The position numbers and the translations under genes are program-made. A stretch of DNA of 64,000 nt from Sphingobium sp. HWE2-09 (GTDB lineage: Bacteria > Pseudomonadota > Alphaproteobacteria > Sphingomonadales > Sphingomonadaceae). Shown one piece after another: positions 1-64,000 of this stretch (position 1 is its first letter; each line of letters starts with the position of its first letter). The notes beneath the pieces were generated by a model. That model had not been told where the DNA came from. It searched no databases and saw only the letters and a program-made list of their open reading frames with translations. The DNA is taken from positions 124,001 through 188,000 of the forward strand of contig NZ_JAYKZX010000003.1 of NCBI RefSeq assembly GCF_035989265.1. Direction: 5' to 3'.

Positions 1-1
1 C

Positions 2-658
2 GACGATCGCAGCCTGCCTGTCACCATGCTGGTGCTGCACTATACCGGGATGCCCGACGCGGCGAGCGCCATCAACTGGCTTGCCAACCCGGAATCGAAA
101 GTGTCGGCCCATTATGTCGTGACCGAAGATGGGCAGATCATCCGCATGGTCGATGAGGCAAAGCGCGCCTGGCACGCGGGCCGATCGCACTGGCGCGGGG
201 TCAGCGATATCAATTCGGCCAGTATCGGCATAGAAATCGTCAATCCCGGTCATGAATGGGGCTATCGCCCCTTTCCCGATACGCAGATGGGATCGCTGAT
301 CCCGCTGGTGCATGATATCGTCCAGCGGCACCGGATCACGCGCGGCAATATCGTCGGCCACAGCGATATCGCCCCGGCGCGCAAGCAGGATCCGGGCGAA
401 CTATTTCCCTGGCATCAACTTGCCCGCCTCCGCCTGGCCCTCCCGCGTCCGACCAAGAATCTGATGGACCCGCACTGGACCGACAGCGGCTTCATGCTGG
501 CGCTGGAGCGCTTCGGCTATGACATCGCCGATCCGCAGGCGGCCGTCGTCGCCTTTCAGCGCCGCTTCCGCCCCGAAGTGATCGACGGGGTGATTTGCGG
601 CGAATGTCGCGCGATCCTGCTGGCGCTGTTGCTGCCCAAGCCCCGTGGCGATGAATAA
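2..658 (+). CDS. N-acetylmuramoyl-L-alanine amidase, AmpD/AmiD type (5' end outside window)
   Basis: This enzyme should hydrolyse the amide bond between N-acetylmuramic acid and L-alanine in peptidoglycan or its turnover fragments. The Amidase_2 fold is recognisable from the zinc-ligand segments LHYTGM near the start and VGHSDIAPARKQDPG near residue 120, with the typical SAHYVV and NSASIGIEIVN stretches between them. The last 60 or so residues resemble a peptidoglycan-binding helical domain (ALERFGYDI, AFQRRFRP). The open frame continues to the left edge without a stop, and the residues before the first ATG (position 26) already fit the family, so the true start lies upstream. A signal peptide cannot be judged. 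A role in wall recycling is more likely than phage lysis, because no phage gene is nearby. Confidence 0.88.
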   Translation, partial: DDRSLPVTMLVLHYTGMPDAASAINWLANPESKVSAHYVVTEDGQIIRMVDEAKRAWHAGRSHWRGVSDINSASIGIEIVNPGHEWGYRPFPDTQMGSLIPLVHDIVQRHRITRGNIVGHSDIAPARKQDPGELFPWHQLARLRLALPRPTKNLMDPHWTDSGFMLALERFGYDIADPQAAVVAFQRRFRPEVIDGVICGECRAILLALLLPKPRGDE

Positions 659-696
659 GGGCGTGACGATTTAGGATTAGGGCGCTAGGGACCGTT

Positions 697-1097
697 CCGC
701 CAGAGGGCCGGGCGGCCGCGGCGTGGCGGGTAACTTCCACGGCGAGGAAAGTCCGGGCTCCACGAAATGACGGTGCCGGTTAACGACCGGCTGGAGCGAT
801 CCAAGGGACAGTGCAACAGAAAGCAGGTCGCTACAGCTTCGGCTAAGCGAAATTGAAAGGGTGCGGTAAGAGCGCACCGCGTCTGCGGCAACGCAAGGCG
901 GCACGGTAAACCCCACCGGGAGCAAGACCGAATAGGGGCGGCGCGCAGCAGGTCGCAAGATTTGACTGCTAGGTCTGTTTCGACCGAGATCGCCCGGGTT
1001 GGTTGCTTGAGGAACGGAGCAATCCGTTCCCTAGAGGAATGGTCGCCTATCCCCGGAAACGGGGTGGACAGAACCCGGCTTACAGGCTCTCTGGCAT
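697..1097 (+). ncRNA. rnpB: RNase P RNA (class A)
   Basis: This is the catalytic RNA of RNase P, which matures tRNA 5' ends. The universally conserved 5' block GAGGAAAGTCCGGGCTCC lies at about 744-761. Other recognisable parts are the ACAGAAA-type segment near 816 and the GGTAAACCCC segment near 905. The closing P1 helix is formed by gccagag (699-705) and ctctggc (1089-1095), which sets the ends to within a few bases. The size of about 400 nt is normal for alphaproteobacteria. Short open frames across this stretch on both strands are chance frames. Confidence 0.95.
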
Positions 1098-1159
1098 TTT
1101 CCTGTTCAAAATCGGCGGGCGGGGTGGCTTTCCGTCCCCACCTTCCCTAATTCGGGGAC

Positions 1160-1708
1160 ATGGCCAAAAACAGCCGATCCAATGACTGGGGCTTTCCCCG
1201 CTGGCGTGCCTATGGCGCGGCGCGTGAGGCACAGCGCGTGCGCATGTGCGACCGCTTCGGTTGTGACAAGCCGGGCGATTGCCCCGCGCCCAAATCGCCC
1301 AACAGCCCGGAACGCTGGTATTTCTGCCCCGATCATGCGGGCGAATATAACCGCAACTGGGACTATTTTCAGGGTCTGGACGATGAAGAGCGGGCGGCCC
1401 GCGAAAAGGCGGAACGCCGCGACGCGGGCGGTTACCAGTCCAGCGCCTATCATGGCTGGGGCGGGCCGGGCGACGGCAGCCGGTCGCGCGACGAACTCCA
1501 CGCTCTCAAGGCGCTGGAATTGGAGGACGACGCGGATTTCGATGCGGTCAAGAAAAGCTGGCGTCGCCTCGCCAAGGAATATCATCCCGACGTGAAGCCC
1601 GGCGACAGCGACGCGGCGGTGCGGTTCCAGGCGATCCAGGCCGCCTATGAAGTGCTGCGCGCGGCGGAAGAGCGGCGCACCTGGAAGCCGCGCGGAGCAA
1701 GCGATTGA
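1160..1708 (+). CDS. J-domain protein with N-terminal Cys/His cluster
   Basis: The C-terminal third (about residues 112-182) is a J domain: DELHALKALELE, then the HPD tripeptide in EYHPDVKPGD, then FQAIQAAYEVL. J domains stimulate DnaK-type Hsp70 ATPases, so this is a probable co-chaperone. The N-terminal part carries a compact cluster (CDRFGCDKPGDC, then FCPDH at about residues 30-60) that could bind zinc. The G/F and substrate domains of DnaJ are absent, so this is a class C-like J protein. It overlaps the ferredoxin-like gene downstream by four bases, which suggests co-translation. The client is unknown; an iron-sulfur link is only an inference from the neighbour. Confidence 0.8.
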   Translation: MAKNSRSNDWGFPRWRAYGAAREAQRVRMCDRFGCDKPGDCPAPKSPNSPERWYFCPDHAGEYNRNWDYFQGLDDEERAAREKAERRDAGGYQSSAYHGWGGPGDGSRSRDELHALKALELEDDADFDAVKKSWRRLAKEYHPDVKPGDSDAAVRFQAIQAAYEVLRAAEERRTWKPRGASD

Positions 1709-2019
1709 AGGATCATGTCAGCTCCAACTGGTCCAATGTGGTGCTGGTCTGCCGCAAATGTTCCAAGAAGCTGGACGGCGGCTTTGGCCCTGATGGCAAG
1801 GCGCGCCTTGCCAAGGCGTTGCGCAAGCATCTGTCGCTGAAGACCGGGCGCAAGGCGGCGGCCGGTATCCTGGAGGTCAATTGCCTGGGCATATGTCCCA
1901 AGGGCGCGGTGACGGTGGTCGATGGCGCCGCCAGCCGCGACTGGCTGTTGGTGCGTCCGGGCGCGGACCTGGACGATCTGACCGAAGCGCTGAACTTGCA
2001 CAGCCGCGCGCATCCTTAA
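1705..2019 (+). CDS. (2Fe-2S) ferredoxin-like protein
   Basis: A 104-residue protein of the thioredoxin-like [2Fe-2S] ferredoxin type. The four expected cysteines are seen in two pairs: CRKC at about residues 16-19, and NCLGICPKG near residues 64-72. It presumably transfers electrons in the cytoplasm; the partner is not evident. The start is a TTG inside the stop of the upstream J-domain gene (TTGA overlap). The nearby ATG is out of frame, so the TTG is the only sensible start, and translation is probably coupled to the upstream gene. Confidence 0.78.
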   Translation: MKDHVSSNWSNVVLVCRKCSKKLDGGFGPDGKARLAKALRKHLSLKTGRKAAAGILEVNCLGICPKGAVTVVDGAASRDWLLVRPGADLDDLTEALNLHSRAHP

Positions 2020-2053
2020 TTATATTCTTACCAATCCATCCTAATCGGATGGA

Positions 2054-2365
2054 ATGAAATTTTCCGCGTCCTTTCAACGGGGTCTGCCCCTGATTTGCCA
2101 ATGTGCGCTGATCCTGATCGGTCTGCTCGGCCTCTATGCCGCGCCGCCGACGCAGGGGCGGATGCTGTTGCTGCCCTTGACCATGGAGGCGCGGGGCGAC
2201 CTGGCACAGGTCGCGATCGCGCATGGTGCGCGGCTGATCGCCCATGGTCCATGGGCGGGATCGATGCTGGTCGAAGGCAGGCGCGATCAACTGGTTCCCG
2301 CGCTTATGCGCGAAGGCGTGATCGCGCTGTCGGCGCAAATGGGCGGTTGCGGGGAGCAGGCCTGA
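2054..2365 (+). CDS. Small membrane-anchored protein of unknown function
   Basis: This gene is not recognised. The 103-residue product has one hydrophobic segment near the N-terminus (about residues 10-30, [16 protein letters not shown]) and a soluble C-terminal part of about 70 residues, probably periplasmic. Its stop shares bases with the start of the chemoreceptor gene that follows (TGATG), so the two are likely co-expressed and may act together. I see no enzymatic motif. Its coding status is supported by that overlap and by the lack of any better frame. Confidence 0.6.
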
Positions 2366-3897
2366 TGAGCGCGGTGACCAGTCTGGACCGGCTGCGGCTA
2401 CAAGGCCTGCGCATCCTCCTGTTCGTCAACTGGCTGTGGACCGCGTCCCTGGGCCTGGGCGGGCTGATGCTGGGCGCGGAGCATACCGGACGGGCGTTCA
2501 TCTTTTCGGCGCTGGTCAACATTCTGCCGACATTGGGGGTGATGCGGCAGGAACGAAATCTGGAATCCCGCCTCGCCATGGGCACGCTGGCAGCGGTGCA
2601 ACCGGCGATCGGGCTGTACCTGCTGTCGGGGCATGGCTGGCAGATGGATGGCCATATGTTCTTTTTCGTGGCGCTGGCGGGGCTGGCGCTGCTGTATGAC
2701 TGGCGGCCCATCATGCTGGCGGCCGCCCTTACCGCCCTGCATCATCTGGTGCTCAGCTTCGTCCTGCCGACCTGGGTCTTCCCCGATAACGCCAATGTCG
2801 GGCGCGTGGCGATCCACGGCGTTGCGGTCCTGCTACAGGCGGCGGTGCTCTGTTATCTGACCGTCCGGCTGCGGACCATGTTGCTCGCGCTCGACGGGCA
2901 TGTGGCACAGGCGGGGCAATTGGCGCAGCAGGCCGAACAGGGCCGGGACGTCGCGGAAGCCGCCATGGCGACCAGCCGGGACATGGACGCCCGCGCCGCG
3001 CATTTGCGCGCGCAGCAGGAGTTGGAAAAGGCGCGCATGGCGGCGGACCGGCGGCAGGCCACCTTGATGCTGGTGGGCGACTTCCGCCATTCCGTGTCGG
3101 AAATCGTCGGCGCGGTCGGTGCCGCAGCGCAGGAACTGGATGAATTGGCCCGGCAGCTCAATCATCTGGCCCAACGCGCCAGCGCCGGGACGGAGGAAAC
3201 GGTGGCGATCGCGGAGCAATCATCCGCCAACGCGACCATGCTGGCGCGGCGCATCGATCAATTGTCGGAATCGATCGCGGCGATCGCATCGGCATCCCAC
3301 CAGCAGGCCTTGTTGGGCAGCGAAGCGCAACGCGTCTCCACCACCGGTCATCAGGCCGTGCATGAACTGGAAGGGCGCACCACGTCCATTACCAGCTTCG
3401 CCGACAGCATCACCGACATTGCGGCGCGGACCAACCTGCTGGCGCTCAACGCCACGATCGAGGCGGCGCGCGCCGGGGATGTCGGCCGTGGCTTTGCCGT
3501 CGTGGCGGGCGAGGTGAAACAGCTGGCGAACCAGGCGGCCAATGCGACCGGCGAAATCCACGCGCTGGCCTGGTCCGCGCGGCAGGGCGCGGGCGTGGCG
3601 CAGGAGGCGCTGTCCGAAGTGGCGGGCGCGGTCGCGCAACTGGCCGATGCCGCCGACGCGATCCAGCGCGCGGTCGTGGATCAGCGTGATGCCACCAGCG
3701 CGATCGGCGACTCAGCGCGCGATACCGCACAGGATGCGGCGATGATGACCCGGCAGATGGAGGATGTCGCCGATGTGGCGCGCGATACGGAAAGCCTGTC
3801 GAGCCGGGTATCCAGCGCCGCATCCAGCCTATCGCAAACGGCCAAGGCGTTGCAGCGGGCGGCGGATCAGTTCGTGACGCAGTTGGAAGCGGCCTGA
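2365..3897 (+). CDS. Methyl-accepting chemotaxis protein (multi-pass membrane receptor)
   Basis: A 510-residue chemoreceptor. The first 180 or so residues hold several hydrophobic segments with short loops, so the sensor part is embedded in the membrane rather than forming a large periplasmic domain. A helical linker follows. The C-terminal half is the cytoplasmic signalling coiled coil, whose hairpin tip ([20 protein letters not shown], about residues 357-376) contacts CheA and CheW. The frame is open upstream to 2095, but the ATG at 2365, overlapping the stop of the preceding small gene, gives the natural N-terminus. No che genes are in the window. The ligand cannot be predicted. Confidence 0.88.
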
Positions 3898-4045
3898 TCG
3901 TCCGCGCGCTGTCCTACAGCAGGGCCGCCATCCTATAATGGCGTTACCGGCTATTTCCCATCGTCCAGACAGATTGTGCAAGTTGGAAAGAAAATTTCAG
4001 TCTCGCGACATGAAATGTCGAAATTAGCGGGAAATGTGAGAAGTT

Positions 4046-4079
4046 AGCGGGACCGATCGCGATGGCGACCGGTCCCGCT
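4046..4079 (-). terminator. Hairpin downstream of sodB
   Basis: Perfect 10-bp inverted repeat (agcgggaccg / cggtcccgct) with a 14-base loop, starting 8 bases past the sodB stop on the minus strand. There is no long T run, so this may be a weak intrinsic terminator or a 3' stabilising hairpin. The rest of 3898-4087 holds nothing I can name. Confidence 0.5.
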
Positions 4080-4087
4080 CGTCATAG

Positions 4088-4702
4088 TCAGCCCGGCTGG
4101 TCGGCGCGGCTGGCGCCTTCGCCGTCCAGGTTCAACGCGGCGAAATCCCAGTTGATCGCTTCCTTGAGGATGCGGTCGGCATAGCTGGGGCGCAGGTTGC
4201 GATAGTCGATATAATAGGCATGTTCCCACACATCGACGATCAGCAGCGGCGCATGACCTTCATGCGCGACGGGGGTGTCGGCGTCGTGATAGCTGGTCAC
4301 TTCCAGCTTGCCGTCCTTGAGGACCAGCGCGGCCCAGCCGCTGGCGAAATGGCCGACGGCCTCTGCCTTGAGCTTTTCGATCAGCGCATCGACCGACCCG
4401 AAGGCATCTTCGATCTTGGTCAGCAGTTCGCCGGTCGGTTCCGTCTTCGTGGGTGACAGCGACTGCCAGTAGAATGTGTGGTTCCAGATCTGGCCGACTT
4501 GGTTGAACAGGCCGCCCTTGGCCGACTTGATCAATTCGACCAGCGACTTGCCCTGCAGGCTGGCGTCGGCGGCGACCAGTTCATTGGCCTTCACGACATA
4601 GGCATTATGATGCTTGCCATGATGGAAATCGAAGGTTTCGACCGACAATATGTCGCCGAAGGCGTCCTTGGCGTAGGGAAGGTCAGGCAGAACAAAGGCC
4701 AT
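4088..4702 (-). CDS. sodB: Superoxide dismutase, Fe type
   Basis: This enzyme converts superoxide to oxygen and hydrogen peroxide. The 204-residue protein shows the Fe/Mn-SOD metal ligands in FDFHHGKHH near residue 27, NHTFYW near residue 75, and DVWEHAYYIDYRN near residue 160. The glutamine in FNQVGQIWNHTFYW is the arrangement usual for iron enzymes. No signal peptide is seen, so it is cytoplasmic. A longer frame exists, but the ATG at 4702 is preceded by a good GAGGAG ribosome site and begins the conserved MAFVLPDLPY, so it is the start. It is probably a single-gene unit with its promoter in 4703-4871. Confidence 0.95.
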   Translation of the reverse strand: MAFVLPDLPYAKDAFGDILSVETFDFHHGKHHNAYVVKANELVAADASLQGKSLVELIKSAKGGLFNQVGQIWNHTFYWQSLSPTKTEPTGELLTKIEDAFGSVDALIEKLKAEAVGHFASGWAALVLKDGKLEVTSYHDADTPVAHEGHAPLLIVDVWEHAYYIDYRNLRPSYADRILKEAINWDFAALNLDGEGASRADQPG

Positions 4703-4871
4703 GGCGGAACTCCTCGGGTTCGTTATGGGGCGGCCGCGCAAAAGGCTGGCGCGGTCGGTTGGTTCTATGGTCCGGGCGGGGCGTTGACGCCTCCGCCGCT
4801 TCCCATATGCGCACCCAACGCCCAAGAAAACAGATATGTGCCTATTGCGAAACGATCGCAGAAATAAGGGC

Positions 4872-5519
4872 TTATCCCTGCGGTGGGCTGGTTTCGCCGA
4901 TCTCGTCGCTCGCCGGTTCCTCGCCCAGCGTCAGGCCGTGGCGCATCAGCATCGGAATGTTCGCGGCGGCGAAGACCACCGACACGATGGTCACGCCCCA
5001 CACCTTGACCGCCAGCCAGGTGTCGAAGCTCATCGATCGGCGCATCGCTTCATTGGCGATCGCCATGGCGACGAAGAAGAGCGCCCAGTTACGCGACAAT
5101 TTGAGCCAGCCTTCATGCGTCAGCCCGTCATAGGCGGCCTGGAGCAGATATTTGAGCAGCGGCTTGCCGCGCAGCAGACCGGCGAACAGCATCAGCGCGA
5201 AGAAGGCGTAAATGATGGTCGGCTTGATCTGGATGAAGCTCTGATCATGGAAATAGATGGTGAGGCCACCGAAGAACAGGATCAGCAGCGCCGACAGCCA
5301 GAGCATTGGCGACACGCGGCCCAGCTTCACCTTCGACACGATCACCGCGACCACGATCGCCACCATGAAGGCGGCGGTGCTGAACGTCATGGCCGTAATC
5401 GGATTGTCCGCGCCCCAGAACCAGCCCGCCCCCTTATAGGTCAGGAAGAACACCAGCAGCGGCCCGAAATCGAGCGCCAGGCTGAGCGTGCCGTTATGGG
5501 CGGGCTTGCTATTGGGCAT
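4872..5519 (-). CDS. yciB: Inner-membrane septation protein A family (YciB/IspZ)
   Basis: A 215-residue protein with five or so hydrophobic segments. It begins with the family-typical stretch LALDFGPLLVFFLTYKGAGW, and later carries KPTIIYAFFALMLFAGLLRG and the NWALFFVAMAIANEAMRR signature. YciB proteins are involved in cell-envelope integrity and division in Gammaproteobacteria; the molecular function is unsettled. It lies downstream of ftsY on the same strand, separated by a palindromic repeat, which is a common neighbourhood in sphingomonads. Confidence 0.88.
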   Translation of the reverse strand: MPNSKPAHNGTLSLALDFGPLLVFFLTYKGAGWFWGADNPITAMTFSTAAFMVAIVVAVIVSKVKLGRVSPMLWLSALLILFFGGLTIYFHDQSFIQIKPTIIYAFFALMLFAGLLRGKPLLKYLLQAAYDGLTHEGWLKLSRNWALFFVAMAIANEAMRRSMSFDTWLAVKVWGVTIVSVVFAAANIPMLMRHGLTLGEEPASDEIGETSPPQG

Positions 5520-5532
5520 GAAACATAACTCC

Positions 5533-5618
5533 GGTGCTCCCGCGAAGGCGGGAGCCCAGTTCGAGCGGCGCGCATGGGCGAAACATGGGGACTAGGCTCC
5601 GGCCTGCGCCGGAGCACC
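5533..5618. repeat. Palindromic repeat element, yciB-ftsY gap
   Basis: Two imperfectly complementary arms (5533-5560 and 5591-5618), each itself a small palindrome around a CGAAGGC or GCCTGCG core. This is one of several copies in the window; see 22316, 30814 and 32363. Confidence 0.75.
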
Positions 5619-5626
5619 TGTTTGCA

Positions 5627-6565
5627 TCAGCGCGCATAAGCGGTCCCGGCGATCGCGCGGGCCATGTCGCCCGGATCAAACGGGCGCAGATCCTCGATCT
5701 TCTCCCCCACGCCGATCGCATGAATCGGCAGGCGGAATTTCTCCGCCGCCGCGACCAGCACGCCGCCGCGCGCCGTGCCGTCCAGCTTGGTCATGACGAG
5801 GCCCGTGACCTGCGCGGTTTCTTTGAAGACTTCGATCTGGTTCAATGCATTTTGACCCGTGGTGGCATCCAGAACCAACACAACGTCGTGCGGGGCGGCC
5901 GGGTTCAATCGGCCCAGCACGCGGCGCACCTTCGCCAGTTCATCCATCAACTCGGTCTTGTTCTGCAAGCGTCCGGCAGTGTCGACGATCAGCACGTCGA
6001 TGCCGGTTTCAGTGGCCTGCTTGACCGCGTCGAACACGATGCCCGCCGCGTCGCCGCCTTCCTTGCCCGCGACGATGGGAATGCCCAGCCGCTCCGCCCA
6101 GACCTTAAGCTGGCCGATGGCCGCCGCGCGGAACGTGTCGCCTGCGGCCAGCATCACGCCATAATCCTGTTCCAGGAAATTATTGGCAAGCTTGGCGATG
6201 GTGGTGGTCTTGCCTGAGCCGTTGACGCCGATCACCAGGATCACCTGCGGGCGCGGGAAGGCTTCGATCTCCAGCGGGCGGGCCACCGGGGCCAGCGTCT
6301 TCTCAATCTCCTCCGCGATGATCTCGCGCAGATAGTCCTCGGTCAGTTCCTTGTTGAAGCGCCCTTCGGCCAGCCTCTCGCGCACGCGCCCAGCCATGGC
6401 GGGGCCAAGGTCGGACAGGATCAGCGCCTCCTCGATCTCGTCAAGGGTCTGCGTATCCAGGGCGGCCTTGGAGAAAAGGCCGGTGAGATTGTCGCCGAGC
6501 TTGTCGGACGTGCGCTTCAATCCGCCGAAGAGGCGGTCGCGCCAGCTGGTGCCGGTGTCTGTCAT
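5627..6565 (-). CDS. ftsY: Signal recognition particle receptor FtsY
   Basis: GTPase receptor that docks Ffh-bound ribosomes at the membrane. The 312-residue protein has a helical N domain followed by the G domain: P-loop GVNGSGKTTTIAKLA (about residue 114), DTFRAAA, DTAGRLQNK and TKLDGTARGG. It ends in the usual amphipathic region (DPGDMARAIAG). The long acidic A domain of enterobacterial FtsY is missing, as is usual in alphaproteobacteria. The start overlaps the stop of mtaB by four bases, so the two are probably co-transcribed. The partner gene ffh is in this window at 11590. Confidence 0.96.
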   Translation of the reverse strand: MTDTGTSWRDRLFGGLKRTSDKLGDNLTGLFSKAALDTQTLDEIEEALILSDLGPAMAGRVRERLAEGRFNKELTEDYLREIIAEEIEKTLAPVARPLEIEAFPRPQVILVIGVNGSGKTTTIAKLANNFLEQDYGVMLAAGDTFRAAAIGQLKVWAERLGIPIVAGKEGGDAAGIVFDAVKQATETGIDVLIVDTAGRLQNKTELMDELAKVRRVLGRLNPAAPHDVVLVLDATTGQNALNQIEVFKETAQVTGLVMTKLDGTARGGVLVAAAEKFRLPIHAIGVGEKIEDLRPFDPGDMARAIAGTAYAR

Positions 6566-7898
6566 TGCTGCGCCTCTTGCGCGATCAGCGCGCCATTCTC
6601 AAGCGCCGTGATCGTGGCACGGACGATGGAAGAGGGGGCGTGACCCGTCGCCAAGCGCACCGGCGCGAAATTTTCGGCATGGCCGGTCATCCCGTTGCGC
6701 TCGACCAGCAGCGCTTGGGTGGTGCCGATCAGGCTGCGCAGCCACGCATCGCGGCGCGTGGCGCAAGCGTCGCGCAGCAGGGCAGCGCGGGCCTTGACCG
6801 TCGCGCGATCGACCTGCGGCATCCGCGCGGCGGGGGTGCCGGTGCGCGGGGAGTATGGGAAGATATGGCCGTGGACGATATCGCAATCGGCGATCAGGGC
6901 CAGGCTGTTGGCGAACATCGCGTCATCCTCGGTCGGGAAGCCAGCGATGATGTCCGCGCCGATGCTGATGTCGGGGCGGGCGGCCTTGAGTCGCTCTACG
7001 ATGGCCATGGCGTCGGCGCGGCTGTGGCGGCGCTTCATCCGTTTGAGGATCATGTCGTCGCCGGCCTGAAGCGACAGATGGAGATGCGGCATCATGCGCG
7101 GTTCATGGGCGATCAGGTCGAACAGCCGATCGTCAATCTCCACGCTGTCGATGGAGGACAGGCGCAGGCGGGGGAGGTCCGGCACGCCTTTGAGGATACG
7201 TTCTATCAGCAGGCCGAGCGACGGGTTGCCGGGCAGGTCGGGACCATAGCTGGTGACGTCCACACCGGTCAGCACAATTTCCCGATAGCCCGCTTCGACC
7301 AGTTGCTTCGCCTTCTCCACCACCGCGCCTGCGGGCACGGAGCGGCTGTTGCCCCGGCCATAGGGGATGATGCAGAAGGTGCAGCGGTGGTCGCAGCCAT
7401 TCTGCACCTCCAGGAACGCGCGGGCATGATCGGCGAAAGCGCTGGCCATGTGCGGCGCGGTGTCGCGCACGGCCATGATGTCGGATACGCGGACTTTCTC
7501 CGTACCATGGACCCAATCCGTCACCCCAGCGAAGGCTGGGGTCTCACTTTTTTCGGGCGAAAGCGAAGAAAGAGAGATCCCAGCTTTCGCTGGGCTGACG
7601 GGCGATAGGTTTCCGCCTCCATCTTCTCCCGATTGCCGATCACCCCATCGACTTCCGCCATGGCGGCGAACGTTTCCGGTTCGGTCTGGGCGGCGCAGCC
7701 GGTAACGAGGATGCGGGCGTCGGGCCGTTCGCGGCGAGCGCGGCGGATCGCCTGGCGCGTCTGGCGCACCGCTTCGGCCGTCACGGCGCAGCTGTTGACG
7801 ACGATCAGGTCGTCCTGGTCGCGCGCCATATCGCGGATAGCCTCGCTCTCCGCGATGTTGAGGCGGCAGCCCATGGTGATGATGTCGGGGCCGCGCAT
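6562..7898 (-). pseudogene. mtaB: tRNA t6A37 methylthiotransferase MtaB, frame broken by one base next to a palindromic insertion
   Basis: MtaB is a radical-SAM enzyme that adds a methylthio group to t6A37 in tRNA. The N-terminal UPF0004 part (7898 down to about 7605) has its three cluster cysteines in MGCRLN, NSCAVT and TGCAAQ. The C-terminal part, in another frame, has the radical-SAM motif CDHRCTFC and a TRAM-like tail. Between them sits a palindromic repeat (7519-7600), in which the first frame runs to a TGA at 7521. The frames differ by one base. Adding one A to the A6 run at 7548-7553 would join them into about 445 residues with a roughly 35-residue insertion relative to the usual length near 410. 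Either this is a sequencing slip, a real null mutation, or slippage is used. The start overlaps the dapF stop (TGATG). Confidence 0.85.
7519..7600. repeat. Palindromic repeat element inside mtaB
   Basis: The arms are about 7519-7547 (cgtcaccccagcgaaggctg...) and 7572-7600 (...agctttcgctgggctgacg). It belongs to the same general class as the intergenic palindromes elsewhere in the window but lies within a coding sequence, between the N-terminal and radical-SAM domains. Confidence 0.8.
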
Positions 7899-8698
7899 CA
7901 GAAACGGTCCCAGTCAGCCTCACCGTCGAAGACATGGGTGGCAGGGCCGGTCATGCGGATCGTGCCGCCCGGCGCCCAGTCGATGACGAGGTCGCCGCCC
8001 GGCAGGCTGACGGTCGTCGGACCGCTGACCAGCTTGCGCCGGACGGCGGCGACGGCGGTGGCGCAGGCGCCGGTGCCGCATGCGCGCGTCAGGCCCGCGC
8101 CGCGTTCCCAGACGACCAGGCGGATATGGTTTTCGCCCATAATCTGCGCGAAATTGACGTTCACCCGCTGCGGGAACAGCGGATCATGCTCGATCAGCGG
8201 GCCGAGACGATCGAAGTTTACACCGTCCAGATCGTCCACGAAGAAGATGACGTGCGGGTTGCCGACATTCACGGCGGCGGGGGCGGGCAGGTCTTCCCAA
8301 CTGGCGCTCATCGTCAGCGTGTCCATGGGATAGGCGAGCGGGATCGCATCCCAATCGAAGCGGGGTGCGCCCATATCGACGCTGGCGCCGCCATCGACGG
8401 CCTTGGCATCGAGCAGGCCCGCCTTGGTGCGGATCAGCACATCGCGGCCGACGAACAGGGGTACGCAGCGGGTGGCGTTGCCGCACGCCTCCACTTCGCT
8501 GCCGTCGGCGTTGAAGATATGCATGGAGACGTCCGCGTCGTCGGCCTCGCCGATCAGGATAAGCTGGTCGCAGCCGATCCCGGCATGGCGATCGGCAATG
8601 GCGCGCGCGCGCGCCGCCGTCATGGCGATCGCGTGCATGCGCGCGTCGATCACGACGAAATCGTTGCCCAGGCCGTGCATTTTGGAGAAGCGTCCCAT
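7898..8698 (-). CDS. dapF: Diaminopimelate epimerase
   Basis: Converts LL- to meso-diaminopimelate, the cross-linking amino acid of peptidoglycan and the precursor of lysine. The 266-residue protein shows both catalytic cysteine motifs: EACGNATRC near residue 72, and TRACGTGACA near residue 214. The N-terminal signature MHGLGNDFVV is also present. A start seven codons upstream is possible, but the ATG at 8698 begins the conserved MGRFSKMHGLGND. It forms an operon with mtaB and ftsY (overlapping stop and start). Confidence 0.96.
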   Translation of the reverse strand: MGRFSKMHGLGNDFVVIDARMHAIAMTAARARAIADRHAGIGCDQLILIGEADDADVSMHIFNADGSEVEACGNATRCVPLFVGRDVLIRTKAGLLDAKAVDGGASVDMGAPRFDWDAIPLAYPMDTLTMSASWEDLPAPAAVNVGNPHVIFFVDDLDGVNFDRLGPLIEHDPLFPQRVNVNFAQIMGENHIRLVVWERGAGLTRACGTGACATAVAAVRRKLVSGPTTVSLPGGDLVIDWAPGGTIRMTGPATHVFDGEADWDRF

Positions 8699-8771
8699 AA
8701 GCGTGCATCTAATGCGCACCTATGGGAAAAGCCAGTGGCTGACGAAGGGCACTTCGTCAGCCGCCGCGGAC

Positions 8772-9212
8772 TTATTTCAGCAGAAGGTCCTGAAACAGCA
8801 TGGACCCCATCACGACGCGATATTTGCCGCGATCGCCATTTTCCTGATCCAGGGTCTGGAGCGACTTGGCCTGCCACTGCATATAGGCGGCCCGCTGTTG
8901 CAACGCCTCTTTTGCATTGGGGAAGTCGGCATAGGTGACCATCAGATACAGGTCCGGCTCGCCCGCGCGCGGATAGAGATTTTGCATGACCTTATAGGAT
9001 TTGATCCAGCCCTTCGACTTGGCGAACTCCTGTTGCTTCTTCCAGGAGGAGGCGAGAAACTGGGTATAGGCAAGGTCGCCGCCGGGCAGCACGTCGATCA
9101 TGGAAATGTCGGTGAAATCGCCCGGGTCGGCGGGATAATCCTGCGCCATTGCAGAGGTGGAACAGGCCATGGCGGCAGCGATCAGGCCGCAGGACAGTGT
9201 CATCTTCATCAT
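8772..9212 (-). CDS. Exported protein of unknown function
   Basis: This gene is not recognised. The 146-residue product begins with a clear signal peptide (MTLSCGLIAAAMACSTSAMA, cut before QDYPADPG), so it is probably periplasmic. The mature part is about 120 residues with many aromatic and charged positions (FLASSWKKQQEFAKSKGWI, PDLYLMVTYADFPNAKEA). It has no cysteine pair and no known catalytic motif. A fold related to dimeric alpha-beta barrel (ABM-like) proteins is conceivable but not shown. It appears to be a single transcription unit. Confidence 0.65.
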   Translation of the reverse strand: MMKMTLSCGLIAAAMACSTSAMAQDYPADPGDFTDISMIDVLPGGDLAYTQFLASSWKKQQEFAKSKGWIKSYKVMQNLYPRAGEPDLYLMVTYADFPNAKEALQQRAAYMQWQAKSLQTLDQENGDRGKYRVVMGSMLFQDLLLK

Positions 9213-9385
9213 TGATCCCCTTTTTCCGCCTTAGGCGGATGCTCAAACCACATAGCTGCGATGCAGCCATGGTCCTTTGCTCGGCGACCCTGCGCTGCCG
9301 ATGTTATCCCGGCAGTCGATGAAAGGACATGGTTACGCTACGCCGTCCTTGTTGAAAATATAGGATGATAGCGACAATTGCAGGA

Positions 9386-10780
9386 TCAGATCGCCGTCGC
9401 GCGCTTTTGCCCATAGAGAAAATAGACCACCAGTCCGATCGCGTTCCATACCAGGCAAGCGACGATCGTTTTCACCGGCAGGCTGGCGAAGAGATAGGCG
9501 CAGCCGCAGATCGCGCCCAGGCCCACGATCCAGGCGGCGGGCGCGCGGAAGGGGCGGCGCAGGTCCGGCAGGCGTCGGCGCAGGACGAGCAGGCAGGCGC
9601 CCACGGCGGTGAAGGCAATCAACGTGCCGGCATTGGCGAGCGCGGCGATCTGGTCGATGGGCAACAGGCCCGCGATGATCGCCACCAATATGGCGGTGAC
9701 GATCGTGATGCGCGCAGGCGTGCCGCGCTTGGAAATCTTGGCAAGGCTTTGCGGCAGGAATCCGTCGCGCGCCATGACCAGGAAGATGCGGCTCTGGCCG
9801 TAGAGAAAGCCCAGCAGCACGGTGGGCAGCGCAATCACGGCGGCGATGGCGACGATGCGCGCGACCCCGCCCTGGCCCATTTCGCGCAGGATCAGCGCCA
9901 GGGGTTCGGGACTGTCGGCAAAGCGGGTGAAGGGTAGGGCGCCGATCGCGGCGGCGGCTACCAGCACATAGATGAGCGTGCAGATGACGAGCGACCCGAC
10001 GATGCCGATGGCAAGGTCACGATCCGGGTTCTTGGCTTCCTCCGCAGCCGTCGAAATGGCGTCGAAACCATAGAAGGCGAAGAAGATGATGGCCGCCGCC
10101 GCCATCACGCCGCGCTCGACCCCGTCCGGTCCCATATGTTTGGCAAAGCCGAAGGGCATGAAGGGGTGCAAGTTCTGCGCGTCGAAGGCGGGCAGGGCGA
10201 AGGCCACGAACAGGCTCAAAGTCGCGATCTTGATCAGCACCAATATGCTGTTGAGGCGGGCGCTTTCGCGCGTGCCGAGCATCAGCAGGCCCGCGACCAC
10301 GGCGATGATGAAGATGGCGGGCAGGTTGATGAGGCCGCCCAGTTCCGGTCCCTGCGTCAGCGCCTGCGGAAAGCCGATCGCGGTCAGCAGCGGCGCAGCA
10401 TAGCCCGACCAGCCGACCGCGACGGTGGACACGACCAGGCTATATTCCAGGATCAGGCTCCACCCCACGATCCAGGCAATGCCTTCGCCCAGCGCGACAT
10501 AGCTATAGCTGTAGGCGCTGCCCGCCGCGGGCATCATGGTCGACAATTCGGCATAGGCGAGCGCAGCGCAGGCGCAGATCGCGCCCGCTATCGCGAAGGA
10601 GAGCAGCACCGCCGGACCGGCGCGATCCGCGCCGACGCCGATCAGGGTGAGGATGCCCGTCCCGACGATCGCGCCCACGCCCAGCGCCAGCAGATGCGGC
10701 CAGGACAGGGTGCGCGCCAGTTGATGGCTGGCGTCCTGCGGCGTCATCGCACCCATCGGCTTGCGGCGTGTCCAGCTCAT
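9386..10780 (-). CDS. APC-superfamily amino-acid permease
   Basis: A 464-residue inner-membrane transporter with about 12 to 13 hydrophobic segments. The first transmembrane helix has the APC substrate-binding signature GVGAIVGTGIL, and AALAYAELSTMMPAAGSAYSYSY in helix 3 matches the cationic amino-acid transporter (CAT/YfnA-like) group. The substrate is probably an amino acid taken up with protons; which one cannot be read from sequence. The ATG at 10780 is preferred to an upstream in-frame ATG because a GGGGAACC ribosome site precedes it and homologous sequence begins there. The gap 9213-9385 shows nothing identifiable. Confidence 0.88.
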   Translation of the reverse strand: MSWTRRKPMGAMTPQDASHQLARTLSWPHLLALGVGAIVGTGILTLIGVGADRAGPAVLLSFAIAGAICACAALAYAELSTMMPAAGSAYSYSYVALGEGIAWIVGWSLILEYSLVVSTVAVGWSGYAAPLLTAIGFPQALTQGPELGGLINLPAIFIIAVVAGLLMLGTRESARLNSILVLIKIATLSLFVAFALPAFDAQNLHPFMPFGFAKHMGPDGVERGVMAAAAIIFFAFYGFDAISTAAEEAKNPDRDLAIGIVGSLVICTLIYVLVAAAAIGALPFTRFADSPEPLALILREMGQGGVARIVAIAAVIALPTVLLGFLYGQSRIFLVMARDGFLPQSLAKISKRGTPARITIVTAILVAIIAGLLPIDQIAALANAGTLIAFTAVGACLLVLRRRLPDLRRPFRAPAAWIVGLGAICGCAYLFASLPVKTIVACLVWNAIGLVVYFLYGQKRATAI

Positions 10781-10842
10781 GATCGGTTCCCCATATTGTC
10801 GCGTTACCATGCCGAAAGCTGCGGGACTGGCAAGGGTGGAGA

Positions 10843-10871
10843 TTGACGAACCATGTTTTTGTATATACATA
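10843..10871 (+). promoter_or_regulatory. Candidate brnTA promoter with perfect palindromic operator
   Basis: TTGACG (10843-10848) is followed after 17 bases by TACATA (10866-10871), just upstream of the brnT GTG. The perfect palindrome TGTATATACA (10860-10869) overlaps the -10 box and is a plausible binding site for the BrnA ribbon-helix-helix repressor. This is inferred from position and from the known autoregulation of the family. Confidence 0.5.
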
Positions 10872-10878
10872 AATCTAG

Positions 10879-11154
10879 GTGGACATTGAGTTCGATCCTG
10901 CCAAAGACAAGATCAACCGGGGCAAGCACCATGTGCCGCTTGCCTTTGGTGTAGAGATTTTCTCCGATGCCGAGATGCTGATCGTTCCAACCATCAGGAT
11001 CGAGGATGAAGAGCAGCGATACAAGGCGATCGGGCTGATTGATGGCAGGTTATGGACTGTTATCTATGTGATGCGCGAATATAGGCATCGCTTCATTTCG
11101 GTAAGGAAGAGCAATGGAACTGAACAAAGACTATATAGTGGGGCTGCCGGCTGA
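10879..11154 (+). CDS. brnT: BrnT-family toxin (type II toxin-antitoxin)
   Basis: A 91-residue BrnT (DUF497) toxin, a RelE-fold ribonuclease that blocks translation until bound by BrnA. Family features are the N-terminal FDPAKDKINRGKHHVPLAF and the C-terminal arginine-rich strand YRHRFISVRKSN. The start is a GTG at 10879, 8 to 10 bases after the candidate -10 box, so the transcript may have a very short leader. The 3' end overlaps brnA by 41 bases. The toxin-first order is normal for this family. Confidence 0.88.
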   Translation: MDIEFDPAKDKINRGKHHVPLAFGVEIFSDAEMLIVPTIRIEDEEQRYKAIGLIDGRLWTVIYVMREYRHRFISVRKSNGTEQRLYSGAAG

Positions 11155-11371
11155 CCCTGATGATCCTGAGGATCGCGACGTCAGTGTCGCGGCGATCGAG
11201 CAGGCGTTGGCGGAGCGGGAGGCGCGCCGCCGCCTTGGTGGTCGTCCGGCAGGCTCCAACAAGGAGCAGGTCGCGCTGCGCATAGACAAGGATGTGCTGG
11301 CACGCTTCCGCGCGACCGGGCCGGGGTGGCAGACGCGGATTAACGAGATACTGCGCGCGGCCAAGCTGTAG
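11114..11371 (+). CDS. brnA: BrnA-family antitoxin
   Basis: An 85-residue antitoxin. The N-terminal half (DPDDPEDRDVSVAAIEQALA) is the flexible toxin-binding part. The C-terminal part is a ribbon-helix-helix DNA-binding domain (QVALRIDKDVLARFRATGPG, then WQTRINEILRAA), which is the typical BrnA arrangement. It should neutralise BrnT and repress the operon, probably at the TGTATATACA palindrome upstream of brnT. The 218 bases that follow, before ffh, contain no gene I can support. Confidence 0.88.
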   Translation: MELNKDYIVGLPADPDDPEDRDVSVAAIEQALAEREARRRLGGRPAGSNKEQVALRIDKDVLARFRATGPGWQTRINEILRAAKL

Positions 11372-11589
11372 CTCTGCTTGCGCGGCGGCGGACTTTCCGC
11401 TAGGGGCGCACCTGCAATCGGACGGTTTGCCGTTCGGTCCCTGACTTATCCATTGAGCGCGCAGCCGGAAACGGGATGCATCAGGCGCTTTGTATGGACG
11501 CTGGTTGGCGAGGTTTCGCCCACCGGCGATTTTGTCGTTTGGCAGGGATGCATGATTTTCCGGGCCTTTTGGCCCCAATTGAGGTGATG

Positions 11590-13041
11590 ATGTTCGATTC
11601 GCTGAGCGATCGTCTGAGTGGGGTATTCGACAAACTACGTGGGCGCGGCGCGCTTACGGAGGACGATGTCCGCGCCGCGATGCGTGAGGTGCGAGTTGCG
11701 CTGCTGGAAGCCGACGTTGCGCTGCCGGTCGTGCGCCAGTTCGTGGATCAGGCCACGGAACGGGCGGTCGGCAGCGATGTGCTGCGGTCGGTCACGCCCG
11801 GCCAGATGGTCGTCAAGATCGTGTCCGACACGCTGACGGAGACGCTGGGGTCGGAAACGTCCGACCTGATGATCGACGTGTCGCCGCCCGCCGTCATCAT
11901 GATGGTCGGCCTGCAGGGGTCGGGCAAGACCACCACGACCGCCAAGATCGCCAAGCGGCTGAAGGAAAAAGAGCGCAAGAAGGTGCTGATGGCGTCGCTC
12001 GACGTCCAGCGCCCGGCCGCGCAGGAACAACTCGCGGTGCTGGGGACGCAGATCGACGTCGCGACCCTGCCGATCGTCGCCGGGCAGCAGCCGGTCGATA
12101 TCGCCAAGCGCGCGTTGCAGTCGGCGAAGCTCCAGGGCTTCGACGTGGTGATGCTCGACACCGCCGGCCGCCTGCATGTCGATCAGGCGTTGATGGACGA
12201 GATGAAGGCGGTGGCCGATGTCGCCGATCCCGCCGAAATTCTGCTGGTGGTCGATTCGCTGACCGGCCAGGACGCGGTCAATGTCGCGACGAACTTCTCG
12301 GCCCAGGTGCCGCTGACCGGCGTGGTGCTGACCCGCATGGATGGCGATGCGCGCGGCGGCGCCGCCCTGTCGATGCGCGCCGTCACTGGCCGCCCGATCA
12401 AGTTCGCGGGCACGGGCGAAAAGCTCGACGCGCTCGAACCCTTCCATCCGCAGCGCGTAGCGCAGCGCATCCTGGGCATGGGCGATGTCGTCAGCCTGGT
12501 CGAGCGCGCCGCCGAGACGATCGACGCAGAAGAAGCCGACAAGCTCGCCAAGAAGATGGCGAAGGGTCAGTTCGATATGAACGACCTGCGCAGCCAACTG
12601 AACCAGATGCGCCGCATGGGCGGGCTGGGCGCGCTGGCGGGCATGTTGCCGGGCCTGAAAAAGGCGCAAGCGGCGATGGCGAACAGCGGTGCGAACGACA
12701 AGACGCTGATCCATCTGGACGCCATGATCGGCTCCATGACGCCCAAGGAGCGGGAGAAGCCCGCCCTGATCAACGCCAAGCGTAAGATCCGCATCGCCAA
12801 GGGCGCGGGTCGCACGGTGCAGGACGTCAACCGCCTCCTGAAAATGCATCAGGAAATGGAAGGCGCGATGAAGAAGATCCGCAAGATGGGCGGCTTGAAA
12901 GGGCTGGCCAAGATGTTCGGCTCCGGCGGCCTGGACGGCATGCTGGGCGGGGGCGGCGCGCCGCCGCAGGGCATGTCCGGGCTGGGGGGCAATATGCCCA
13001 ACATGCCGCCCGGATTTCAGAATTTCCTGAAAAAGAAATAA
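11590..13041 (+). CDS. ffh: Signal recognition particle protein Ffh
   Basis: The 483-residue GTPase of the signal recognition particle, which binds signal sequences on ribosomes and docks with FtsY. The N domain is at residues 1-95. The G domain follows, with GLQGSGKTTTTAKIAKRL (about residue 107), DVQRPAAQEQL, DTAGRLHVD and TRMDGDARGG. The C-terminal M domain starts near residue 330 and ends in a Gly/Met-rich tail (GMSGLGGNMPNMPPGFQNF). GAGG at 11581-11584 favours the ATG at 11590 over the ATG at 11587. It begins the operon that continues with rpsP. Confidence 0.97.
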   Translation: MFDSLSDRLSGVFDKLRGRGALTEDDVRAAMREVRVALLEADVALPVVRQFVDQATERAVGSDVLRSVTPGQMVVKIVSDTLTETLGSETSDLMIDVSPPAVIMMVGLQGSGKTTTTAKIAKRLKEKERKKVLMASLDVQRPAAQEQLAVLGTQIDVATLPIVAGQQPVDIAKRALQSAKLQGFDVVMLDTAGRLHVDQALMDEMKAVADVADPAEILLVVDSLTGQDAVNVATNFSAQVPLTGVVLTRMDGDARGGAALSMRAVTGRPIKFAGTGEKLDALEPFHPQRVAQRILGMGDVVSLVERAAETIDAEEADKLAKKMAKGQFDMNDLRSQLNQMRRMGGLGALAGMLPGLKKAQAAMANSGANDKTLIHLDAMIGSMTPKEREKPALINAKRKIRIAKGAGRTVQDVNRLLKMHQEMEGAMKKIRKMGGLKGLAKMFGSGGLDGMLGGGGAPPQGMSGLGGNMPNMPPGFQNFLKKK

Positions 13042-13083
13042 GCAATTTTAACGCATTAGATTTGAGTAGAAAGGTCAAATTCC

Positions 13084-13545
13084 ATGGCAACCACCATTCG
13101 TCTGTCGCGCGGCGGCTCCAAGAAGCGCCCCTATTATCGCATCGTCGTGGCCGACAGCCGCGCGCCGCGTGACGGCAAGTTCATCGAACGTATCGGCAGC
13201 TACAACCCGGTCCTGCCCAAGGGCGACGAAAAGCGCGTCGTTCTGGACGTGGAACGCGCGAAGCACTGGGTTGCCGCCGGCGCCCAGACGACCGACCGCG
13301 TCGCCCGCTTCCTGGACGCCGCTGGCGTGAAGGAGCGCGTCGCGCGCAACAACCCGAACAAGGCTGAGCCGGGCCAGAAGGCCAAGGATCGCGCTGAAGA
13401 CCGCGCCACCAAGGCCGCCGAAGCGGCGGAAGCGGCCGAAGCCGCCAAGGCTGCTGCCGCCGAGGCGGCTGCTGCGCCTGCCGAAGCGCCTGCTGAAGAG
13501 GCCGCGCCCGCCGAGGACGCTGCTGCCGAACAGGCCGAGGGCTGA
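13084..13545 (+). CDS. rpsP: 30S ribosomal protein S16 with long Ala/Glu-rich tail
   Basis: Small-subunit protein needed for 16S rRNA folding. The first 80 residues are a standard S16 ([33 protein letters not shown]). The remaining 70 or so residues are a low-complexity tail of Ala, Glu, Lys and Pro (repeats of [14 protein letters not shown]). That nearly doubles the usual 80-90 residue length, although tails of this sort occur in other alphaproteobacteria. The tail is probably disordered on the ribosome surface. It is followed after 5 bases by rimM. Confidence 0.96.
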
Positions 13546-13550
13546 TCCTC

Positions 13551-14045
13551 TTGACCGACAAGCCCGTCACTCTCGCCGCAATCATTGGCGCGCATGGGGT
13601 GGCGGGCGACGTCCGCCTGAAGCTGTTTGGCGAGGGGGCGGAAAGCCTCAAAAGCTACAAGAGCTTCGATGCGGCGGGCGCCAAGCTGACGTTGACGTCG
13701 CTGCGCCCCGGTCCCAATGGCGCGGTCGCCCGTTTCGCCGAAATCGGCGACCGGAGCGCGGCCGAAGCGCTGCGCGGTACGGCGCTCACCGTGCCGCGAT
13801 CCGCCCTGCCGCCACTGGCCGAGGGCGAATATTATCATGCCGACATCATCGGCCTGCCTTGCCTTTCCAGCAATGGGGACGCCCTGGGCGAGATCATCGC
13901 GATCGAGAATTTCGGCGCGGGTGACATCATAGAGGTCGAACGGCCGGCCGAAGAGGGCAAGAAGGGCAAGCGCTTCATGGCGCCCATGCATGCGGTGACG
14001 CTGGAAACCGACCGCGCGATCATCGATGCGATCTTCGTAGAATAA
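13551..14045 (+). CDS. rimM: Ribosome maturation factor RimM
   Basis: A 164-residue assembly factor for the 30S head, which binds S19. The N-terminal beta-barrel domain starts with VTLAAIIGAHGVAGDVRLK, and the PRC-barrel domain shows EYYHADIIGLPC, then GDIIEVERP and MAPMHAVTLE. The start is a TTG at 13551, five bases after the rpsP stop. No in-frame ATG precedes the conserved AAIIGAHG motif, so TTG is the best choice. Confidence 0.94.
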   Translation: MTDKPVTLAAIIGAHGVAGDVRLKLFGEGAESLKSYKSFDAAGAKLTLTSLRPGPNGAVARFAEIGDRSAAEALRGTALTVPRSALPPLAEGEYYHADIIGLPCLSSNGDALGEIIAIENFGAGDIIEVERPAEEGKKGKRFMAPMHAVTLETDRAIIDAIFVE

Positions 14046-14117
14046 GGGGCAGATGGCCCTTGCGGCCATAGGGCATCCTGCCATGCTTGGCCCTCCGTTG
14101 CCGGAGGGTTCATCGCC

Positions 14118-15614
14118 ATGCGTCTTGTCGCTTGCCTGCTTCTGACGATCACATTTGCGCGGCCTGCGCAGGCGGCTGACAGTGCGAAAATCGCACAGGC
14201 GATCCCGGCGATCGATCGGCTGTTCGCTGATTTCCAGGTAGATAGCCATGCGCCGGGACTGGTCTATGGCATCGTCGCGGACGGGCGGCTGGTCCATGTG
14301 AAGGGGCTGGGCGTGCAGGATCTGGTGCGCAAGCGCCCGGTGACGCCCGACAGCCTGTTCCGCATCGCGTCGATGACCAAGGCGTTCACCGCCCTGTCGA
14401 TCCTCAAATTGCGGGAAGAGGGCAGGGTGTCGCTGGACGATCTGGCCGAAAACTATGTGCCCGAAATGCGCGGCTGGACCTATCCGACCAAGGATAGCCC
14501 GCGCATCCGCATTCGCGACCTGCTGACCCACAGCGCGGGCTTGGTCGACGACAATCCCTGGGGCGATCGGCAGACGCCACTGCCGGACGCGGACTTCACC
14601 GCGATGCTGCAACGCGGCGTGCCGTTCAGCAGCGCGCCGGGCAGCCGGTATGAATATAGCAATTTCGGTTTCGCGCTGCTTGGGCGGATCGTCGCCAATG
14701 TCTCCGGCCTGCCCTATCGCCGTTATGTCGAACGGACGCTGCTGACGCCGCTAGGCATGACGTCGAGCGGCTATGAGGTTGGAGAATGGCCGATCGAGCG
14801 CCGGGCGGTCGGCTATCGTTGGGAGGATGGCCGCTGGAAAGCGGAGCCGGATATGCGCGACGGCGCGTTTGGCGCGATGGGCGGGCTGCAGACCAGCGCA
14901 AGCGACTATGCCCGCTGGGTCGCCTTCCTGCTGTCCGCCTGGCCCGCGCGCGACGATCCCGATGATGGGCCAGTGTCGCGCGCAGCGGTGCGGATGCTGG
15001 CGCAGGGCAGCAATTTCGTCACCATCGCCCAGCGTAATGGGGCAAGTGGTCCGTCCGCCTGCCGTGAGGCGGCCGCCTATGGCTTTGGTATGCGGGTGGC
15101 GCAGGATTGCGACCTGGGCCTGACGCTGAGCCATGGCGGCGGGTATCCGGGCTATGGCAGCCATGTGCTGTTGATGCCCGATCATGGCGTGGGCATCTTC
15201 GTCTTCACCAACCGCACCTATAATGGCGGGGCTGGTCCGGCCTGGGACGCGGCGGTCGCGTTGCAGAAGGCGGGCGCGCTGGTCGAACGCACATTGGCGG
15301 TGTCGCCGCTGCTGGCGGACGGCTATGCCGCGGCTGGGCGCATCTATGCGGCGGGCGATGTCGGCGTGGCGCGGGACCGGCTGGCGATGAACTTCCTGAT
15401 GGACAGCGACTTGGACAGCTGGCGGCGCAAATTGGCGGCGGTGAAGGCTGAGGTCGGCGCCTGCCGCACCGATGCGCCGGTCAAGGTGAGCGGTGGCCTG
15501 TCGGGCAGTTTCATCTGGTCGTGCGAGCGAGGCCGGGTGGCGGGTACGATCCTGCTCGCGCCAACCCTGGACGCGCAGATTCAGGAACTCAAATTGTCGG
15601 TGAAACTCCCGTAA
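14118..15614 (+). CDS. Exported serine hydrolase, beta-lactamase (class C/esterase) family
   Basis: A 498-residue serine hydrolase of the AmpC/EstB/DD-peptidase-like fold. A signal peptide ([17 protein letters not shown]) directs it to the periplasm. The nucleophile motif SxxK is SMTK (near residue 90), the second motif is YSN in [12 protein letters not shown] (near 180), and [10 protein letters not shown] is typical of the family. [12 protein letters not shown] near 340 is the probable third motif. The substrate is unknown; esterase, peptidase or beta-lactamase activity are all possible. It sits between rimM and trmD in an operon that usually has no such gene. Confidence 0.85.
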
Positions 15615-15659
15615 CGGCGGGAACTGGACGAGGCATCGCGCTTGCCTTAAGCGCGAGCC

Positions 15660-15932
15660 ATGGCGCAAATCCTTACCGCTCTCTATCTGTTCGCAATGCT
15701 GGCCGCTGGCTGGCGGTTGTTCGGCATCGGCTGGTCGCGCGGGGTGAAAGTGGCCGCGGCGGTGGCGCTGGTCTGCCCGATCCCGCTGCTGATCCTGAGC
15801 CGCGGCCTGTTGCACCCCGAACGCCCCTATGCGGGGCTGCTCCAGAGCATCGGCATCGCGTTGCTGATCTGCGGCGCCCTGTGCCTGTGCGGCGGCGTGT
15901 CGGCGGCGTGGATGCGGACGCGGCGCAAATGA
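15660..15932 (+). CDS. Small membrane protein of unknown function
   Basis: This gene is not recognised. The 90-residue product is nearly all hydrophobic, with about three membrane segments ([36 protein letters not shown], and [20 protein letters not shown]) and a basic C-terminus. The stop overlaps the trmD start (ATGA), so it is probably translated with trmD. It has no conserved polar residues that suggest transport or catalysis. Confidence 0.65.
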
Positions 15933-16666
15933 GCTTTGCCGCGCAGATATTGACGCTCTATCCCGAAATGTTTCCCGGGCCGCTGGGCGTGTCGCTGGCG
16001 GGGCGGGCGCTTGGCGAGGGAACGTGGGCGTGCGACCCGATCCATATCCGCGACTTCGCCACCGACCGGCATCGCACCGTGGACGATACGCCGGCGGGGG
16101 GCGGGGCGGGCATGGTGCTGCGCGCTGACATCCTTGCGAAGGCGGTCGATCATGCGGTGGAGAAGCGCCCCGACCTGCCCGTGCTGGCGATGACGCCGCG
16201 CGGCGCGCCCATCACGCAAGCGCGGGTACGGGCGCTGGCGCAGGGGCCGGGGGTGACGATCCTGTGCGGCCGGTTCGAGGGGTTTGACGAACGCATTTTC
16301 GACGCCCGGCCGATCGAGCAGGTCAGCATGGGCGACATCATCCTGTCGGGCGGGGAAATGGCCGCGCTGCTGCTGCTCGATGCTTGTGTTCGGTTGCTTC
16401 CCGGTGTAATGGGCGCGGCTTCCAGCGGAGTCGAGGAGTCCTTTGAAACGGGACTGCTCGAATATCCGCACTATACCCGCCCGGTGGAATGGGAGGGGCG
16501 CACGATCCCGCAAGTGTTGCGATCGGGGGATCATGCGAAGATCGCCGCCTGGCGGAAACAACAGGCGGAAGATCATACACGGCTAAGGCGGCCAGACCTT
16601 TGGGAGCGTCACATCGACGGTCGGGTCCAGTCGCCCTCTGGTGCGCAGCGAAAGACTAAGGACTGA
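15929..16666 (+). CDS. trmD: tRNA (guanine-N1)-methyltransferase
   Basis: Methylates G37 of tRNAs to m1G, which prevents +1 frameshifting. The 245-residue SPOUT-fold protein shows the family start [19 protein letters not shown], the [12 protein letters not shown] loop, the AdoMet knot [13 protein letters not shown], and [20 protein letters not shown]. The C-terminal [20 protein letters not shown] is also typical. The ATG at 15929 overlaps the preceding stop; longer in-frame extensions upstream are not homologous. Next comes rplS after 6 bases. Confidence 0.96.
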
Positions 16667-16672
16667 CGTCAT

Positions 16673-17038
16673 ATGAACATCATCCAGCAGATCGAGGCGG
16701 AAAGCATCGCCGCCCTCGGCAAGGACATCCCCGATTTCCGCCCTGGCGACACTCTGCGCGTCGGCGTGAAGGTGGTCGAAGGCGAACGCAGCCGCGTCCA
16801 GAACTATGAAGGCGTGTGCATCGCGCGTTCGAACAAGGGCATGGGTTCCAACTTCACCGTGCGCAAGATCAGCTTCGGCGAAGGCGTGGAGCGCGTATTC
16901 CCGCTCTATTCGCCCAACCTCGATTCGATCACCGTCGTCCGTCGTGGCGTGGTGCGTCGTGCGAAGCTCTACTATCTGCGCGGCCGCACCGGCAAGCGCG
17001 CCCGTATCGCCGAGCGTCGCGACACCCGCGAAGGTTGA
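16673..17038 (+). CDS. rplS: 50S ribosomal protein L19
   Basis: A 121-residue large-subunit protein located at the 30S-50S interface. It is recognised from [20 protein letters not shown], then [32 protein letters not shown] and the basic tail [16 protein letters not shown]. It is the last gene of the rpsP-rimM-(two extra genes)-trmD-rplS operon and is followed by a clear terminator. Confidence 0.97.
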
Positions 17039-17105
17039 GGCGCGAAGGTTAATCCAACGCAGTCTGGGCGTTTATCAACGCTTCTTGACAGTTGTAAAAA
17101 GGAAA

Positions 17106-17140
17106 CAGGCGGTGACCCCCGGGGTCGCCGCCTTTTTCTT
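17106..17140 (+). terminator. Rho-independent terminator of the rplS operon
   Basis: GC-rich hairpin made of ggcggtgacccc and ggggtcgccgcc with almost no loop, followed by TTTTTCTT. It lies 70 bases after the rplS stop. Confidence 0.85.
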
Positions 17141-17410
17141 TATGTTACAAGGATTTGACAATCCCTGACGACCGTCCGGCTTTGGATGGCGGTGAAGGAT
17201 TTTGCAGTGCGGCATAAATAGCGTTTCGCGCCATGGCGGATTCATGCCAGCCTTCCGTTTCCAGACATTGCTGAGTGTTTCCAATATCGGACCTGCGGGT
17301 TTCCGGTCACGGCGGCATTCGCGCCGAATAACTGCGAATAAGCAGGGCGACGACAAGAGAAGACGATCCGGGAGAGGCCTTCAACGATAGCAATATTAGG
17401 GGGCTGTTAC
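17141..17410 (+). other. Leader region of the TonB-dependent receptor gene
   Basis: 270 bases without a supportable gene. A TTGACA is present at 17155-17160 but no good -10 box lies 16-18 bases further on, so I do not call a promoter. A GGGGG ribosome-binding stretch lies at 17399-17403, just before the receptor start. Confidence 0.4.
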
Positions 17411-19888
17411 ATGCGCTATACAAGTCTTGTTTCCCGCGCCGCCATCGCGATCGCGATCAGTTCTTCCGCCACCGTATTTGCCCAGGATGCCGCGCCGCAG
17501 GCCGCCGCCGTCGATGAGGGCACATCCATCATCGTCACCGGCACCCGCGCCACGGGCGTGACCGCCGCCGAAAGCGCCGCGCCGATCAAGGTGATCGACG
17601 CGGCTTCGCTGGAAAAGGTCGGGCAGCCCAACCTCAACCAGGTGCTGACGCAACTGGTGCCATCCTTCACCGCGCAGGCCTTTGGCGGCGATACCGCGAA
17701 CCTGACGCTGTCGGCGCGGTTGCGCGGCCTCAGCCCCAATCATGCGTTGATCCTGGTGAACGGCAAGCGGCGTCACGGCACGTCCAACCTGCATGTGTTG
17801 AGCGGTCCCTATCAGGGCGGCGCCGCGCCGGACCTGGACATGATCCCGCCCGGGTCGATCGGCCGCATCGAAGTGCTGGAGGATGGCGCCGCCGCGCAAT
17901 ATGGGTCCGACGCGATCGCCGGTGTCATCAATATCATCCTGAAAGAGGATAAGGGGTCGATTTCCGGCAATCTGACCGCCGGGCAATATTACGAAGGCGA
18001 TGGCACCACCTATTCGGGCAGCGTCACTTTCGCGCCTGACGTGGGGCCGGACTCCTACCTCAACTTCACCATGTTCCACCGATATCACGGCTTTTCCCAG
18101 CGCGGCGGGATCGATCGCGGCATCTATGATCGCGATGGATCGATCAGCACGGACCTGTCGGCCGAACATCAAGCGATGGCGGCGATCGGCCTGCCCAACG
18201 CGCCCAACACCAACCGGATCGTCGGCGACGCGCGGTCGACGCTGACGACGATCGTCTATAATGCCGGGCATGATTTTGGCGGCGTCGAACTCTATGCCTT
18301 CGGCACCTATGGCCGCCGCGATGCGAGCGCCTATGAAAATTACCGGCAGCCCTGGCGCGTCTCTCGTTCCCCGGTGCTGGGCGTGGCGGGTGAGCAGATC
18401 CTGTTCAGCGCCACCGGTTTCAACCCGCGCGAAGCGACGAAGGAGGATGATTTCTCCAACACCGGCGGAATCAAGGGTGAAGTCGGCGGCTTCCGCTGGG
18501 ATCTGAGCACGACCTACGGCCAGGATTATGCCAAGCTCTACACGCTGGATTCCGCCAATCGCACGCTGTTCATCAACACCGGCAGTTCGCCATCCAACTT
18601 CTATGACGGCTTCCTCAAGGCGTCTGAATGGACGAGCAACCTTGACATCGCTAAGGAGTTCGAGGTCGGCATGGCGTCGCCCGCCAACCTGGCGTTCGGC
18701 GCGGAATATCGCAAGAACAGCTTCACCATCGGCAAGGGCGATTTTGCATCGACCTATTTTGAGGGTGGGCAATCCTATCCCGGCTTCCTCGCCACCGATT
18801 CGGGCCGACATACGCGCAACAACAAAGCGGCCTATGTCGACCTGGCGCTGAATCCGGTCGACATGTGGAAGATCGACGGTGCGGTGCGTTACGAGGATTA
18901 TAGCGATTTCGGCACCAAATGGACGTGGAAGGTCACCAGCCGCCTCGATTTTACCGACCAGATCGCGGTGCGCGGGACGGTTAGCACGGGCTTCCGTGCG
19001 CCGTCGCTGCTGGAATCCTATTATAGCTCGACCAATGTCGGGCCGACGTCGGCTTATGTGCAGTTGCCGCCCAACTCCGACGCGGCCAAGCTGCTGGGCT
19101 ATGAGGATCTGAAGCCGGAGACGTCGACCAACTACAGCCTGGGCCTGGTCCTGCGCCCGATCCCGAAGCTCAACATCACGGTCGACGCCTATCAGATCAA
19201 GCTGAAGAACCGCATCGTTGGTACGGGATCGATCCAGGGTCTGTCGAGCGGCACGGTGGTCAACCAGGCGGTGCTCGACGCCATCGCCGCCCATGGCAAT
19301 GTGCTTGATCCCTATGTGCTGGAAGTGGGCGACGCGGGCGTCAGCCTGTTCACCAACGGCGCCGACACGCGCACGCGCGGCGTGGATGTGACCGCCAGCT
19401 ATCCGACGCCGGTCGGGGACGGGAGCATCCTGTGGTCGCTGTCGGCGAACTTCAACGAGACGAAGATCACCAAGCTGCGGATCGCCGAAAGCCTCTATGC
19501 CGCCGATTCGCGCAGTATTCTGGAAGACGCCTCGCCCAAATATAAGGTCATCGCCGGAGCGCTTTTCACGATGGGGGGCTTCAGCGTCAATCTGCGCGAA
19601 ACCTTCTATGGCAAGACGTCGCAGGTGATCATCTTTGGCGACACCACGCCGACCGTAAGCGTGGGCGCGGCGGCGATCACCGACCTTGAAGCGAGCTATG
19701 CGATCAATGAAGGGCTGACGCTGACGGTGGGCGCGAACAATCTGTTCGACAAGAAGGCCGATACGATGCCCAACGATGCGAACGACATGCCCATCGATGG
19801 CGCCCGTGTGCTGGATGCGCCGATCAGCATCTCGCCCTATGGTATCAATGGCGGCTATTATTATGGACGCGTCAGCTTCAAATTCTGA
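17411..19888 (+). CDS. TonB-dependent outer-membrane receptor
   Basis: An 825-residue outer-membrane transporter. A signal peptide ends at about residue 25 (ATVFAQDAAP). The plug domain follows, with SIIVTGTRATGVT as the TonB-box neighbourhood, LNQVLTQLVPSF, then RLRGLSPNHALILVNGKRRH and IEVLEDGAAAQYGSDAIAGV. The rest is the beta barrel, ending in YYYGRVSFKF with the terminal phenylalanine needed for BAM insertion. The substrate is not obvious; LKPETSTNYSLGLVLRP and the long extracellular loops are general. No sigma/anti-sigma pair or ligand-processing gene is adjacent, and the gene has its own terminator. Confidence 0.93.
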   Translation: MRYTSLVSRAAIAIAISSSATVFAQDAAPQAAAVDEGTSIIVTGTRATGVTAAESAAPIKVIDAASLEKVGQPNLNQVLTQLVPSFTAQAFGGDTANLTLSARLRGLSPNHALILVNGKRRHGTSNLHVLSGPYQGGAAPDLDMIPPGSIGRIEVLEDGAAAQYGSDAIAGVINIILKEDKGSISGNLTAGQYYEGDGTTYSGSVTFAPDVGPDSYLNFTMFHRYHGFSQRGGIDRGIYDRDGSISTDLSAEHQAMAAIGLPNAPNTNRIVGDARSTLTTIVYNAGHDFGGVELYAFGTYGRRDASAYENYRQPWRVSRSPVLGVAGEQILFSATGFNPREATKEDDFSNTGGIKGEVGGFRWDLSTTYGQDYAKLYTLDSANRTLFINTGSSPSNFYDGFLKASEWTSNLDIAKEFEVGMASPANLAFGAEYRKNSFTIGKGDFASTYFEGGQSYPGFLATDSGRHTRNNKAAYVDLALNPVDMWKIDGAVRYEDYSDFGTKWTWKVTSRLDFTDQIAVRGTVSTGFRAPSLLESYYSSTNVGPTSAYVQLPPNSDAAKLLGYEDLKPETSTNYSLGLVLRPIPKLNITVDAYQIKLKNRIVGTGSIQGLSSGTVVNQAVLDAIAAHGNVLDPYVLEVGDAGVSLFTNGADTRTRGVDVTASYPTPVGDGSILWSLSANFNETKITKLRIAESLYAADSRSILEDASPKYKVIAGALFTMGGFSVNLRETFYGKTSQVIIFGDTTPTVSVGAAAITDLEASYAINEGLTLTVGANNLFDKKADTMPNDANDMPIDGARVLDAPISISPYGINGGYYYGRVSFKF

Positions 19889-19907
19889 TCGTAACGACGC
19901 AATGGGG

Positions 19908-19938
19908 AAAGGCCGGTCGCTGGTGCGCCGGCCTTTTT
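19908..19938 (+). terminator. Rho-independent terminator after the TonB receptor
   Basis: aaaggccgg pairs with ccggccttt across an 11-base loop and runs into TTTTT, 20 bases after the receptor stop. Confidence 0.85.
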
Positions 19939-19957
19939 CATTGGATATGGTTTTTGC

Positions 19958-20482
19958 ATGATCTCTTCGCTGTCTCACCGTCTTGCGACCAGCGCAGACG
20001 AACCGGCCTTGTCCGCGCTCATGACGCTGGCGATCGAGCGGTTGCAATCGTCCTTCCTGACGCCGGATCAGGTCGCGGCCAGCCATGGCTTCATGGGGCT
20101 GGACAGCCGCCTGATCGAAGACGGCACCTATTTCGTGATCGAGGACGCAGGCGCGCTGGCCGGGTGCGGCGGATGGAGCAGGCGCGCGACCGCCTATGGC
20201 GGCGATCATAGCGCGGGACGGGACGATCGGTTGCTCGATCCTGTGAGCGAGGCGGCGAAGGTGCGGGCGATGTACACTCACCCCGATCATGTGCGGAAAG
20301 GGGTGGGGACGCTGATCCTTTCGCTCTGCGAAGCGGCGGCCAGGACGGAGGGTTTCGGCGCGCTGGAACTGACGGGCACGATGGCGGGCGTGCCGCTCTA
20401 TCGCAGCTTTGGGTTCGAAGGCGTGCGCGCGTTCGAGGATAGCGGGGTGCCGATGCTGTTGATGCGCAAGGCGCTGGGCTGA
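19958..20482 (+). CDS. GNAT-family N-acetyltransferase
   Basis: A 174-residue acyltransferase that should use acetyl-CoA. The acetyl-CoA-binding motif A is seen in VRAMYTHPDHVRKGVGTLIL (about residue 105), with the pyrophosphate loop RKGVGT. GVPLYRSFGFEG near the C-terminus is the usual motif B/C ending. The N-terminal SADEPALSALMTLAIERLQS is the substrate-specific part. The substrate is unknown. It starts 20 bases after the receptor terminator and is probably a separate unit. Confidence 0.85.
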   Translation: MISSLSHRLATSADEPALSALMTLAIERLQSSFLTPDQVAASHGFMGLDSRLIEDGTYFVIEDAGALAGCGGWSRRATAYGGDHSAGRDDRLLDPVSEAAKVRAMYTHPDHVRKGVGTLILSLCEAAARTEGFGALELTGTMAGVPLYRSFGFEGVRAFEDSGVPMLLMRKALG

Positions 20483-20515
20483 GCGGTCGGAACCGGGTGC
20501 ACGCATAGGTGCTTG

Positions 20516-20538
20516 TCTTGCCGAACGGGCAAGAGGAG
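20516..20538 (+). promoter_or_regulatory. Leader hairpin overlapping a ribosome-binding site
   Basis: A 7-bp stem, TCTTGCC (20516-20522) with GGCAAGA (20528-20534). The 3' arm runs into the GAGGAG Shine-Dalgarno sequence (20533-20538) of the gene starting at 20544, so it could limit initiation. Confidence 0.35.
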
Positions 20539-20543
20539 CGATT

Positions 20544-20999
20544 ATGCGCAGATGGTCATGGATGATCGCGGGCGGCGTGGCGATGCTGGCTGGCGCGGTG
20601 TCCGCCGCCGGTGGTAGCGTGTGGCATTACAGCTTTCAGAACGGCATCGGCGAATATCTGACCGGGGAATGGGATTCGCCCACCGGCGGCGCGCTGAACC
20701 TGTCGTGCAAGGACGGCCGTGTGACGATCATGGCGCAGATCAAGGGGCAGGCGCCACCGGCAGGCAGCCGGTTGCGGCTGGTCGCATCGTCCCGTGCAGG
20801 ATCGCGCGAACATGGATTCATGACCGACGGGCAGGGCAGTGCGCGGATCACCGATGCTGTGGGATCGGCGGACTTCCGTGCGCTTTGGGCGGACTTGCGG
20901 GCGCGCGACATCGTGACGCTACGCTATGCCGACGGGCGCTGGACCGTGCTGTCGCTGGCAGGCGCGCAGAAGACCTTGCCGCGCGTTCCCTGCGATTGA
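20544..20999 (+). CDS. Exported protein of unknown function
   Basis: This gene is not recognised. The 151-residue product has a signal peptide (MIAGGVAMLAGAVSA) and a mature part rich in beta-strand-like alternation (GGALNLSCKDGRVTIMAQIK, GSRLRLVASSRAGSREHG). Two cysteines, at about residue 55 and one from the C-terminus, could form a disulfide in the periplasm. There is a good GAGGAG ribosome site at 20533. The following MFS gene is convergent, with only 3 bases between the stops. Confidence 0.62.
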   Translation: MRRWSWMIAGGVAMLAGAVSAAGGSVWHYSFQNGIGEYLTGEWDSPTGGALNLSCKDGRVTIMAQIKGQAPPAGSRLRLVASSRAGSREHGFMTDGQGSARITDAVGSADFRALWADLRARDIVTLRYADGRWTVLSLAGAQKTLPRVPCD

Positions 21000-21002
21000 C
21001 GG

Positions 21003-22277
21003 TCAGGGGTTGCGGCTGGTGAACCAGAGACCGCCCAGGCTGATGAGCGCCGCCACTGACATATAGACGCCGACCAGCCCTACGCCCTGCGCGCCGATCA
21101 GCCAGGTAGCGACGATCGGGGCCAGCGCGCCGCCGACGATGCCGCCGAGGTTGAAGGCGAAGGACGCGCCGGTATAGCGCAGCTGGATCGGGAAGAGGGC
21201 GGGGAGATAGGCGCCCAACGGACCGTAGATGAAGCCCATGGCGAACAGCGCAAGGCTGAGCGCGATGAAGATCGGCAGCAATGCGCCGGTGCCGAGCAGC
21301 GGGCCGAAGAGCAGGCCCATCGCCACCGTGCCGACGCAGCCCCAGGCGAGGACGCGGGTGGGGCTGGTCCGGTCCGCCCACCAGCCGGCGATCACAATGC
21401 TGACCGCCATGAACAGGATCGCGCCCAGCTGGATCGACAGGAAGCTGCTGCGGCTGATGGCTAGGGTGGTGGTGCCATAGCCGAGCGCGAAGGCGGTCGC
21501 GATATAATAGACCGCGAAACAGGCGGCGCAGGCGAAGGTGCCCGCGATCGCTGCGCCCAGATGCGAGGAGAGCAGAGTGGCGAGCGGCACGGCGGGCGGC
21601 GGCGTTTCCTTCTGCGCGGCGGCGAACTCCGGCGTTTCGGTGAGTTTGAGGCGGACCCAGAGGCCCAGGATCACCAGCACCGCGCTGCCCAGGAACGGCA
21701 GGCGCCAGCCCCAGGCGAAGAAGTCCGCATCGGTCAGGAACGCGCCCAGGATCAGGAACAGGCCGTTGGCGGCGATGAAGCCCACCGGTGCGCCCAGTTG
21801 CGGGAACATGCCGAAGCGGGCGCGCCAGCCGGGCGGGGCGTTTTCGACCGCCAATAGTGCCGCGCCGCCCCATTCGCCGCCTAGGCCAAAGCCCTGGCCG
21901 AAGCGCAGCAGGCACAGGATCAGCGGCGCCCAATAGCCGATCATCTGATAGGTCGGCAGGAAACCGATCAGCAGCGTGCAGCCACCCATCAGCATGAGCG
22001 AGGCGACCAAAGTCGCCTTGCGCCCGATGCGGTCGCCATAATGGCCGAACACCGCCGCGCCGACCGGGCGAGCGAAGAAGGCGAGGGCGAGGCTGCCATA
22101 GGAGGCCATCAATTGCGCGGTGGGTGAGGAGGAGGGGAAGAAGAGCGACGGAAAGATCAGGCTGGCGGCGGTAGCGTAGATGTAGAAGTCGTAAAATTCG
22201 ACCGCCGTGCCGATCAGGCTGGCCGACAGGACACGTTTGTGCCGCCACATTTCGCCGATGCCGCTTGTCTGTGTCAT
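21003..22277 (-). CDS. MFS transporter, metabolite:H+ symporter (MHS) group
   Basis: A 424-residue inner-membrane transporter with 12 predicted helices. The MHS signature is clear: VEFYDFYIYATAASLIFPSL at the start, GHYGDRIGRK in the loop between helices 2 and 3, and RFGQGFGLGGEWGGAALLAV. Relatives carry osmolytes, dicarboxylates, shikimate or aromatic acids with protons; the substrate here is not determined. A palindromic repeat lies immediately upstream, and the gene is probably monocistronic. Confidence 0.9.
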   Translation of the reverse strand: MTQTSGIGEMWRHKRVLSASLIGTAVEFYDFYIYATAASLIFPSLFFPSSSPTAQLMASYGSLALAFFARPVGAAVFGHYGDRIGRKATLVASLMLMGGCTLLIGFLPTYQMIGYWAPLILCLLRFGQGFGLGGEWGGAALLAVENAPPGWRARFGMFPQLGAPVGFIAANGLFLILGAFLTDADFFAWGWRLPFLGSAVLVILGLWVRLKLTETPEFAAAQKETPPPAVPLATLLSSHLGAAIAGTFACAACFAVYYIATAFALGYGTTTLAISRSSFLSIQLGAILFMAVSIVIAGWWADRTSPTRVLAWGCVGTVAMGLLFGPLLGTGALLPIFIALSLALFAMGFIYGPLGAYLPALFPIQLRYTGASFAFNLGGIVGGALAPIVATWLIGAQGVGLVGVYMSVAALISLGGLWFTSRNP

Positions 22278-22315
22278 ATCTTCCTGCCCCGCCCCGTTCT
22301 ATCCGCTTTTGACCC

Positions 22316-22385
22316 ATGTTCCCCGGCGAAGGCCGGGGTCCAGTTCCGACGGCAGGACTGGACCCCGGCCTTCGCCGGGGAACAT
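22316..22385. repeat. Perfect palindromic repeat, 29-bp arms
   Basis: Arms at 22316-22344 and 22357-22385 are exact reverse complements with a 12-base loop. Each arm contains the nested palindrome CCCCGGCGAAGGCCGGGG. It lies between the start of the MFS gene and the stop of the methyltransferase gene. An unpaired half copy is at 24479. Confidence 0.9.
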
Positions 22386-22390
22386 GACGC

Positions 22391-23188
22391 CTATCGCTTT
22401 CGTTTCTGATTCAGCAACTCATAGGCCATGACCGCTGTCGCCACCGCCGCGTTCAGGCTGTCGGCCTTGCCCAGCATCGGCATCTTCACCAACTGGTCGC
22501 ATTCCGCCTCGTAGCTTTCCGGCAAACCCTGTGCTTCGTTGCCGACCAGCAGGAAGCTGGGGCTGGCATAAAGCGGTTCCTGATAATCCTGCGTGGCTTT
22601 AAGGCTAGTGCCGATCAATTCGCCCGGTCCGGTGCGCAACCAATGCATGAACTCACCCCAGCGCGCTTGGGTGATCGACTGGGTGAAAAGCGCGCCCATG
22701 GAGGCGCGGACCGATTCGACCGAGAAGGGATCAACGCAATCGTCGATGAGGATCAGGCCGCCCGCGCCGACCGCATCGCCCGTGCGCAATATGGTGCCGA
22801 GGTTACCGGGATCGCGCAGCGACTGGGCGACGATCCAGATGTCGGCCTTGCTGCGATCGAGCTTGTCGAGCGGGGTCAGGCGATCGCGATAGACGCCGAC
22901 GACCGCCTGGGCATTGTCCTTGCCGCTGATCTTGGACAATATGTCGGGCGTGGTTTCGATGACGTCGCCGTCGACCGCTTCCATTGCGGCGATCAGCTCG
23001 AGCGCCAGCGGATGCGTCGATCCGGCATGGAACAGCATTTCGGGCAGCACGCCTTCCTCGCGCGCTTCGGTCAGGATGCGCAGGCCTTCGGCCAGGAACA
23101 GCCCTTCGGCCTTGCGGTGCTTTTTTTCGCGCAAACTGCGGACGCGCTTCACCAGCGGGTTGGAAAATCCGGTGATCTCACGTGCCAC
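22391..23188 (-). CDS. TrmH/SpoU-family RNA 2'-O-methyltransferase
   Basis: A 265-residue SPOUT methyltransferase that modifies a ribose in rRNA or tRNA with AdoMet. The three family motifs are present: RDPGNLGTILRTGDAVGAGG (motif 1, about residue 130), LLVGNEAQGLPESY (motif 2) and SLNAAVATAVMAYELL (motif 3, the knot). The N-terminal substrate-binding domain (VKRVRSLREKKHRKAEGLFL) is of the RlmB/TsnR type. The target nucleotide cannot be assigned from sequence. Confidence 0.9.
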   Translation of the reverse strand: MAREITGFSNPLVKRVRSLREKKHRKAEGLFLAEGLRILTEAREEGVLPEMLFHAGSTHPLALELIAAMEAVDGDVIETTPDILSKISGKDNAQAVVGVYRDRLTPLDKLDRSKADIWIVAQSLRDPGNLGTILRTGDAVGAGGLILIDDCVDPFSVESVRASMGALFTQSITQARWGEFMHWLRTGPGELIGTSLKATQDYQEPLYASPSFLLVGNEAQGLPESYEAECDQLVKMPMLGKADSLNAAVATAVMAYELLNQKRKR

Positions 23189-23360
23189 GTCTGTGCTGGT
23201 CCCTTGATGAACAGGTCCGATGCTCTAGCGGCGGGCGGCGGAAAAAGACAGCAGGCTTTGCACGGTCGCCTGGCCCTGTCTAAATGGGCATTGCAGCGTC
23301 CGTAATGGAACCGCAACGATCGCCATGGATTTCGCACCCGTTCTTGCCTAGGGGGAAATC

Positions 23361-24440
23361 ATGACCATACCACCGTCCCGTAGCTACAAGTTGGAGGACG
23401 GTTTCTTCCTCAGCCTTGTCATATTGGTTTCGATCGCCTTCGCGGCGGTGCTGGAACCCTTCTTCGCCGCCGTGTTGTGGGGCGTGATCGTCGCGGTGCT
23501 GTTCTGGCCGATCCAGCAGCGCATTTCCGCCCGGATGCCGGGACGACGCAATAGCGCGGCGCTGATCACCCTGCTGCTGATCATCGCCATCGTCATCATC
23601 CCCGCGATTCTGCTGGTCAGCGCGCTGATCACGGAGGCGGCGCATGTCTATGCGCAGATCCAGTCAGGGCAGATCGATTTCGCGCGCATGTTCGCGCAGA
23701 TGCAGGCGGCGTTGCCCGAATGGGCGCATGGCATGTTGCGACGCTTTGGCCTCAACAATTTCGACGCGGCACGGGTGACCGTGACGCGCGGCCTGACCAG
23801 CAGTTTCCGCACTTGGGCGGGGCAGGCGCTGCTGATCGGGCAAAGCGCGTTCAGCTTCATCATCGCGCTGGGCGTGATGCTGTACCTGTCCTTCTTCCTG
23901 CTGCGCGATGGGGAAAAGCTGTCGCAGCGCTTTTCCGAAGCCGCGCCGTTGCGTCCGCACCAGCGCGAGGCGTTGCTGACCCGTTTCGTCGTCGTCATTC
24001 GTGCAACGGTGAAAGGCAGCCTGGTCGTCGCCATCGTGCAGGGCGTGCTGGGCGGGCTTATCTTCTGGGCCGTGGGTATCCAGGGCGCCTTGTTGTGGGG
24101 CGTGCTGATGGGCGCCTTCTCTCTGTTGCCCGCGATCGGCGCGGCGATCGTGTGGGGACCGGTGGCGCTATATCTGTTCGCGACCGGTGAGATTTGGCAG
24201 GCGGTCGTGGTGGTCGCCAGCGGTGCGCTGATCATCGGGTCGGTCGACAATGTGCTGCGCCCGATCCTGGTGGGCCGCGACACGCGCATTCCCGATTATG
24301 TCGTGCTGATTTCCACGCTGGGCGGGATCGAATTGTTCGGCTTCAACGGGATCGTGATCGGGCCGGTGATTGCGGCCTTGTTCATCGCGACGTGGAATAT
24401 CTTTACCCAGATGCGCAGGGAAGGCGAGATCGTGGATTGA
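23361..24440 (+). CDS. AI-2E family transporter (PerM-like)
   Basis: A 359-residue inner-membrane protein with about eight hydrophobic segments. It shows the usual pattern of an N-terminal pair (FAAVLEPFFAAVLWGVIVAV), a soluble middle part, and the conserved C-terminal block VDNVLRPILVGRDTRIPDYV followed by LGGIELFGFNGIVIGPVI. Relatives include the TqsA autoinducer exporter and Na+/H+ antiporters, so substrate assignment is unsafe. It is probably a single-gene unit; the 172 bases upstream show nothing identifiable. Confidence 0.88.
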   Translation: MTIPPSRSYKLEDGFFLSLVILVSIAFAAVLEPFFAAVLWGVIVAVLFWPIQQRISARMPGRRNSAALITLLLIIAIVIIPAILLVSALITEAAHVYAQIQSGQIDFARMFAQMQAALPEWAHGMLRRFGLNNFDAARVTVTRGLTSSFRTWAGQALLIGQSAFSFIIALGVMLYLSFFLLRDGEKLSQRFSEAAPLRPHQREALLTRFVVVIRATVKGSLVVAIVQGVLGGLIFWAVGIQGALLWGVLMGAFSLLPAIGAAIVWGPVALYLFATGEIWQAVVVVASGALIIGSVDNVLRPILVGRDTRIPDYVVLISTLGGIELFGFNGIVIGPVIAALFIATWNIFTQMRREGEIVD

Positions 24441-24478
24441 TGGCCTGGGGGCAGGGGCGCGCGTTTCGCCAAGATACT

Positions 24479-24505
24479 CTGGACCCCGGCCTTCGCCGGG
24501 GAACG
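24479..24505. repeat. Half copy of the palindromic repeat
   Basis: Contains tggaccccggccttcgccgg and continues gggaac, matching one arm of the 22316-22385 element; the second arm is absent. Confidence 0.7.
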
Positions 24506-24512
24506 GTACTAA

Positions 24513-24785
24513 TCATTCCTCGCCGAATTTGTCTTCGACCAGGCCGACCAGCTTGCCCAGGCAATCGGAGGCTTCAGGACCAGTGGCCTTGATGACGATG
24601 CTGTCGCCCATCGCGGCGCCCAGCATCATCAGGCCCATGATCGACGTGCCGGTGACGTGATTGCCGTCCTTGCTGACGACGATGTCGGATGGCAGGCCGC
24701 TCGCCAGGGTCACGAATTTGGCGCTGGCGCGGGCGTGTAGGCCGCGCCGGTTGCTGATACGGACTTCCTGGCTGATTTCATTCAT
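24513..24785 (-). CDS. ptsH: HPr-family phosphocarrier protein
   Basis: A 90-residue HPr. The phospho-accepting histidine is in RRGLHARASAKF (about residue 17), and the regulatory serine region recognised by HPr kinase is in GTSIMGLMMLGAAMG (about residue 47). It should receive phosphate from the PtsP enzyme encoded at 38624 and pass it to the EIIA encoded just upstream. No sugar EIIBC is present, so its job is regulatory. The start overlaps the EIIA stop (ATGA). Confidence 0.93.
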   Translation of the reverse strand: MNEISQEVRISNRRGLHARASAKFVTLASGLPSDIVVSKDGNHVTGTSIMGLMMLGAAMGDSIVIKATGPEASDCLGKLVGLVEDKFGEE

Positions 24786-25186
24786 GTGGTGCTGCCCAAC
24801 AGTTCCGACGCTACGCTGATATATTTCTGCCCCGCTTCGCGCGCGGCGGCAACCGCAGCGCGCACGTCCATGACCTTGCGCGCGCTTTCCAGGCGGATGA
24901 GCATGGGGAGGTTGATGCCCGCGATCACTTCGATCTCACCCGCCTTGAGCAGCGAGATGGCGAGGTTGGAGGGCGTGCCGCCGAACAGGTCGGTCAACAG
25001 GATGACGCCCGATCCCGTGTTCACGCGGGCGACCGCCGTCGCGATATCCGCGCGGCGCAATTCCATGTCGTCTTCCGGCCCGATGCAGATGGTTTCGATC
25101 TGCTGCTGAGGGCCGACCACATGTTCCATGGCTACGACAAATTCGGTCGCGAGCGACCCATGGGTGACGAGTACGAGTCCGATCAT
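24782..25186 (-). CDS. PTS EIIA component, mannose (fructose) family
   Basis: A 134-residue EIIA-Man domain. The phospho-histidine lies in LVLVTHGSLA (residue 9), and TDLFGGTPSNLAI (about residue 65) is the second family signature. The ATG at 25186 is chosen; the longer frame upstream is only antisense-like overlap with rapZ. The protein has no fused IIB domain and no permease partner, so it is the output module of the regulatory PTS in this lineage (often named PtsM or ManX). It lies in the order chvI-chvG-hprK-rapZ-EIIA-ptsH. Confidence 0.92.
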   Translation of the reverse strand: MIGLVLVTHGSLATEFVVAMEHVVGPQQQIETICIGPEDDMELRRADIATAVARVNTGSGVILLTDLFGGTPSNLAISLLKAGEIEVIAGINLPMLIRLESARKVMDVRAAVAAAREAGQKYISVASELLGSTT

Positions 25187-25208
25187 GTGCTTCTGCGGCC
25201 CACCTGCT

Positions 25209-26141
25209 TCATGATATTGCTTTCGGGCCTCCCGGACGACGCTTCTCCAGACTGTCCTGGGGCGTCGATTCAATATTGCGGTGCAAGACCGTGGGCGAAA
25301 AGCCCGCGGCTTGCAAGTAGTTCGCGACACGTTCCGCCACATGGACGGAGCGGTGCTTGCCCCCCGTACAGCCGAACGCCACGGTGATATAGGCCTTTCC
25401 GCCCTCCGAATAGCGCGGCAACAGGGTGGCGAGCAGATCCTCGATCTTCCCCACCGCTTCCTCATAAGCGGGATCGGCCTGGATATAGGCGGCGACCTCC
25501 GGGTCCAGCCCGGTCTTGGGCCGCAGGTCCGCGTCCCAATGCGGGTTGCGCAGGAAGCGCATGTCGAACATCAGGTCGGCATTGCGGGGCACGCCGCGCG
25601 AAAAGCCGAAGGACAGGATCGTCAGCACTGGGTCCGACAGGCGCTCGCGGGAGAAGCGGTTGCGAATTTCCTGTTGCAGCGAGTTGCTGGTGAAGCCGGT
25701 CGTGTCGATCACCTGCGTCGCCCAGCGGCGCAGCGGTTCGGTCAGTTCGCGTTCGCGGGCGATGCCATCGGCGGCGGGGCGGTCGAGCGCCAACGGATGG
25801 CGACGGCGGGTTTCGGCGAAGCGTCGCTCCAGTTCGGTGCCGGAGCAATCGAGGAACAGGGTTTCGATGTCGTGGCCATGGCGTTCGCGCATCGCCTTGA
25901 TCCGCTGGACGATGGCGTTGGCGTCGAAGTCACGGGTGCGCGCGTCGATACCCAAGGCCAGCGGCCGCTCGTCCGCGCCCGCATGGCCCGCGGGCAGGGG
26001 GGTGTCGAGCAGCCGGTCGAGCAGGACGAGGGGAAGATTGTCCACCACTTCCCAGCCCATATCCTCCAGCGTCTTGAGCGCTGTGGTCTTGCCCGCGCCT
26101 GACAGGCCCGACAGCAGCAGGATGGACTTGGGTTGGCTCAT
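25209..26141 (-). CDS. rapZ: RNase adapter / nucleotide-binding protein RapZ
   Basis: A 310-residue P-loop protein. The Walker A is LLLSGLSGAGKTTALKTLED (residues 8-27), followed by VVDNLP. The C-terminal domain carries SFGFSRGVPRNADLMFDMRF and the conserved VAFGCTGGKHRSVHVAERVA. In E. coli RapZ directs RNase E to a small RNA controlling glucosamine-6-phosphate synthase; in alphaproteobacteria its place within the PTS cluster suggests metabolite sensing linked to HPr. The start overlaps the hprK stop by four bases. Confidence 0.94.
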   Translation of the reverse strand: MSQPKSILLLSGLSGAGKTTALKTLEDMGWEVVDNLPLVLLDRLLDTPLPAGHAGADERPLALGIDARTRDFDANAIVQRIKAMRERHGHDIETLFLDCSGTELERRFAETRRRHPLALDRPAADGIARERELTEPLRRWATQVIDTTGFTSNSLQQEIRNRFSRERLSDPVLTILSFGFSRGVPRNADLMFDMRFLRNPHWDADLRPKTGLDPEVAAYIQADPAYEEAVGKIEDLLATLLPRYSEGGKAYITVAFGCTGGKHRSVHVAERVANYLQAAGFSPTVLHRNIESTPQDSLEKRRPGGPKAIS

Positions 26142-26587
26142 GATGCGGCCAGATCTTTCAGCCCCAGCGCCTTGAGCGCCAGTTCGACCTTGATCGGGGC
26201 GGAGGCTTCGAACGGGGCGATTTTCACCACCGGCACGTCGATCCCGGCGATCGCGCGATGGAAGGGAGTGAGCGGCATCCGGTCGACCTTGTCGAACAGG
26301 TCAGCGAGCAGCGCGACGGGCGCTTCCTCCACCACCGGCATGGCGACGATGCCCAGGCCGCGTACTTCCATCTTGCCCCGGATCGTGTCGGGTGCGGTGG
26401 CGAGCAGCCGCCCGTCGATGCGCTTGATCAGGCTGTAGTCGTCGCTCACCAGCACGGCGCCGCGATCGATCAGGCGGAGCGCCAGATCGGACTTGCCCGC
26501 GCCGCTCGGCCCGCAGAGCAGCACGACGCGGCCGTCAATAGCCACGCTGGTCGCATGTAGCGTTTCGGATGAAAGTGCGCGCGCCAT
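26138..26587 (-). CDS. hprK: HPr kinase/phosphorylase, short form
   Basis: A 149-residue protein equal to the C-terminal catalytic domain of HprK. The P-loop is LLCGPSGAGKSDLALRLIDR, the capping dyad region follows in LVSDDY, and the HprK-specific signature is IRGKMEVRGLGIVAMPVVEE. The N-terminal domain of Gram-positive HprK is missing, which is the usual alphaproteobacterial form. It should phosphorylate the serine of the HPr encoded three genes downstream. Whether phosphorylase activity remains is not visible. Confidence 0.93.
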   Translation of the reverse strand: MARALSSETLHATSVAIDGRVVLLCGPSGAGKSDLALRLIDRGAVLVSDDYSLIKRIDGRLLATAPDTIRGKMEVRGLGIVAMPVVEEAPVALLADLFDKVDRMPLTPFHRAIAGIDVPVVKIAPFEASAPIKVELALKALGLKDLAAS

Positions 26588-26651
26588 ATCCCCGGCATCC
26601 TTCTAACCTGTGTTGGCGATGTTGGGAATGATGTTGGGGCGGCGGCCCGTC

Positions 26652-28253
26652 CTATTCCGAAACGATGCCCGGGTCGCGCTCCACCGCCATCGGCAGGCGC
26701 AGGATGAAACGCGCGCCGCTTAGCGCATCCTCGCGGTCGCCGATGCCGATCTTGCCCTGATGCCCTTCGATGATGGAGCGGGCGATGGCGAGGCCCAGGC
26801 CCGAATGTTTGCCGAACGTCTCCCCTTCCGGGCGGACGCTGTGGAAGCGGCGGAAGATATGTTCGCGCTCGGACTCCGGCACGCCCGGCCCTTCATCCTC
26901 CACGCTGACCAGCACTTCATGGTCGGCGACGGTGGCGATGATCTGCACCAGGCCGCCGTCGGGCGAGAAGGACACGGCATTGTCGATCAGGTTGTCGAGC
27001 ACGCGGATCAGGCGGCCTTCCTCGCCCAGGACCACTGCGACATCCTTGCGCGGGCGGGCGAAGGCCAAGCGGACGCTGCGCGGCACGCCGCGCGCTTCGC
27101 GGGCGATCACCATGCGTTCGATCAGCAGGCCAAGATCGATCGGCTCGAACCGGGTGCGGGAGAGTTCGGCGTCGACGCGCGAGGCTTCTGCGATGTCGGT
27201 GACGAGCCGGTCGAGGCGGCGGACATCGTCCTGGGCGATGGCCATCAACTGGTCGCGCAGATCGGGCCGGTCCACGCCCACCCGGTCGAGCGAATCGAGG
27301 GCGGAGCGCAGCGAGGCGATCGGATTCTTGAGTTCGTGACTGACATCGGCGGCGAAGGCATCGGTCGCGTCGATCCGCTGACGCAGGGCGTGGCTCATGT
27401 CGGACAGGGCGCGGGCGAGCATGCCGATCTCGTCGCGGCGTTCGGGCAGGCGGGGCACGGTGACTTCGCGCGCACGGCCCAGGCGCACGCGCACGGCGGC
27501 GCGGGCTAGGCGCTGGAGCGGGCGGACGATGGTGCGCGCCAGGAACAGCGAGAGCAGCACGGACGCGAGCGCGGCGACCGCCAGCACCATGCCCAGACGC
27601 AGCCGTTCGGCGCGGACGATACGGGTGATGTCGCGCGCATTTTCCGTCGCCAGCAGCCCGGTGCCGTCGCGCACGCCGGTTGCCGCGGAGATCATGAAGG
27701 TGCGGTCGGGGGCGTAGCGGTTCATCGCCTGCGGCTGGCCGGTCTTGCGCGCCAGCCGCAGTTCGGGCCAATGTTCGGCACGATCGACCGTCGGCTCGGT
27801 GAAGTCGGGCGGCCGGTCGGCCGACACGATCCGGTCCACCGCCTTGTCCAGGAAGCGGGCGACGTGGCGCTGCCATTCCTCTTCCGCTGGCGACCGCAGG
27901 CGGTAGCGCGGCGCGTCCATGGTGAAGCTGTCGGCGATCAGGCGGCCATCGGCGGCGTAGCGACGCACCCGGTCGCCGGTCTGGCGGGCATAGGCGGCGA
28001 TCAGCGCATCGTGCCGGTCGGCAGGCGCATTTTCCAGGCCGATGGCGAGCAGCTTCAATTCGCGGGCGGACTGTTCCAGTCGCGCATCGACGATGCGGGT
28101 GCGATAGCTGTCGAGATAGAAGAAGCCCCCTGCCAGCAGCGCCAGCGCGAAGACGTTGACGGCCAGGATGCGGGGCGTGAGGCTGATCCGCCCGGACCAG
28201 CGCAACCCGGCATCGCTGCCGTCACTCCTCCGAGAAACGATATCCGGCGCCAT
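26652..28253 (-). CDS. chvG: Sensor histidine kinase, ChvG type
   Basis: A 533-residue membrane kinase. An N-terminal helix ([20 protein letters not shown]) and a second helix near residue 260 bracket a periplasmic sensor of about 200 residues. A HAMP domain follows. The H-box is [20 protein letters not shown], and the N and G boxes are [14 protein letters not shown] and EDEGPGV / [10 protein letters not shown]. ChvG senses acidity or envelope stress and phosphorylates ChvI. The start is uncertain: the ATG at 28253 overlaps the chvI 3' end and gives a natural 24-residue cytoplasmic lead, but no strong ribosome site is seen there. It sits between chvI and hprK, as in other alphaproteobacteria. 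Confidence 0.88.
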
Positions 28254-28926
28254 AGAGGGTGTCGATTGCATTGAAGTCGGAATCCACCTCGCGGAATTTG
28301 CGCCGCAGTCGCTTGATATGGCTGTCGATCGTGCGATCGTCGACATAGACGTCGTCCTGATAGGCGGCGTCCATCAACTGGTTGCGGTTCTTGACCACGC
28401 CGGGCCGCTGCGCAAGCGTTTCCAGGATCAGAAATTCGGTGACGGTCAGGGTGACGTCCTGCCCGTTCCATTTGACCCGGTGGCGCGGCGGGTCCATTTC
28501 CAGGCGGCCACGCACGATCGGGTCGGCGACCGGCTGGTCGGGCGCGTCGGACGCCTTGCTGACTTCGGCGCGGCGCAGAATGGCGCGGATGCGCGCCAGC
28601 AGCAGGCGCTGCGAGAAAGGCTTGGCGATATAATCGTCCGCGCCCATCGCCAGGCCCAGCGCTTCGTCAAGCTCGTCCGCCTTGGATGTCAGGAAGATGA
28701 CCGGCATCTGGCTTTTTTCGCGCAGGCGGCGCAGCAATTCCAGGCCGTCCATGCGCGGCATCTTGATATCGAACACCGCCAGATCCGCCGGATTGTCCAG
28801 CAGTGCTTTCAGCGCGCTTTCGGGATCGGAATAGATGCGCGTCACAAAGCCTTCGGTCTGCAGCGCGATCGACACCGATGTCAGGATATTCTTGTCGTCA
28901 TCCACCAGGGCGATGGTTGCGGTCAT
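28222..28926 (-). CDS. chvI: Response regulator, OmpR/ChvI type
   Basis: A 234-residue regulator. The receiver domain shows the acidic pair VDDD near residue 9, the phospho-acceptor Asp in [13 protein letters not shown] (about residue 54), and the conserved Lys in DYIAKPF. The C-terminal winged helix ([20 protein letters not shown], then [14 protein letters not shown] and GAGYRF) binds DNA. In related bacteria ChvI controls envelope, virulence and central carbon genes. It is transcribed away from pckA, and the shared gap could carry sites for both. Confidence 0.92.
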
Positions 28927-29060
28927 GCGGTGTCCCAGATGATGGTGAAAGGGATTGAGGGGCAGCGTTAGACCAAGGTGATGGTCGTCGCAAGAAAGCT
29001 GAACGGAAGGTCGTGCGCCCGGACCGTCGATATTCGGGACAAATGGCTGCGCGCGGGGAT

Positions 29061-29089
29061 TTGACGCTGTCCGCCCAAAGCCCTATGCG
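29061..29089 (+). promoter_or_regulatory. Candidate pckA promoter
   Basis: TTGACG (29061-29066), a 17-base spacer and TATGCG (29084-29089), within the 275-base divergent gap between chvI and pckA. The -10 box is weak. No other element in 28927-29201 is clear. Confidence 0.35.
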
Positions 29090-29201
29090 TTTGATCGTCA
29101 GCAGCAAGGGACGCCGTGCGATACAAACGGCGCCCAAGGGGCGGATCGGTCGCGAGCATGAAGATACGCGATACGAACATATCATATTCAGGAGCAAAGG
29201 C

Positions 29202-30803
29202 GTGCAGGCCAAATCCTCAATCTCCCTGGCGGACCAGGGCATTACGACCAATGCCACCCAATTCTGGAATCTGGGCACCGCCCCCCTGGTCGAAGCCGCG
29301 GTGCGCAACGGCGAAGGCATATTGTCCAAGGACGGCCCGCTGGTCGTCAAGACCGGCAAGCATACCGGCCGCAGCGCCAAGGACAAGTTCATCGTCCGCG
29401 ATGCCGAGACCGAAAATACCGTCTGGTGGGGTGCCACCAACGTCGCGATGACGCCCGAGCATTTCGCCGCGCTGAAGGAGGATTTCTTCAAGGCGCTGGG
29501 TGAGAAGAGCACGCTCTATGTCGCCGACCTGTTCGGCGGGTCGCAGCCCGAACATCGCGTCAATGTGCGCGTGATCAACGAGCGCGCCTGGCACAATCTG
29601 TTCATCCGCACCCTGCTGGTGCGCCCCACCGCCGATGAACTGACGGGCTTTGCGCCGGAATATACGATCATCGACCTGCCGACTTTCAAGGCCGATCCGG
29701 CCCGTCATGGCAGCCGCAGCGAAACCGTGGTCGCGGTCAACTTCACCGAGAAGCTGATCCTGATCGGCGGCACCGCCTATGCCGGTGAGATGAAGAAGTC
29801 GGTGTTCGGCATCCTCAATTACCTGCTGCCGGTGAAGGGCGTGATGCCGATGCATTGCTCCGCCAATATCGGCCCCAATGGCGACACCGCCGTCTTTTTC
29901 GGCCTGTCGGGCACGGGCAAGACGACCCTGTCGGCGGACGCCAGCCGCACGCTGATCGGCGACGACGAGCATGGCTGGTCGGACACGGCGGTCTTCAATT
30001 TCGAAGGCGGCTGCTATGCTAAGATGATTAACCTGTCGGCCGAGGCCGAACCGGAAATCTTCGCCACCACCAAGCGCTTCGGCACGGTGCTGGAAAATGT
30101 CGTGATCGATGAAGACACGCGCACGATCGACCTGGACGACAACAGCCTGGCCGAGAACAGCCGCGGTTCCTACCCGATCGACTTCATCCCGAACACGTCG
30201 GAGAAGAATCTGGGGCCGGTGCCCAAGAATATCATCTTCCTGACCGCCGACGCCTATGGCGTGTTGCCGCCGATCGCGCGGCTGACGCCGGAACAGGCGA
30301 TGTATCACTTCCTGTCGGGCTATACCGCGCGCGTCGCCGGGACCGAGATCGGCGTGACCGAGCCGACCGCGACCTTCTCCACCTGCTTTGGCGCGCCGTT
30401 CATGCCGCGTCACCCCAGCGTCTACGGCAATCTGCTCAAAGAGCGGATCAACAAGGGCGGCGTGACCTGCTGGCTGGTCAATACCGGTTGGGCGGGCGGC
30501 AAGGCGACGATGCCCGGCATCAAGCGGATGCCGATCAAGGTGACGCGCGCGTTGCTGAACGCGGCGCTGGATGGCAGCCTGAACGAAGCCGAGTTCCGCA
30601 CCGATCCCAATTTCGGGTTCGACGTGCCGGTCGCGGTCAATGGCGTGGAGCCGACCATCCTCGACCCGCGCGCCATGTGGGCGGACAAGGATGCCTATGA
30701 CGCGACGGCGGCGACGTTGGTCAACGCCTTCGTGGACAATTTCGCGCAGTTCGTGGACCATGTCGACGATGGCGTGCGTGGGGCTGCGCTGACGGCGGCT
30801 TGA
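29202..30803 (+). CDS. pckA: Phosphoenolpyruvate carboxykinase (ATP)
   Basis: Catalyses oxaloacetate + ATP to phosphoenolpyruvate + CO2 + ADP, the first step of gluconeogenesis. The 533-residue protein has the ATP-type motifs: [13 protein letters not shown] near the N-terminus, [20 protein letters not shown], the kinase-1a loop [13 protein letters not shown], and the kinase-2 region [14 protein letters not shown] at 29202, seven bases after AGGAG, fits the family length better than the ATG codons further upstream, which extend into non-conserved sequence. Its PEP-consuming neighbours on the other strand (HPr, EIIA) suggest coordinated control of the PEP pool. Confidence 0.95.
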
Positions 30804-30813
30804 TATAATCCTT

Positions 30814-30899
30814 GGTGCTCCCGCGAAGGCGGGAGCCTAGTTCTGCCCTTTCCACGATGTGGTAAGGTGGAACTGGGTTCCTGCCTTCGCAGGAACACA
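30814..30899. repeat. Palindromic repeat element after pckA
   Basis: The arms ggtgctcccgcgaaggcggg... (from 30814) and ...cctgccttcgcaggaaca (to 30899) are imperfectly complementary, with nested palindromes in each. It starts 10 bases after the pckA stop, so it will be transcribed as a 3' hairpin. Confidence 0.8.
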
Positions 30900-30987
30900 T
30901 AGTGCCAAGAGCCGGGGTGATTCCCTGGCTCTTTTGCTTTTGGCGAGGGGCGGCGAGTGCTATGCTGGCGCCGTTATTGATGGAGTC

Positions 30988-31305
30988 ATGAGCATGTTCG
31001 ACAATCTGATCGGCAAGATGGGTGGGCTGGAAAGCATTGCGGCGCAGATCGGCGTCAGCCCGGAACAGATGCAGGCCTTGCTGAGCGAGATCAGCGCCAA
31101 GATCGGGTCGGGCGAAACCAGCGTGTCCGCACTGGCGGAGACGGCGGCGGAGCATGGCGTGTCGGCGGACAAGTTGCAGGAATTGCTGGGCACCTTCGGC
31201 GGACCCGAAGCGATATTGGGCAAGCTGGGCGGCTTCTTCGACAAGGATGGCGATGGTAGTCCGATGAACGACCTGAGCGGCTTTGCCAAAGGCCTGTTCG
31301 GCTGA
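30988..31305 (+). CDS. Small protein of unknown function
   Basis: This gene is not recognised with certainty. The 105-residue product is largely helical with glycine breaks (MFDNLIGKMGGLESIAAQIG, ALLSEISAKIGSGETSVSAL), reminiscent of YidB/DUF937-like proteins. FFDKDGDGSPMNDL near the C-terminus looks like an EF-hand calcium loop, but only one is seen. The ATG at 30988 has a TGGAG ribosome site. The longer frame upstream is only translated palindrome and is discarded. Confidence 0.62.
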   Translation: MSMFDNLIGKMGGLESIAAQIGVSPEQMQALLSEISAKIGSGETSVSALAETAAEHGVSADKLQELLGTFGGPEAILGKLGGFFDKDGDGSPMNDLSGFAKGLFG

Positions 31306-31464
31306 ACGTAGCGGGCGCTCGTGTGAAGGACGCCCTATCGCCGCGACAAGTTTTTTTGGCCTTGCCTTCGCCATGCGGGCAGGCCAATTGCGGGTCTGGA
31401 CTTTATTGCGAACGATCCGCAAAAAGCATCGCCGTCCGGCGGTGCACAGCATTGCAAGGATAAG

Positions 31465-32286
31465 GTGTTGACCGACGTGACGATCGAAAAGCCGGTATTG
31501 GAACCCACCGGCGCGCTTTCCGTGGAAACCGTGCTGTCGGTGAAGCACTGGAACGAGCATCTGTTCAGTTTCCGCATCACGCGGCCCGCCAGCTTCCGCT
31601 TCCGCTCGGGCGAGTTCATCATGATCGGGTTGAAGGGCGATAATGGCAAGCCGTTGCTGCGCGCTTACTCGATCGCCAGTCCCGCCTGGGACGAGGAAAT
31701 CGAGTTCCTGTCGATCAAGGTCGAAGACGGCCCGCTGACGAGCAAGTTGCAGCTGATCGAGCCGGGTGACCAGATTTACCTGGGTCGCAAGCCGACCGGC
31801 ACGCTGGTGACGGACGCGCTGTTGCCGGGCAAGCGGCTGATCATGTTGTCGACGGGGACCGGGCTGGCCCCGTTCCTGAGTTTGCCGCGTGACCCGGACG
31901 TGTACGAGTTTTACGAGCAGGTCGTCGTGGTGCATTCGGTGCGCCGGGTGAGCGACCTGGCCTTCCGCGAGGAGATGGAAGGCAAGTGGGCGGAAGACCC
32001 GCTGGTGTCCGAACAGGCCGCGACGCAATTCCATTATGTGCCGACCGTGACGCGCGAGCCATTCGACGGGCATAGCGCGCGGATCGACAAGCTGGTCGAA
32101 AGCGGCGCGTTGTTTGAGGGGATTCCGGGCGCGGCGAAGTTCGACCCCGAAACCGACCGGATCATGATGTGCGGCAGCATGGAAATGATCAAGCAGTTCG
32201 GGGCGTATTTCGAAGCGGAAGGGTTCACCGAAGGCTCCAACGCGGCGCCGGGGCAGTTCGTGATCGAGCGGGCGTTCGTCGGGTAA
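31465..32286 (+). CDS. fpr: Ferredoxin-NADP+ reductase
   Basis: A 273-residue FAD flavoprotein that moves electrons between NADPH and ferredoxin or flavodoxin. The FAD-binding motif RAYSIAS (about residue 66) and GRKPTGTLV, the NADP-binding LSTGTGLAPFLSL (about residue 128), and MMCGSMEMI near the C-terminus are as in bacterial Fpr. The start is GTG (31465) or the adjacent TTG (31468), after AAGGATAAGG. It is a plausible redox partner for the ferredoxin-like protein at 1705, but nothing in the sequence ties them together. Confidence 0.92.
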   Translation: MLTDVTIEKPVLEPTGALSVETVLSVKHWNEHLFSFRITRPASFRFRSGEFIMIGLKGDNGKPLLRAYSIASPAWDEEIEFLSIKVEDGPLTSKLQLIEPGDQIYLGRKPTGTLVTDALLPGKRLIMLSTGTGLAPFLSLPRDPDVYEFYEQVVVVHSVRRVSDLAFREEMEGKWAEDPLVSEQAATQFHYVPTVTREPFDGHSARIDKLVESGALFEGIPGAAKFDPETDRIMMCGSMEMIKQFGAYFEAEGFTEGSNAAPGQFVIERAFVG

Positions 32287-32307
32287 GCGCAGATTTTGAT
32301 TGTGTAG

Positions 32308-32342
32308 GAAAGGGCCGGGGGAGCGATCCTCCGGCCTTTTTT
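32308..32342 (+). terminator. Rho-independent terminator after fpr
   Basis: gggccggggga pairs with tcctccggcc over a short loop and runs into a T7 tract, about 25 bases past the fpr stop. Confidence 0.8.
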
Positions 32343-32362
32343 ATGCTGGGATTTAGGGCAGT

Positions 32363-32428
32363 GTGCTCCCGCGAAGGCGGGAGCCCAGTTGAAACGGTGC
32401 GACTGGGTTCCCGCCTTCGCGGGAACAC
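32363..32428. repeat. Palindromic repeat element after fpr
   Basis: The arms 32363-32389 and 32402-32428 are complementary apart from one or two wobble positions, with a 12-base loop, and carry the same CCCGCGAAGGCGGGAGCCCA core as the 5533 and 30814 copies. Confidence 0.85.
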
Positions 32429-32438
32429 GATGTTCTGG

Positions 32439-34265
32439 CTATGCCCCCTTCCGCTCCTTCACCCAGGCGTCGATGCTCTTGCCAAGCACGGTCATCGGCA
32501 CGCCGCCGCCCTTGACCACGGCGTCGTTGAACAGGCGGAAGTCGAACCTGTCGCCCAGCGTCTTTTGCGCCTGTGCGCGCAGGCGGACGATTTCGCCATG
32601 GCCGACCTTGTAGCCGCAGGCCTGGCCGGGCCAGGCGCAGTAGCGATCGACTTCGGCCTGTACGTCCTCGACGGTCGAACCGTTGGTGGTGGCGAACCAG
32701 TGGATGGCTTGGGTCCGCGTCCAGCGCTTGGCGTGGAGGCCGGTGTCGACCACAAGGCGGCAGCAGCGATAGGCGATCGATTGGAGATAGCCCAGCCGCC
32801 CGGCGATGTCGCCGTCATAGGCGCCCAGTTCGTCGCCCAGCTGCTCGGCATAGAGCGCCCAGCCTTCGCTATAGGCGTTGAAGGCGAGGAGCGAGCGGAT
32901 CAGCGGCAGCTTGTAGGTATATTCGCCCTGCCAGATATGGCCGGGAATGCCTTCATGATAGCAGAGCGTGGGTAGGCTGTAGCGCGGCCAGATGCTGGTA
33001 TCGCGCAGGTTGATATAATAGTTGCCGGGGACCGATCCGTCGATCGATCCCGCCCCGGCATAGGCGCCGGGCGCGCCCGCTTCGATCTCCACCGGTACGC
33101 GTTTGACGATCAGCTTGGCGGGGACCAGCGTCGCGAAGGCGCGGGGCAGGCGGGTGCGGATGTCGGCCAGGCGGCCGTCGATGAAGTTGAGGATCTGCGC
33201 GCGGCCCGCGTCAGTGTTGGGGAAGAGATATTGGGGGTCTTTGCCCATCGCGGTCATGCGTTCGCCGACCGTGCCTTTGGTCATGCCAAGCTGTTTGAGC
33301 AGGCCGTCCATCTGCGATTGCAGCGCGGCGAGTTGGGCGAGGCCAAGCTTGTGCACTTCCTCCGGTGTCATCGTGGTGGTGGTGCCGGCCTTGAGCGCCC
33401 AGGCATAATAGGCGTCGCCCTGCGGCAGTTTCCAGACGCCCGCGTCCATCGTGGCGGTGGCGCGCTGGCGGGTGAGTTCGGCGATCTGGGTGGTGAGGGC
33501 GGGGGCGACCTGGTCCTTCACGATCTGCGCGGCCTTGGCGGCATAGTCGCCCGGCATGTCCTTGGTCCGGCGGGCGATGGAGGCGACGGGCACTTGCTGG
33601 TCGATCGGCTGGGCCTGCACGCTGTTCATTTGCTTCAAGGTTTTATCGAGCAGGAAGGCGGGGGCTGTGACGCCGATGGCGGCGTCATGTTTGAGACGTT
33701 CGGTTTCGCCCGCCAGGTTCGCGGCATAGGCGGTGAGGCGGGCGAGATAGGCGTCGGCGTCGGCACTGTTGGCGATGGCGTGGTTGGAATCGAGGAAGTC
33801 GGGGGTTTCCACGAAGCTGCCGGTATTTTGCGCGACGGCATAGGGGCTGTTGCGGTAGGACCAGTTGCTGTTCATGATCGCCATGTCGCCGAAGGGGAAG
33901 GCGAAGCCTTCGTCCGCGGTCTGATGCGCGGTCAGCGCGACTTCGACATCGATGCGGGTCGCGGGCGATAGCGGGGCAAGATCGATAGCCCGCAGGCGGG
34001 CGAGGCGGTCCTTCACATGGGCGGCAATCTGCGCTTGCCCTGCGGGCGTCTTGTTGCCGAGGCGGCTTTTGAGCGGCGCGCGCGCGCCGGTGTCGATGCC
34101 AAGGCCGCTGGCGCTTTCGGGCGCGTCGGCCAGCATCGCTTCGGCCATGTCGGCGAGCAGCGCCTGGGCGGCGGCGTCCGGCGTGGCGGCGGCGCGGGCG
34201 GGGAGGGCGGACAGGCTAAGGGCGGAAGCGCCGACGGCGAGGAAATCGCGGCGGTTGGTGCGCAT
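32439..34265 (-). CDS. Tat-exported DUF885 family protein (putative metallopeptidase)
   Basis: A 608-residue DUF885 protein. The N-terminus MRTNRRDFLAVGASALSLSA is a twin-arginine leader ending near AARAAA, so the folded protein should reach the periplasm. The conserved HEGIPGH (about residue 440) and EGWALYAEQLGDELG (about residue 475) resemble a gluzincin-type zinc site with two histidines and a downstream glutamate. Peptidase activity is therefore likely but the substrate is not known. It is probably monocistronic. Confidence 0.85.
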   Translation of the reverse strand: MRTNRRDFLAVGASALSLSALPARAAATPDAAAQALLADMAEAMLADAPESASGLGIDTGARAPLKSRLGNKTPAGQAQIAAHVKDRLARLRAIDLAPLSPATRIDVEVALTAHQTADEGFAFPFGDMAIMNSNWSYRNSPYAVAQNTGSFVETPDFLDSNHAIANSADADAYLARLTAYAANLAGETERLKHDAAIGVTAPAFLLDKTLKQMNSVQAQPIDQQVPVASIARRTKDMPGDYAAKAAQIVKDQVAPALTTQIAELTRQRATATMDAGVWKLPQGDAYYAWALKAGTTTTMTPEEVHKLGLAQLAALQSQMDGLLKQLGMTKGTVGERMTAMGKDPQYLFPNTDAGRAQILNFIDGRLADIRTRLPRAFATLVPAKLIVKRVPVEIEAGAPGAYAGAGSIDGSVPGNYYINLRDTSIWPRYSLPTLCYHEGIPGHIWQGEYTYKLPLIRSLLAFNAYSEGWALYAEQLGDELGAYDGDIAGRLGYLQSIAYRCCRLVVDTGLHAKRWTRTQAIHWFATTNGSTVEDVQAEVDRYCAWPGQACGYKVGHGEIVRLRAQAQKTLGDRFDFRLFNDAVVKGGGVPMTVLGKSIDAWVKERKGA

Positions 34266-34352
34266 GAGGGTGGGGGTCTCCGGTGGAAATGTTGCGCTTA
34301 ACTTCGCATATTTCCCGCAGATTTCGACATGTTATTTCCTACCGGCGACAGA

Positions 34353-34901
34353 TTATGACAAGGGCGCTGCGTGCGGTGGTGGTGCGGCGGAGCCGCCCAG
34401 CGCCGTCAGGGCGGGCCGCAGCGCATCCCATTCCGCCGGGCTGAACGGGCCAAGATCAGCCAGCCTGCCCAGCATGTCCCGCGCGGCGATACGCTGGCGA
34501 TGCGGCATCATCGCACGCGCGCCGCTGCCGTCCGCGCCCAGGGCGCGCAAGGCCGCGAATAGCAGACGGAGGTTGGTGTGGGTGCGCATGCCGACGATCT
34601 GGCCGCGCCGGACGATCGGGCGTTCCTGTCGTTCCCTGGCGAGCGCGACGGCGCGGGCGCGGCTTTCGTCCAAGCCCATTTCCAGCGCCCAGTCCCAGGC
34701 GGCGGCGAAACTCTCCGCGCCGAGACGTTGTCGCAGATAATAGGCCGATCGCGGCGTACAGCCCACGCTGCGCGCCGCCTGCGCCACCACGCCGCAGCGG
34801 GACAGGGCGGCGATGAACGCCAGTTGCGCGTCCGGGGTCCATCCGCGCGCGCGGCGGGCATGGGGGACGGGGGTGAAGTGGAGGAGATCTGGTTGGGTCA
34901 T
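34353..34901 (-). CDS. Putative helix-turn-helix protein
   Basis: No named family is recognised. The 182-residue product has a likely helix-turn-helix at residues 22-58 (TPDAQLAFIAALSRCGVVAQ, then AARSVGCTPRSAYYLRQRLG), similar to small recruiters or transposase-like DNA-binding domains. The rest is helical and arginine-rich and ends in a proline/alanine tail. It is related in style to terminase-small-subunit-like proteins, but no phage genes are nearby. Function unknown. Confidence 0.6.
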   Translation of the reverse strand: MTQPDLLHFTPVPHARRARGWTPDAQLAFIAALSRCGVVAQAARSVGCTPRSAYYLRQRLGAESFAAAWDWALEMGLDESRARAVALARERQERPIVRRGQIVGMRTHTNLRLLFAALRALGADGSGARAMMPHRQRIAARDMLGRLADLGPFSPAEWDALRPALTALGGSAAPPPHAAPLS

Positions 34902-35043
34902 GCCGGGGAGGGTGGCATGGTTGGGGGTGTGTAGGACAGGGGGCGGAGATGAGTTTGCGCCGTGCTATAGCGGGCCGTCGTGCTGCAAAGCGTTCTGATT
35001 GGAAACGTCTTCAATCACTTCACGCCGCCGACGAGCTTAAGCG

Positions 35044-35072
35044 TTGAACGTGGTGGCAATTTTTGCCATATC
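35044..35072 (+). promoter_or_regulatory. Candidate parDE promoter with dyad operator
   Basis: TTGAAC (35044-35049), 17 bases, then CATATC (35067-35072). The inverted repeat TGGCAATTTTTGCCA (35054-35068) lies between and touching the boxes, where an autorepressing antitoxin would bind. The rest of 34902-35043 shows nothing identifiable. Confidence 0.4.
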
Positions 35073-35093
35073 GGAGGTTGGAGGTGTCGGCCG

Positions 35094-35375
35094 ATGGCGA
35101 CCATGAATATTTCGCTGCCCGACCTTATGCGGGACTATGTGCAAAATCGCATCGATAGCGGCCAATATGCCAGTGTCAGCGACTATGTGCGCGACCTGAT
35201 CCGCCGCGATCAAAGCGCGATTATGGACGAAGAGCGCTGGCTGAAGGAACTGGATGCGTCGATCGATGAAAGCCTGCAGGAGATGAAGGCCGGAGGCGGC
35301 CATGATTTCGACGAGGTTTGCGATGCTCTTATTGCCGACATTCAGACAATGACGAACGGTCAATCCCGTCCATGA
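35094..35375 (+). CDS. parD: ParD-family antitoxin
   Basis: A 93-residue antitoxin. The N-terminal ribbon-helix-helix (MATMNISLPDLMRDYVQNRI, then YASVSDYVRDLIRRD) is the ParD/CopG type and should bind its own promoter. The C-terminal half, rich in Asp and Glu, should wrap ParE. A GGAGG lies nine bases before the ATG at 35094, which decides this start over the longer open frame. The stop overlaps the parE start (ATGA). Confidence 0.88.
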   Translation: MATMNISLPDLMRDYVQNRIDSGQYASVSDYVRDLIRRDQSAIMDEERWLKELDASIDESLQEMKAGGGHDFDEVCDALIADIQTMTNGQSRP

Positions 35376-35668
35376 CGGTCGCGCTGTCCACACGGGCTAT
35401 GCGCGACCTGGAAGGCATCCGGAGATATATCGAAAAGGATAACCCTGCACGCGCGATCTCTTTCGTGGGCGAGTTGCGCGACATTGCCAAGCGCTTGGTG
35501 GACATGGCACGCGCCTTCCCGCTGGTTCCGCGCTACGAGCGATATGGGATCAGGCGGCGATCTCACAAAGGATATGGGATTCTCTATTCCGTCGAGCCGG
35601 ATCGCATTTTCATCCACCGGATCATCGGGCCAGGACAGGATTATGATGCCGCCTTGCACCTGAATTGA
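35372..35668 (+). CDS. parE: ParE/RelE-family toxin
   Basis: A 98-residue toxin of the ParE/RelE superfamily. Family features are STRAMRDLEGIRRYIEKDNP near the start, the arginine-rich middle (YERYGIRRRSHKGYGILYSV), and IFIHRIIGPGQDYDAAL at the end. ParE members inhibit DNA gyrase, while RelE members cut mRNA; the sequence fits ParE better. Translation is coupled to parD through the four-base overlap. Confidence 0.88.
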   Translation: MTVALSTRAMRDLEGIRRYIEKDNPARAISFVGELRDIAKRLVDMARAFPLVPRYERYGIRRRSHKGYGILYSVEPDRIFIHRIIGPGQDYDAALHLN

Positions 35669-35721
35669 GGGCGGTAGGACGCTGGATCGCAAGGAATGAC
35701 GGGCTTTACCCGCCCGCCCAC

Positions 35722-35757
35722 AAAAAAGGCGCCCGGTTGCCCGGACGCCCCTTTCCT
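35722..35757 (-). terminator. Rho-independent terminator of the aminotransferase gene
   Basis: On the minus strand the hairpin ggcgtccggg / cccgggcgcc runs into TTTTTT, about 25 bases past the stop at 35778. The same hairpin could also serve parDE from the other side. Confidence 0.75.
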
Positions 35758-35777
35758 TCGTAACGGTGGCGGTCGCC

Positions 35778-36944
35778 TTAAGCCTTATAGACTTTCTCCA
35801 CGGCGGCGCGGAATTTGGCCATGTCGTCGGCGGAACCGACGGTCACGCGCGAGACGGTGGGCCAGATGGGCCAGTTGCGGCCGATCTGTACCTTTTCCGG
35901 CGAGGCGAGCAGGGCGGCCTGCATATCCTTGGCGGGCTTTTTCCAGTCGACCATGAACATGTTGGCCTGGCTGCCCGGCTGGACGGCGATGCCCTTCTTG
36001 GTGAGCCAGGCGATGGTTTCGTCGCGGTTGCCGATCATTTCGTTGCGGCGCGCCTTGATGAGGGCGGCTTCCTTATAGACCGCATTGCCGCAATGCATGG
36101 CGGTGATCGCCAGGCCACCGGCCGAGGGGCCGAAGAGCGAGATGCGCTTCTGCACTTCGGGATCGGCGAAGGTGAGGCCGAGGCGCACGCCCGCCATGCC
36201 GAACAGCTTCGAGAAGGTCCGCATGACGATGATGTCCTTGCGGGTGCCGATCAGCGAGGCGGCGCTGGGCGCTTCGGAGAAGTGGATATAGGCTTCGTCC
36301 ACCAGCAGCATGGAATCGGCGGGCTTGTTATCGAGCAGCCATTTGATGTCGGCCAGCGGGGTGATGGTGCCGGTCGGGTTGTTGGGCGTGCAGATATAAT
36401 AGAGGCCCGCATTCGGATTGGCGGCGAGCATGGCCTTCACGTCATGGCCCTTGCCGATGGCCTGGGGCGCCTTGGCAATGGGCGCCTTCATATAATCGGC
36501 GGTGCGCCAGGCGGATTCGAAGGTCGGATCAGCGGTCACCAGCCCTTTGGTCGGCGAGCAATAGGCCGCCACGATGCTGACCAGCGGGCCGCCCGAGCCG
36601 GGCCAGGGCATGACCTGCGCTTCGGGGATGCCTTCTACCGCGGCGACGGTCTTGATGAGGTCGCCCTTATAATTGTCGGGATCGTACCAGTTGCCGAACG
36701 AGGCGGCTTCGGCGGCGGCCTGAACGCCCGAAGGGAAAGGGCCGGTCCAGCATTCGTTGGAGCCGATGCGCACCGCGCCCTTGACGCCGCGCGCGGCCTG
36801 CTGCTGCGCCATCGCAGTGCCGCCGAGCAGCGAGCTGGCGGCGACGCCCGCGCCCAGCAGCGCGGTGATTTCACCCAGTTGGCGGCGCGAATAGCCGCGC
36901 TCGATCATATCGTCCTTGGCATCCTTGGTCAGCATCATGGTCAT
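35778..36944 (-). CDS. PLP-dependent aminotransferase with Tat-type leader (paralogue 1)
   Basis: A 388-residue fold-type I aminotransferase related to histidinol-phosphate aminotransferase. The PLP site is visible: YICTPNNPTGT (about residue 183), LVDEAYIHF with the cofactor-binding Asp, and the Schiff-base Lys in MRTFSKLFGMAGVRLGL (about residue 245). The N-terminus has RGYSRRQLGEITALLGAGVA and then an Ala/Gln-rich cut site (TAMAQQQ), a twin-arginine leader, so the enzyme is probably exported after cofactor loading. The substrate is unknown. A close paralogue lies directly upstream, separated by a terminator and repeats. Confidence 0.87.
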   Translation of the reverse strand: MTMMLTKDAKDDMIERGYSRRQLGEITALLGAGVAASSLLGGTAMAQQQAARGVKGAVRIGSNECWTGPFPSGVQAAAEAASFGNWYDPDNYKGDLIKTVAAVEGIPEAQVMPWPGSGGPLVSIVAAYCSPTKGLVTADPTFESAWRTADYMKAPIAKAPQAIGKGHDVKAMLAANPNAGLYYICTPNNPTGTITPLADIKWLLDNKPADSMLLVDEAYIHFSEAPSAASLIGTRKDIIVMRTFSKLFGMAGVRLGLTFADPEVQKRISLFGPSAGGLAITAMHCGNAVYKEAALIKARRNEMIGNRDETIAWLTKKGIAVQPGSQANMFMVDWKKPAKDMQAALLASPEKVQIGRNWPIWPTVSRVTVGSADDMAKFRAAVEKVYKA

Positions 36945-36991
36945 GTCGTCCGTCCCCTGTCTGCAATGGCATCAGTCACATAGGGAGAGAC

Positions 36992-37024
36992 GAAAAGGCG
37001 GCGCATTTCCGCAATGCGCCGCCT
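36992..37024 (-). terminator. Hairpin terminator of the second aminotransferase gene
   Basis: Perfect 11-bp stem (aggcggcgcat / atgcgccgcct) with a 7-base loop, followed on the minus strand by TTTT. It ends transcription from 38465 before the 36944 start. Confidence 0.65.
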
Positions 37025-37092
37025 GAGATTTTATGGAAATTTTGTGATGCGAGGTCAGGTCGGGATGGATGAAACGAGAATATCCCGTTTAC

Positions 37093-37264
37093 CGTCACCC
37101 CGGGCTTGACCCGGGGTCCCGCTTATCCGTCGTTGAACAGTGTCGTGCCGTCCAAGAAGGCAGCGGGATCCCGGGTCGAGCCCGGGATGACGAGGATTAC
37201 GGTTTTACTGCGCGTCGCCCGGCCCGCTTCGCAGCGTCATCCCGGGTCAAGCCCGGGATGACGA
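37093..37264. repeat. Cluster of palindromic repeats between the aminotransferase genes
   Basis: A long-arm pair (37093-37123 with 37162-37192; CGTCACCCCGGGCTTGACCC type) and a third, compact palindrome at 37234-37264 (ATCCCGGGTCAAGCCCGGGAT). This is a second repeat subfamily with a GGGCTTGACCC core. With the hairpin at 36992, it fills most of the 360-base gap 36945-37304. Confidence 0.85.
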
Positions 37265-37304
37265 GGGGGAGGGTAGCGCGTTTGTGCATCCTCCCATGCT
37301 GCGC

Positions 37305-38465
37305 TTACGCCTTCCACACCTTGTCGATGGCGGCGTTGAAGGCTTCCATTTCGGCCATGGAGCCGACCGACACGCGCGAGACGGTGGGCCAGATCGGCCA
37401 GTTGCGGCCGATCTGCACATTGGCGGCGAGCAGGGCGGCCTGCATGTCCTTGGCGGATTTGGTGCCCCAATCGACCATGAACATATTGGCGTGGCTACCG
37501 GGGATGACTTTGATCCCCTTGGCCTTCAAATGGCTGACCGACTTTTCGCGCGCGGCGTCCATTTCGGCGCGGCGCGCCTTGATGAGGTCGGCCTGGGCGA
37601 CGGAGACGGTGCCGCAGGCGACGGCGGTCATCGGCAGCATCGCCGTCACCTGCCCGCCATCATAGCGCATCATCTTTTCCATGAGCGTAGGCGACGCGAA
37701 GGTGAGGCCCAGGCGCATGCCTGCCATGCCGAACAATTTGGAGAAGGTGCGCAGGATCAGCACATCGTCGCGGGTGGCGGCGAGCTTGGCGGCGTTGGGG
37801 CCGTCGACCCAATGAATATACGCTTCGTCCACGACCAGGATCGAATCCTTGGGCTTGTTGTTCGCCAGCCATTCGATGTCGGCGATCGGTGTGACGGTGC
37901 CGGTCGGGTTGTTGGGCGAGCAGATATAATAGACGCCCGCATTGGGGTCCGCCGCCAGCATCGCCTTTACGTCATGGGCATAATCCTTGGTCAGCGGCAC
38001 TTTCTTGACCGGCGCGCCGATCCAGGCGCCGGTGCGCCAGATGGCTTCATAGGTCGGGTCGGCGGTGACGATGCCGCGCGTGGGCGAGGCATAGGCGATG
38101 GCGACGCGGCTCAAAGGGTCCGACGAGCCGGGCCAGGCAGTGACGCGATCGGCGGGAATGCCCTCCACCGCGGCGACGGCGTCGAACAATTTCTGATGCT
38201 CATTGTCCGGTTCGTAGCGATTGCCTTCCTGCACCAGCTTGAAGGCGGCTTCGGCGGCGACGGGGAAGGGACCGGTCCAGCATTCGTTGGCGCCGATGCG
38301 GACCGCGCCTGCGACCGGCTTGGCCGCCTGCTGCGCGCCTGCGCCGGTAATGCGGATGGCGGCTGCGCCCGCGCCCAGTAGGGCGGCGACCTTCGCCATC
38401 TGGCGGCGCGAATAGCCGCGTGTCGCCAGTTCCTGTTCCATTGCCGGTTCCAATTGTGCTGCCAT
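37305..38465 (-). CDS. PLP-dependent aminotransferase with Tat-type leader (paralogue 2)
   Basis: A 386-residue paralogue of the gene at 35778. Shared blocks include NECWTGPFP, YICSPNNPTGTVTP, FSKLFGMAGMRLGLTFASP with the PLP lysine, and the C-terminal VQIGRNWPIWPTVSRVSVGS. The leader is TRGYSRRQMAKVAALLGAGA, followed by a cut site before QQAAKPVAG. The ATG at 38465 has GGGAGAA upstream; an earlier in-frame ATG at 38537 would bury the twin arginines deep in the chain. The two enzymes probably arose by tandem duplication and then diverged in substrate. Confidence 0.87.
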   Translation of the reverse strand: MAAQLEPAMEQELATRGYSRRQMAKVAALLGAGAAAIRITGAGAQQAAKPVAGAVRIGANECWTGPFPVAAEAAFKLVQEGNRYEPDNEHQKLFDAVAAVEGIPADRVTAWPGSSDPLSRVAIAYASPTRGIVTADPTYEAIWRTGAWIGAPVKKVPLTKDYAHDVKAMLAADPNAGVYYICSPNNPTGTVTPIADIEWLANNKPKDSILVVDEAYIHWVDGPNAAKLAATRDDVLILRTFSKLFGMAGMRLGLTFASPTLMEKMMRYDGGQVTAMLPMTAVACGTVSVAQADLIKARRAEMDAAREKSVSHLKAKGIKVIPGSHANMFMVDWGTKSAKDMQAALLAANVQIGRNWPIWPTVSRVSVGSMAEMEAFNAAIDKVWKA

Positions 38466-38623
38466 GATCCCGTTCTCCCTGCGCGCCCGTAACGGGCTTC
38501 CAGCTTGCTGGACGATTGTACAGAATGTTTCCGCCATGCAAATGCGTTCCGCTCAATAATATTGGCGGGGCCGTCATAGGAAACGCCTTGGAAAGCGGGG
38601 CGTCAATCTGTTAGCGCTGGACC

Positions 38624-40897
38624 ATGCCCAGCACACCCGCCGCCGCCGCCCGCCAGATCCTCATCCGCCTGCAGGAGGTCATGGCCGCGCGCAACAGCGC
38701 CCAGGCCAAGCTGAACAAGGTGGTGGAGATTATCGGCGAATCGCTGTCGAGCGAGGTCTGTTCCATCTATCTGGTGCGCGAGGGCGTGCTGGAACTGTTC
38801 GCGACGCGCGGGTTGAAGCAGGAGGCGGTGCATGTCACCCGCATGGCGAAGGGGGAAGGGCTGGTCGGCCTGATCGCCACCAATGTCGAAACGCTGAACC
38901 TGGACGAGGCGGCGTCGCATCCCGATTTTTCCTATCGCCCCGAAACCGGCGAGGAACTGTTCCATAGTTTCGCAGGCGTGCCGATCGTACGGCGGGAGCG
39001 CGCGATCGGCGTCCTATGCGTGCAACATGCCGATCCGCGCAAATATGAAGAGGTGGAGATCGAGGCGCTCCAGACCGTCGCCATGGTGATGTCGGAGCTG
39101 ATCGCCAACGCCGAACTGGCCGATGACGGGCCGACCGACATGCGCGTGACGGACACGGGCACGACGATGCTGCATGGGTTGCAGCTGGTGATGGGCATGG
39201 CGCGGGGGCATGTCGTGTTCCACCAGCCGCGCGTCCATGTCGAACATACGGTAGCGGAGGATACGGAAGCCGAGCGACAGCGCGTCATTTCCGCCTTCGC
39301 CAAGATGCGCGAGCAGATCGACCGGATGACCGGCGCGGCCGAGTTCGGCATGGAGGGCGAGCATCAGGAGGTGCTCGAAACCTACAAGATGTTCGCCTAT
39401 GACGAAGGCTGGACGCGGCGCATCAACGAGGCGATCGACAGCGGCCTGACCGCCGAAGCCGCGATCGAGCGGGTGCAGCAGCGCACCCGGATGCGGATGC
39501 GGCAGATCGACGACCCGTTGCTGTCCGACCGGATGCACGATCTGGAGGATCTGGCGAACCGGCTGCTGCGCATCGTATCGGGGCAGCTGGGCACGGCGGC
39601 GCAGATGGGGTTGCGGCAGGACGCGATATTGATCGCGCGCAACCTGGGTCCGGCGGAATTGCTGGAATATGACCGGCGACGGTTGAAGGGCGTGATCCTG
39701 GAGGAAGGATCGCTGACCGCCCATGTCACCATCGTCGCGCGCGCCATGGGCGTGCCGGTGCTGGGCCGCGTGCGCGACATCCGCCATCTGGTGAATGAAG
39801 GCGACCTGGTGCTGATGGATGTGGGCGCCAATGCGCTGCTGATCCGCCCGACCGCCGACATGGAGGAAGCGTTCGAGACGAAGCTGCATGTGACGCAGAA
39901 GCGGCGTGCCGAGTTCGTCGCGATGCGCGACCTGCCGTCGGTGACGGCGGACGGGCAGCGGGTGGAGTTGATGGTCAATGCGGGCCTGCGCGAGGATGCG
40001 CAGGCGCTGGACCTGGTCGGCGCGGACGGCATCGGGCTGTTCCGCACCGAATTTCAGTTCCTGGTGTCGGCGACGTTGCCGCAGCGGGAGAAGCAGCAGC
40101 GATTATATAAGGATGTGCTGGATGCGGCGGGGGACCGGCCGGTGATCTTCCGCACCGTCGACATCGGCGGGGACAAGGCGCTGCCCTATATGCAGCGCGA
40201 CGATGACGATCATGAGGATAATCCGGCGATGGGCTGGCGCGCGCTGCGGCTGGCGCTGGATCGCGATGCGTTGATGAAGGCGCAGGCGCGCGCGCTGTTG
40301 GAAGCGGCGGCGGGCAAGATGCTCTACGTGATGTTCCCGATGGTGTCGGAACCATGGGAATATGAACAGGCGCGCGCCCTGTTGGAGCATCAGCGCGAAT
40401 GGCTGCAATCGCGCAAGAAGAAGCTGCCGATCGCGGTCAAATATGGCGCGATGCTGGAGGTGCCGGCGTTGGCCGAGGTGCTGGACATCTTGCTACCCAA
40501 GCTGGACTTCCTGTCGATCGGCACCAACGACCTGACGCAATTTCTCTTCGCCGCCGATCGCGCCCATCCCAAGCTGGCCGAGCGGTATGACTGGCTGAGC
40601 ATCGCGATATTGCGCTTCCTGGACCGGGTGGTGCGCACCTGCCACGATTATAAGGTGCCCGTCGGCGTCTGCGGCGAGATGGGCGGGCGCACGCTGGAGG
40701 CGATGGCGCTGGTGGGGTTGGGCGTGCGGCGATTGTCGATCACGCCTGCGTCGGTCGGGCCGGTCAAGGCGATGATCCGCATGATCGATGCGGAGGAATT
40801 GCGGGCAGAAATGCGCGAATTGCTGGACGGCGGGGTCAGCGATATTCGCGGGCGCTTGACCCAATGGGCGGTTGAACGGCATATCGAATTGGGCTGA
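38624..40897 (+). CDS. ptsP: PEP-protein phosphotransferase PtsP (enzyme I-Ntr, with GAF domain)
   Basis: A 757-residue enzyme I of the nitrogen-type PTS. A GAF domain (about residues 10-150, LNKVVEIIGESLSSEVCSIY and RRERAIGVLCVQHADPR) is followed by the enzyme I domains. The phospho-histidine is in GSLTAHVTIVARAMGVPVLG (about residue 367). The PEP-binding TIM barrel has GIGLFRTEFQFL, PVIFRTVDIGGDK, FLSIGTNDLTQF and the catalytic Cys in PVGVCGEMGG. It takes phosphate from PEP and hands it to the HPr encoded at 24513. The GAF domain may sense a nitrogen signal such as glutamine. Confidence 0.95.
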   Translation: MPSTPAAAARQILIRLQEVMAARNSAQAKLNKVVEIIGESLSSEVCSIYLVREGVLELFATRGLKQEAVHVTRMAKGEGLVGLIATNVETLNLDEAASHPDFSYRPETGEELFHSFAGVPIVRRERAIGVLCVQHADPRKYEEVEIEALQTVAMVMSELIANAELADDGPTDMRVTDTGTTMLHGLQLVMGMARGHVVFHQPRVHVEHTVAEDTEAERQRVISAFAKMREQIDRMTGAAEFGMEGEHQEVLETYKMFAYDEGWTRRINEAIDSGLTAEAAIERVQQRTRMRMRQIDDPLLSDRMHDLEDLANRLLRIVSGQLGTAAQMGLRQDAILIARNLGPAELLEYDRRRLKGVILEEGSLTAHVTIVARAMGVPVLGRVRDIRHLVNEGDLVLMDVGANALLIRPTADMEEAFETKLHVTQKRRAEFVAMRDLPSVTADGQRVELMVNAGLREDAQALDLVGADGIGLFRTEFQFLVSATLPQREKQQRLYKDVLDAAGDRPVIFRTVDIGGDKALPYMQRDDDDHEDNPAMGWRALRLALDRDALMKAQARALLEAAAGKMLYVMFPMVSEPWEYEQARALLEHQREWLQSRKKKLPIAVKYGAMLEVPALAEVLDILLPKLDFLSIGTNDLTQFLFAADRAHPKLAERYDWLSIAILRFLDRVVRTCHDYKVPVGVCGEMGGRTLEAMALVGLGVRRLSITPASVGPVKAMIRMIDAEELRAEMRELLDGGVSDIRGRLTQWAVERHIELG

Positions 40898-40971
40898 AAT
40901 GGCTGGACGCGGCGTTGACAATGCCCGTCCCGCAATGAGACAAGGCCCGACATCACAGGTCGCGGAGCAGC

Positions 40972-41862
40972 ATGGCAGACGAAGCAGATACCGACGCCGG
41001 CGCCATCGGCGCGCCGGACGCGCAGCCTTCAACCCCCGGCGCGAAGTTGCGCGCCGCGCGTGAGGCGCAAGGGCTTTCGATACAGGATGTCGCCACCCGA
41101 ACGCGCATCGCCCAGCGCCAGTTGGAGGCGGTGGAGCGCGACGATTATGCCGCCTTGCCGGGCATTCCCTATGCGGTCGGTTTCGCGCGCGCCTATGCCC
41201 GCGCGGTGGACCTGGACGAGGTGGAGATCGCCGCGGAAGTGCGCCATGGCGTGCATAATAGCGACATGGGCGCGCGCTATGAAGCGTTCGAGCCGGTCGA
41301 TCCGGCGCGCGTGCCGCCGCGTCGGCTGGCCTGGGTCATGCTGGCGATCGTCGTCATGCTGATCGCGGGCTATACCGTCTGGCGGACCCAGTTGATGACG
41401 CCGCCCACCGGCGAGGAAGTCGCGCAGGAGCAGGCCCAGCCCGCCGCCGCGCGGCCCGCCGGGGTCGCTGCCCCGGTTGCGCCCGCCGCCCAGCCGGTGG
41501 TCTTCACCGCCGTCGATGATGTGTGGCTGCGCATCTATGACGAAGCGGGCGAGCGATTGAAGGACGGGCTGATGAAGAAGGGTGAGAGCTTCACCCTGCC
41601 GCCCGCCGCCAAGGGACCGATGATCCTGACCGGCCGCCCGCAGGCGCTGAGCGTCACGGTGGGCGGCAAGCCGGTCGCGCCGCTGGGATCGCCCGATCGC
41701 ACGATCGCCGACGTGCCGGTCAGCGCCGCGGCGCTGCTGGCGCGGGGCGCGGCACCGGCGCAAGGCGCAGCGCCTGCCGGACGTGCGGGGGCCGCGCCCA
41801 CGGCGAGCGGGACGCGTGATGCGACCGGCGCACCGACAACGGCTGGCGGCACGCAGCCCTGA
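40972..41862 (+). CDS. RodZ-like helix-turn-helix membrane protein
   Basis: A 296-residue bitopic protein. The N-terminal cytoplasmic HTH_25 domain (GAKLRAAREAQGLSIQDVAT, then RIAQRQLEAVERDDYAALPG) is followed by a transmembrane helix (LAWVMLAIVVMLIAGYTVW, about residue 120). The periplasmic part has a DUF4115 domain (VFTAVDDVWLRIYDEAGERL) and an Ala/Pro/Gly-rich tail. RodZ links the MreB cytoskeleton to the wall machinery. It lies between ptsP and cpoB. A cytoplasmic regulator function is an alternative. Confidence 0.82.
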   Translation: MADEADTDAGAIGAPDAQPSTPGAKLRAAREAQGLSIQDVATRTRIAQRQLEAVERDDYAALPGIPYAVGFARAYARAVDLDEVEIAAEVRHGVHNSDMGARYEAFEPVDPARVPPRRLAWVMLAIVVMLIAGYTVWRTQLMTPPTGEEVAQEQAQPAAARPAGVAAPVAPAAQPVVFTAVDDVWLRIYDEAGERLKDGLMKKGESFTLPPAAKGPMILTGRPQALSVTVGGKPVAPLGSPDRTIADVPVSAAALLARGAAPAQGAAPAGRAGAAPTASGTRDATGAPTTAGGTQP

Positions 41863-41879
41863 GCCGTGCTGTCGGCCGG

Positions 41880-41900
41880 GTCGCCGCGCGGGGCGGCGAC
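41880..41900 (+). terminator. GC-rich hairpin after the RodZ-like gene
   Basis: GTCGCCGC / GCGGCGAC, an 8-bp perfect stem with a 5-base loop, 18 bases after the stop. It lacks a T run, so termination is uncertain. Confidence 0.35.
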
Positions 41901-41964
41901 GTCGCGCTTTACCGCGCGAAATAAGGCCTTATGGTTAAGGCGGAATAGTTAGTCGGGGAACATC

Positions 41965-42906
41965 ATGCGTCACGCCCTTTTTGCGACATCGGCGGCCTTG
42001 CTGGCGATTGCCGCGCCCGCCGTCTTTCTGCCCGCCGCCGCGCAAAATGCGCCGGTGGAGGTGCGCGTGGACCGGCTGGAAAAGGAAATGCGCGCCGTGC
42101 AGCGCAAGGTGTTTCCCGCAGGCACCCCGATCGAGGCGGAAATCACGCGCCCCAACACGCCGACGGTCGCACCCGGATCACCCGCGTCCACGCCGATCGC
42201 GGACCTGACCGCGCGGGTCGGCGGGCTGGAATCGCAGCTGGCGTCCATCACCGGACAGGTGGAGGAAAATAGCTACAAGCTGCGCCAGCTGGAGGAAGCC
42301 TTCACCAAATATAAGGCCGAAAATGACGCGCGCATGGCGTCGGCCGAAACCGCGCCCGCCCCCCGGCCATCCGCGCCTGCGCCTATGGCGAGCGAGCCTG
42401 CGCCAGTAGCGTCGTCGTCGCCCCGGCCTGCGGCGCCCAAGCCTGCCGCCACCCCGCCGGTCGCCAGCGAAGCGCGCAAGGCTGCGGTCGCGGCGGTGGA
42501 GCGGCCTGAGACCGGGGACGCGGCGGGCGATGCCTATAATTATGGCTTCCGCCTGTGGGACGCGAAATTCTATCCCGAAGCGCAGAGCCAGTTGAAGGCG
42601 ACGGTCGAGAAATATGGCACCAGCCCGGTCGCCAGCAAGGCGCAGAATTTGCTGGGCCGCGCCTATCTGGATGACGGCAAGCCCGCATTGGCGTCGGTCG
42701 CTTTCTATGAAAATTACCAGAAGCGTCCGCGCGGGGACCGGGCGGCCGACAGCCTGACCTATCTGGGCGAGGCGCTCATTCAGCTGAAGAAACCGGCCGA
42801 TGCGTGCAAGGTCTATCAGGAACTGGAGCAGGTCTATGGCGGCAGCCTGTCATCCACGCTGCGCGGATTGATGACCACGGGCCGCGCCAAGGCGAAGTGC
42901 AGCTAA
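41965..42906 (+). CDS. cpoB: Tol-Pal system protein CpoB (YbgF)
   Basis: A 313-residue periplasmic protein that coordinates outer-membrane constriction with wall synthesis at division. It has a signal peptide ending near PAAAQNAPVE, a short coiled coil (VRVDRLEKEMRAVQRKVF), and a second one near residue 85. A Pro/Ala-rich linker follows, then a C-terminal TPR domain (GDAYNYGFRLWDAKFYPEAQ, LLGRAYLDDGKPALASVAFY). The rest of the tol-pal operon is not in the window. Its 3' end overlaps tilS by 10 bases. Confidence 0.92.
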   Translation: MRHALFATSAALLAIAAPAVFLPAAAQNAPVEVRVDRLEKEMRAVQRKVFPAGTPIEAEITRPNTPTVAPGSPASTPIADLTARVGGLESQLASITGQVEENSYKLRQLEEAFTKYKAENDARMASAETAPAPRPSAPAPMASEPAPVASSSPRPAAPKPAATPPVASEARKAAVAAVERPETGDAAGDAYNYGFRLWDAKFYPEAQSQLKATVEKYGTSPVASKAQNLLGRAYLDDGKPALASVAFYENYQKRPRGDRAADSLTYLGEALIQLKKPADACKVYQELEQVYGGSLSSTLRGLMTTGRAKAKCS

Positions 42907-43841
42907 ACCAGGATAGCGCCGCGCTGCTGACGCAGTTGGAGACGGCGACGCGCGAGCTGGTCGGCGACGTGTCAGTGGCGCGTTTCGGCGTCGCCGTGTC
43001 GGGCGGGCCGGATAGCATGGCACTGCTGCTGCTGGCTGCGCGCGCCTTTCCGGGGCGGGTGGCGGCGGTCACCGTCGATCACCAGTTGCGCGCGGCGTCG
43101 GCGGACGAGGCGGCGATGGTCGCGCGCTGGTGTGCAGGGCAGGAGCTGCCGCATTCCATATTGACGCCCGATGCGCCGGTGGACGGCAATGTCCAGGCGT
43201 GGGCGCGGGCCATGCGTTATCGGGTGATGGAGGTGTGGCGGGCGGGGCAGGGCGTCGATTGGATCATGACCGCCCATCATGCCGACGATCAGTTGGAAAC
43301 GATGCTGATGCGGCTCAATCGCGGGTCTGGGGTCGGCGGGCTGGCCGGCGTGCGCGGCCGGGCGGGGCGGGTGATCCGTCCGCTACTAGGCGTGCGCAAG
43401 GCGGCGTTGCAGGCCTTTGCGGATCACGAGGGGCTGCCCCATGTTCATGATCCGTCGAACGCCGATCCGCGCTTCGACCGGGCGGCGTTGCGGGCGGTGC
43501 TGGCCGATGCGCCCTGGCTGGACGCGCAAGCGGCGGCGCGCAGCGCAGGCGCGCTGGCGGAGGCCGAGGCGGCGATCCATTGGAGCGTGGCGGACCTCGC
43601 GCGGGCGCATGTCCGGACGGATGGCGCGGGATGGCGGCTGGAGCGCACCGACCTGCCGCGCGAATATCTGCGGCGGTTGCTGGTGCACATGTTGGCGCTG
43701 GCGGGGGAAGATGTGCCGCGCGGCGATAGTGTGGATCGCGCCATGGCTGCGGCACTGGCGGGCCGGCAGGTGAGCATCGGCGCATGGCTGCTCAGGGGCG
43801 GCGCGCACTGGACGTTGCAACCCGCGCCGCCGCGTCGGTGA
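42897..43841 (+). CDS. tilS: tRNA(Ile)-lysidine synthetase
   Basis: Adds lysine to C34 of the AUA-reading tRNA-Ile, changing it to lysidine. The 314-residue protein has the PP-loop FGVAVSGGPDSMALLLL near residue 22, followed by VDHQLR and the MTAHHADDQLETMLMRLNRG signature. The large C-terminal domains of E. coli TilS are missing, as in other short forms. The start is a GTG at 42897, inside the 3' end of cpoB and after AAGGCGA; longer in-frame starts would overlap cpoB much more. The cpoB-tilS-ftsH order is conserved in alphaproteobacteria. Confidence 0.92.
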   Translation: MQLNQDSAALLTQLETATRELVGDVSVARFGVAVSGGPDSMALLLLAARAFPGRVAAVTVDHQLRAASADEAAMVARWCAGQELPHSILTPDAPVDGNVQAWARAMRYRVMEVWRAGQGVDWIMTAHHADDQLETMLMRLNRGSGVGGLAGVRGRAGRVIRPLLGVRKAALQAFADHEGLPHVHDPSNADPRFDRAALRAVLADAPWLDAQAAARSAGALAEAEAAIHWSVADLARAHVRTDGAGWRLERTDLPREYLRRLLVHMLALAGEDVPRGDSVDRAMAAALAGRQVSIGAWLLRGGAHWTLQPAPPRR

Positions 43842-43999
43842 TATAAGGAGTTTTCGGACAGGGCAAAAGGTCGTTACGGAAAGGTTCCACGGCTTATCGT
43901 GACAGGCTCACGGTCTGCCGATTTATTGCATCGCAATGACCTTACTTTAACTGCTGCTGTGGCTATCATGCGCACGTTAACTAGCGGGGAATCTTGTGC

Positions 44000-44191
44000 A
44001 TGGTGGAGATTGCGGCAGTGACCTACGGCCTGTTGGCCAGCGTCATTCTTTCGGCGGCGCAGCGTAATCGGAAAATGGCGCGGCCGCATCCGCCGATGCT
44101 GCTCTATGTCGGCTATCTGTTGTGCGGCCTGTCGGGCGGCTTGGCGCTGGCGCTGGCCTATGTCGCGCTGCACCTGCTGGGCATCGCCTGA
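44000..44191 (+). CDS. Small two-helix membrane protein
   Basis: This gene is not recognised. The 63-residue product has two hydrophobic segments (IAAVTYGLLASVILSAAQ and YVGYLLCGLSGGLALALAYV) separated by a basic loop (RNRKMARPHP), suggesting a helical hairpin in the inner membrane. It sits between tilS and ftsH. Its coding status rests on the coherent membrane topology only. The 158 bases upstream show no clear promoter. Confidence 0.5.
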   Translation: MVEIAAVTYGLLASVILSAAQRNRKMARPHPPMLLYVGYLLCGLSGGLALALAYVALHLLGIA

Positions 44192-44287
44192 CCATCGGCC
44201 GGGCGGCGGCGAAATAGCGTTCGGACCGGCGCCGCGCGCGCTTGCGCTTTTACAGACGCGCCCTATCTTGGCCGGTGAAAGCGAGTG

Positions 44288-46237
<1,950 letters not shown>

Positions 46238-46261
46238 GGGTTGCGATAAAGGTCGTGAAAG

Positions 46262-46292
46262 AGGGCGTGGCCGGTGGCTGCGCCCTTTTTTT
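46262..46292 (+). terminator. Rho-independent terminator after ftsH
   Basis: agggcg (46262-46267) pairs with cgccct (46281-46286), and the sequence continues into a T7 tract. The remaining stretch to 46429 holds nothing identifiable. Confidence 0.7.
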
Positions 46293-46429
46293 ATCCGGCT
46301 ATCGTTCCAGTGAGCGGCGCTTTCGACAGCCGCGCACGATCATCTTTTGCGGTTATGCCACACTCGCAAGCCGATGCAGGTTGGTGCGCCGACTATGACC
46401 GGCCAGTCTGACCGCCCGTCGTTGCCATT

Positions 46430-47014
46430 TTACCCCTCCATAGCCTTCACTGCACCCTTATGCGCCTTGGCATTATGGACATAATGATCCACGCCTTCGC
46501 GCATGTCGATCAGCGCGGCGTCGCTAAGGTCGCGCATATATTTGGCGGGGCGACCGGCCCATAGCTGCCGATGCGACACCCGCTTGCCCGGCGACAGCAG
46601 CGCGCCCGCGGCCAGCATCGCGTCGCTTTCGACCACGCAGCCGCTCATGACGATCGCGCCCAGGCCGACGAAAGCGCGATCCTGCAGCACGCAGCCATGG
46701 ACCATCGCCAGGTGGCCGATCAGCACATCGTCGCCGATGATCGCGGGCCAGCCTTCCGCCGGGCGGCCATCGGCGCGGTCGCCGGGGCTGTCGCAATGGA
46801 TGATCGTCCCGTCCTGCACATTGGTGCGCGCACCGATCCGCACCTGGTTCACGTCACCGCGGACGACGCAATTATACCAGATGCTGGCATCTTCGCCGAT
46901 TTCGACATCGCCGATGATGCGGCATCCCGGCGCGATGAAGGCGCTGGGGTGGATGACGGGCGTCTTGCCGTTGAAGGGGATGATGCTGACATCGGGATAG
47001 GCCGCGTTGGACAA
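46430..47014 (-). CDS. Gamma-carbonic anhydrase family protein
   Basis: A 194-residue left-handed beta-helix protein built of hexapeptide repeats (VEIGEDASIWYNCVVRGDVN, VLQDRAFVGLGAIVMSGCVV). The zinc-ligand histidines of the family are visible in IIHCDS (about residue 82) and IGHLAMVHGC (about residues 107-112). Such proteins hydrate CO2 or act as acyltransferase-like relatives. The TTG at 47014 is the start: it follows GGAG by seven bases and begins directly after the stop of the upstream gene. ATG starts further up overlap the neighbour and are not conserved. Confidence 0.88.
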   Translation of the reverse strand: MSNAAYPDVSIIPFNGKTPVIHPSAFIAPGCRIIGDVEIGEDASIWYNCVVRGDVNQVRIGARTNVQDGTIIHCDSPGDRADGRPAEGWPAIIGDDVLIGHLAMVHGCVLQDRAFVGLGAIVMSGCVVESDAMLAAGALLSPGKRVSHRQLWAGRPAKYMRDLSDAALIDMREGVDHYVHNAKAHKGAVKAMEG

Positions 47015-47025
47015 GGTCGCTCTCC

Positions 47026-49230
47026 TTATGGTCTCATTTTCAGGATCGGGAGGATGCTGGCATGGTCGTCGGTCCAGCCGGACACGCCCGGTTGCGGCTT
47101 GATCAGCTGCCACGTCCCGGGGCCGTCCAGATGCGCCAGCTGGTCGAGGCGAGACGGGTCGCGCGACAGGGCCACCCATAGGGACGCGGCATAATGGCGA
47201 TCGTCATCCTGCCTGTCCGGCCTGTAATGGCGCAGCCGCGCGTGCCAGCCTTCAGCGGCGGCGTCGGCAGCCACGACCGGTCGCAGGTCGAGATAGCGGT
47301 TGGAGATATGGATGAGGAGCAGTCCGTCGCGCGTCAGGTGGCCGCCGTATATCGCCAGCGCCTCGCGCGTCAGCAGATGCATGGGGATGGAATCGGACGA
47401 AAAGGCGTCGATCACCAGCAGGTCCGCGCCGCCCGCCGCCTGCCGCGCCAATGTCATGCGCGCGTCGCCGATGACGATGTCGGCGCGCGGCTGGCAACGC
47501 GCCAGGAAGGAGAAATAGGCAGGATTGCGGGCGATCGCCGCCATCGCCGGGTCGATCTCGTAAAAGCGCCAGGTCTGGCCGGGGCGGCGATAGCAAGCGA
47601 GCGTGCCCGCGCCCAGCCCCACCACGTCGATCCGCGCGTGGGGGCCGAACAGCGTCGGCGCATGGCGCAGCGCCAGCCCGACGCCGGAGCCGGGCGCATA
47701 ATAGCTGGTCGGATCGCTTTCCCGGCCGGGCGTCAGATTCTGGACGCCATGTAGGGTGGTGCCGTGGAACAGGATGCGCTCGCTCATGCCCCGGTTCGTC
47801 ACGCCATAGACGCCGAAATAGCTGCGGGTCAGCATCCCGCTGGTCGATTGGGCCAGCTTTTCCCAACCGCTCAGGCACAGCATCAGATAGACCAGCATCC
47901 CCGCGATCAGCCAGCGATGGCCGAGCGACAGGATCGCCATGGCGATGATGGCGACGAAGCAGATCGTCTTGACGATCGGCGTGACGGGGCCGGGCGGCAG
48001 CAGCCCGCCGCCCACCATGGACAAAGCCAGGCCGAGCAGCAGGAACAGCGACGCGAGCCAGACCCGGCGGCCGCGGTCCGCCCACAAGCGTCGCGGCAGG
48101 CTCAGCGTCGCTTCGCGCGCTGGCAGGAGCAGCATCGCGGCGACGAGCAGGATCGGATATTCATAGGTCCAGTCGAAGATCAGCGGCGCGATCAGGGCGC
48201 AGAACAGGCCGCCCACCATGCCGCCGACGGCCATCAGCAGATAGAAGCGGGTCAGATGCGCAGGGTCCGGACGCAGGTCGTAGAGATGACCATGGAGCGC
48301 GGTCGCAACGACGAACAGCACCGCCAGGATGCCCAAAGCGATCAGGATCGGAAATTGCGTCCCGCCGGTAAAGGCGATGCATGCGCCGATCAGCAGCACC
48401 AGCGGCGCGATCATGATCCACAGGTCCGCCCCACCACGCCGCGCGGCGAAGGCCACGGAAAAGCTGAGCAGATAGAGGCCAAGCGGCAGCACCCACAACA
48501 GGGGCATCGCGACGATATCAGTGGTGAGGTACAGGCTGGTCGCGAGCATCAGGCCAGACGGCACGGCGGCCAGCACCAGCCAGTGCAGCATTCTGCGTCC
48601 ATCCGGGCTGGGCGTATCGCTCGCGTCGGCGGCGACCTCGCCCGGGCTGCCGGGGGGCAGGCGACGGGCGCTGGCATAGACCAGGAAGAACAACGCGCCG
48701 TAGCAGAGCGACCAGAGGATGCTTTGCGCTTTGAGCGTCAGCAGCGGCTCCACCAGCAGGGGATAGGCGAGCAGCCCGGCGAAACTGCCCAGGTTCGACG
48801 CGGCATAGAGCGGATAGGGGTCGCCCCCGTCCGCCAGCGCATACCAGCGTTGCAGCAGCGGCGCCTGCGCGGCGACGACGAAGAAGAGCGGGCCGATGGA
48901 TGCGCCGAGCAGCCACAGCACCCATAGGGCCGGTTGCATATCGGATGGCGGCTGCCAGCCCATCAGGCCGATCGGCAGGAAGATGGCGGCGAGCAGGAAC
49001 AGGCCCATATGCACCAGCGCCTGCCGCCGCGCGGGCAGGCGGCCGAGCATATGGGCATAGGCATAGCCGCCCAGTAGCAGCGCCTGATAGACCAGCATCG
49101 CCGAGTTCCACACCGACGGCGCTCCGCCGAGGCGCGGGAGCGCCATACGGGCGATCATCGGCTGAACCAGGAAGAGCAGGAAAGACCCCGCGCAGATCGT
49201 AAGGACGAAGCGCGCGCGGGTGCCGATCAT
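47026..49230 (-). CDS. Spermidine synthase-like protein fused to a membrane domain
   Basis: A 734-residue fused protein. The first 460 or so residues contain a dozen hydrophobic segments (FVLTICAGSFLLFLVQPMIA at the start). The C-terminal 250 residues are a spermidine-synthase-like methyltransferase fold (RIDVVGLGAGTLACYRRPGQ, YEIDPAMAAIARN, ARQAAGGADLLVIDAFSSDS). The nucleotide-like pocket DAFSSDS is of the SpeE type, but polyamine synthesis is not assured; many such fusions are uncharacterised. The ATG at 49230 lies 3 bases after the hemB stop, so it is in the recX-hemB operon direction. Confidence 0.85.
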   Translation of the reverse strand: MIGTRARFVLTICAGSFLLFLVQPMIARMALPRLGGAPSVWNSAMLVYQALLLGGYAYAHMLGRLPARRQALVHMGLFLLAAIFLPIGLMGWQPPSDMQPALWVLWLLGASIGPLFFVVAAQAPLLQRWYALADGGDPYPLYAASNLGSFAGLLAYPLLVEPLLTLKAQSILWSLCYGALFFLVYASARRLPPGSPGEVAADASDTPSPDGRRMLHWLVLAAVPSGLMLATSLYLTTDIVAMPLLWVLPLGLYLLSFSVAFAARRGGADLWIMIAPLVLLIGACIAFTGGTQFPILIALGILAVLFVVATALHGHLYDLRPDPAHLTRFYLLMAVGGMVGGLFCALIAPLIFDWTYEYPILLVAAMLLLPAREATLSLPRRLWADRGRRVWLASLFLLLGLALSMVGGGLLPPGPVTPIVKTICFVAIIAMAILSLGHRWLIAGMLVYLMLCLSGWEKLAQSTSGMLTRSYFGVYGVTNRGMSERILFHGTTLHGVQNLTPGRESDPTSYYAPGSGVGLALRHAPTLFGPHARIDVVGLGAGTLACYRRPGQTWRFYEIDPAMAAIARNPAYFSFLARCQPRADIVIGDARMTLARQAAGGADLLVIDAFSSDSIPMHLLTREALAIYGGHLTRDGLLLIHISNRYLDLRPVVAADAAAEGWHARLRHYRPDRQDDDRHYAASLWVALSRDPSRLDQLAHLDGPGTWQLIKPQPGVSGWTDDHASILPILKMRP

Positions 49231-49232
49231 CT

Positions 49233-50228
49233 TTAGGCGCCCAGCAGCCTGGCGGCGTGGAGCGCGTGATAGGTGAGAACGCCGCTGCATCCGGCCCGCT
49301 TGAACGCCATCAGCGTTTCCAGGATCAGCGCGTCGCGATCGCCCGATCCGGCAGCTGCGGCATGTTCGATCATCGCATATTCGCCTGACACCTGATAGGC
49401 GAACACCGGCACGGCGAAGCGGTCGCGCACGCGCGCGACGATGTCCAGATAGGGCAGGCCCGGCTTCACCATCACGCTGTCGGCACCTTCGGCCAAGTCC
49501 AGTGCGACCTCGCGCAGGGCTTCCTCGCCATTGGCGGGGTCCATCTGGTAATTTTTCTTGTCGCCCTTCAGCAGTCCGCGCGATCCCACCGCGTCGCGGA
49601 ACGGGCCGTAGAAGGCGCTGGCATATTTGGCGGCATAGGCCATGATCTGGACATTGGGGTGGCCGCCTTGTTCCAGCGCGCCCCGGATCGCGCCGACCCG
49701 GCCGTCCATCATGTCGCTGGGCGCGATGATGTCCGCGCCCGCCGCGGCCTGGTTAAGCGACTGGCCGATCAATATGTCGATGGTCGAATTGTTCAGCACA
49801 TAGCCGCTATCGTCCAGCAGTCCGTCCTGCCCGTGGGCGGTATAGGGGTCGAGCGCCACGTCGGTGAGGATGCCGATGTCCGGCACCGCATCCTTGATCG
49901 CGCGGATCGCCCGGCACATGAGATTGTCGGGATTGAGCGCTTCGGCGCCATCGTCGCTGCGGCGATCGAGTTGCGTGTTGGGGAAGAGAGCGAGGCAGGG
50001 AATGCCCGCGTCGCGCGCGTCCTTCGCCCGTTCCACCATCAGGTCCACCGACCAGCGCGATACGCCGGGCAGGGCGGCGATGGGTTCCTCCACTTGGTGG
50101 CCTTCGGTGACGAAAAGGGGCCAGATGAAGTCGCTGGGCGACAGGCGGTTTTCCGCGTGCATCGCACGGCTCCAGGCGGACGCGCGGGTGCGGCGCAGGC
50201 GCAGCGCCGGATAGGGGGCATAGGTCAT
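49233..50228 (-). CDS. hemB: Porphobilinogen synthase (delta-aminolevulinic acid dehydratase)
   Basis: Condenses two 5-aminolevulinate molecules to porphobilinogen in haem synthesis. The 331-residue protein shows the two active-site lysines, in AAKYASAFYGPFRDA (about residue 202) and VMVKPGLPYLDIV (about residue 255). The metal loop reads ILTDVALDPYTAHGQDGLLD, the cysteine-poor, magnesium or potassium type rather than the zinc type. The ATG at 50228 starts the conserved MTYAPYPALRLRRTR; the frame is open further upstream but overlaps recX. Confidence 0.95.
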   Translation of the reverse strand: MTYAPYPALRLRRTRASAWSRAMHAENRLSPSDFIWPLFVTEGHQVEEPIAALPGVSRWSVDLMVERAKDARDAGIPCLALFPNTQLDRRSDDGAEALNPDNLMCRAIRAIKDAVPDIGILTDVALDPYTAHGQDGLLDDSGYVLNNSTIDILIGQSLNQAAAGADIIAPSDMMDGRVGAIRGALEQGGHPNVQIMAYAAKYASAFYGPFRDAVGSRGLLKGDKKNYQMDPANGEEALREVALDLAEGADSVMVKPGLPYLDIVARVRDRFAVPVFAYQVSGEYAMIEHAAAAGSGDRDALILETLMAFKRAGCSGVLTYHALHAARLLGA

Positions 50229-50289
50229 GGCGAGGGTGTAGGCGGCGGGCGCAAAGGGATCAAGCAGGGTGGTTGGTCCGGCCGGTGGC

Positions 50290-50829
50290 CTATTCGTCCT
50301 CCGCCGCCATCGGCTCACCCGGCGGCGCATCCACCCAGCGTCGCGCCATGGCATAATCATGGCCCGCCCGCAGGAACGCCGCGATCGCCTTTTCCCGCTG
50401 CTTGGGGTCCAGCGTGCCGGTCGCATAGGGGCCGACCCGTTTGCGCCGGGCGAAGCGCTCCGCTGCCGCCCAGGCTTCCGACGCGATCTGCGCGTCGGCC
50501 TGTTCCCTGTCCGCTTCGGCGATTCCGGCGGCGCGCAGATCCTGTTCGATCCGTCGTGCGCCAAAGCCGCGCCGCGCCAGCGCGCCGCTCTTCATCACGG
50601 CATAGCTGGCGTCGTCGATATAGCCCAGATCGACGAAACGGTCGGCCAGCCCTTCCGGATCGGCGGGCTGTTCGCCGCCCCAGCCGCGCTCCTTAATCTT
50701 GCGCTGCAAATAGCTGAGCAGCTTGCCCCGGCTGGTCGCGAAGCGCGCGACGTAGCGCAGCGCCATGTCGCGCAGCGCGGCGTCATCGAGCGGTGGGGGA
50801 GGCGTTTGCCGGTCATGCCGCGCCTTCAT
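50290..50829 (-). CDS. recX: RecX family regulatory protein
   Basis: A 179-residue helical protein of the RecX family, which binds RecA filaments and limits recombination. Recognisable parts are LRDMALRYVARFATSRGKLL, ADRFVDLGYIDDASYAVMKS and GFGARRIEQDLRAAGIAEAD. recA is not in the window, so it is not in the recA-recX arrangement. It is followed by hemB after 61 bases on the same strand. The start at 50829 is divergent from the fatty acyl-AMP ligase gene. Confidence 0.85.
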   Translation of the reverse strand: MKARHDRQTPPPPLDDAALRDMALRYVARFATSRGKLLSYLQRKIKERGWGGEQPADPEGLADRFVDLGYIDDASYAVMKSGALARRGFGARRIEQDLRAAGIAEADREQADAQIASEAWAAAERFARRKRVGPYATGTLDPKQREKAIAAFLRAGHDYAMARRWVDAPPGEPMAAEDE

Positions 50830-50996
50830 GATACATGCATGATAGGAACGCCATGTTTATGCCACAGTCGGGCCGGAATTTCACCGCGCCTTGTCGGCTA
50901 TGAGTGCAGGCTGGAATGCAATAGGCGGTGCATATGGCGGCCAAAGCTGCTAGCGGCCCCGCTTTCACACCTTTTAGACCATTGGGTGAAACCAAT

Positions 50997-52736
50997 ATGA
51001 CGGGTTCGCAAGACATGATGGCACCGACGCCGACCACTGATGACCTGCCGCGCCGCTTCTCGGACTTCGAGACGCTGGGCGACGCGCTGGACTATGCGGC
51101 GCAGGGCAAACGCGGCCTGAATTTCCACGACGCCCGCGGCAATCTGGCGCGGCCCTATCCTTTCGCCGAACTGCGCGCCGATGCCGTAGCCTGCGCCCAT
51201 CGCCTGATCGCCCATGGCGTGAAGCCTGCCGATCGTGTCGCCCTGGTCGCCGAAACCGGCGCGGATTTCGCGATGCTGTTCTTCGGCATCGTCTATGCCG
51301 GCGCCTGGCCGGTGCCGCTGCCGCTGCCGACCAGCTTCGGCGGCAAGGACAGCTATATCGACCAGTTGAATGTCCAGCTGACCAGCTGCGACCCGATGCT
51401 GTTCCTCTTCCCCAAGGAACTGGCGGAGATGGCGGGCGAGTCCGGTCGCCAGAAATCGGTCGAAAGCATCGCGTTCGAAGATTTCATCGCCCGCGAAGCG
51501 ACCCCCGTAGACCTGCCGCAGGCGCGCACCGACGAAATCGCCTATCTGCAATATAGCAGCGGTTCGACCCGCTTCCCCCATGGCGTGGCGGTCACGCATC
51601 ACGCGCTGCTGTCCAACCTGTCGGCGCATAGCCATGGGATGCAGGTGCAGGACAGCGATCGCTGCATCAGCTGGCTGCCCTGGTATCATGACATGGGCCT
51701 GGTCGGCTGCTTCCTGTCGGTCGTCGCCAACCAGGTGTCTACGGATTACATGAAGACGGAGGATTTCGCCCGCCGTCCGCTGGCCTGGCTGGATCTGATC
51801 AGCCGCAATGAAGGTACATCGATCAGCTATTCGCCAACCTTCGGCTATGACATCTGCGCGCGTCGCATGTCGAGCCAGACCAAGGCGCAGGACCGGTTCG
51901 ACCTGTCGCGCTGGCGGCTGGCCGGTAACGGCGCGGACATGATCCGCCCGGATGTGATGCAGAGTTTCGTGGACGCCTTTGCCGATGCTGGGTTCAGCCC
52001 CAAGGCGTTCCTGCCCAGCTACGGCCTGGCCGAAGCGACGCTGGCCGTCACCATCATGCCGCCGGGCGAAGGCATCATCGTGGAACTGGTCGAGGAAACC
52101 GACCTGTCGGGCGGCGACGCAACCGAGGGGCGTCCGCAGCGGTTCCGCTCGATCGTCAATTGCGGCAAGCCTGCCAAGGACATGGTCGTGGAAATCCGTG
52201 ACGAGGATGGCGGCCTGATGAATGAGCGCCAGATCGGCAAGGTGTGGACGACCGGGCCGAGCCTGATGGTCGGCTATTTCCGCGATCAGGCCGCGACCGA
52301 CGCCTGCATGGCGGACGGCTGGCTCGACACGGGCGACATGGGGTATCTGAGCGACGGCTATCTCTACATCGTCGGCCGCGCCAAGGACATGATCATCATC
52401 AACGGCAAGAATCACTGGCCGCAGGATATCGAATGGGCCGTCGAGCAGCTGCCCGGTTTCAAGCAGGGCGACATCGCCGCCTTCGCCATCACCACGCCGG
52501 GCGGGGAGGAAGCGCCCGCCGTGCTGGTCCATTGCCGCACGTCCGACAATGAGGAGCGTTCGCGCCTGCGCGACCAGATTCGCGAGCGGGTGCGGGCCAT
52601 CACCGGCATGAACTGCGTCGTGGAACTGGTGCCGCCGCGCACCCTGCCGCGCACCTCTTCGGGCAAGCTCAGCCGGTCGAAGGCGCGCAACCTGTATCTG
52701 ACCGGTGAAATCCGCCCCTACGACATCGCGGCCTGA
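50997..52736 (+). CDS. Fatty acyl-AMP ligase (FAAL-like AMP-dependent synthetase)
   Basis: A 579-residue ANL-superfamily enzyme that should activate a fatty acid as acyl-AMP and pass it to an acyl carrier protein. The adenylation motifs are YLQYSSGSTRFPHGVAVTH (about residue 180), WLPWYHDMGLVG typical of FAALs, LPSYGLAEATLAV and DGWLDTGDMGYLSDGYLYIV. The C-terminal KDMIIINGKNHWPQDIEWAV is the hinge region, and the final Lys region is RTSSGKLSRSKAR. The start could also be the ATG at 50934. No polyketide synthase, NRPS or carrier protein is adjacent. Confidence 0.88.
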   Translation: MTGSQDMMAPTPTTDDLPRRFSDFETLGDALDYAAQGKRGLNFHDARGNLARPYPFAELRADAVACAHRLIAHGVKPADRVALVAETGADFAMLFFGIVYAGAWPVPLPLPTSFGGKDSYIDQLNVQLTSCDPMLFLFPKELAEMAGESGRQKSVESIAFEDFIAREATPVDLPQARTDEIAYLQYSSGSTRFPHGVAVTHHALLSNLSAHSHGMQVQDSDRCISWLPWYHDMGLVGCFLSVVANQVSTDYMKTEDFARRPLAWLDLISRNEGTSISYSPTFGYDICARRMSSQTKAQDRFDLSRWRLAGNGADMIRPDVMQSFVDAFADAGFSPKAFLPSYGLAEATLAVTIMPPGEGIIVELVEETDLSGGDATEGRPQRFRSIVNCGKPAKDMVVEIRDEDGGLMNERQIGKVWTTGPSLMVGYFRDQAATDACMADGWLDTGDMGYLSDGYLYIVGRAKDMIIINGKNHWPQDIEWAVEQLPGFKQGDIAAFAITTPGGEEAPAVLVHCRTSDNEERSRLRDQIRERVRAITGMNCVVELVPPRTLPRTSSGKLSRSKARNLYLTGEIRPYDIAA

Positions 52737-52803
52737 TCGGAAAATGGCTTTGGGCGTCGTCCGGGTTACCGATTGATAACCCGCAGCGGCTAGACCCGGC
52801 CAT

Positions 52804-55164
52804 GTGGATAGCCGACAGGATCATAACGAACGACCGGATCGCCAGGCGCGGGTGACGCTGCGATCCCTGATGGGCCTGTCGCCCGTCAACGGCGTGGTGG
52901 GCGTGCGCATATTGGAGGCGCAGCTGCGGTCCGCCGACAGCGTCGCCATCCTGCGCCAGGGCATGAATATCTGCGGCCTGCTCTTCCTGTGGCAGGTCTT
53001 TTCCCATTGCTGCCCACCCGCGCTGATCGCAGGCTGGAGCGTCGCGTTGATCGTTGCGACCCTGGTGGCGGCCGGGCTGGACCGACAGCGGCGACGGGCC
53101 GGGAATATCGGCCTGACCCGGGCCGACCTGCGGCGGCACGCTTTGGGGGGATTGTTGCAGGGGCTGGTCTGGGCCGCCTGCATGGCGCTGATCTCCGGGT
53201 CCGGGCAGACCGACGAACTGGTGGCGCTCTGGACCCTGGTGAGTTGCATCATGGTCTGCGGCGCCATCAGCTATGCCGCGACCCCGCTGTCGGCCACCGC
53301 CTATCTCGTCCCCTGCATCGCGGGCATTTTCGCGATGTTCGATGCGGGCGGGCAATTGCCGTTGCAGGCGCTGGCGACGAGCTATGCCCTGTCGCTGCTG
53401 GCAGGCTGCCTCATCTATGCGCGCACCTTTGCGCGGCAGCATAGCAGCACCGCCCAGCTGGCGGAAAAGAGCGAAGTCGTCAGCCTGTTGCTGCGGGAGT
53501 TTGAGGAAGGCGGGTCCGACTGGCTGTGGCAGACAGACGCTTTGCGGCGGATCAGCGGGGTGTCGCACCGCTTTGCCGAAACCATGGGGATGCCGCCGGG
53601 CCAGATGGAAGGCGCGTCGCTGGTGCAGATGTTGGCGGGCAGCGGCTGGGACGATGGTCGGTTCGCGGCGGGGCTGCACAGCCTGGCCGATCATTTGAAA
53701 CGGCGCGAAAATTTCAGCAATCTGGTTCTGCCGGTCGAAGTCCGGGGGCAGTGGCGCTGGTGGCAATTGTCGGCGTCGCCGCGCTATGACGAGAACGGCA
53801 TTTTCCAAGGGTTCCGCGGGGTCGGATCGGACGTCACGGCGCAACGCGAATCGGCGGACAAGATCGCGCAGCTGGCGCGCTTCGATCCGCTGACCGGCCT
53901 GCCCAACCGCAGCCACCTGCGCGAGGTGCTGGACCAGGCGATGGGCGCGGCCAAGGGCCGGTCGCCGGGCTGCGGTTTCCTGATGATCGACCTCGACCGG
54001 TTCAAGGCGATCAACGATAGTCTGGGCCATCAGGTCGGCGACCAGTTGCTGAGCCAGGTAGCCCGGCGATTGCGGCAGGTGTGCACGGCGGACGAGTTTT
54101 GCGGTCGGATCGGCGGCGACGAATTTGCCGTGGTCATGCCGCATATTCGCGACGGCGCGGCCATTCCGCGTCTGGCGTCCGCCATCATCGGCGCGCTGTC
54201 GGCGTCCTACCAAGTCGATCACCATCTCCTGCATGTCGGCGCGTCGGTCGGGTCGGCGCTGTCCCCGATGGACGGGCGCGAATCCGAGGCCTTGATCCGC
54301 AGCGCCGACCTTGCCCTCTATCGCGCCAAGGACGAGGGCGGCGGCATCCATTGCGCCTATGAGCCGCAGCTTCATGCGCAGGCGGAAGAGCGGCGGCAGC
54401 TGGAACAGGCGCTGCGCGAAGCCCTGGAAAAGGATCAGTTGCACGTTCTCTATCAACCGGTGGTCGATGCCGAGCGGGGCGTGGTGCTGGGGTTCGAGGC
54501 GCTGGTGCGCTGGACCCATCCGGAACTGGGCGCGATTTCCCCGGTCAAGTTCGTGCCGGTGGCGGAAGAGGCGCGCCTGATCGCGCCGATCGGCGAATGG
54601 GTGTTGCGCACCGCCTGCATGGAGGCGGTGACATGGCCGGACGATATCCGGATCGCGGTCAATGTATCGGCCGAACAATTGACCCATCCCAGCTTCGTGG
54701 CGGCGGTCGTGTCGGCGCTGGGGCAAAGCGGGCTTGATGCCCGGCGGCTGGAGCTGGAGGTCACCGAAAGCGTGTTCCTGAACGAGGATGCGGGTGCGCT
54801 CAAGATATTGGACCAGTTGCTGAGCCTGGGCATCCAATTGTCGCTCGATGACTTCGGCACCGGCTATAGTTCGTTGGGCTATCTCAGCCGCACGCGGTTC
54901 AACACGATCAAGATCGACCGCAGCTTCGTCGTTGGCGCTTCGCAAAATACCGCCGAGAGCCTGGCGATCATCCGGGCGGTGGTAACGTTGGCCGACAGCC
55001 TGGGCATGAGTACGACGGCCGAAGGCGTGGAGACGGAGGCCGAATTGCAGATGGTCCGGCAACTGGGCTGCAAGAAGGTGCAGGGCTATTATTTCGGACG
55101 GCCGATGTCGCCGCAGGATGCCGCGCGCCTGTTTCCAGCGCCGCAGCGGGTGGCGATCGGTTAA
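52804..55164 (+). CDS. GGDEF-EAL cyclic-di-GMP protein with membrane and PAS domains
   Basis: A 786-residue protein that may make or break cyclic-di-GMP. The N-terminal 200 residues have several membrane segments (INICGLLFLWQVFSHCC region, AALISGSGQTDELVAL neighbours). A PAS-like domain follows (WLWQTDALRRISGVSHRFAE). The GGDEF domain is intact (RIGGDEFAVVMP, about residue 437). The EAL domain has GFEALVRW (about residue 563), DDFGTGYSSLGYL and AEGVETEAEL, so both activities could be present. The start is a GTG at 52804; an ATG at 52870 is an alternative. Its stop overlaps the convergent ParA gene. Confidence 0.9.
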   Translation: MDSRQDHNERPDRQARVTLRSLMGLSPVNGVVGVRILEAQLRSADSVAILRQGMNICGLLFLWQVFSHCCPPALIAGWSVALIVATLVAAGLDRQRRRAGNIGLTRADLRRHALGGLLQGLVWAACMALISGSGQTDELVALWTLVSCIMVCGAISYAATPLSATAYLVPCIAGIFAMFDAGGQLPLQALATSYALSLLAGCLIYARTFARQHSSTAQLAEKSEVVSLLLREFEEGGSDWLWQTDALRRISGVSHRFAETMGMPPGQMEGASLVQMLAGSGWDDGRFAAGLHSLADHLKRRENFSNLVLPVEVRGQWRWWQLSASPRYDENGIFQGFRGVGSDVTAQRESADKIAQLARFDPLTGLPNRSHLREVLDQAMGAAKGRSPGCGFLMIDLDRFKAINDSLGHQVGDQLLSQVARRLRQVCTADEFCGRIGGDEFAVVMPHIRDGAAIPRLASAIIGALSASYQVDHHLLHVGASVGSALSPMDGRESEALIRSADLALYRAKDEGGGIHCAYEPQLHAQAEERRQLEQALREALEKDQLHVLYQPVVDAERGVVLGFEALVRWTHPELGAISPVKFVPVAEEARLIAPIGEWVLRTACMEAVTWPDDIRIAVNVSAEQLTHPSFVAAVVSALGQSGLDARRLELEVTESVFLNEDAGALKILDQLLSLGIQLSLDDFGTGYSSLGYLSRTRFNTIKIDRSFVVGASQNTAESLAIIRAVVTLADSLGMSTTAEGVETEAELQMVRQLGCKKVQGYYFGRPMSPQDAARLFPAPQRVAIG

Positions 55165-55906
55165 GCCAGCAACTGCCGTTCGACCATGGTCCAGAGCGCG
55201 GCGAAGGCGTGTGCGGGTGGGGACGCCGGCGCGAAGGCGCCGAGCGGTTTGCGGCGCACCGTCATCTGCTCGATCATGCTCGCCATCGGGATGGCGGGCC
55301 AGCCGGGCTGGCTTTCCAACGCGGCGCGATGCAGGCTGCGGCGGCGGTCGACCATCGAATAGACCGGCAGGATCGGCGCGTGGCTGCCGCCGCGCTGGAC
55401 CAGATAGCGGGCGACCTCGCCCATCGCCCGTTGCGACAGGGGGAGGGGATGACCGGGATGACGATCAGATCGGCGGCGCGCAGCACCTGCTCGCTGGTTT
55501 CGGTCAGGCCGGGCGGGCAGTCGAGGATGATGCGATCATAGTCGCGGCCGAGGCTCTCGATCAGTTTCGACAGCCGCTTCTTCTTGTCCATTTCACGGAA
55601 GAGATGGTCGAGGCTGCGCAGCGAGGTGTCGGCGGCGATCAGGTCCAGCCCCGGCACGGTCGAAGGCTGGATCAGCTTGCGGACGTCCACATCCTTGCTG
55701 AAGATCGCCTGGGCGGCGTCGCGGCTTTCCGTGTCGGTGGACAGCAGCCAGCTGGATGCCGCCTGCGGGTCCAGATCCCATAGAAGGGTGCGCCGTTTGG
55801 AGATGCAGGCCGATGCCCAGGCCAGGTTGATCGCGAAGGTGGTCTTCCCCACGCCGCCCTTCAGACTATAGACGGCGATGGTCGCCAATGCCGGTTCCTT
55901 TGCCAT
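55161..55906 (-). pseudogene. ParA-family ATPase, one-base frameshift in a C run
   Basis: A ParA/MinD-like P-loop ATPase. The N-terminal part has the deviant Walker A VYSLKGGVGKTTFAINLA, DLDPQAASSW and IILDCPPGLTETSEQVLRAA. After VIPVIPSP the frame is lost; the family sequence continues in another frame as LSQRAMGEVARYLVQRGGSH and ends at 55161. One extra C in the C5 run at 55439-55443 would rejoin them into a 248-residue protein of normal length. It may be a sequencing slip or a real mutation. There is no parB or plasmid gene nearby, so this is probably a chromosomal orphan ParA-like protein. Confidence 0.82.
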
Positions 55907-56019
55907 GGGACGAGAGGCTAAGGCCTCTTGCCATCAAAGCAAGCGCTCAATCACGGCTTTGTTACGCGGTCGTGACGCAGGGCAAATGCGACAGCGAGTT
56001 GGACAGTTGAATCGCCTTT

Positions 56020-56063
56020 TCGAACCGGACATCGTTTCGATATCGAAACGATGTCCGGTTCGA
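56020..56063. repeat. Perfect 44-bp palindrome without a loop
   Basis: The sequence reads the same on both strands from 56020 to 56063; the central part is ATCGTTTCGATATCGAAACG. It lies 4 bases past the arsC stop and about 110 bases before the ParA start (both minus strand). No T run follows on the minus strand, so it is not a standard terminator. Confidence 0.9.
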
Positions 56064-56066
56064 TTT

Positions 56067-56411
56067 CTAAAGGATTTCCAGCACCTTGTCCTGCGGTCGG
56101 CAGAAGCGGACACCCTTTTCCGTCTCGACGAAGGGGCGGTTCACATAAGCGGGATTGGCCGTCATTTCGTCCAGGATCGTGTCGGCATCCATGGCGGGCA
56201 AGCCACGGTCTTCCGCGTCGGTGCCCATGGTGCGGATCGCGTCCGCCGGGGTCAGCCCGGCGTCGGCGATGATCTGCGCCAGCTTGTCGCGGCTATAGGG
56301 CGTCTTGAGATATTCGATCACCTCGACATCGACGCCCGGCGTTCCTTCCAGGATCGCCAGCGTCTTGCGCGACGTGCCGCATTTGGGGTTGTGCCAGATG
56401 GTCGCCTTCAC
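56067..56411 (-). CDS. arsC: ArsC-family reductase (arsenate reductase-like)
   Basis: A 114-residue thioredoxin-fold protein. The motif [18 protein letters not shown], with the catalytic Cys followed by GTSR, is that of glutaredoxin-linked arsenate reductases. [19 protein letters not shown] and [20 protein letters not shown] also match. Reduction of arsenate to arsenite is the family activity; no other ars gene is nearby, so a different role is possible. The start is a GTG overlapping the accC stop (GTGA). Confidence 0.88.
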
Positions 56412-57760
56412 GCGTCGCCGTCCCGCGCCAACCACTCCTCCAGCCACTTGATCGTATAATTGCCGTCCAGGAAATCGGGATCGTGCAGCAGCGCCTGATG
56501 CAAGGGGATCGTGGTCTTCATCCCTTCGATCACATATTCTTCCAGCGCGCGGCGCAGGCGCATGATCGCGCCTTCGCGGGTGCGGCCATAGACGATCAGC
56601 TTGCCGATCATGGAGTCGTAATAGGGCGGCACCTTATAGCCCTGATACAGGCCGCTATCGACGCGGACATGCATGCCGCCCGGCACATGATAGCTGGTCA
56701 CGGTGCCCGGCGAGGGCGCGAAGGTCTTGGGATCTTCGGCGTTGATGCGGCATTCGATCGCATGGCCGGTGAAGCGGATGTCTTCCTGCGCCACCGACAG
56801 CGGTTTGCCTTCCGCCACGCGAATCTGTTCGCGCACCAGGTCGAGGCCGGTGATCATCTCCGTCACCGGATGTTCGACCTGCAACCGGGTGTTCATTTCG
56901 ATGAAGTAGAATTCGCCATTTTCCCACAGGAATTCGATCGTGCCCGCGCCGCGATAGCCCATGTCGGCCATCGCCTTGGCACAGACGCCGCCGATGCGTT
57001 CGCGTTCGGCCTGGCTCAGGACCGGGGAGGGGGCTTCTTCCAGCACCTTCTGGTGGCGGCGCTGGAGCGAGCAGTCGCGCTCGCCCAGATGGATGGCATT
57101 GCCCTTGCCGTCGCCGAAGACCTGGATTTCGATGTGGCGCGGGTTGCCGAGATATTTTTCGAGATAGACGGTGGCGTCGCCGAAGGCGGCCTTCGCTTCC
57201 GACCCGGCCTGCTGCATCAGCGTTTCCAGCTCGTCGGGCGACGTGCAGACCTTCATGCCGCGACCACCGCCGCCGGATGCGGCCTTGATGATGACCGGAT
57301 AGCCGGCCTTTTCCGCGATCGCCTTGGCTTCCTCAAGATCGCTGATTGCGCCGTCGGAGCCGGGGACGAGCGGTAGGCCGAGCGCGCCTGCGGTGCGCTT
57401 GGCTTCGATCTTGTCGCCCATGGTGCGGATATGTTCGGGCTTCGGCCCGACGAAGGCGATGCCGTGCGCTTCGACGATTTCGGCGAACTTGGCGTTTTCC
57501 GACAGGAAGCCATAGCCCGGATGGATCGCATCCGCGCCGGAGATTTCGGCGGCGGAGATGATTGCCGCGACGTTCAGATAGCTGTCCTTGGCCGCGGGCG
57601 GCCCGATGCAGATCGCTTCGTCGGCCAGCCGCACATGCATGGCGTCGGCGTCGGCGGTCGAATGGACCGCCACCGTCTTGATGCCCATTTCATGGCAGGC
57701 GCGATGGATGCGGAGCGCGATTTCGCCCCGGTTGGCGATCAGCAGCTTTTCGATGGCCAT
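56408..57760 (-). CDS. accC: Acetyl-CoA carboxylase, biotin carboxylase subunit
   Basis: Carboxylates biotin on AccB using ATP and bicarbonate, the first half of malonyl-CoA synthesis. The 450-residue ATP-grasp protein starts with [20 protein letters not shown]. It has the glycine-rich loop [12 protein letters not shown] (about residue 160), [20 protein letters not shown], and [20 protein letters not shown] with the catalytic residues. The ATG at 57760 follows the accB stop by 13 bases after an AAGG ribosome site. Confidence 0.97.
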
Positions 57761-57773
57761 GGGTGGTGCGGCC

Positions 57774-58262
57774 TTATTCAATGACGATCAGCGGCTGGTC
57801 ATATTCGACCGGCTGGCCGTTATCGACCAGCACGGCCTTGACCGTGCCGGAGACGGGCGCGGCGATCGCGTTCATGACCTTCATGGCCTCCACGATCAGG
57901 ATCGTTTCGCCAGCGGCGACCTGCGCGCCGATGCGGGCGAAGGGGGCGGAGCCGGGTTCGGCCGACAGATAGGCGGTGCCCACGATCGGCGATTTGACCA
58001 GCGTGCCCGCAGGCAGCGAGGCTTCGGCGGGCGCAGCAGGCGCGGCGGCCGGTGCGGGGGCAGCGGCAGGCGCAGCGGCGACCGGGGCAGGCGCGGCATA
58101 GACGGGCGCGGCGCTGGCGGCGGCCTTGCGCGCGACGCGGATCTTGCGGTCGCCGTCCTCTACCTCGATCTCGGTCAGGTTGGTGTCGTCTAGCAGCGCG
58201 GCGAGATCCCGCACCAGTTGCATGTCAACCTGCATTGCGCCCTTTTCATGCCTGTCGTTCAT
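57774..58262 (-). CDS. accB: Acetyl-CoA carboxylase biotin carboxyl carrier protein
   Basis: A 162-residue carrier. The N-terminal part ([20 protein letters not shown]) is the carboxylase-binding segment. An Ala/Pro-rich flexible linker spans about residues 50-80. The C-terminal biotinyl domain has the biotin-accepting Lys in [18 protein letters not shown] (about residue 128). It is the first gene of accB-accC-arsC. The start at 58262 is preferred over an ATG-like start 17 codons upstream. Confidence 0.95.
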
Positions 58263-58354
58263 TTGATGTTCCCGAACGGTGAATGTCGTTTCTTGCCCCG
58301 CGCCTATGCGCATTTACGCCCAAGCGCAACTTTTGTGCGCCCAAATGCGCCGCC

Positions 58355-58795
58355 TTAAAGTTCCAGCGCGGCTTCGAGCGCCAGCATGTAGGACATCGGG
58401 CCAAAGCCCGCGATCGTCCCCTTGGCCGCCATGCCGACATAGCTTTTATGGCGGAATGCTTCGCGTTTATGCGGATTGGACAGGTGGATTTCGATCACCG
58501 GCACGGTGATGCCCTTGATCGCGTCATGCAGCGCGACCGAGGTGTGGGTGAGGCCGCCGGGATTGAGGAGGACGGCATGGGCGCCCTCCGCATGGGCTTC
58601 CTGCAGCCAGTCGATCAGATGGCCTTCATGATTGGACTGGCGAAAATCGATTTCGACATGGGCGCGGGTGGCCGCGTCGTCCATCCGCTCGGCTATGTCG
58701 TCCAGCGTGTCATAGCCGTAGATTTCCGGCTCGCGCGTGCCCAGCATGTTCAGATTGGGTCCGTTGAGCACATATATTTTGCGCATGTCGGCCAT
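58355..58795 (-). CDS. aroQ: 3-Dehydroquinate dehydratase, type II
   Basis: Dehydrates 3-dehydroquinate in the shikimate pathway. The 146-residue protein has the flavodoxin-like type II signature: YVLNGPNLNMLGTREPEIYG near the start with the catalytic Arg and Tyr, QSNHEGHLIDWLQEA, NPGGLTHTSVALHDAI, and VIEIHLSNPHKREAFRH. The very long frame upstream of the ATG at 58795 is antisense to thiG and scoA and is not coding. It lies upstream of accB on the same strand (92 bases between), so it may share its transcript. Confidence 0.95.
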   Translation of the reverse strand: MADMRKIYVLNGPNLNMLGTREPEIYGYDTLDDIAERMDDAATRAHVEIDFRQSNHEGHLIDWLQEAHAEGAHAVLLNPGGLTHTSVALHDAIKGITVPVIEIHLSNPHKREAFRHKSYVGMAAKGTIAGFGPMSYMLALEAALEL

Positions 58796-58864
58796 GGCGA
58801 TCCCCTTGCATGTTGCGACCGGGGCAAGGCCGCCCCTATATGCGGCACGATCCTTAGCCCTTCG

Positions 58865-58884
58865 TGTCTCGGTTAGTCGAGACA
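58865..58884 (+). promoter_or_regulatory. Hairpin in the thiS-thiG leader
   Basis: TGTCTCG (58865-58871) pairs perfectly with CGAGACA (58878-58884), with a 6-base loop, 25 bases before the GTG start at 58910. It does not fit the TPP riboswitch consensus, so its role is open. Confidence 0.35.
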
Positions 58885-58909
58885 TCTTCGCATGTTCGGG
58901 AAAGCTATA

Positions 58910-59938
58910 GTGAGCACAGACGGCACCATCTCCATCCATATCAATGGCGAGCATCGCCGCATCCGCGACGGGCTTAGCCTGGCGCAACTGGCGAGCGAAC
59001 TGGGCTTCGTGCCCGAAAAGGTCGCGGTGGAGCGCAATCTGGAGGTCGTGCCCCGATCGACCCTGGCGCAGGTGATGGTCGAGGATGGCGATGAACTGGA
59101 GATCGTCCACTTCGTCGGTGGTGGCGACCATCCGGTCGCGGCGGGCGGTGGCGACGTGTCGGCGCTGAATGACGATAGCTGGACCGTGGCGGGCAAGACC
59201 TTCCGCTCGCGCCTGATCGTGGGCACGGGCAAATATAAGAGTTTCGAGCAGAATGCGGCGGCGGTGGCGGCGTCGGGGGCGGAGGTCGTGACCGTGGCGG
59301 TGCGGCGGGTCAATGTGTCGGACCCCAAGGCGCCGATGCTGACCGACTATATCGACCCCAAGGTCATTACCTACCTGCCTAACACAGCGGGTTGTTTCAC
59401 CGGTGAGGAGGCGATTCGCACGCTGCGCCTGGCGCGCGAGGCGGGCGGATGGGACCTGGTGAAGCTGGAAGTGCTGGGCGAGGCGCGGACGCTTTATCCC
59501 GACATGGTCGAAACGCTGCGCGCGACCGAGGTGCTGGCCAAGGAAGGTTTCAAGCCGATGGTCTATTGCGTGGACGATCCGATCGCGGCCAAGCGGCTGG
59601 AGGATGTCGGCGCGGTGGCGATCATGCCGCTGGGCGCGCCGATCGGGTCGGGGCTGGGCATCCAGAACCGGGTGACGATCCGCCTGATCGTGGAGGGCAC
59701 CACGCTGCCGGTGCTGGTCGATGCGGGCGTGGGGACTGCTTCGGAAGCGGCGCAGGCGATGGAATTGGGCTGCACCGGCGTGCTGATGAACACCGCCATT
59801 GCCGAAGCGAAAGACCCGGTGCTGATGGCGGCGGCGATGAAGGCGGGGGTCGAGGCCGGGCGTATGGCCTATCGCGCCGGGCGCATGGGCAAGCGTATGT
59901 ATGCCGATCCGTCCAGTCCTTTGGCGGGGCTGATCTAA
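58910..59938 (+). CDS. thiG: ThiS-ThiG fusion, sulfur carrier and thiazole synthase
   Basis: A bifunctional thiamine-biosynthesis protein of about 342 residues. The N-terminal 65 or so residues are a ubiquitin-like ThiS domain ([40 protein letters not shown]) ending in a Gly-Gly ([10 protein letters not shown]). The rest is ThiG ([20 protein letters not shown], Schiff-base Lys in [16 protein letters not shown] near residue 185, [14 protein letters not shown]). In separate proteins ThiS must end in a free Gly-Gly to receive sulfur. The GTG at 58910 has GGGAAAG upstream; the ATG at 58892 has no ribosome site. Such fusions are known in sphingomonads. Confidence 0.92.
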
Positions 59939-59963
59939 GGGCGCTTTTCGCGATCGCAGCAAA

Positions 59964-59992
59964 TTGACCGGCCCGATGCTTGTGCTTATGGG
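59964..59992 (+). promoter_or_regulatory. Candidate scoA promoter
   Basis: TTGACC (59964-59969), a 17-base spacer and TATGGG (59987-59992), 28 bases before the scoA ATG. A GGAGGAGG ribosome site follows at about 60005. Confidence 0.45.
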
Positions 59993-60019
59993 CATGGGCA
60001 AGTTGGAGGAGGAACGGCG

Positions 60020-60730
60020 ATGGTGAACAAGCTCTACCCTGATGCGGCTTCGGCGCTGGAAGGCTTGCTGTTCGACGGGATGCATCTGTGTGCGGGCGGT
60101 TTTGGCCTGTGCGGTATTCCCGAACGGCTGATCGACGCGATCCGCGATGCGGGCGTCAAGGATCTGACCATCGCGTCCAACAATGCCGGTATCGACGGCG
60201 AAGGGCTGGGCAAGCTGCTGCGCACGCGGCAGGTCAAGAAGATGATCTCCTCCTATGTCGGCGAGAATAAGGAGTTCGAGCGACAATATCTGGCGGGCGA
60301 ACTGGAGGTGGAGTTCTGCCCCCAGGGCACGCTGGCCGAACGGTGCCGCGCGGGCGGGGCGGGCATCCCCGGTTTCTATACCAAGACCGGCGTCGGCACC
60401 CAGGTGGCCGAGGGCAAGGAAGTGAAGACGTTCGACGGCCAGGATTATATCCTGGAACGCGGCATCTTCGCCGATGTCGCCATCATCAAGGGCTGGAAGG
60501 CCGATGAGAGCGGCAACCTGATCTTCCGCAAGACCGCGCGCAATTTCAACGCGCCGATGGCGACCGCGGCGAAAATCTGCATCGCCGAGGTCGAGGAAGT
60601 GGTGCCGACCGGCAGCCTGGACGCGGATGCGATCCATCTGCCCGGCATCTATGTGAAACGCATGATCGTGGGCGCGCCCTATGACAAGAAGATCGAGTTC
60701 CGGACGGTAAGGCAGCGGGAAGCGGCGTGA
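60020..60730 (+). CDS. scoA: 3-Oxoacid CoA-transferase, subunit A
   Basis: Moves CoA from succinyl-CoA to acetoacetate or a related 3-oxoacid. The 236-residue alpha subunit has the family glycine-rich signature LCAGGFGLCGIPERLIDAIR (about residue 25), SNNAGIDGEGLGKLLRT, and GAGIPGFYTKTGVGTQVAEG. It ends with IYVKRMIVGAPYDKKIEFRT. Its stop overlaps the start of an unrelated phosphatase gene, and the beta subunit follows that gene. Confidence 0.94.
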   Translation: MVNKLYPDAASALEGLLFDGMHLCAGGFGLCGIPERLIDAIRDAGVKDLTIASNNAGIDGEGLGKLLRTRQVKKMISSYVGENKEFERQYLAGELEVEFCPQGTLAERCRAGGAGIPGFYTKTGVGTQVAEGKEVKTFDGQDYILERGIFADVAIIKGWKADESGNLIFRKTARNFNAPMATAAKICIAEVEEVVPTGSLDADAIHLPGIYVKRMIVGAPYDKKIEFRTVRQREAA

Positions 60731-61602
60731 TGTCGCTGGCGTCGCGCATGGTTCCGGCGCTGCTGCTGGCGCCGCTGGCCGCCTGCGCGACCATGCCGTC
60801 TGCCGTCGTTTCCGCGCCGCCTGCCGATCCGCCAGCGGGGATGCAATATCTCTACGGGTCGGGCGAGGCGGCGGCGCTTTCGGTGCAGGCCTGGCGCGCC
60901 CTGGTTGGCCATGTCGCGGCGCAGGTGAAGGCGCGGCCTTTGGACAGCGTGGTGCTGGCGGCGGATGCGACGTTGGCTGCGCCGCGCTTCGTGCCCTGCG
61001 GCGACAAGCCCTCTGCCGCGGTGTTCGACGTGGACGAGACGGTGATGCTGAACAGCGGCTATGAATATCATGGCGCGAAGGTTGGCAAGGGGTTCGACGC
61101 GGCAAGTTGGGACGCGTGGGAAAAGACCGGCGAAGGCGCGGTCGGGCCGGTGCCGGGCGCGGACATCGGGCTGCGCGATCTGCGGGCGATGGGCGTGACG
61201 GTGATCTTCAACACCAACCGGTCGGCCGCCAATGCCGATGCGACGGCGCGCGCGATCAAGGCGGCGGGGCTGGGTGACGCCGTGCATGGTAAGACGCTCT
61301 ATCTGAGCGGCGATGATGCCATGGGATCGCGCAAGGATGGTCGCCGGGCGACGATCGCGGCGCGCTATTGCGTCATCGCCATGGGCGGCGACCAGCTGGG
61401 CGATTTTTCCGATCTGTTCAATGCCGGGCAGGGCGTGGCGGTGCGCCGCGCCGCGACGTTGCAGGCGCCGATCGCGGGATTGTGGGGCAAGGGCTGGTTC
61501 GTGCTGCCCAATCCCGTCTATGGCAGCGGCCTTAAGGGCGGCTATGACGATATATTTCCAATGGACAAGAGGTGGGCGCCGCCCGCCCAAGGGGAGAAGT
61601 AA
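60730..61602 (+). CDS. HAD-family acid phosphatase lipoprotein
   Basis: A 290-residue HAD-superfamily phosphatase of the acid phosphatase / lipoprotein e(P4) type. The leader ends in the lipobox LAAC ([15 protein letters not shown]), so it should be lipid-anchored outside the inner membrane. The catalytic motif is FDVDETVML (DxDxT, about residue 101), motif II is FNTNRSA, and the distal Asp pair is in [11 protein letters not shown]. It presumably removes phosphate from nucleotides or other monoesters. Its start overlaps the scoA stop and it ends 2 bases before scoB, so it is inside the sco operon. Confidence 0.86.
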
Positions 61603-61604
61603 AG

Positions 61605-62240
61605 ATGCCCTGGACTCGTGACGAGATGGCCGCGCGGGCGGCGAAGGAATTGCAGGACGGTTTTTACGTCAATCTGGGCATCGGTATTCCGACGCTGGTC
61701 GCCAACCATATCCCGGCCGGGGTCGAAGTGACGTTGCAGTCGGAAAACGGCATGTTGGGCATCGGGCCTTTCCCGTTCGAGGGGGAGGAAGACGCCGACC
61801 TGATCAATGCGGGCAAGCAGACGATCAGCGAATTGCCGCAGACCGCCTATTTTTCCAGCGCCGACAGCTTCGCCATGATCCGGGGCGGGCATATCGACCT
61901 CACCGTGCTGGGCGCGATGGAAGTCGCGGAAAATGGCGACATCGCCAACTGGATGATCCCCGGCAAGATGATCAAGGGCATGGGCGGCGCGATGGATCTG
62001 GTCGCGGGCGTCAAGAAGATCATCGTGGTGATGGAGCATACTTCCAAGAACGGCGATCCCAAATTCATCCCCGCCTGCACGCTGCCGCTGACCGGCAAGG
62101 ATGTGGTCGATATGATCGTCACCGACCTGTGCGTGTTTCAGCGCGCAGACCATGACAGCCCGTTCAAGCTGGTCGAAATGGCGCCGGGCGTGACGGCGGA
62201 TGAGATCGCGGCTAAGACCACCGCCCATTATGTGAGCTGA
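61605..62240 (+). CDS. scoB: 3-Oxoacid CoA-transferase, subunit B
   Basis: A 211-residue beta subunit, partner of ScoA. It has the [20 protein letters not shown] signature near residue 25 and the catalytic glutamate in [20 protein letters not shown] (about residue 48). [20 protein letters not shown] and [17 protein letters not shown] sequence also match. The ATG at 61605 is chosen; the longer frame reads into the preceding phosphatase gene. A HIT-family gene follows 11 bases later. Confidence 0.94.
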
Positions 62241-62251
62241 GGACGGCCAGG

Positions 62252-62692
62252 ATGAGCCTTGACGGCGTCTATGACGACAATAACCCCTTCGCCCTGATCC
62301 TTGCGGGCAAGATACCGTCGACCAAGCTGTATGAAGACGAACATACGCTCGCCTTCCTCGATATCCAGCCGCAGGCGAAGGGGCATAGTCTGGTCATTTC
62401 CAAATGGTCCAAGGCGCGCAACATCCTGGAGATCGAGGACGAGGCGCTGGCGCAGGTGATGGCGACGGTCAAGAAGGTCGCCAACGCCACGCGCAAGGCG
62501 CTTGTCCCCGATGGCATCCATGTCGCCCAGTTCAACGGCGCGCCGGCGGGGCAGACGGTGTTTCACCTGCATGTCCATATCGTGCCCCGATTCGAAGGCG
62601 GGCCGCAGGGCTTTGGCGCGCATGCCCAAGGCCAGTTTGCCGACGCAGCCGCGTTGAGCGCGCTGGCCGACGAGATTCGCGCCCAATTCTGA
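62252..62692 (+). CDS. HIT-family protein
   Basis: A 146-residue histidine-triad protein. The nucleotide-binding triad is HLHVHIVPR (about residue 109) after QFNGAPAGQTVF, as in Hint/YcfF phosphoramidate hydrolases. The N-terminal NPFALILAGKIPSTKLYEDE and AFLDIQPQAKGHSLVIS are also typical. The natural substrate is not known; aminoacyl- or nucleoside phosphoramidates are usual. It is likely in one transcript with scoA, the phosphatase and scoB. Confidence 0.9.
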   Translation: MSLDGVYDDNNPFALILAGKIPSTKLYEDEHTLAFLDIQPQAKGHSLVISKWSKARNILEIEDEALAQVMATVKKVANATRKALVPDGIHVAQFNGAPAGQTVFHLHVHIVPRFEGGPQGFGAHAQGQFADAAALSALADEIRAQF

Positions 62693-62741
62693 TGCCCCTT
62701 CCTTTTATCGTTCGGCCGTCCTGGTCTGAGGGGCAGCCCTG

Positions 62742-64000
62742 ATGGGGCTGCGTCCCTTCATTGCGCCCGGCGCGCGGCTGGCGCTGCGGTCCAAGCGGGC
62801 GAGCCAGCTGGTGCCGGGCGGGCGCGGCGACAGCGAGGTGATCCTGGACATTTCGCGGCTGTTGTCGCGGTCCTTCCATCCAGCGCCCACCGGTATCGAT
62901 CGCGTCGAATATGTCTATGCCCGCGAACTGCTGGACCGGATGCCCGATCGGCTGGCCTTTGCCGCGGTGCATCCGGCCGGTGGCTATTATGGGCGGCTAA
63001 GCAGCGCGGCCGTGCGGCAGTTCCTGGCCTTTACCGCCGCCAAATGGCGCAACGCGCGGACGGCCGATACGAGCGAGAGCAAGGCGGCGGTGATCCGCCA
63101 CCTGTTCGCCACCCGCCCCCGGCCGGTGCCGCGCACGACCAGACCGCGCGTCTATCTACAGGTATCGCCCCATCATCTGGACGATCATGCGCAGGTCGGG
63201 GCGATCCTGCGGGCGGAGGGGGCAAAGTTCATCACCCTGGTGCATGACGTCATCCCCCTCAGCCATCCCGAATATGCCCGGCCCCAGGGCGCGGACGAGC
63301 ATCGCCGCCGGGTGCGCACGATCGACAGTTTCGCCCATGGCATCATCGGCAACAGCCAGGCGACGATCGAGGCGCTGGCGCCGCATATGCGCCATGGGTT
63401 GGATGGGCGCGCCATCCGGGTCGCGCATTTCGGCGCGGACGCGCCCGATATATTCGGCGCGAAGGGCGAAGCGCTGCCCGAGCGGCCCTATTTCGTCTAT
63501 ATCTCCACGATCGAGCCGCGGAAGAACCATCTGTTGCTGCTCAACCTGTGGCGGCGGCTGATCGAGCGATTGGGCGATGCCGCCCCGGTGCTGGTGCTGA
63601 TCGGACGGCGCGGCTGGGAGAATGAGAATGTCATCGACATGCTGGAGCGGGCCGAAGCGCTGCGCGGCCATGTGATCGAAGCGGGCGAGGTGTCGGACAA
63701 CCGGATGCAGGCGCTGGTCGCCAACGCGCGGGCGATGCTGATGCCGTCCTTCGCCGAAGGTTTCGGGATGCCGGTGGTCGAGGCGCTGGCGGCGGGCGTG
63801 CCGGTGATCTGCAGCGACATCACCGCCCATCGCGAGGTCGGCGCCGATGCACCGGACTATCTCGATCCGCTCGACGGCATGGGGTGGATGCGCGCGATTG
63901 AGGCCTATAGCCAAGCGCAGTCGCCCCAGCGGGCGGCCCAGATCGTCCGGCTGGCCCAGTGGCGGGCGCCGACATGGCGTGACTATTTCGACATCGTCAC
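62742..64000 (+). CDS. Glycosyltransferase family 4 protein (3' end outside window)
   Basis: About 419 residues are visible and the frame is still open at the right edge. The C-terminal GT-B half is clear: YISTIEPRKNHLLLLNLWRR, LIGRRGWENENVIDML, then MLMPSFAEGFGMPVVEALAA and GVPVICSDITAHREVG, the nucleotide-sugar binding signature with the ExxFGxxxxEA pattern. The N-terminal half has YLQVSPHHLDDH and LVHDVIPLSHPEYA. Such enzymes add sugars to exopolysaccharide or lipid carriers. The ATG at 62742 is the best start; there are about 50 bases after the HIT gene. It is probably the beginning of a polysaccharide cluster lying beyond the window. Confidence 0.88.
   Translation, partial: MGLRPFIAPGARLALRSKRASQLVPGGRGDSEVILDISRLLSRSFHPAPTGIDRVEYVYARELLDRMPDRLAFAAVHPAGGYYGRLSSAAVRQFLAFTAAKWRNARTADTSESKAAVIRHLFATRPRPVPRTTRPRVYLQVSPHHLDDHAQVGAILRAEGAKFITLVHDVIPLSHPEYARPQGADEHRRRVRTIDSFAHGIIGNSQATIEALAPHMRHGLDGRAIRVAHFGADAPDIFGAKGEALPERPYFVYISTIEPRKNHLLLLNLWRRLIERLGDAAPVLVLIGRRGWENENVIDMLERAEALRGHVIEAGEVSDNRMQALVANARAMLMPSFAEGFGMPVVEALAAGVPVICSDITAHREVGADAPDYLDPLDGMGWMRAIEAYSQAQSPQRAAQIVRLAQWRAPTWRDYFDIV

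Follow-up and report, generated by a model that had tools for sequence, protein, structure and literature searches.

A probable niche for palindromic repeats in the MtaB interdomain linker of Sphingobium

The window analyzed here is a stretch of 64,000 nt from a genome of the genus Sphingobium (G000; 4.44 Mb, 3 contigs). On its minus strand, dapF, mtaB, and ftsY follow one another with overlapping gene ends (Table 1). The initial annotation placed a palindromic repeat between the N-terminal and radical-SAM domains of MtaB and read the frame as broken; the palindrome arms and the position of the two halves of the gene in different frames confirmed both points. The N-terminal frame is ended by a TGA at 7523–7521, created by the end of the repeat itself, and the C-terminal frame runs without stops from 7935 to 6562. 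Neither half alone reached the TIGR01579 cut-off for the whole protein. This was the sole mtaB found in the genome. The other two matches to the methylthiotransferase family were MiaB (472 bits, cut-off 355) and RimO (534 bits, cut-off 357), so there is no second MtaB to cover for the broken one. Near the 3′ end of this rimO gene lies a strict core of the same repeat (G000:C3:718708, L188; family A, see below).

The arms of the palindrome are 38 nt each, 87% complementary, and separated by 8 nt. Folding of 121 nt of RNA around it gave −62.4 kcal/mol, compared with a mean of −41.4 (S.D. 4.03) for 200 shuffled sequences (z = −5.21), none of which folded as well. Nine Rfam matches (mir-515 and others, BjrC68) all fell under the gathering scores and were rejected as identities. 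The two units of the palindrome were then compared with the CGTC-1 class of REPs, as defined in the sections on CGTC REPs of PMC3733652 (Di Nocera et al. 2013). Both carry the unpaired CGTC tag at one end and a 4-nt loop, as in that class. Stem position 1 is A-T, whereas position 2, likewise A-T in CGTC-1, is C-G in one of the units and mismatched in its partner, and several other genomic copies read CGTCATCCCAGC; the tail, which in CGTC-1 has 3 nt and is mostly CCA, is CTC in both units. Strict cores of the repeat, hereafter family A, number 15 in the source genome, including the two in mtaB, with none for a reversed control pattern. Dimers also occur at L190 and L191, in agreement with the multicopy, inverted-dimer habit of CGTC-1. 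A search of the genome for Y1_Tnp (PF01797) returned no match, and hence no Y1 transposase and no cognate RAYT for REPIN mobilization; as far as this family goes, the lack of association with a transposase that marks CGTC-1 was also found. By these published criteria, several of which agree, the palindrome is closest to a CGTC-1 REP dimer. A second palindrome, family B (CCGTTCG..TCGAGCGAAGTCGAG), has 19 strict cores in the same genome, again with none for the reversed control.

Table 1. Coordinates of genes and repeat features at the mtaB locus (positions within the window)
Feature	Position	Strand	Remarks
ftsY	5627-6565	(-)	start shares ATGA with mtaB stop
mtaB 3′ part (radical-SAM and C-terminal domains)	6562-7518	(-)	TIGR01579 profile positions 121-401; different frame from 5′ part
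mtaB 5′ part (N-terminal domain)	7521-7898	(-)	125 aa; TIGR01579 profile positions 1-101
dapF	7898-8719	(-)	stop shares TGATG with mtaB start
Inverted dimer of two CGTC-1-type REP units, MtaB interdomain linker	7519-7600		arms 7518-7555 / 7564-7601
REP unit 1	7519-7545	(+)	CGTC tag 7519-7522; 8-bp stem, 8/8 paired; loop GAAG; tail CTC
REP unit 2	7574-7600	(-)	CGTC tag 7600-7597; stem 7/8 paired; loop GAAA; tail CTC
A6 run named by the initial annotation	7548-7553	(-)	not the aligned place of the length difference
Short T run	7569-7571	(-)	best-aligned place of the one-base difference to L102, L122, L127, and L145

For comparison across the genus, 94 genomes were searched. A strong mtaB match was present in 91 (not in G020, G081, or G087), and 90 were examined, G082 being left out. 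The gene is open through the linker and both domains in 89 of the 90, the window's copy being the only broken one. Linkers were classified by hand as family A (23, window included), family B (15), scars (7), other length variants (6), or no insert (39); 36 of the empty linkers are listed and the other three (L175, L179, and L181) were read separately, and the classes include some degenerate members (L110, L123, L146, L160, and L173). Family A linkers measure 37–64 aa and family B linkers 25–55 aa, compared with 13–15 aa for the 36 listed empties. Family A was found in frame at this site in 22 relatives and, as judged by eye, always in the phase that gives PSSQRKLGS..PAFAG. Family B is unrelated to it and is read in at least two phases: the peptides PFVSSEVEKR and VRVERSRDT, considered as two separate families, proved on inspection by eye to be the same DNA in two phases.

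The comparison with close relatives that had been proposed as a check therefore gave the same class of repeat, in frame and at the same site. The expectation of a repeat in frame held, although the second unrelated family, the multiple phases, the scars, and the genus-wide occupancy had been missed. The extra in-frame peptide is nearer 31 residues than the approximately 35 first given, because the in-frame insert of L102, the nearest ortholog, gives a 45-aa linker and most uninserted relatives have 14 aa. Two further kinds of addition were seen within family A inserts. In L137 and L153, a third repeat (peptide EAQRTR..) is nested in the insert with the frame kept, and in L118, L126, P0004, and P0087 a short extra in-frame block (PEGRRQPT or a close variant) lies in the first hairpin.

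At the protein level, the best 120 of 7999 clusters were considered, and 115 could be classified automatically: 42 as A, 14 as B, 35 as none, and 24 as other or scar, some of these resembling A or B. The protein database contains open frames only and so cannot reveal broken alleles. The closest protein among the matches listed is 96% identical and has no insert. Among named loci from outside Sphingobium, a long linker of this sort was present in 1 of the 40 that were classified (L050, EPVEGR type); the 41st, L057, gave no match.

The initial annotation had located the fault in the A6 run. Alignment to in-frame relatives instead favors the short T run (positions 7569–7571 on the plus strand), ∼16 nt away. 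With the gap placed there, 41 matches were obtained with L102 compared with 36 for the best placement in A6; the corresponding values were 34 and 28 for both L122 and L127, and 36 and 31 for L145 (L106 was left out of this scoring because of its differing length). Nor does ORF logic alone single out A6. The insert has its loop and the stretch downstream in common with the in-frame inserts of L102 and P0004, so that it looks inherited; such an orthologous insert would be old and tolerated, and the window allele has probably lost one base from it later.

Selection on the gene was compared with that in eight relatives. dN/dS between the window gene and these relatives was 0.038–0.109 in the N-terminal domain and 0.078–0.143 over the first 840 nt of the C-terminal part, and among the relatives themselves 0–0.284 and 0.084–0.159, respectively. 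Neither half is relaxed, which implies that the break is either recent or a sequencing error. The two are rated about equal, each just short of an even chance. An error of sequencing or assembly would mean that the strain itself carries an ordinary insert, in frame. The kind of change, a contraction of a short homopolymer by a single base, fits this, as do the lack of relaxed selection and the integrity of the other 89 mtaB genes. So does a second one-base break, in a conserved ParA-like ATPase gene at ∼55164–55906 (minus strand), where a contraction in a C run at ∼55440–55457 loses the frame after about residue 156; the gene is open in G092 and G001. Against an error, T3 is a short run for this kind of fault, and over ∼464 kb there was no clear excess of frame-junction clusters (10 per 259 comparable ORFs in G000 and 8 per 225 in the reverse test with G001), where all junctions but those in mtaB and the ParA-like gene enter as bare counts. 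If instead the break is a real and recent null allele, ms2t6A would be absent and ftsY would be translated by re-initiation. That is the sequence as given, and the missing excess of junctions in the assembly then counts in its favor, as does the identity of the remaining methylthiotransferases, neither of which covers for MtaB. To our knowledge, E. coli lacks MtaB, so its loss is survivable in principle. A null sits less easily with the absence of decay around the break and of any other broken allele among the 89.

To follow the history of the inserts, a tree was built from 87 MtaB proteins with the linkers removed (L175, L179, and L181 left out). Automatic class labels were wrong at least for L171 (called A) and L172 and were replaced by the hand-made ones. 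Inserted or scarred linkers versus the rest required 24 changes on the tree, and well-supported branches force at least 15 of these. There is some clustering of the states: for the inserted-or-scarred group, 13 of 500 shuffles scored as low. Four pairs of loci (L112/L118, L114/L116, L104/L108, and L122/L135) are 95–99% identical in the 360 nt that flank the linker at either end and have strongly different linkers. On this comparison of alleles, occupancy of the mtaB linker evidently turns over fast among close relatives.

Inserted and empty alleles also differ for a few codons past the repeat, and no target-site duplication was found at the mtaB inserts; for these reasons, the inserts are not established as simple insertions into empty sites. 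The residue just upstream of the site is Tyr in 33 of 35 inserted alleles and Phe in 30 of 34 empty ones (Fisher p = 6e-13; 86 loci overall, two family B and two empty rows with neither residue having been dropped), and all 7 scarred alleles have Tyr. Such an association would be expected if family A had been inserted once, long ago, and had then spread by short-tract exchange among species, and the single phase of family A (by eye) may fit that history as well as it fits many insertions. We regard this as possible but doubtful. The distance from the upstream residue to the repeat varies by 0–9 nt and family A loop types differ between lineages, both by eye; moreover, whatever the history of family A, family B, which is unrelated and read in two phases or more, calls for more than one insertion.

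Placement of the repeats was examined in 39 named loci, each ∼7 kb long, which come from the genus or its nearest kin and for the most part represent the same species as the 90 genomes. Counted as strict cores rather than elements, 20 lie in the mtaB linker and 10 elsewhere, with none in dapF, ftsY, or the MtaB domains. In L026, L027, L034, L041, L046, and L064, family A cores are found just beyond the end of ftsY, at ∼4890–5070. Within the source genome, 29 further repeat loci were fetched and the 26 with a strict core examined, six of the many overlapping ORFs, chosen by eye, being scanned with Pfam; on this basis, none of the 26 lies clearly within a conserved gene. Long ORFs over these other copies look antisense or fortuitous and were not accepted as genes, a domain match being obtained for only one of the six. 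This was L199:2084-3814, where a family B core is near the N-terminal side of an amidohydrolase ORF and may precede its true start. At a density of 27 repeat loci per 4.4 Mb, chance alone would place one in a given 45-nt target in ∼3 genomes in 10,000, so even a dozen independent events would be far above chance. The excess at the mtaB linker may reflect targeting or selective retention alike.

We consider it likely that the MtaB linker is a tolerated niche for palindromes in Sphingobium and that the window holds an old in-frame family A allele minus one base of the T run. The linker would be occupied either by family A, two CGTC-1-type REPs in inverted orientation, or by family B, adding ∼10–50 probably disordered residues that are presumably made as part of MtaB, and an in-frame insert at this place should leave both domains intact. 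Later partial deletion would produce the in-frame scars, as comparison of the alleles indicates, and the turnover itself could come from fresh insertions, from deletions, or from short tracts exchanged between species. Selection would keep MtaB readable and perhaps also maintain translation into the overlapping ftsY, such that out-of-frame versions are lost. ftsY is essential, and because the mtaB stop overlaps its start, an out-of-frame insert would cost the cell MtaB and perhaps FtsY too. The window allele would then have lost its base by recent mutation, or in sequencing. A structural model of an inserted protein (P0080), with MtaB (an integrative model), MiaB, and RimO as its closest counterparts in the PDB, gave pLDDT < 50 for residues 105–127 of the insert; the alignment behind it is shallow (41 sequences) and confidence is also low at 134–146, 166–177, and 277–282, so the model is only suggestive of disorder. 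Tolerance alone is insufficient, however, as about half of the species are occupied where random insertion predicts almost none, and no insertion has been seen happening.

Alternatively, the repeats may be maintained as helpful, for instance as an mRNA hairpin that tunes a gapless dapF–mtaB–ftsY operon with no intergenic space for a REP. Repeated occupancy of a single place in the three genes by two palindrome families that are unrelated speaks for such a benefit, as do the overlapping gene ends and the strong fold in the window; with 39 of 90 genomes lacking an insert and scars indicating that loss is tolerated, we think it unlikely. In a stronger form, which we judge quite unlikely, the linker would be a surrogate intergenic site at which selection favors a REP-type hairpin and repeatedly recruits unrelated palindromes, the protein being made to tolerate them.

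Very improbable is slippage of the ribosome or polymerase on A6 ahead of the strong hairpin to give some full-length MtaB: a −1 shift in the mRNA at CCG AAA AAA GUG, which a GC-rich stem follows, would join the frames, but programmed −1 frameshifting was rejected as the main reading because the zero frame is AAA AAA G and not the classic motif A AAA AAG, six As are short for transcriptional slippage, and the in-frame L102, L122, L127, and L145 all lack the A6 run on which the initial annotation had suggested slippage.

The value of the locus lies in a natural series: across 90 genomes of a free-living genus that includes cultured species, the same linker is empty, filled by either family, nested, or scarred. 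With it, one can test directly whether such inserts are of benefit, of harm, or of neither to the cell, at what pace they are gained and lost, and whether they are aimed at the site or just tolerated there.

Among known systems, inverted REP pairs that form one long hairpin, as in the window, are typical of REPINs and their RAYTs. The source genome differs in that no Y1 transposase was found in it; 23 of 94 genomes of the genus have one. Closer are the CGTC REPs of PMC3733652, for which families are given in S. chlorophenolicum and S. wittichii. CGTC-1 elements share with the window the CGTC tag, the 8-bp stem, the 4-nt loop, inverted dimers, and intragenic copies; the window differs in its tail, CTC in place of CCA, and in a second stem position other than A-T. 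Intragenic CGTC copies in many genes are described there, and its discussion allows that REP inserts may be neutral within flexible linkers; the sections on CGTC REPs do not include a single linker occupied genus-wide, a second palindrome family, or scars. The same source notes, for recB of two Xanthomonas species, different REPs at approximately the same place in one gene, as in mtaB. That case involves two species, whereas 38 of 90 mtaB genes have an insert and 7 more a scar.

Rickettsia palindromic elements (RPE-1, RPE-4, and RPE-6) resemble the inserts of the relatives as palindromes in frame inside housekeeping proteins; this in-frame reading is present in the 22 relatives with family A and absent from the window. 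The initial annotation had drawn the likeness, and it goes beyond analogy, given that R. conorii RPE-6 is filed as CGTC-1 and RPE-4 as CGTC-4 in PMC3733652 and that the window shares several CGTC-1 features. That account already has palindromic selfish DNA becoming protein in Rickettsia and, in scattered genes, elsewhere. Here, by contrast, the host is free-living and high in GC, a single gene is hit repeatedly rather than many genes, and the source genome holds 15 and 19 strict cores of two families. In the titles and abstract openings of the papers listed, neither REPs in mtaB nor the mtaB linker as a hotspot is reported. Intragenic CGTC REPs are already published (PMC3733652), and what the present comparison adds is one linker that appears to have been filled, changed, and emptied many times within one genus.
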